DNA of 9,750 bases from Candidatus Delongbacteria bacterium. GTDB lineage: Bacteria; UBA4055. The translations under genes were made by a program, and so were the position numbers. The stretch is taken from NCBI GenBank assembly GCA_016937995.1, contig JAFGVM010000070.1:1-9750 (forward strand), in the 5' to 3' direction. Under the pieces are notes generated by a model. That model was not told the DNA's origin. It saw only the letters and a program-made list of their open reading frames with translations, and made no database searches. Positions 1 through 9,750 of the stretch are shown piece after piece (position 1 is the stretch's first letter; every line of letters begins with the position of its first letter).

Positions 1-87
1 AAAAAAAAACTTGACTTCAATTTTCGCTATGTAAACATTTTTTAGAAAATTTCAGCTTTACAAAAAAAAAACTTGACTTCAATTTTC
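1..87 (+). repeat. Duplicated promoter-like segment upstream of tRNA-Lys
   Basis: A block of nine A residues followed by CTTGACTTCAATTTTC occurs at 1-25 and again, identically, at 63-87, a 62-bp offset. The second copy supplies the -35 element of the tRNA promoter. The first copy has the same TTGACT (11-16) but no good -10 at 17 bp. It may be a relic of a local duplication, or the promoter of a lost or rearranged tRNA unit. The identity is seen directly; the role of the first copy is unknown. Confidence 0.7.
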
Positions 88-101
88 TAAAGAATTATAT
101 T
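73..101 (+). promoter_or_regulatory. Sigma-70-type promoter of tRNA-Lys
   Basis: TTGACT at 73-78 and TATATT at 96-101 are separated by exactly 17 bp, with the mature tRNA starting 17 nt after the -10. TATATT is followed by TG, so the string also fits the Bacteroidetes -7 consensus TAnnTTTG, but the strong -35 argues for a conventional sigma-70 reading. The same hexamer pattern recurs before gdhA and the recombinase. Confidence 0.8.
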
Positions 102-118
102 TGCGACTGCTTTTACCG

Positions 119-191
119 GGGAGAGTAGCTCAGTCGGTAGAGCACCGCCCTTTTAAGGCGATGGTCGACGGTTCGAGCCCGTCCTCTCTCA
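119..191 (+). tRNA. tRNA-Lys (anticodon UUU)
   Basis: A full cloverleaf can be folded by eye. The acceptor stem is GGGAGAG (119-125) with CTCTCTC (184-190), including one G-U pair. The D stem is GCTC/GAGC, and the anticodon loop CTTTTAA (150-156) holds anticodon TTT at 152-154. The T stem is GACGG/CCGTC around TTCGAGC (172-178), with discriminator A at 191. The outermost anticodon-stem pair is a C-A mismatch (145/161). The 3' CCA is not encoded (ACA follows), so it must be added by a nucleotidyltransferase. The gene stands alone between a strong promoter and a terminator. Confidence 0.96.
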
Positions 192-197
192 CAAAAG

Positions 198-222
198 AGC
201 CCTGAAAATTCAGGGCTTTTTT
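198..222 (+). terminator. Intrinsic terminator after tRNA-Lys, probably bidirectional
   Basis: The stem AGCCCTG (198-204) pairs with CAGGGCT (211-217), extended by GAA/TTC toward the loop, and a run of six T ends at 222. An A-rich stretch at 193-196 gives a T-run on the other strand, so the hairpin can also stop transcription from the minus-strand HD-GYP gene that ends at 241. Confidence 0.88.
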
Positions 223-240
223 AATTATTAAATCTTTTTT

Positions 241-1410
241 TTACGTTTTATCCGGGTATTTCTCAGAAATAGATCTGATAATATCTAAAGATTTAAAAAA
301 TGCATCAACTACTTCAGGATCGAACTTGACTCCCGACATTTTTCTGATCTCGGCAAGAACATCCTCCTCCTTCCAAGCTTCCTTATAAACCCTTTTACAT
401 GATAAAGCATCATATACATCTGCTACAGCGACGATCCTGCCGAAAATGGAAATATCTTTTTCCTTAGGATGAAGTGGATATCCTGTACCATTCCAGTTTT
501 CATGATGAGACAAAGCAATAGTGGAGGCAATTTCGTCGAAGCGTGATTGTTTGTCAATAAACAGATCTGCACCTAAAGTTGTATGGGTTTTCATCACTTC
601 AAACTCTTCCTCGGTCAATTTTGCAGGTTTTTTAAGTATTGTATCAGATATAGCTATCTTCCCAACATCGTGCAACATTGCTGCCATTCTCAGAAGATCC
701 CGATTAGAATCGATTTCCTCTCTGTCAACTCCCTTCTCAACAGCCCATCTTTCATAGATCTCAACGGAATAAGCCGCGACCCTGTTTACATGAGCACCAG
801 TTTCTTTAGGATCTCTTAATTCAGCCATGTGGATCATTCTCAGTAAAAGTGCTCTTGTCATCTTAGCATTTTTCATTGCAATGCTGGCTGTAGATGCAAA
901 ATGTCTTATAAACAACGCATCATCTTCAGAAAAAGGTATAATATTTCCTTTCCCGTCTCTTGCATTAATTATCTGTAAAACTCCTATTATATCTTCAGTT
1001 TCAAACCGCAATGGTACAGCTAACATTGATACTGTTTTGTAATCTGCTTTTTTATCAAACTCAGGATCAAATGTATAAGGACATTCATTCGATATTTTTC
1101 CAACATCCGGAATATTAAGAGTTTCTCCGGTAGAAGCTACATAACCGGCTATTGAATATTCGTCTATCAAAATACTGAAATTTCTGTAGAGCAACTTCTC
1201 CCCTTTTGGAAGACGTTTTTGAAGAGTGTCATTCTGAGCATGACTGAAATGTAGTAGATCACCCTCTTTAGTGTATATTGTTCCTGCATCAGCATTCACA
1301 CTAGATCTGGCTTCAGTAAGTACTCTTTCAAGTAAAATATCAATGTCTTTTATATTGCTGAATTCCGAACTTATTCTTAAAATTTCTTTTAATTTTTTAT
1401 TTTCATTCAT
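241..1410 (-). CDS. GAF-HD-GYP protein, probable cyclic di-GMP phosphodiesterase
   Basis: A 389-residue cytoplasmic protein with an N-terminal GAF sensor domain (about residues 20-185) and a C-terminal HD-GYP domain (about 190-375). Metal-binding and signature residues are visible: H207 (GAHVNRV), H247-D248 and K251 in HDVGK, H276, the H302-H303-E304 triplet, the GYP triplet at 310-312, and D331 in ADVYDAL. The usual HHExxDG has N307 instead of D, a variant seen in other family members. No transmembrane segment or receiver domain is evident, so input probably comes through a ligand or redox state sensed by GAF. The start at 1408-1410 is preceded by GGGGAGCAGGA, a good ribosome binding site. 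It lies 19 nt downstream of the corrinoid adenosyltransferase gene on the same strand, so the two are probably co-transcribed. The domain assignment is firm; phosphodiesterase activity is inferred from the family. Confidence 0.92.
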   Translation of the reverse strand: MNENKKLKEILRISSEFSNIKDIDILLERVLTEARSSVNADAGTIYTKEGDLLHFSHAQNDTLQKRLPKGEKLLYRNFSILIDEYSIAGYVASTGETLNIPDVGKISNECPYTFDPEFDKKADYKTVSMLAVPLRFETEDIIGVLQIINARDGKGNIIPFSEDDALFIRHFASTASIAMKNAKMTRALLLRMIHMAELRDPKETGAHVNRVAAYSVEIYERWAVEKGVDREEIDSNRDLLRMAAMLHDVGKIAISDTILKKPAKLTEEEFEVMKTHTTLGADLFIDKQSRFDEIASTIALSHHENWNGTGYPLHPKEKDISIFGRIVAVADVYDALSCKRVYKEAWKEEDVLAEIRKMSGVKFDPEVVDAFFKSLDIIRSISEKYPDKT

Positions 1411-1429
1411 TTTCCTGCTCCCCGTATAA

Positions 1430-1960
1430 CTAATACTCTATTCCTTTTTTTGCTTTAATTCCAGAGTCATAAGAATGTTTGATCTTCAGCATCTCTGTCA
1501 CAGTATCAGCGATCTCAATCAATCTGCTGTCAGCATTCCTTCCTGTTAATATAATATCCACATTTTCCGGTCTGTTTTTTATGGTATTTATCAGTTCAAG
1601 TGTATCAATAAATTTATAATTTGTAACGTAGGTTATCTCATCCAAGACAATAAGATCATAATCTCCCGAGTTGATCTTTTCCTTTGCAAGTTCAAAACCT
1701 TCCAGTGCAATTTCTTTATCTTTTTCAATATCCTCGGAATTCCAGGTAAATCCTCTACCTGAAATATGCCATTCAACATTTTTTTGCTCTCTAAAGAATT
1801 TCACTTCTCCGTATTCACCGGGGGATTTAATGAATTGTATCACACATACTTTTTTACCGTGTCCCAGTGCTCTGGTTATCGTTCCGAAAGCAGCAGTGCT
1901 TTTACCTTTTCCATCACCGGTATTTATGATTATCTGACCATTTCCCATATTAGATCCCAT
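1430..1960 (-). CDS. cobO: Corrinoid (cob(I)alamin) adenosyltransferase, CobO/BtuR family
   Basis: A 176-residue protein that transfers the adenosyl group of ATP to cob(I)alamin or a corrinoid precursor, giving the adenosylated cofactor. It is nearly full length for the family. Visible family motifs are the P-loop TGDGKGKS (residues 14-21), VIQFIKSP (39-46), GRGFTW (68-73), the Walker-B-like DLIVLDE (102-108), ILTGRNA (137-143) and the C-terminal IADTVTEM...GIEY. Methionines at residues 1 and 5 could both start it; neither has a strong ribosome binding site, and GGGAT just before the second slightly favours MGNGQ (start near 1948). It is the first gene after the promoter at 1990-2018, with the GAF-HD-GYP gene 19 nt downstream. 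No other cobalamin gene is in the window, so it could serve de novo synthesis or salvage. Confidence 0.93.
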   Translation of the reverse strand: MGSNMGNGQIIINTGDGKGKSTAAFGTITRALGHGKKVCVIQFIKSPGEYGEVKFFREQKNVEWHISGRGFTWNSEDIEKDKEIALEGFELAKEKINSGDYDLIVLDEITYVTNYKFIDTLELINTIKNRPENVDIILTGRNADSRLIEIADTVTEMLKIKHSYDSGIKAKKGIEY

Positions 1961-1986
1961 AATATATTTATATCATCCGATAATCA

Positions 1987-2002
1987 TACATTGTACAATG
2001 TA
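1987..2002. promoter_or_regulatory. 16-bp perfect palindrome over the cobO -10, putative operator
   Basis: TACATTGTACAATGTA is perfectly self-complementary and contains the whole minus-strand -10 hexamer. A dimeric repressor bound here would block RNA polymerase directly. The palindrome is seen in sequence; the regulator is unknown. Confidence 0.55.
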
Positions 2003-2018
2003 ATTTGTAAATTGTCAA
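1990..2018 (-). promoter_or_regulatory. Strong sigma-70 promoter for the cobO / HD-GYP unit
   Basis: On the minus strand TTGACA (2018-2013) and TACAAT (1995-1990) are separated by exactly 17 bp. The -10 lies about 30-35 nt upstream of the annotated start. It is one of the two closest matches to the consensus in the window. Confidence 0.8.
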
Positions 2019-2038
2019 TTATTTCATAGCATTTCAAT

Positions 2039-2073
2039 GTTAGTTTTTTTACATTAACAACAAAGAAACTAAC
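2039..2073 (+). repeat. Inverted repeat in the leader of the PEP/pyruvate-binding protein gene
   Basis: GTTAGTTT (2039-2046) is the exact complement of AAACTAAC (2066-2073), with a 19-nt loop, ending 16 nt before the start codon. There is no T-run after it, so it is not a terminator. It could be an mRNA leader hairpin or an operator. Confidence 0.4.
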
Positions 2074-2089
2074 TAAAACCTGCCGAATT

Positions 2090-5053
2090 ATGCCTGATCT
2101 AATCAATAAATTTGAACGATACTATTTTGAAGATACAAAATTTGAACTGTTAATGCCTGAAAGAATTTCTGAAATTCTGTTAATCTGTACGGACTATGAT
2201 GCTTTTATGCTTGAGGAAGACGGACGGATCGAAGAGCAGGTTTTTAGAGAATACGGCGCTCTGAACTTACGATTCCCTCCTCATTTTCACAGGGTTACAT
2301 CTATAAAAGAAGCTAAAAAATTGTTAGCTGAAAAAGATTTTGATCTGATTATAACTATGCACTCACATGGTTTCTGGGATGCTTTTAAGATCAATTCAGA
2401 ACTAAAAAGCCTGTATCCTCAAAAACCTATCGTTGTTCTTGCTCCTTTTTCAAGAGATGTACTCGATAAATATGAAACTCTGGAACATGGAGGTTCAGAC
2501 TTTGTTTTTTCATGGCTGGGAAATTCTGACATTTTATTAGCTATAATTAAGCTTATTGAGGATAAATTAAATGTTGAGCATGATGTTAAGATAGTAGGTG
2601 TTCAGACTATTATCCTTGTAGAAAATTCTATCAGATATTACTCAAGTTATCTACCTGAACTTTATAAAACAATAATGAGTCAGACCCACAGTGTAATGAG
2701 TGAGTACATGAACGAACATCAGAAAAATTTGAGAATGAGAGGAAGGCCAAAGATATTACTAGCTACAAATTATGAAGAAGCAATTGATCTATATGAACGT
2801 TACAAGCATAATCTACTCGGAATAATTACTGATGTAGAGTTTGAAAGAAATAAAATTCACGACCATGATGCCGGAATTAAACTTAGTGAACATGTTCGAA
2901 AAGAAGATAACCGTTTACCTATCCTGATGCAATCTTCAAATGAGAATAACAGGTCAAGAGCAAAAAAATTAAATGCAGGATTCATTAACAAACAATCTAA
3001 TATCCTTCTGAACGAGCTGGTCGATTTTGTTCAGGTCAGGTTTGGATTTGGGGATTTTATTTTTCGTGATCCGGTAGATCTTGAACCAGTCGCAACTGCT
3101 TCAAACCTGAGAGAACTTCAGAAATGCTTAAAAGATATTCCTGCTGAGTCTCTGGCCCATCATGCAAACAATGATCATTTTTCTAAATGGTTAAGGGCAA
3201 GGACCCTGTTCCCTCTGGCTAATATCTTCAGATCAAAGAAAATAAATGATTTCCGATCAACAGATGATATCAGAGAGTATCTGATAAACATTATCAAATA
3301 TTATCGCAGAAGCAGCAGTAGAGGTATCATAGCACACTTTAATAAAGACAGATTCGACGAAGTATCCGGATTTTCCAGGCTGGGACACGGACAGCTTGGA
3401 GGTAAAGCAAGAGGTTTGGCTTTCTCAGATTATATTCTAAAAAAACATAGAATGAATTTTAAATATGACAAGATTGTTCTATCAATACCTCAAACAGTTG
3501 TATTGGCTACAGATGTTTTTAAGGAGTTCATGGATATTAATAAGCTTTATGATATAGCTTATTCTTCGGAAGATGATAAATTTATCCTGGACACTTTTAT
3601 CAGAGCAAGATTTCCAGAATCGGTCATGCCTGACCTAAGAATTTTAATGGAAAGGATGGTTAGACCTTTAGCGATAAGATCATCAAGTCTTCTGGAGGAT
3701 TCAACCTATCAGCCATTCGCAGGGATATATTCAACATATATGATCCCGAACAACGATTCAAATTTTAAAGTCCGGTTAACTGAACTTTGCGATGCTATCA
3801 AATGTGTGTTCGCTTCAACTTTCTTTACGAACAGTAAAAAATATCTAAAGGCTACAAAAAATGTTATTGATGAAGAAAAGATGGCAGTTATCATTCAGGA
3901 GATCTCAGGTAGAACTTATGGCAATATACATTATCCGACTTTTTCGGGAGTTGCAAGATCCATAAATAATTATCCTACCGGTTATGAAAAAGCCGATAGA
4001 CCAATCGTTAACATTGCAGCGGGATTGGGTAAAACTATTGTTGATGGAAAAACATCTTTAAGGTTCTCACCTGATTTTCCAAAGAATGTAATTCAGACTT
4101 CATCAACCGAGTCTACTTTGAAAAATACTCAAAAGAAATTTTATGCACTGGACCTGCAGGAAGACTCTTTTAGACCGAACACTGATGACAGTATGAATCT
4201 TCTGGAGCAGGATATATATGAAGGAGTGAAAAATGAATCATTTGAAAGTATAGTGTCCACTCTCGATTATGAGAACAACGTAATAAGAGACAATTTTCAC
4301 TATCAGGGTCCAAAATTCATGACTTTTGCAAATATTCTGAAAAGACAGACATTCCCGTTAAGTGAAATATTGATAGACATTCTTTCTCTTCTGGAGAGAA
4401 CGATGAATAATCCTGTCGAAATTGAGTTTGCTGTTAACATTGACCCGTTCAATAATATAAATTATTTTGATCTCCTGCAGGCAAGACCGATAGTTTCAGG
4501 ATTTGAATCACTCGACATTGATGTTGAAAAGTCTGATGATAAAAGTTCCATTATTAAATCGAACAATGCCTTGGGGAACGGATCTATCGAAAATATTTTT
4601 GATATCATATATGTTAAACCTGAATCGTTTGATCACTCAAAGACATTGAAGATCATGGATACAATTAAAGTACTTAATGCTAAAATGATAAAACATAAGA
4701 AAAAATATATTCTGATCGGTCCGGGAAGATGGGGAACTTCAGATCCATGGTTGGGTATGCCTGTTAAATGGGCAGATATTTCTCAAGCATCAGTAATTGT
4801 TGAGGCCGGATTAAAAGATTTCATTATTGAGCAGAGTCAGGGATCTCATTTTTTTCACAACATAACAACTTTCGGTATAATATATTATACGGTCAACCCC
4901 TTTAAAAACGATGGTTATTATGATGTTGAATTTCTTGGCAAACAAAAAGCTCTATTCGAAGATGAATTTGTTAAGCACATCCGTTTTAAAAAACCGGTTA
5001 TCGTTAAAACTGACGGCAGATCAGGTAATGGTGTTATATTAAAACCCGTCTAA
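2090..5053 (+). CDS. PEP/pyruvate-binding (PPDK N-terminal-type) protein with two receiver-like domains
   Basis: A 987-residue protein without signal peptide or membrane segments. Residues about 27-160 look like a degenerate response-regulator receiver: the phosphoacceptor slot reads IITM (87-90), without Asp. Residues about 219-320 form a second receiver-like domain that keeps D248 (GIITDVE), S282/S283 and K301. From about 430 to 800 lies the ATP-binding domain of pyruvate phosphate dikinase and PEP synthase: GGKARG (437-442), the conserved Arg in AIRSSSLLEDS (R530), QPFAGIYST (541-549) and QARP (797-800). The C-terminal part (about 840-987) has a conserved-looking IGPGRWGTSDPW (876-887). 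The swivelling phosphohistidine domain and the C-terminal PEP-binding barrel are absent, so a complete PPDK or PEP synthase reaction is unlikely. I infer a phosphotransfer or regulatory protein. No Shine-Dalgarno or convincing forward promoter is visible upstream. Confidence 0.85.
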   Translation: MPDLINKFERYYFEDTKFELLMPERISEILLICTDYDAFMLEEDGRIEEQVFREYGALNLRFPPHFHRVTSIKEAKKLLAEKDFDLIITMHSHGFWDAFKINSELKSLYPQKPIVVLAPFSRDVLDKYETLEHGGSDFVFSWLGNSDILLAIIKLIEDKLNVEHDVKIVGVQTIILVENSIRYYSSYLPELYKTIMSQTHSVMSEYMNEHQKNLRMRGRPKILLATNYEEAIDLYERYKHNLLGIITDVEFERNKIHDHDAGIKLSEHVRKEDNRLPILMQSSNENNRSRAKKLNAGFINKQSNILLNELVDFVQVRFGFGDFIFRDPVDLEPVATASNLRELQKCLKDIPAESLAHHANNDHFSKWLRARTLFPLANIFRSKKINDFRSTDDIREYLINIIKYYRRSSSRGIIAHFNKDRFDEVSGFSRLGHGQLGGKARGLAFSDYILKKHRMNFKYDKIVLSIPQTVVLATDVFKEFMDINKLYDIAYSSEDDKFILDTFIRARFPESVMPDLRILMERMVRPLAIRSSSLLEDSTYQPFAGIYSTYMIPNNDSNFKVRLTELCDAIKCVFASTFFTNSKKYLKATKNVIDEEKMAVIIQEISGRTYGNIHYPTFSGVARSINNYPTGYEKADRPIVNIAAGLGKTIVDGKTSLRFSPDFPKNVIQTSSTESTLKNTQKKFYALDLQEDSFRPNTDDSMNLLEQDIYEGVKNESFESIVSTLDYENNVIRDNFHYQGPKFMTFANILKRQTFPLSEILIDILSLLERTMNNPVEIEFAVNIDPFNNINYFDLLQARPIVSGFESLDIDVEKSDDKSSIIKSNNALGNGSIENIFDIIYVKPESFDHSKTLKIMDTIKVLNAKMIKHKKKYILIGPGRWGTSDPWLGMPVKWADISQASVIVEAGLKDFIIEQSQGSHFFHNITTFGIIYYTVNPFKNDGYYDVEFLGKQKALFEDEFVKHIRFKKPVIVKTDGRSGNGVILKPV

Positions 5054-5060
5054 TTTTATT

Positions 5061-5768
5061 CTAAATTTTCCCTGTCTCAAAATATTCGCTGATAATTTTT
5101 TTTATTTTCGATGCAGCAGTGGTTGCCCGTTCATAAAATGTATATGTAAAAATAGAGTCGTCTATTGCAAATGACTTATCCAGATTATTCAAAATCGAAT
5201 ATCTTGTGTATGAAGCAAATTGAGATACAGGAAGCACTTCCCCGCTTGTTCCGATTATTACAAGCAGATCGGTTTTCATCAATTCATTATACAGCCTCTG
5301 ATACATTGGAGCAGGTTCACCGAACATAACAACGTTATGTCTGAGAGAGTGACTTTTACACTCAGGACATTCTGAGAATTCTTTTATAGATCTGTACTCA
5401 ATGTCAAATTCATTCCCGCAAACTTCACACTTAAGCTCTCTTAACTTACCATGAAGATGTATTACTTCCTTACAACCTGATTTTTCCAACAGATCATCAA
5501 CATTTTGAGTCATAACTGTAATATTTCCAGGGTATTTTTCTTTTAATCCACTTATCATAAAATGCGAATCATTAGGTAATTTATCACTTATATCTTTTCT
5601 TCTTTTATCGTAAAAATCAAGAACAAGCTGCCTATCCTGAATAAATCCCTGAACGGAACATACTTCCATAACATTGTGCTCTTCCCACATACCATTGTTG
5701 GACCTGAAGGTCCTTATGCCAGATTCAGCTGATAACCCAGCCCCGCTTAATATTAAAACTTTATTCAT
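5061..5768 (-). CDS. Sirtuin (NAD-dependent protein deacylase, class III-like)
   Basis: A 235-residue Sir2-family enzyme that removes acyl groups from protein lysines using NAD. It is full length for a bacterial sirtuin. Visible motifs are the NAD-binding GAGLSAESGIRTFR (9-22), TQNVDDL (87-93), the catalytic His in HLHG (H106), four zinc cysteines C114, C117, C134 and C137, VVMFGE (146-151) and IIGTSGEVLPVSQF (171-184). Y53 and R56 in FYDKRRK fit the YxxR signature of SIRT5/CobB-type sirtuins, linked to removal of succinyl and malonyl groups, so desuccinylation is a reasonable inference. It converges with the preceding gene with 7 bp between stop codons and no room for a dedicated terminator. 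GGTGAG lies directly against the start codon, a close-set ribosome binding site. No clear promoter was found. Confidence 0.93.
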   Translation of the reverse strand: MNKVLILSGAGLSAESGIRTFRSNNGMWEEHNVMEVCSVQGFIQDRQLVLDFYDKRRKDISDKLPNDSHFMISGLKEKYPGNITVMTQNVDDLLEKSGCKEVIHLHGKLRELKCEVCGNEFDIEYRSIKEFSECPECKSHSLRHNVVMFGEPAPMYQRLYNELMKTDLLVIIGTSGEVLPVSQFASYTRYSILNNLDKSFAIDDSIFTYTFYERATTAASKIKKIISEYFETGKI

Positions 5769-5821
5769 CTCACCAATTTTGTTAATAGTTATATGTAAAC
5801 ACTGATAAATTTAGTGAAACT

Positions 5822-5837
5822 ATTTGATTTATCAAAT
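5822..5837. promoter_or_regulatory. Inverted repeat between the sirtuin and gdhA genes
   Basis: ATTTGAT and ATCAAAT are exact complements separated by TT, in the 239-bp divergent intergenic region, about 54 bp upstream of the sirtuin start and 76 bp upstream of the gdhA -35. It may be an operator, but in DNA this AT-rich a chance origin is quite possible. Confidence 0.25.
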
Positions 5838-5912
5838 TAATTTTTCTCATGTTTTTGTGAGTCAGGTAACAAAATAGATGATTTGCATAGTAAAAAAACT
5901 ATAATAAATTTC

Positions 5913-5941
5913 TTGACAAGGTTTATACACTAAATTATATT
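5913..5941 (+). promoter_or_regulatory. Sigma-70 promoter of gdhA
   Basis: TTGACA (5913-5918) and TATATT (5936-5941) are separated by exactly 17 bp. The leader to the ATG at 6008 is about 60 nt and A-rich. This is as strong as the cobO promoter and fits high expression of glutamate dehydrogenase. Confidence 0.85.
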
Positions 5942-5958
5942 GATTCCCGTCAATATAA
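5935..5958. promoter_or_regulatory. Putative operator over the gdhA -10 and transcription start
   Basis: TTATATTGA (5935-5943) and TCAATATAA (5950-5958) are perfect 9-bp complements around a 6-bp spacer (TTCCCG). The left arm contains the -10 hexamer and the right arm covers the likely transcription start, a classic position for a repressor. It could instead form a hairpin at the very 5' end of the mRNA. Confidence 0.5.
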
Positions 5959-6007
5959 AAATAGATAGCTAAAATAGATAAAAACCAAAACCAAAAAGGG
6001 AGTAAAC

Positions 6008-7381
6008 ATGTCTAAATTGTTAAAGAAGTACATGGACCTTTTACAATCTAAAGATCCAAATCAGCCTGAATTTATTCAAGCTGCTCAAGAAGTAATCGAA
6101 ACGATCATTCCTGTTCTTGAAAAACATCCGGAATACGTAGAAGCTAAGATCGTTGAAAGAATGATTGAGCCTGAAAGAGCTTTCCAGTTCAGAGTTCCTT
6201 GGGTAGATGATAAAGGTGTTGTTCAGGTTAACAGAGCTTTCCGTGTTGAGTATAACAGTGCTATTGGTCCTTACAAAGGCGGATTAAGATTTCATCCAAG
6301 TGTAAACTTAAGTATCCTTAAGTTTTTAGGATTCGAGCAGGTATTTAAGAACAGTCTTACTACTCTTCCTATGGGTGGTGGTAAAGGTGGATCTGACTTT
6401 GATCCAAAAGGTAAATCTGACAACGAAGTTATGGCTTTCTGCCAAAGCTTCATGAGCGAGCTTTTCAGACACATTGGCCCTAATACTGACGTTCCTGCCG
6501 GTGATATCGGAGTTGGTGGAAGAGAGATCGGTTATATGTTCGGACAATATAAAAAATTAAGAAATGAATTCACTGGTGTTCTTACCGGAAAAGGAAGAAA
6601 CTGGGGTGGTTCACTAATAAGACCTGAAGCAACTGGTTACGGTGAAGTTTATTTTGCTCAAAATATGCTAGCTGAGAAAAAAGATTCTCTAAAAGGTAAA
6701 ATTTGTGTCGTTAGTGGATCAGGAAACGTTACTCAATACTGTATCGAAAAAGCTAATGAACTTGGTGCTAAATGTATTTCTGTTTCTGATTCTTCAGGTA
6801 CTATCATCGATATGGAAGGTATCAGTGGAAAGAAATGGGATTTCCTAATGGAATTAAAGAACGTTAAACGTGGAAGAGTTGAAGAATTCGCTAAGAAATT
6901 CAAGAGCTGTAAATACTATCCTGGCAAAAGTGTATGGGATGTAGTTGTTGAACAAAAGATCAAACTTGACGTTGCATTCCCATCAGCAACACAGAACGAG
7001 ATCACAGGAAAGCACGCAAAAGCTATGTTAAAGCAAGGTTTAAAACTTGTTTCTGAAGGTGCTAACATGCCTTCACTTCCTGAAGCTCAAGAAGAATACA
7101 TCAAAGCTAAGATCATGTATGGACCTGCAAAAGCAGCTAACGCTGGTGGAGTTGCAGTTTCCGGACTTGAAATGAGCCAGAACTCTCTAAGAATGAACTG
7201 GACTAGAGAAGAAGTTGATAATCATCTAAAAAGAATCATGAAAGATATCCATGATAACTCTAAAGAAGCAGCTTTGAAGTATTTACCAAAAGAAAAAGGA
7301 TTCATCAACTATATGGCTGGTGCTAATATCGCCGGTTTCATTAAAGTTGCTGATTCTATGATGGATCAAGGTGTTGTTTAA
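6008..7381 (+). CDS. gdhA: NADP-type glutamate dehydrogenase
   Basis: A 457-residue enzyme for reductive amination of 2-oxoglutarate with ammonia to glutamate, a main ammonium assimilation route. The length matches hexameric bacterial GdhA. Substrate-site motifs are GPYKGGLRFHPSV (87-99, K90), K114, the catalytic lysine in PMGGGKGGSDFDPKG (K126) and PAGDIGVGGREIG (163-175, D166). The nucleotide-binding domain follows, with RPEATGYG (205-212), SGSGNVTQY (236-244) and VSDSSG (259-264); this context resembles NADP-specific biosynthetic members, though cofactor choice is inferred. AGGGAG six nt before the ATG is a good ribosome binding site. The gene is monocistronic, with its own promoter, a possible operator and a terminator. 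Few rare codons appear, as expected for a highly expressed gene. Confidence 0.97.
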   Translation: MSKLLKKYMDLLQSKDPNQPEFIQAAQEVIETIIPVLEKHPEYVEAKIVERMIEPERAFQFRVPWVDDKGVVQVNRAFRVEYNSAIGPYKGGLRFHPSVNLSILKFLGFEQVFKNSLTTLPMGGGKGGSDFDPKGKSDNEVMAFCQSFMSELFRHIGPNTDVPAGDIGVGGREIGYMFGQYKKLRNEFTGVLTGKGRNWGGSLIRPEATGYGEVYFAQNMLAEKKDSLKGKICVVSGSGNVTQYCIEKANELGAKCISVSDSSGTIIDMEGISGKKWDFLMELKNVKRGRVEEFAKKFKSCKYYPGKSVWDVVVEQKIKLDVAFPSATQNEITGKHAKAMLKQGLKLVSEGANMPSLPEAQEEYIKAKIMYGPAKAANAGGVAVSGLEMSQNSLRMNWTREEVDNHLKRIMKDIHDNSKEAALKYLPKEKGFINYMAGANIAGFIKVADSMMDQGVV

Positions 7382-7405
7382 TTAACATATTTTGAACCGA
7401 ATCTT

Positions 7406-7440
7406 AAAGGGCTGATCATCATTCAGCCCTTTTTTATTTT
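7406..7440 (+). terminator. Intrinsic terminator of gdhA
   Basis: AAAGGGCTGA (7406-7415) pairs perfectly with TCAGCCCTTT (7423-7432) around a 7-nt loop, followed by TTTATTTT. The hairpin begins 25 nt after the stop codon and closes the gdhA unit before the recombinase region. Confidence 0.93.
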
Positions 7441-7483
7441 AGAATCCCTTCAGCAGAAAAATTAATAAGCATAAACATTATAG

Positions 7484-7512
7484 TTGCAAAAATATAAGTA
7501 GTTATATATATT
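7484..7512 (+). promoter_or_regulatory. Predicted promoter of the tyrosine recombinase
   Basis: TTGCAA (7484-7489), a 17-bp spacer and TATATT (7507-7512) lie in the short gap between the gdhA terminator and the recombinase start. The -35 is weaker than in the gdhA promoter and the -10 is the same. No strong Shine-Dalgarno follows, so expression is probably modest. Confidence 0.6.
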
Positions 7513-7545
7513 GATATTTTATAAAATTATATTTGATGTGAAAAT

Positions 7546-8418
7546 ATGAATGAAGAAGCTAAAGAGAAGTATCTCGATTTATTAAAACTTAAAAATTACA
7601 GTAAGGCCACGATAAAGTCTTACGGTCATTGCTTTGATCTGTTTTTGGAACATTTCAAAAATGTTGACATTAATAATCTTACTAAAGACGACATCACAAG
7701 TTTTCTAATAAAAGAACATGAAAAAGGCTTATCATACGGTTATCAGAATCAGATAATCAATGCAATTAAGTTTTATTACGAGAAAGTTCTTAAGCAAAAG
7801 AGAGAACTTTATGATATCCCAAGAGCAAAAAGACCACAAAAACTTCCAGTTGTTTTCAGCGAAGAAGAAGTGCTCAAATTGATTGGAAGCATTGATAATT
7901 TAAAACATAAATCCATATTATACCTTATTTACTCTGCCGGATTAAGGATCAGTGAAGCAGTGAACATGAAAATTGCCGATATCGACTCAAAAAGAAATGT
8001 AGTGATCGTACGGGGCGGAAAAGGTAAAAAAGACAGGACAACACTTCTTTCAGAGAAATTACTTTTAATGTTAAGAAAGTATTATGTACAGTTTAGACCT
8101 AAAGATTTTCTGTTTGAAGGAGAAAATGGTGGTCAATATTCTATAAAAAGTATACAGAATGTTTTCAACAGGGCATTAACGAGATCTGGGATAAGAAAAA
8201 AAGCAACAGTACATTCATTAAGACACAGCTTTGCAACTCATCTACTTGAACACGGGACAGACTTAAGATATATTCAGCAATTACTGGGACATAACAGTTC
8301 AAAGACAACAGAGATATATACACACATTACGAAGAAGGGAATGGACAAAATAAAGAGTCCACTAGACAACCTAGAAGTACAGGAGAAAAAAACGCCATAT
8401 GGCGGTTTGCCATTTTAA
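7546..8418 (+). CDS. Tyrosine recombinase, Xer/IntI-like, next to attC-like sites
   Basis: A 290-residue site-specific recombinase. An N-terminal SAM-like core-binding domain (about 1-90) precedes the catalytic domain (about 100-270). All catalytic residues are present: R134 (AGLRISE), K159 (GGKGKKDR), H223 and R226 (HSLRHSF), H249 (LLGHNS) and the nucleophile Y258 (EIYTH). The KSPLDNL tail after the nucleophile resembles the RSPLD of integron integrases and related recombinases. However, the extra segment that classical IntI carries between the lysine and HxxR motifs (ALERKYPxAG in IntI1) is missing, so this is Xer-like in architecture. The last codons (KKTPYGGLPF) are written by a palindromic repeat that recurs 50 bp downstream. 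Cassette-like sequence starts 48 bp after its stop in the same orientation, as in the few integrons whose array follows the integrase 3' end. I infer that it recombines those sites. Confidence 0.88.
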   Translation: MNEEAKEKYLDLLKLKNYSKATIKSYGHCFDLFLEHFKNVDINNLTKDDITSFLIKEHEKGLSYGYQNQIINAIKFYYEKVLKQKRELYDIPRAKRPQKLPVVFSEEEVLKLIGSIDNLKHKSILYLIYSAGLRISEAVNMKIADIDSKRNVVIVRGGKGKKDRTTLLSEKLLLMLRKYYVQFRPKDFLFEGENGGQYSIKSIQNVFNRALTRSGIRKKATVHSLRHSFATHLLEHGTDLRYIQQLLGHNSSKTTEIYTHITKKGMDKIKSPLDNLEVQEKKTPYGGLPF

Positions 8419-8461
8419 CCAGGCACAAACTGGACAGCAAAACGCCATATGGCGTTTTGCC
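8389..8461 (+). repeat. Two direct copies of a palindromic repeat at the recombinase 3' end
   Basis: AACGCCATATGGCG occurs at 8391-8404 and 8441-8454, exactly 50 bp apart; identity continues to 8411 and 8461 with one difference (G8405 versus T8455). Each copy contains the 12-bp palindrome CGCCATATGGCG. In the second copy the symmetry extends to a perfect 24 bp (8437-8460, half-site GCAAAACGCCAT). The first copy encodes the recombinase C-terminus. Placed next to the first GTT site, they could be recombinase-binding sites, comparable to the direct repeats of attI1, or a hairpin. That role is inferred. Confidence 0.75.
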
Positions 8462-8486
8462 GCACGTTAGCTGAAATACCACACAC
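8459..8486 (+). other. Candidate attI-cassette junction (GTTAGCTG core)
   Basis: GTTAGCTG (8466-8473) is followed by AAA and TACCACACAC (8477-8486). Both blocks reappear as exact complements, in inverse order, at 9592-9613. In integrons, strand exchange falls between G and TT of a GTT core, so the cassette would begin at 8467. This box deviates slightly from the GTTRRRY consensus (C at the sixth position). No host gene overlaps it. Confidence 0.6.
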
Positions 8487-8502
8487 AAAGGAGCTTTTTT
8501 AT

Positions 8503-8565
8503 ATGATCTATATTTTAGTTGAAATTAATAAAATATATTTGTACAATTCACTAGAAATCCAGTAA
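8503..8565 (+). CDS. Possible 20-codon leader ORF in the cassette
   Basis: ATG at 8503 opens 20 codons ending in TAA (MIYILVEINKIYLYNSLEIQ). It is preceded by AAGGAG (8488-8493) with a 9-nt gap, a good ribosome binding site. It would be translated only from transcripts started upstream, because the cassette promoter at 8519-8547 lies inside it. It could be a leader peptide or an accident of the AT-rich start; nothing else supports it. Confidence 0.25.
   Translation: MIYILVEINKIYLYNSLEIQ
8519..8547 (+). promoter_or_regulatory. Predicted promoter carried by the cassette
   Basis: TTGAAA (8519-8524), a 17-bp spacer and TACAAT (8542-8547) lie within the cassette, about 37 nt before the 56-codon gene. 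Most integron cassettes lack promoters; those carrying one are often toxin-antitoxin or other self-sufficient functions. Confidence 0.6.
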
Positions 8566-8583
8566 TTATCAGGAGGAAGTAAG

Positions 8584-8754
8584 ATGCAAAAACTTATCAC
8601 GATTTATGTAAACGGTTTTAGACTAGAAGAATTTTCTGCTAATGAACATTTAAATAAATATCTTAGTGATGGATGGTACATTGTTTCTGTTACGACAGCA
8701 GGTTCTGGTGAAAAAGTCAAATGGTTAATAACTGTTGTTTTAGGTAAAGACTGA
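8584..8754 (+). CDS. Small cassette protein, DUF4177-like (56 aa)
   Basis: A short gene with a near-ideal ribosome binding site (AGGAGG at 8571-8576, 7 nt before the ATG), stronger than those of most host genes here. The protein starts with a beta-like stretch (KLITIYVNG), has a probable helix (EFSANEHLNKYLSDG) and ends in two hydrophobic strands (GWYIVSVTTAG and KWLITVVLG). The pattern 'LNxxLxxGWxIVSVT' followed by a strand resembles small DUF4177-type proteins, whose function is not settled. No membrane segment or signal peptide is evident. The stop is 7 nt before the start of the 271-residue gene, so the two are probably translationally coupled and may act together. A role as partner or antitoxin is speculation. 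Confidence 0.75.
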   Translation: MQKLITIYVNGFRLEEFSANEHLNKYLSDGWYIVSVTTAGSGEKVKWLITVVLGKD

Positions 8755-8761
8755 GCTGTAT

Positions 8762-9577
8762 ATGGCAATGTTTATTAATATTTCTTGGCCACAAAACAAA
8801 AGGTTGAAAGTAGCAACTTCGGCTCATGCGTTCTCTTTGATACATAATTCTCTGAATACCTCAACTTTTGTTTCAATGATCGGGAGTGATTTGATTGTTA
8901 ATGGATTATTTGACATCACGAACCTTGTTCCAGATGTTGATCGATATCGTATTTTGTCAAATGTACTATCTTCACATAATAATTGTACGGTTTGTCCAAA
9001 TAATAATAACTTTAAAGATATATTACCCAGCCAGTCATCCTCTTTTGATAAAACGATTGTTCTAGTTATCGAATCACCTCACGATCATGAATTTATCTAT
9101 TTAAATAATAATCTTGTCCCAATTGCACCCGCACAAGCTAATAAGAAAAAAAGAGGGGCTGGATTCGCTATAGAAAATTATTTGAAATGTAACATCCTAT
9201 CACAGATATCAAACTATCCACAACATAATGTCAGAATTATTATAGCTAATCCAATTCAATTTCAGACTTCGTTATTTGTAATTCATAAGAAAGGCGGTCG
9301 AATAGCAAAAGATCTTAGAAATTCGGTTTGGCAAGCCCTATGGCGTCAAAAAAATATTCGGGCCAATTTTTTTGATAGATTAAAATGCTATGAGCCGGAT
9401 TTAATAATTAATTCTTGTACTGGGGGTCAAGATAAACGTGGTAGCTTGAATTATTTTATTAGTAAATTTCTTGTCCAGCACAGTTTTAGCTATATTTCTT
9501 ATAAAACAGGTCATCCTTCATCTGTATGGTACAGAACAATAAACGGTCGTCCTTTTGCGAAGGTAACAAAAATATAG
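8762..9577 (+). CDS. Uncharacterised cassette protein, possible uracil-DNA-glycosylase-like fold (271 aa)
   Basis: I do not recognise this protein by name. Visible blocks are a Cys pair CTVC (75-78), VLVIESPHDHE (100-110) then PAQ (123-125) and GAGFAI (132-137), VRIIIANPIQFQTS (157-170), a basic middle ending LRNSVWQALW (185-194), PDLIINSCTGG (212-222) and TGHPSSVW (249-256). The order of an acidic/proline loop after a strand, an Asn after a strand, a strand with a Gly-rich end, and a late HPS recalls uracil-DNA glycosylases (GExPG ... N ... HPS), so a nucleic-acid-acting enzyme of that fold is a tentative inference. No membrane segment. No Shine-Dalgarno precedes ATG 8762; translation probably depends on the upstream 56-codon gene. 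ATG 8768 is an alternative start. The gene runs to within 30 bp of the cassette end. Confidence 0.8.
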   Translation: MAMFINISWPQNKRLKVATSAHAFSLIHNSLNTSTFVSMIGSDLIVNGLFDITNLVPDVDRYRILSNVLSSHNNCTVCPNNNNFKDILPSQSSSFDKTIVLVIESPHDHEFIYLNNNLVPIAPAQANKKKRGAGFAIENYLKCNILSQISNYPQHNVRIIIANPIQFQTSLFVIHKKGGRIAKDLRNSVWQALWRQKNIRANFFDRLKCYEPDLIINSCTGGQDKRGSLNYFISKFLVQHSFSYISYKTGHPSSVWYRTINGRPFAKVTKI

Positions 9578-9591
9578 GATAATATCTCTCA

Positions 9592-9675
9592 GTGTGTGGT
9601 ACTTGCAGCTAACATTGGAAAAATGACTTGACCCGAGTTATATTTTATCTAGTGAGCTTTTTTCCATGACCGTTA
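9592..9675 (+). other. Candidate attC site at the cassette end
   Basis: The outer block GTGTGTGGTA (9592-9601) and R''-like CAGCTAAC (9606-9613) complement the cassette start. Next, ATTGGAAAAA (9614-9623) pairs with TTTTTCCAT (9659-9667) with one T left unpaired, followed by GACC and GTTA (9672-9675), which pairs with TAAC (9610-9613). This gives two paired boxes, a roughly 35-nt central region and an extrahelical base, as expected of an attC that is recombined as a folded single strand. The central region shows no clear long stem. Confidence 0.55.
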
Positions 9676-9737
9676 TGATCAATTGCAACTTTAAATAACG
9701 GTAGAGGAGGTAGAAGATGTTATACAAGCCTATTTAA
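9670..9737 (+). other. Start of a possible second cassette: hairpin, strong RBS and a 6-codon ORF
   Basis: CCGTTAT (9670-9676) is the exact complement of ATAACGG (9695-9701), making a hairpin that starts at the presumed recombination point. GAGGAGG (9704-9710) follows, then ATG at 9717 opening MLYKPI before TAA at 9737. The ribosome binding site is as strong as that inside the first cassette, but the ORF is tiny, so it may be a leader peptide or not a gene. The window ends 13 bases later. Confidence 0.35.
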
Positions 9738-9750
9738 CCCGATTAAAAAA

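Follow-up and report, generated by a model that had tools for sequence, protein, structure and literature searches.

A 1206-bp unit in a draft genome of Candidatus Delongbacteria can be read from its sequence, with high confidence, as a gene cassette belonging to an integron-like system whose proposed integrase lacks I2, the additional domain of the integron integrases (IntI); recombination itself has not been shown. The unit occupies 8467-9672 of the window, that is, of the whole 9750-bp stretch of DNA analysed, which is a complete contig (C16) of the genome (G000; hereafter, C numbers denote its contigs and L numbers the loci examined). The closest named relatives of this genome are Candidatus Delongbacteria, and its assembly, a draft of 99 contigs that is 96.95% complete, breaks at the attI- and attC-like sites themselves. 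In an Rfam scan of the window a tRNA alone scored above threshold, with no match to an attC family. Elsewhere in the window, two near-identical copies of AAAAAAAAACTTGACTTCAATTTTC, ~60 bp apart (within 1-90), lie immediately upstream of this tRNA (119-191), and 2090-5053 encodes a 987-aa protein with a PPDK_N domain (PEP-synthase type, ATP-binding) and a sub-threshold response-regulator match.

Cassette boundaries and complementary ends

The cassette was delimited from G|TT to G|TT by the pairing of its ends and the folding of its junction, and the crossover is inferred to fall between G8466 and T8467; this and all further features of the system in the window lie on the + strand. Its left end consists of an R' box, GTTAGCTG (GTT followed by AGCTG, 8466-8473), and an outer box O', ACCACACAC (8478-8486), which pairs at nine of nine positions with its partner O'', GTGTGTGGT (9592-9600). 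Its right end is an attC-like site (9606-9672), in which R'' (CAGCTAAC, 9606-9613) is followed by L'', a variable centre, L', a TGACC spacer (9667-9671) and G9672. The original prediction had stated that 8466-8473 and 9606-9613 are exact complements and that a GTT core follows at 9672-9674; letters and coordinates were correct, and the complementarity had been understated, as the pairing actually extends over 21-22 nt (GTTAGCTG-aaaT-ACCACACAC / GTGTGTGGT-ACttg-CAGCTAAC). When aligned, the ends read GTTAGCTGAAATACCACACAC (8466-8486) against GTTAGCTGCAAGTACCACACAC, the reverse complement of 9592-9613, or, box by box, GTT-AGCTG-AAAT-ACCACACAC against GTT-AGCTG-CAAGT-ACCACACAC. Two points were absent from the prediction: a second stem within the attC-like site, between L'' (TGGAAAAA, 9616-9623) and L' (TTTTTCCA, 9659-9666), and a connection to the tyrosine recombinase gene just upstream of the cassette.

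The cassette's own ends are the sole GTT/AAC-anchored pair in the window with a score of at least 14, a value that none of 300 dinucleotide shuffles of 7401-9750 reached (best 13.5, mean of the best 7.5). The claim that this pairing exists at the joined junction and is absent from the linear DNA was likewise upheld: folded as single-stranded DNA, the junction of the joined circle gave -20.6 kcal/mol (z -7.6), versus -6.2 kcal/mol (z -0.2) for the linear sequence at 9672.

The cassette harbors two ORFs, one of 56 aa (8584-8754) without a match to any curated family and one of 271 aa (8762-9577) for which Pfam, NCBIfam and PADLOC returned no family. For the 271-aa protein, 12 sister genomes yielded a single remote relative (38%), viral contigs none and plasmids one weak match. 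The cassette is followed by the start of a second one (9673-9750), truncated by the contig end, whose first bases, ATGATCAATTGCAA, match an attC end, ATGATCTGTTGCAA, on contig C23 (row L223).

Sites and arrays in related genomes

When 13 genomes of the order were searched for the right-hand motif, 12 gave matches, with the reversed control near-empty, and these included tandem rows such as six matches in 5.3 kb (G005:C25) and four on G009:C13. From the same and sister genomes we extracted 78 distinct full attC-like sites, laid out as AAC, AT, L'' (TGGCAAAA type), variable centre, L' (TTTTGCCA type), TGACC and GTT. Many of them stand in co-directional arrays with a spacing of ~1 kb (a control pattern gave near zero), some with four to five extracted sites (e.g., L204, L205 and L207), and the longest ORF was co-directional in 29 of 35 cassettes. 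Cargo genes observed at L205, L216, L218 and L220 encode YhcG-type nucleases, a C5 DNA methylase, an Abi_2 protein and a zeta-toxin-like kinase.

Cutting at G|TT predicts that the first bases of a cassette pair with its own end and not with that of its neighbour. Across 36 cassettes, the start-end score averaged 12.6 with the own end versus 5.5 with other ends, the own end ranked best of the 36 for 27 cassettes, and the sum of own-end pairing was not reached in any of 20,000 permutations. Contiguous R matches in the same cassettes averaged 4.3 nt with the own end versus 1.0 nt with the adjoining next cassette. The outer box, scored without the R box, lay above every permutation, and where the 5-nt R boxes matched (27 cassettes), it paired at all nine positions in 22 (spacer length being picked for best fit). 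Since sister cassettes thus pair their own start with their own end, the predicted boundaries of a cassette of ~1206 bp hold. In most cassettes, R and outer box are separated by a conserved internal loop with AT on one side and AC on the other, and the R box keeps GTTR with variable later positions (GTTAGCT in the window cassette; the integron consensus is GTTRRRY). A simple start-end test on the first cassette at each of 47 distant loci beat shuffles in only five, probably due to shorter outer boxes there. Arrays were afterwards seen in individual cases, and in most of the distant relatives an integrase is followed by a palindrome and core, with arrays in some only.

Imperfect inverted ends of 21-22 nt around two ORFs might also be expected of a transposon or MITE-like element with terminal inverted repeats GTTAGCTG...CAGCTAAC. 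However, the ends vary by cassette around a common internal attC body, the units stand head to tail in arrays, the window unit has no transposase, and attI and attC alternate at the right junction with one and the same base as the switch point, and so we regard this explanation as hardly tenable. The original prediction had already stated that simple transposon ends would not be expected to show such pairing, which agrees with our finding that every cassette has a different end sequence, unlike the terminal repeats of a transposon. A transposon with identical terminal repeats in all copies is contradicted by the cassette-specific ends.

The units could alternatively be modules of the Xer/dif type (as pdif modules), recombined at ordinary double-stranded sites, with the hairpin complementarity merely incidental. 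That the recombinase is nearest to XerA in both sequence and fold, and that the attI-like repeats are palindromic, would fit such modules, yet over dozens of sites the R, outer and L boxes are cassette-specific and covary, as expected of a folded strand (for the L boxes, 39 distinct sites displayed T-A, A-T and G-C at one pair and C-G/A-T and A-T/T-A at others), and no constant dif-like 28-mer flanks the cassettes. A XerA-type resolvase acting at a single dif is further argued against by three intact gene copies, two of them beside attI-like repeats. We consider Xer/dif modules unlikely, though the least so of the rival explanations, and retain cassettes of an integron-like system as our reading.

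attI-like platforms and the recombinase

Directly before the cassette lies an attI-like site (8379-8466), composed of two 33-bp repeats (8379-8411 and 8429-8461), each with a CGCCATATGGCG palindrome, and ending in CGCAC|G at 8466. Its right part, TTTTGCC-GCAC-GTT, resembles in sequence the attC TTTTTCCATGACC-GTT, and its second repeat ends in GTTTTGCCGCAC|GTT, similar to what the cassette's attC has as its right half, CTTTTTTCCATGACC|GTT. The structure recurs at C6, C21, C39 and C56 of the same genome and at L085-L091, and attI-like sites without an integrase gene were found at C6, C21, C40 and C56. These four integrase-less platforms (L032, L031, L034 and L033, respectively) share a common ~90-bp left module, CCACTTGCAGAAGTCAATAATTTTCACTACAATGTAGTGAT. 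At C40 (L034, 7541-9895), the integrase-less attI-like site precedes a nucleotidyltransferase/HEPN pair and a reverse transcriptase with a bAvd protein, of the diversity-generating retroelement type; the start here, GTTAGGGGC...CCGGTG, is complementary to the end of an array on contig C13 (L230, ~1691).

Eleven places in the genome carry a fixed right module (GTTGTG..CTTCCACAACATTGGCAAAATG..ATCATCTATGGGTCCGAATGCTTTAGCA) or its core, most copies ending in GGGTCCGAATGCTTTAGCA with diverging sequences beyond. In empty platforms (C56, C39:14.8k and C65) this module, as a fixed end of the array, directly follows an attI-type GCAC or ACAC, and in filled platforms (C32, C39:0.6k, C43 and C68) an attC-type ATGACC, the switch in this genome falling exactly at GTT. 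Platforms with and without cassettes within one genome thereby give further support to the predicted boundaries. In a sister genome (L086) the orthologous platform is conserved (78-90%) from window position 5100 through the recombinase up to the core, beyond which other DNA follows. The platforms themselves seem to be dispersed repeats, and their spread is unexplained.

The recombinase gene (7546-8418), which ends 48 bp before the cassette, encodes a 290-aa tyrosine recombinase (Pfam Phage_integrase, 3.6e-40), an I2-less relative of XerA and IntI that we propose as the integrase of the platform. TIGR02249, the integron-integrase model, matches it at 8-177 and 240-315 with positions 178-239 missing, and remains below cut-off. 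Compared with the solved integron integrase 2a3v, ~42 residues are absent, and the spacing from KGxKxR to LRH is 58 aa in nearly all of 80 relatives versus 100 in IntI1 (a single relative with an apparent 100-residue spacing was, on inspection, a false motif match). Thirty relatives show no variation at the six catalytic residues, R134, K159, H223, R226, H249 and Y258. An AlphaFold model (mean pLDDT 86) matched XerA 5hxy with a Z of 23.9 and IntI 2a3v with a Z of 20.9, at whole-chain rmsds of 8.5-10.8 Å, which in this predicted structure probably reflect domain arrangement. A quick tree placed a branch (supports of 91 and 99) between the I2-less proteins and the canonical IntIs; its root is unsure, and long branches left the I2-less clade unplaceable relative to the Xer outgroup.

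The genome contains three intact I2-less integrases, on C16 (the window), C78 (74%) and C43 (55%), the first two adjoining attI-like repeats and the third on a contig that stops ~60 bp past the gene. It further contains two integrase remnants, on C39 and C19, which also lie at attI-like repeats, and separate Xer-like genes on C56. TIGR02249 picked out no canonical IntI over its cut-off, either in the genome, a 99-contig draft whose gaps could hide one, or in five named relatives that possess the I2-less enzyme. Such a hidden enzyme is what another explanation requires: a true cassette array moved by a canonical IntI, located in a gap or in another cell, with the I2-less recombinase a bystander, e.g., a Xer-like resolvase. 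I2 is, after all, the described attC-docking part of IntI (PMC7790495), the draft breaks at these sites, and in a draw of 296 genomes from another phylum, that of a Spirosoma MAG, 85 carried a canonical IntI (a figure we do not take as a rate for Bacteroidota). Some of these carry a canonical IntI and an I2-less relative together, and in such genomes action of the former in trans is possible. Nevertheless, the absence of any over-cut-off IntI from the genome and its five relatives, the occurrence of the I2-less gene at attI-like repeats, twice intact and twice as a remnant, the palindrome and core after the family gene in many phyla and the invariant catalytic residues all speak against a bystander, and we deem this explanation quite improbable.

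Spread, proposed mechanism and known systems

Relatives of the I2-less recombinase were found in Delongbacteria, Bacteroidota, Cloacimonadota, Neomarinimicrobiota, Edwardsbacteria and others, and in many phyla the gene is often followed by a palindrome and GTT core. Among 80 relatives, the contig breaks off within 1 kb on the downstream side of the gene in 34 and on the upstream side in seven, as would be expected of repeated arrays. On a complete Rufibacter plasmid, the integrase gene precedes eight co-directional genes, mostly small hypotheticals, with attC-like sites such as AAC-A-TTGTATAAAC..GTTTATAC-GAGGCC|GTT. An integrase of the same clade was also observed at two places of one genome, the complete genome of Acinetobacter portensis (L162 and L147), a member of the Pseudomonadota to which it was probably transferred. 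In Flexithrix dorotheae (the L105 genome; G014:C28, 46625-56271), several fragments of ~75 aa within 10 kb match the C-terminal end of the integrase only and resemble the remnants that the window's genome has at C19 and C39.

As far as sequence alone can define them, a platform is a tyrosine recombinase gene with an attI-like repeat site ending in CGCAC|GTT, cassettes have TT-N5 at their start and an attC-like site (N5-AAC, L'', variable centre, L', CC|G) at their end, and empty and filled platforms coexist within one genome. The ends of each cassette being mutually complementary, the complete three-box hairpin (outer, R and L) is predicted to form only in the excised circle. The system thus matches integrons in having an attI-like site beside the integrase, attC-like ends of the R''-L''-L'-R' type and tandem co-directional arrays. 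It is not an integron sensu stricto by the IntI-domain test, which its recombinase fails for want of I2, and so we file it as an integron-like variant. The label "integron-type" given in the original prediction therefore fits the mode of working, and not as an unqualified family name, given this recombinase and the extra outer stem.

In this mode the system very likely captures and excises cassettes at G|TT as integrons do, an activity inferred without reads, PCR or evidence of circles; no recombination was observed. We propose that the neighbouring recombinase would cut at G|TT, that cassettes would be excised as circles via attC x attC, and that circles would be inserted at attI, probably through one folded strand of their attC. 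Handling of a folded attC by an I2-less enzyme is unexpected, as I2 is reported to be the part of IntI, a helix, that docks the extrahelical bases of attC, and intermediates are said to be missing (PMC7790495). As the recombinase has no such helix, the choice of strand and orientation may fall to the asymmetric spacers (2 nt versus 5 nt) together with the long outer stem, which is a guess on our part. Whether this amounts to a widespread second kind of integron, present in Delongbacteria, Bacteroidota, Cloacimonadota, Neomarinimicrobiota and others, with an I2-less XerA/IntI-like enzyme and an outer third stem that sets strand and orientation in place of extrahelical bases bound by I2, is in our estimate an even call; such a kind would either have arisen independently or have survived from a pre-I2 state.

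If the I2-less enzyme works, the accepted requirement of I2 for folded attC would not be general, and the missing intermediates (PMC7790495) would be open to direct study. Integron surveys select by the additional domain of IntI (PMC2426708, PMC9668308) and would pass over such systems, and we found no description of I2-less cassette arrays in the literature (open-licence PMC text only). Our data also suggest that several bacterial phyla have a mobile gene pool, with defence-type genes among the cargo observed here.

In common with integrons (e.g., class 1 and the Vibrio superintegrons), the system has a recombinase gene, an attI-like site, co-directional cassettes of ~1 kb, attC-like R/L hairpins, a GTT core, full R pairing in the circle only, and empty and filled platforms. 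It differs from them in its recombinase without I2, in an extra outer stem of ~9 bp inside the cassette, apparently in an R box of GTTRNNNN and not GTTRRRY, and in several dispersed platforms per genome, some integrase-less. To our knowledge, the outer 9-bp stem is absent from canonical attC. The chromosomal integrons of Treponema share an integrase transcribed toward attI, whereas their intI belongs to the canonical IntI family (PMC3607928). Within the "Integron-like" subgroup of tyrosine recombinases, insertion-less members are, in the part of that source available to us, presented without linked cassettes or sites (PMC8138268). The XerA and XerC-like simple tyrosine recombinases (5hxy, 4a8e; NF040815) are closest among solved structures in fold and sequence and likewise have no I2 insertion, but they resolve chromosome dimers at dif, whereas the window recombinase sits at attI-like repeats beside cassette arrays.
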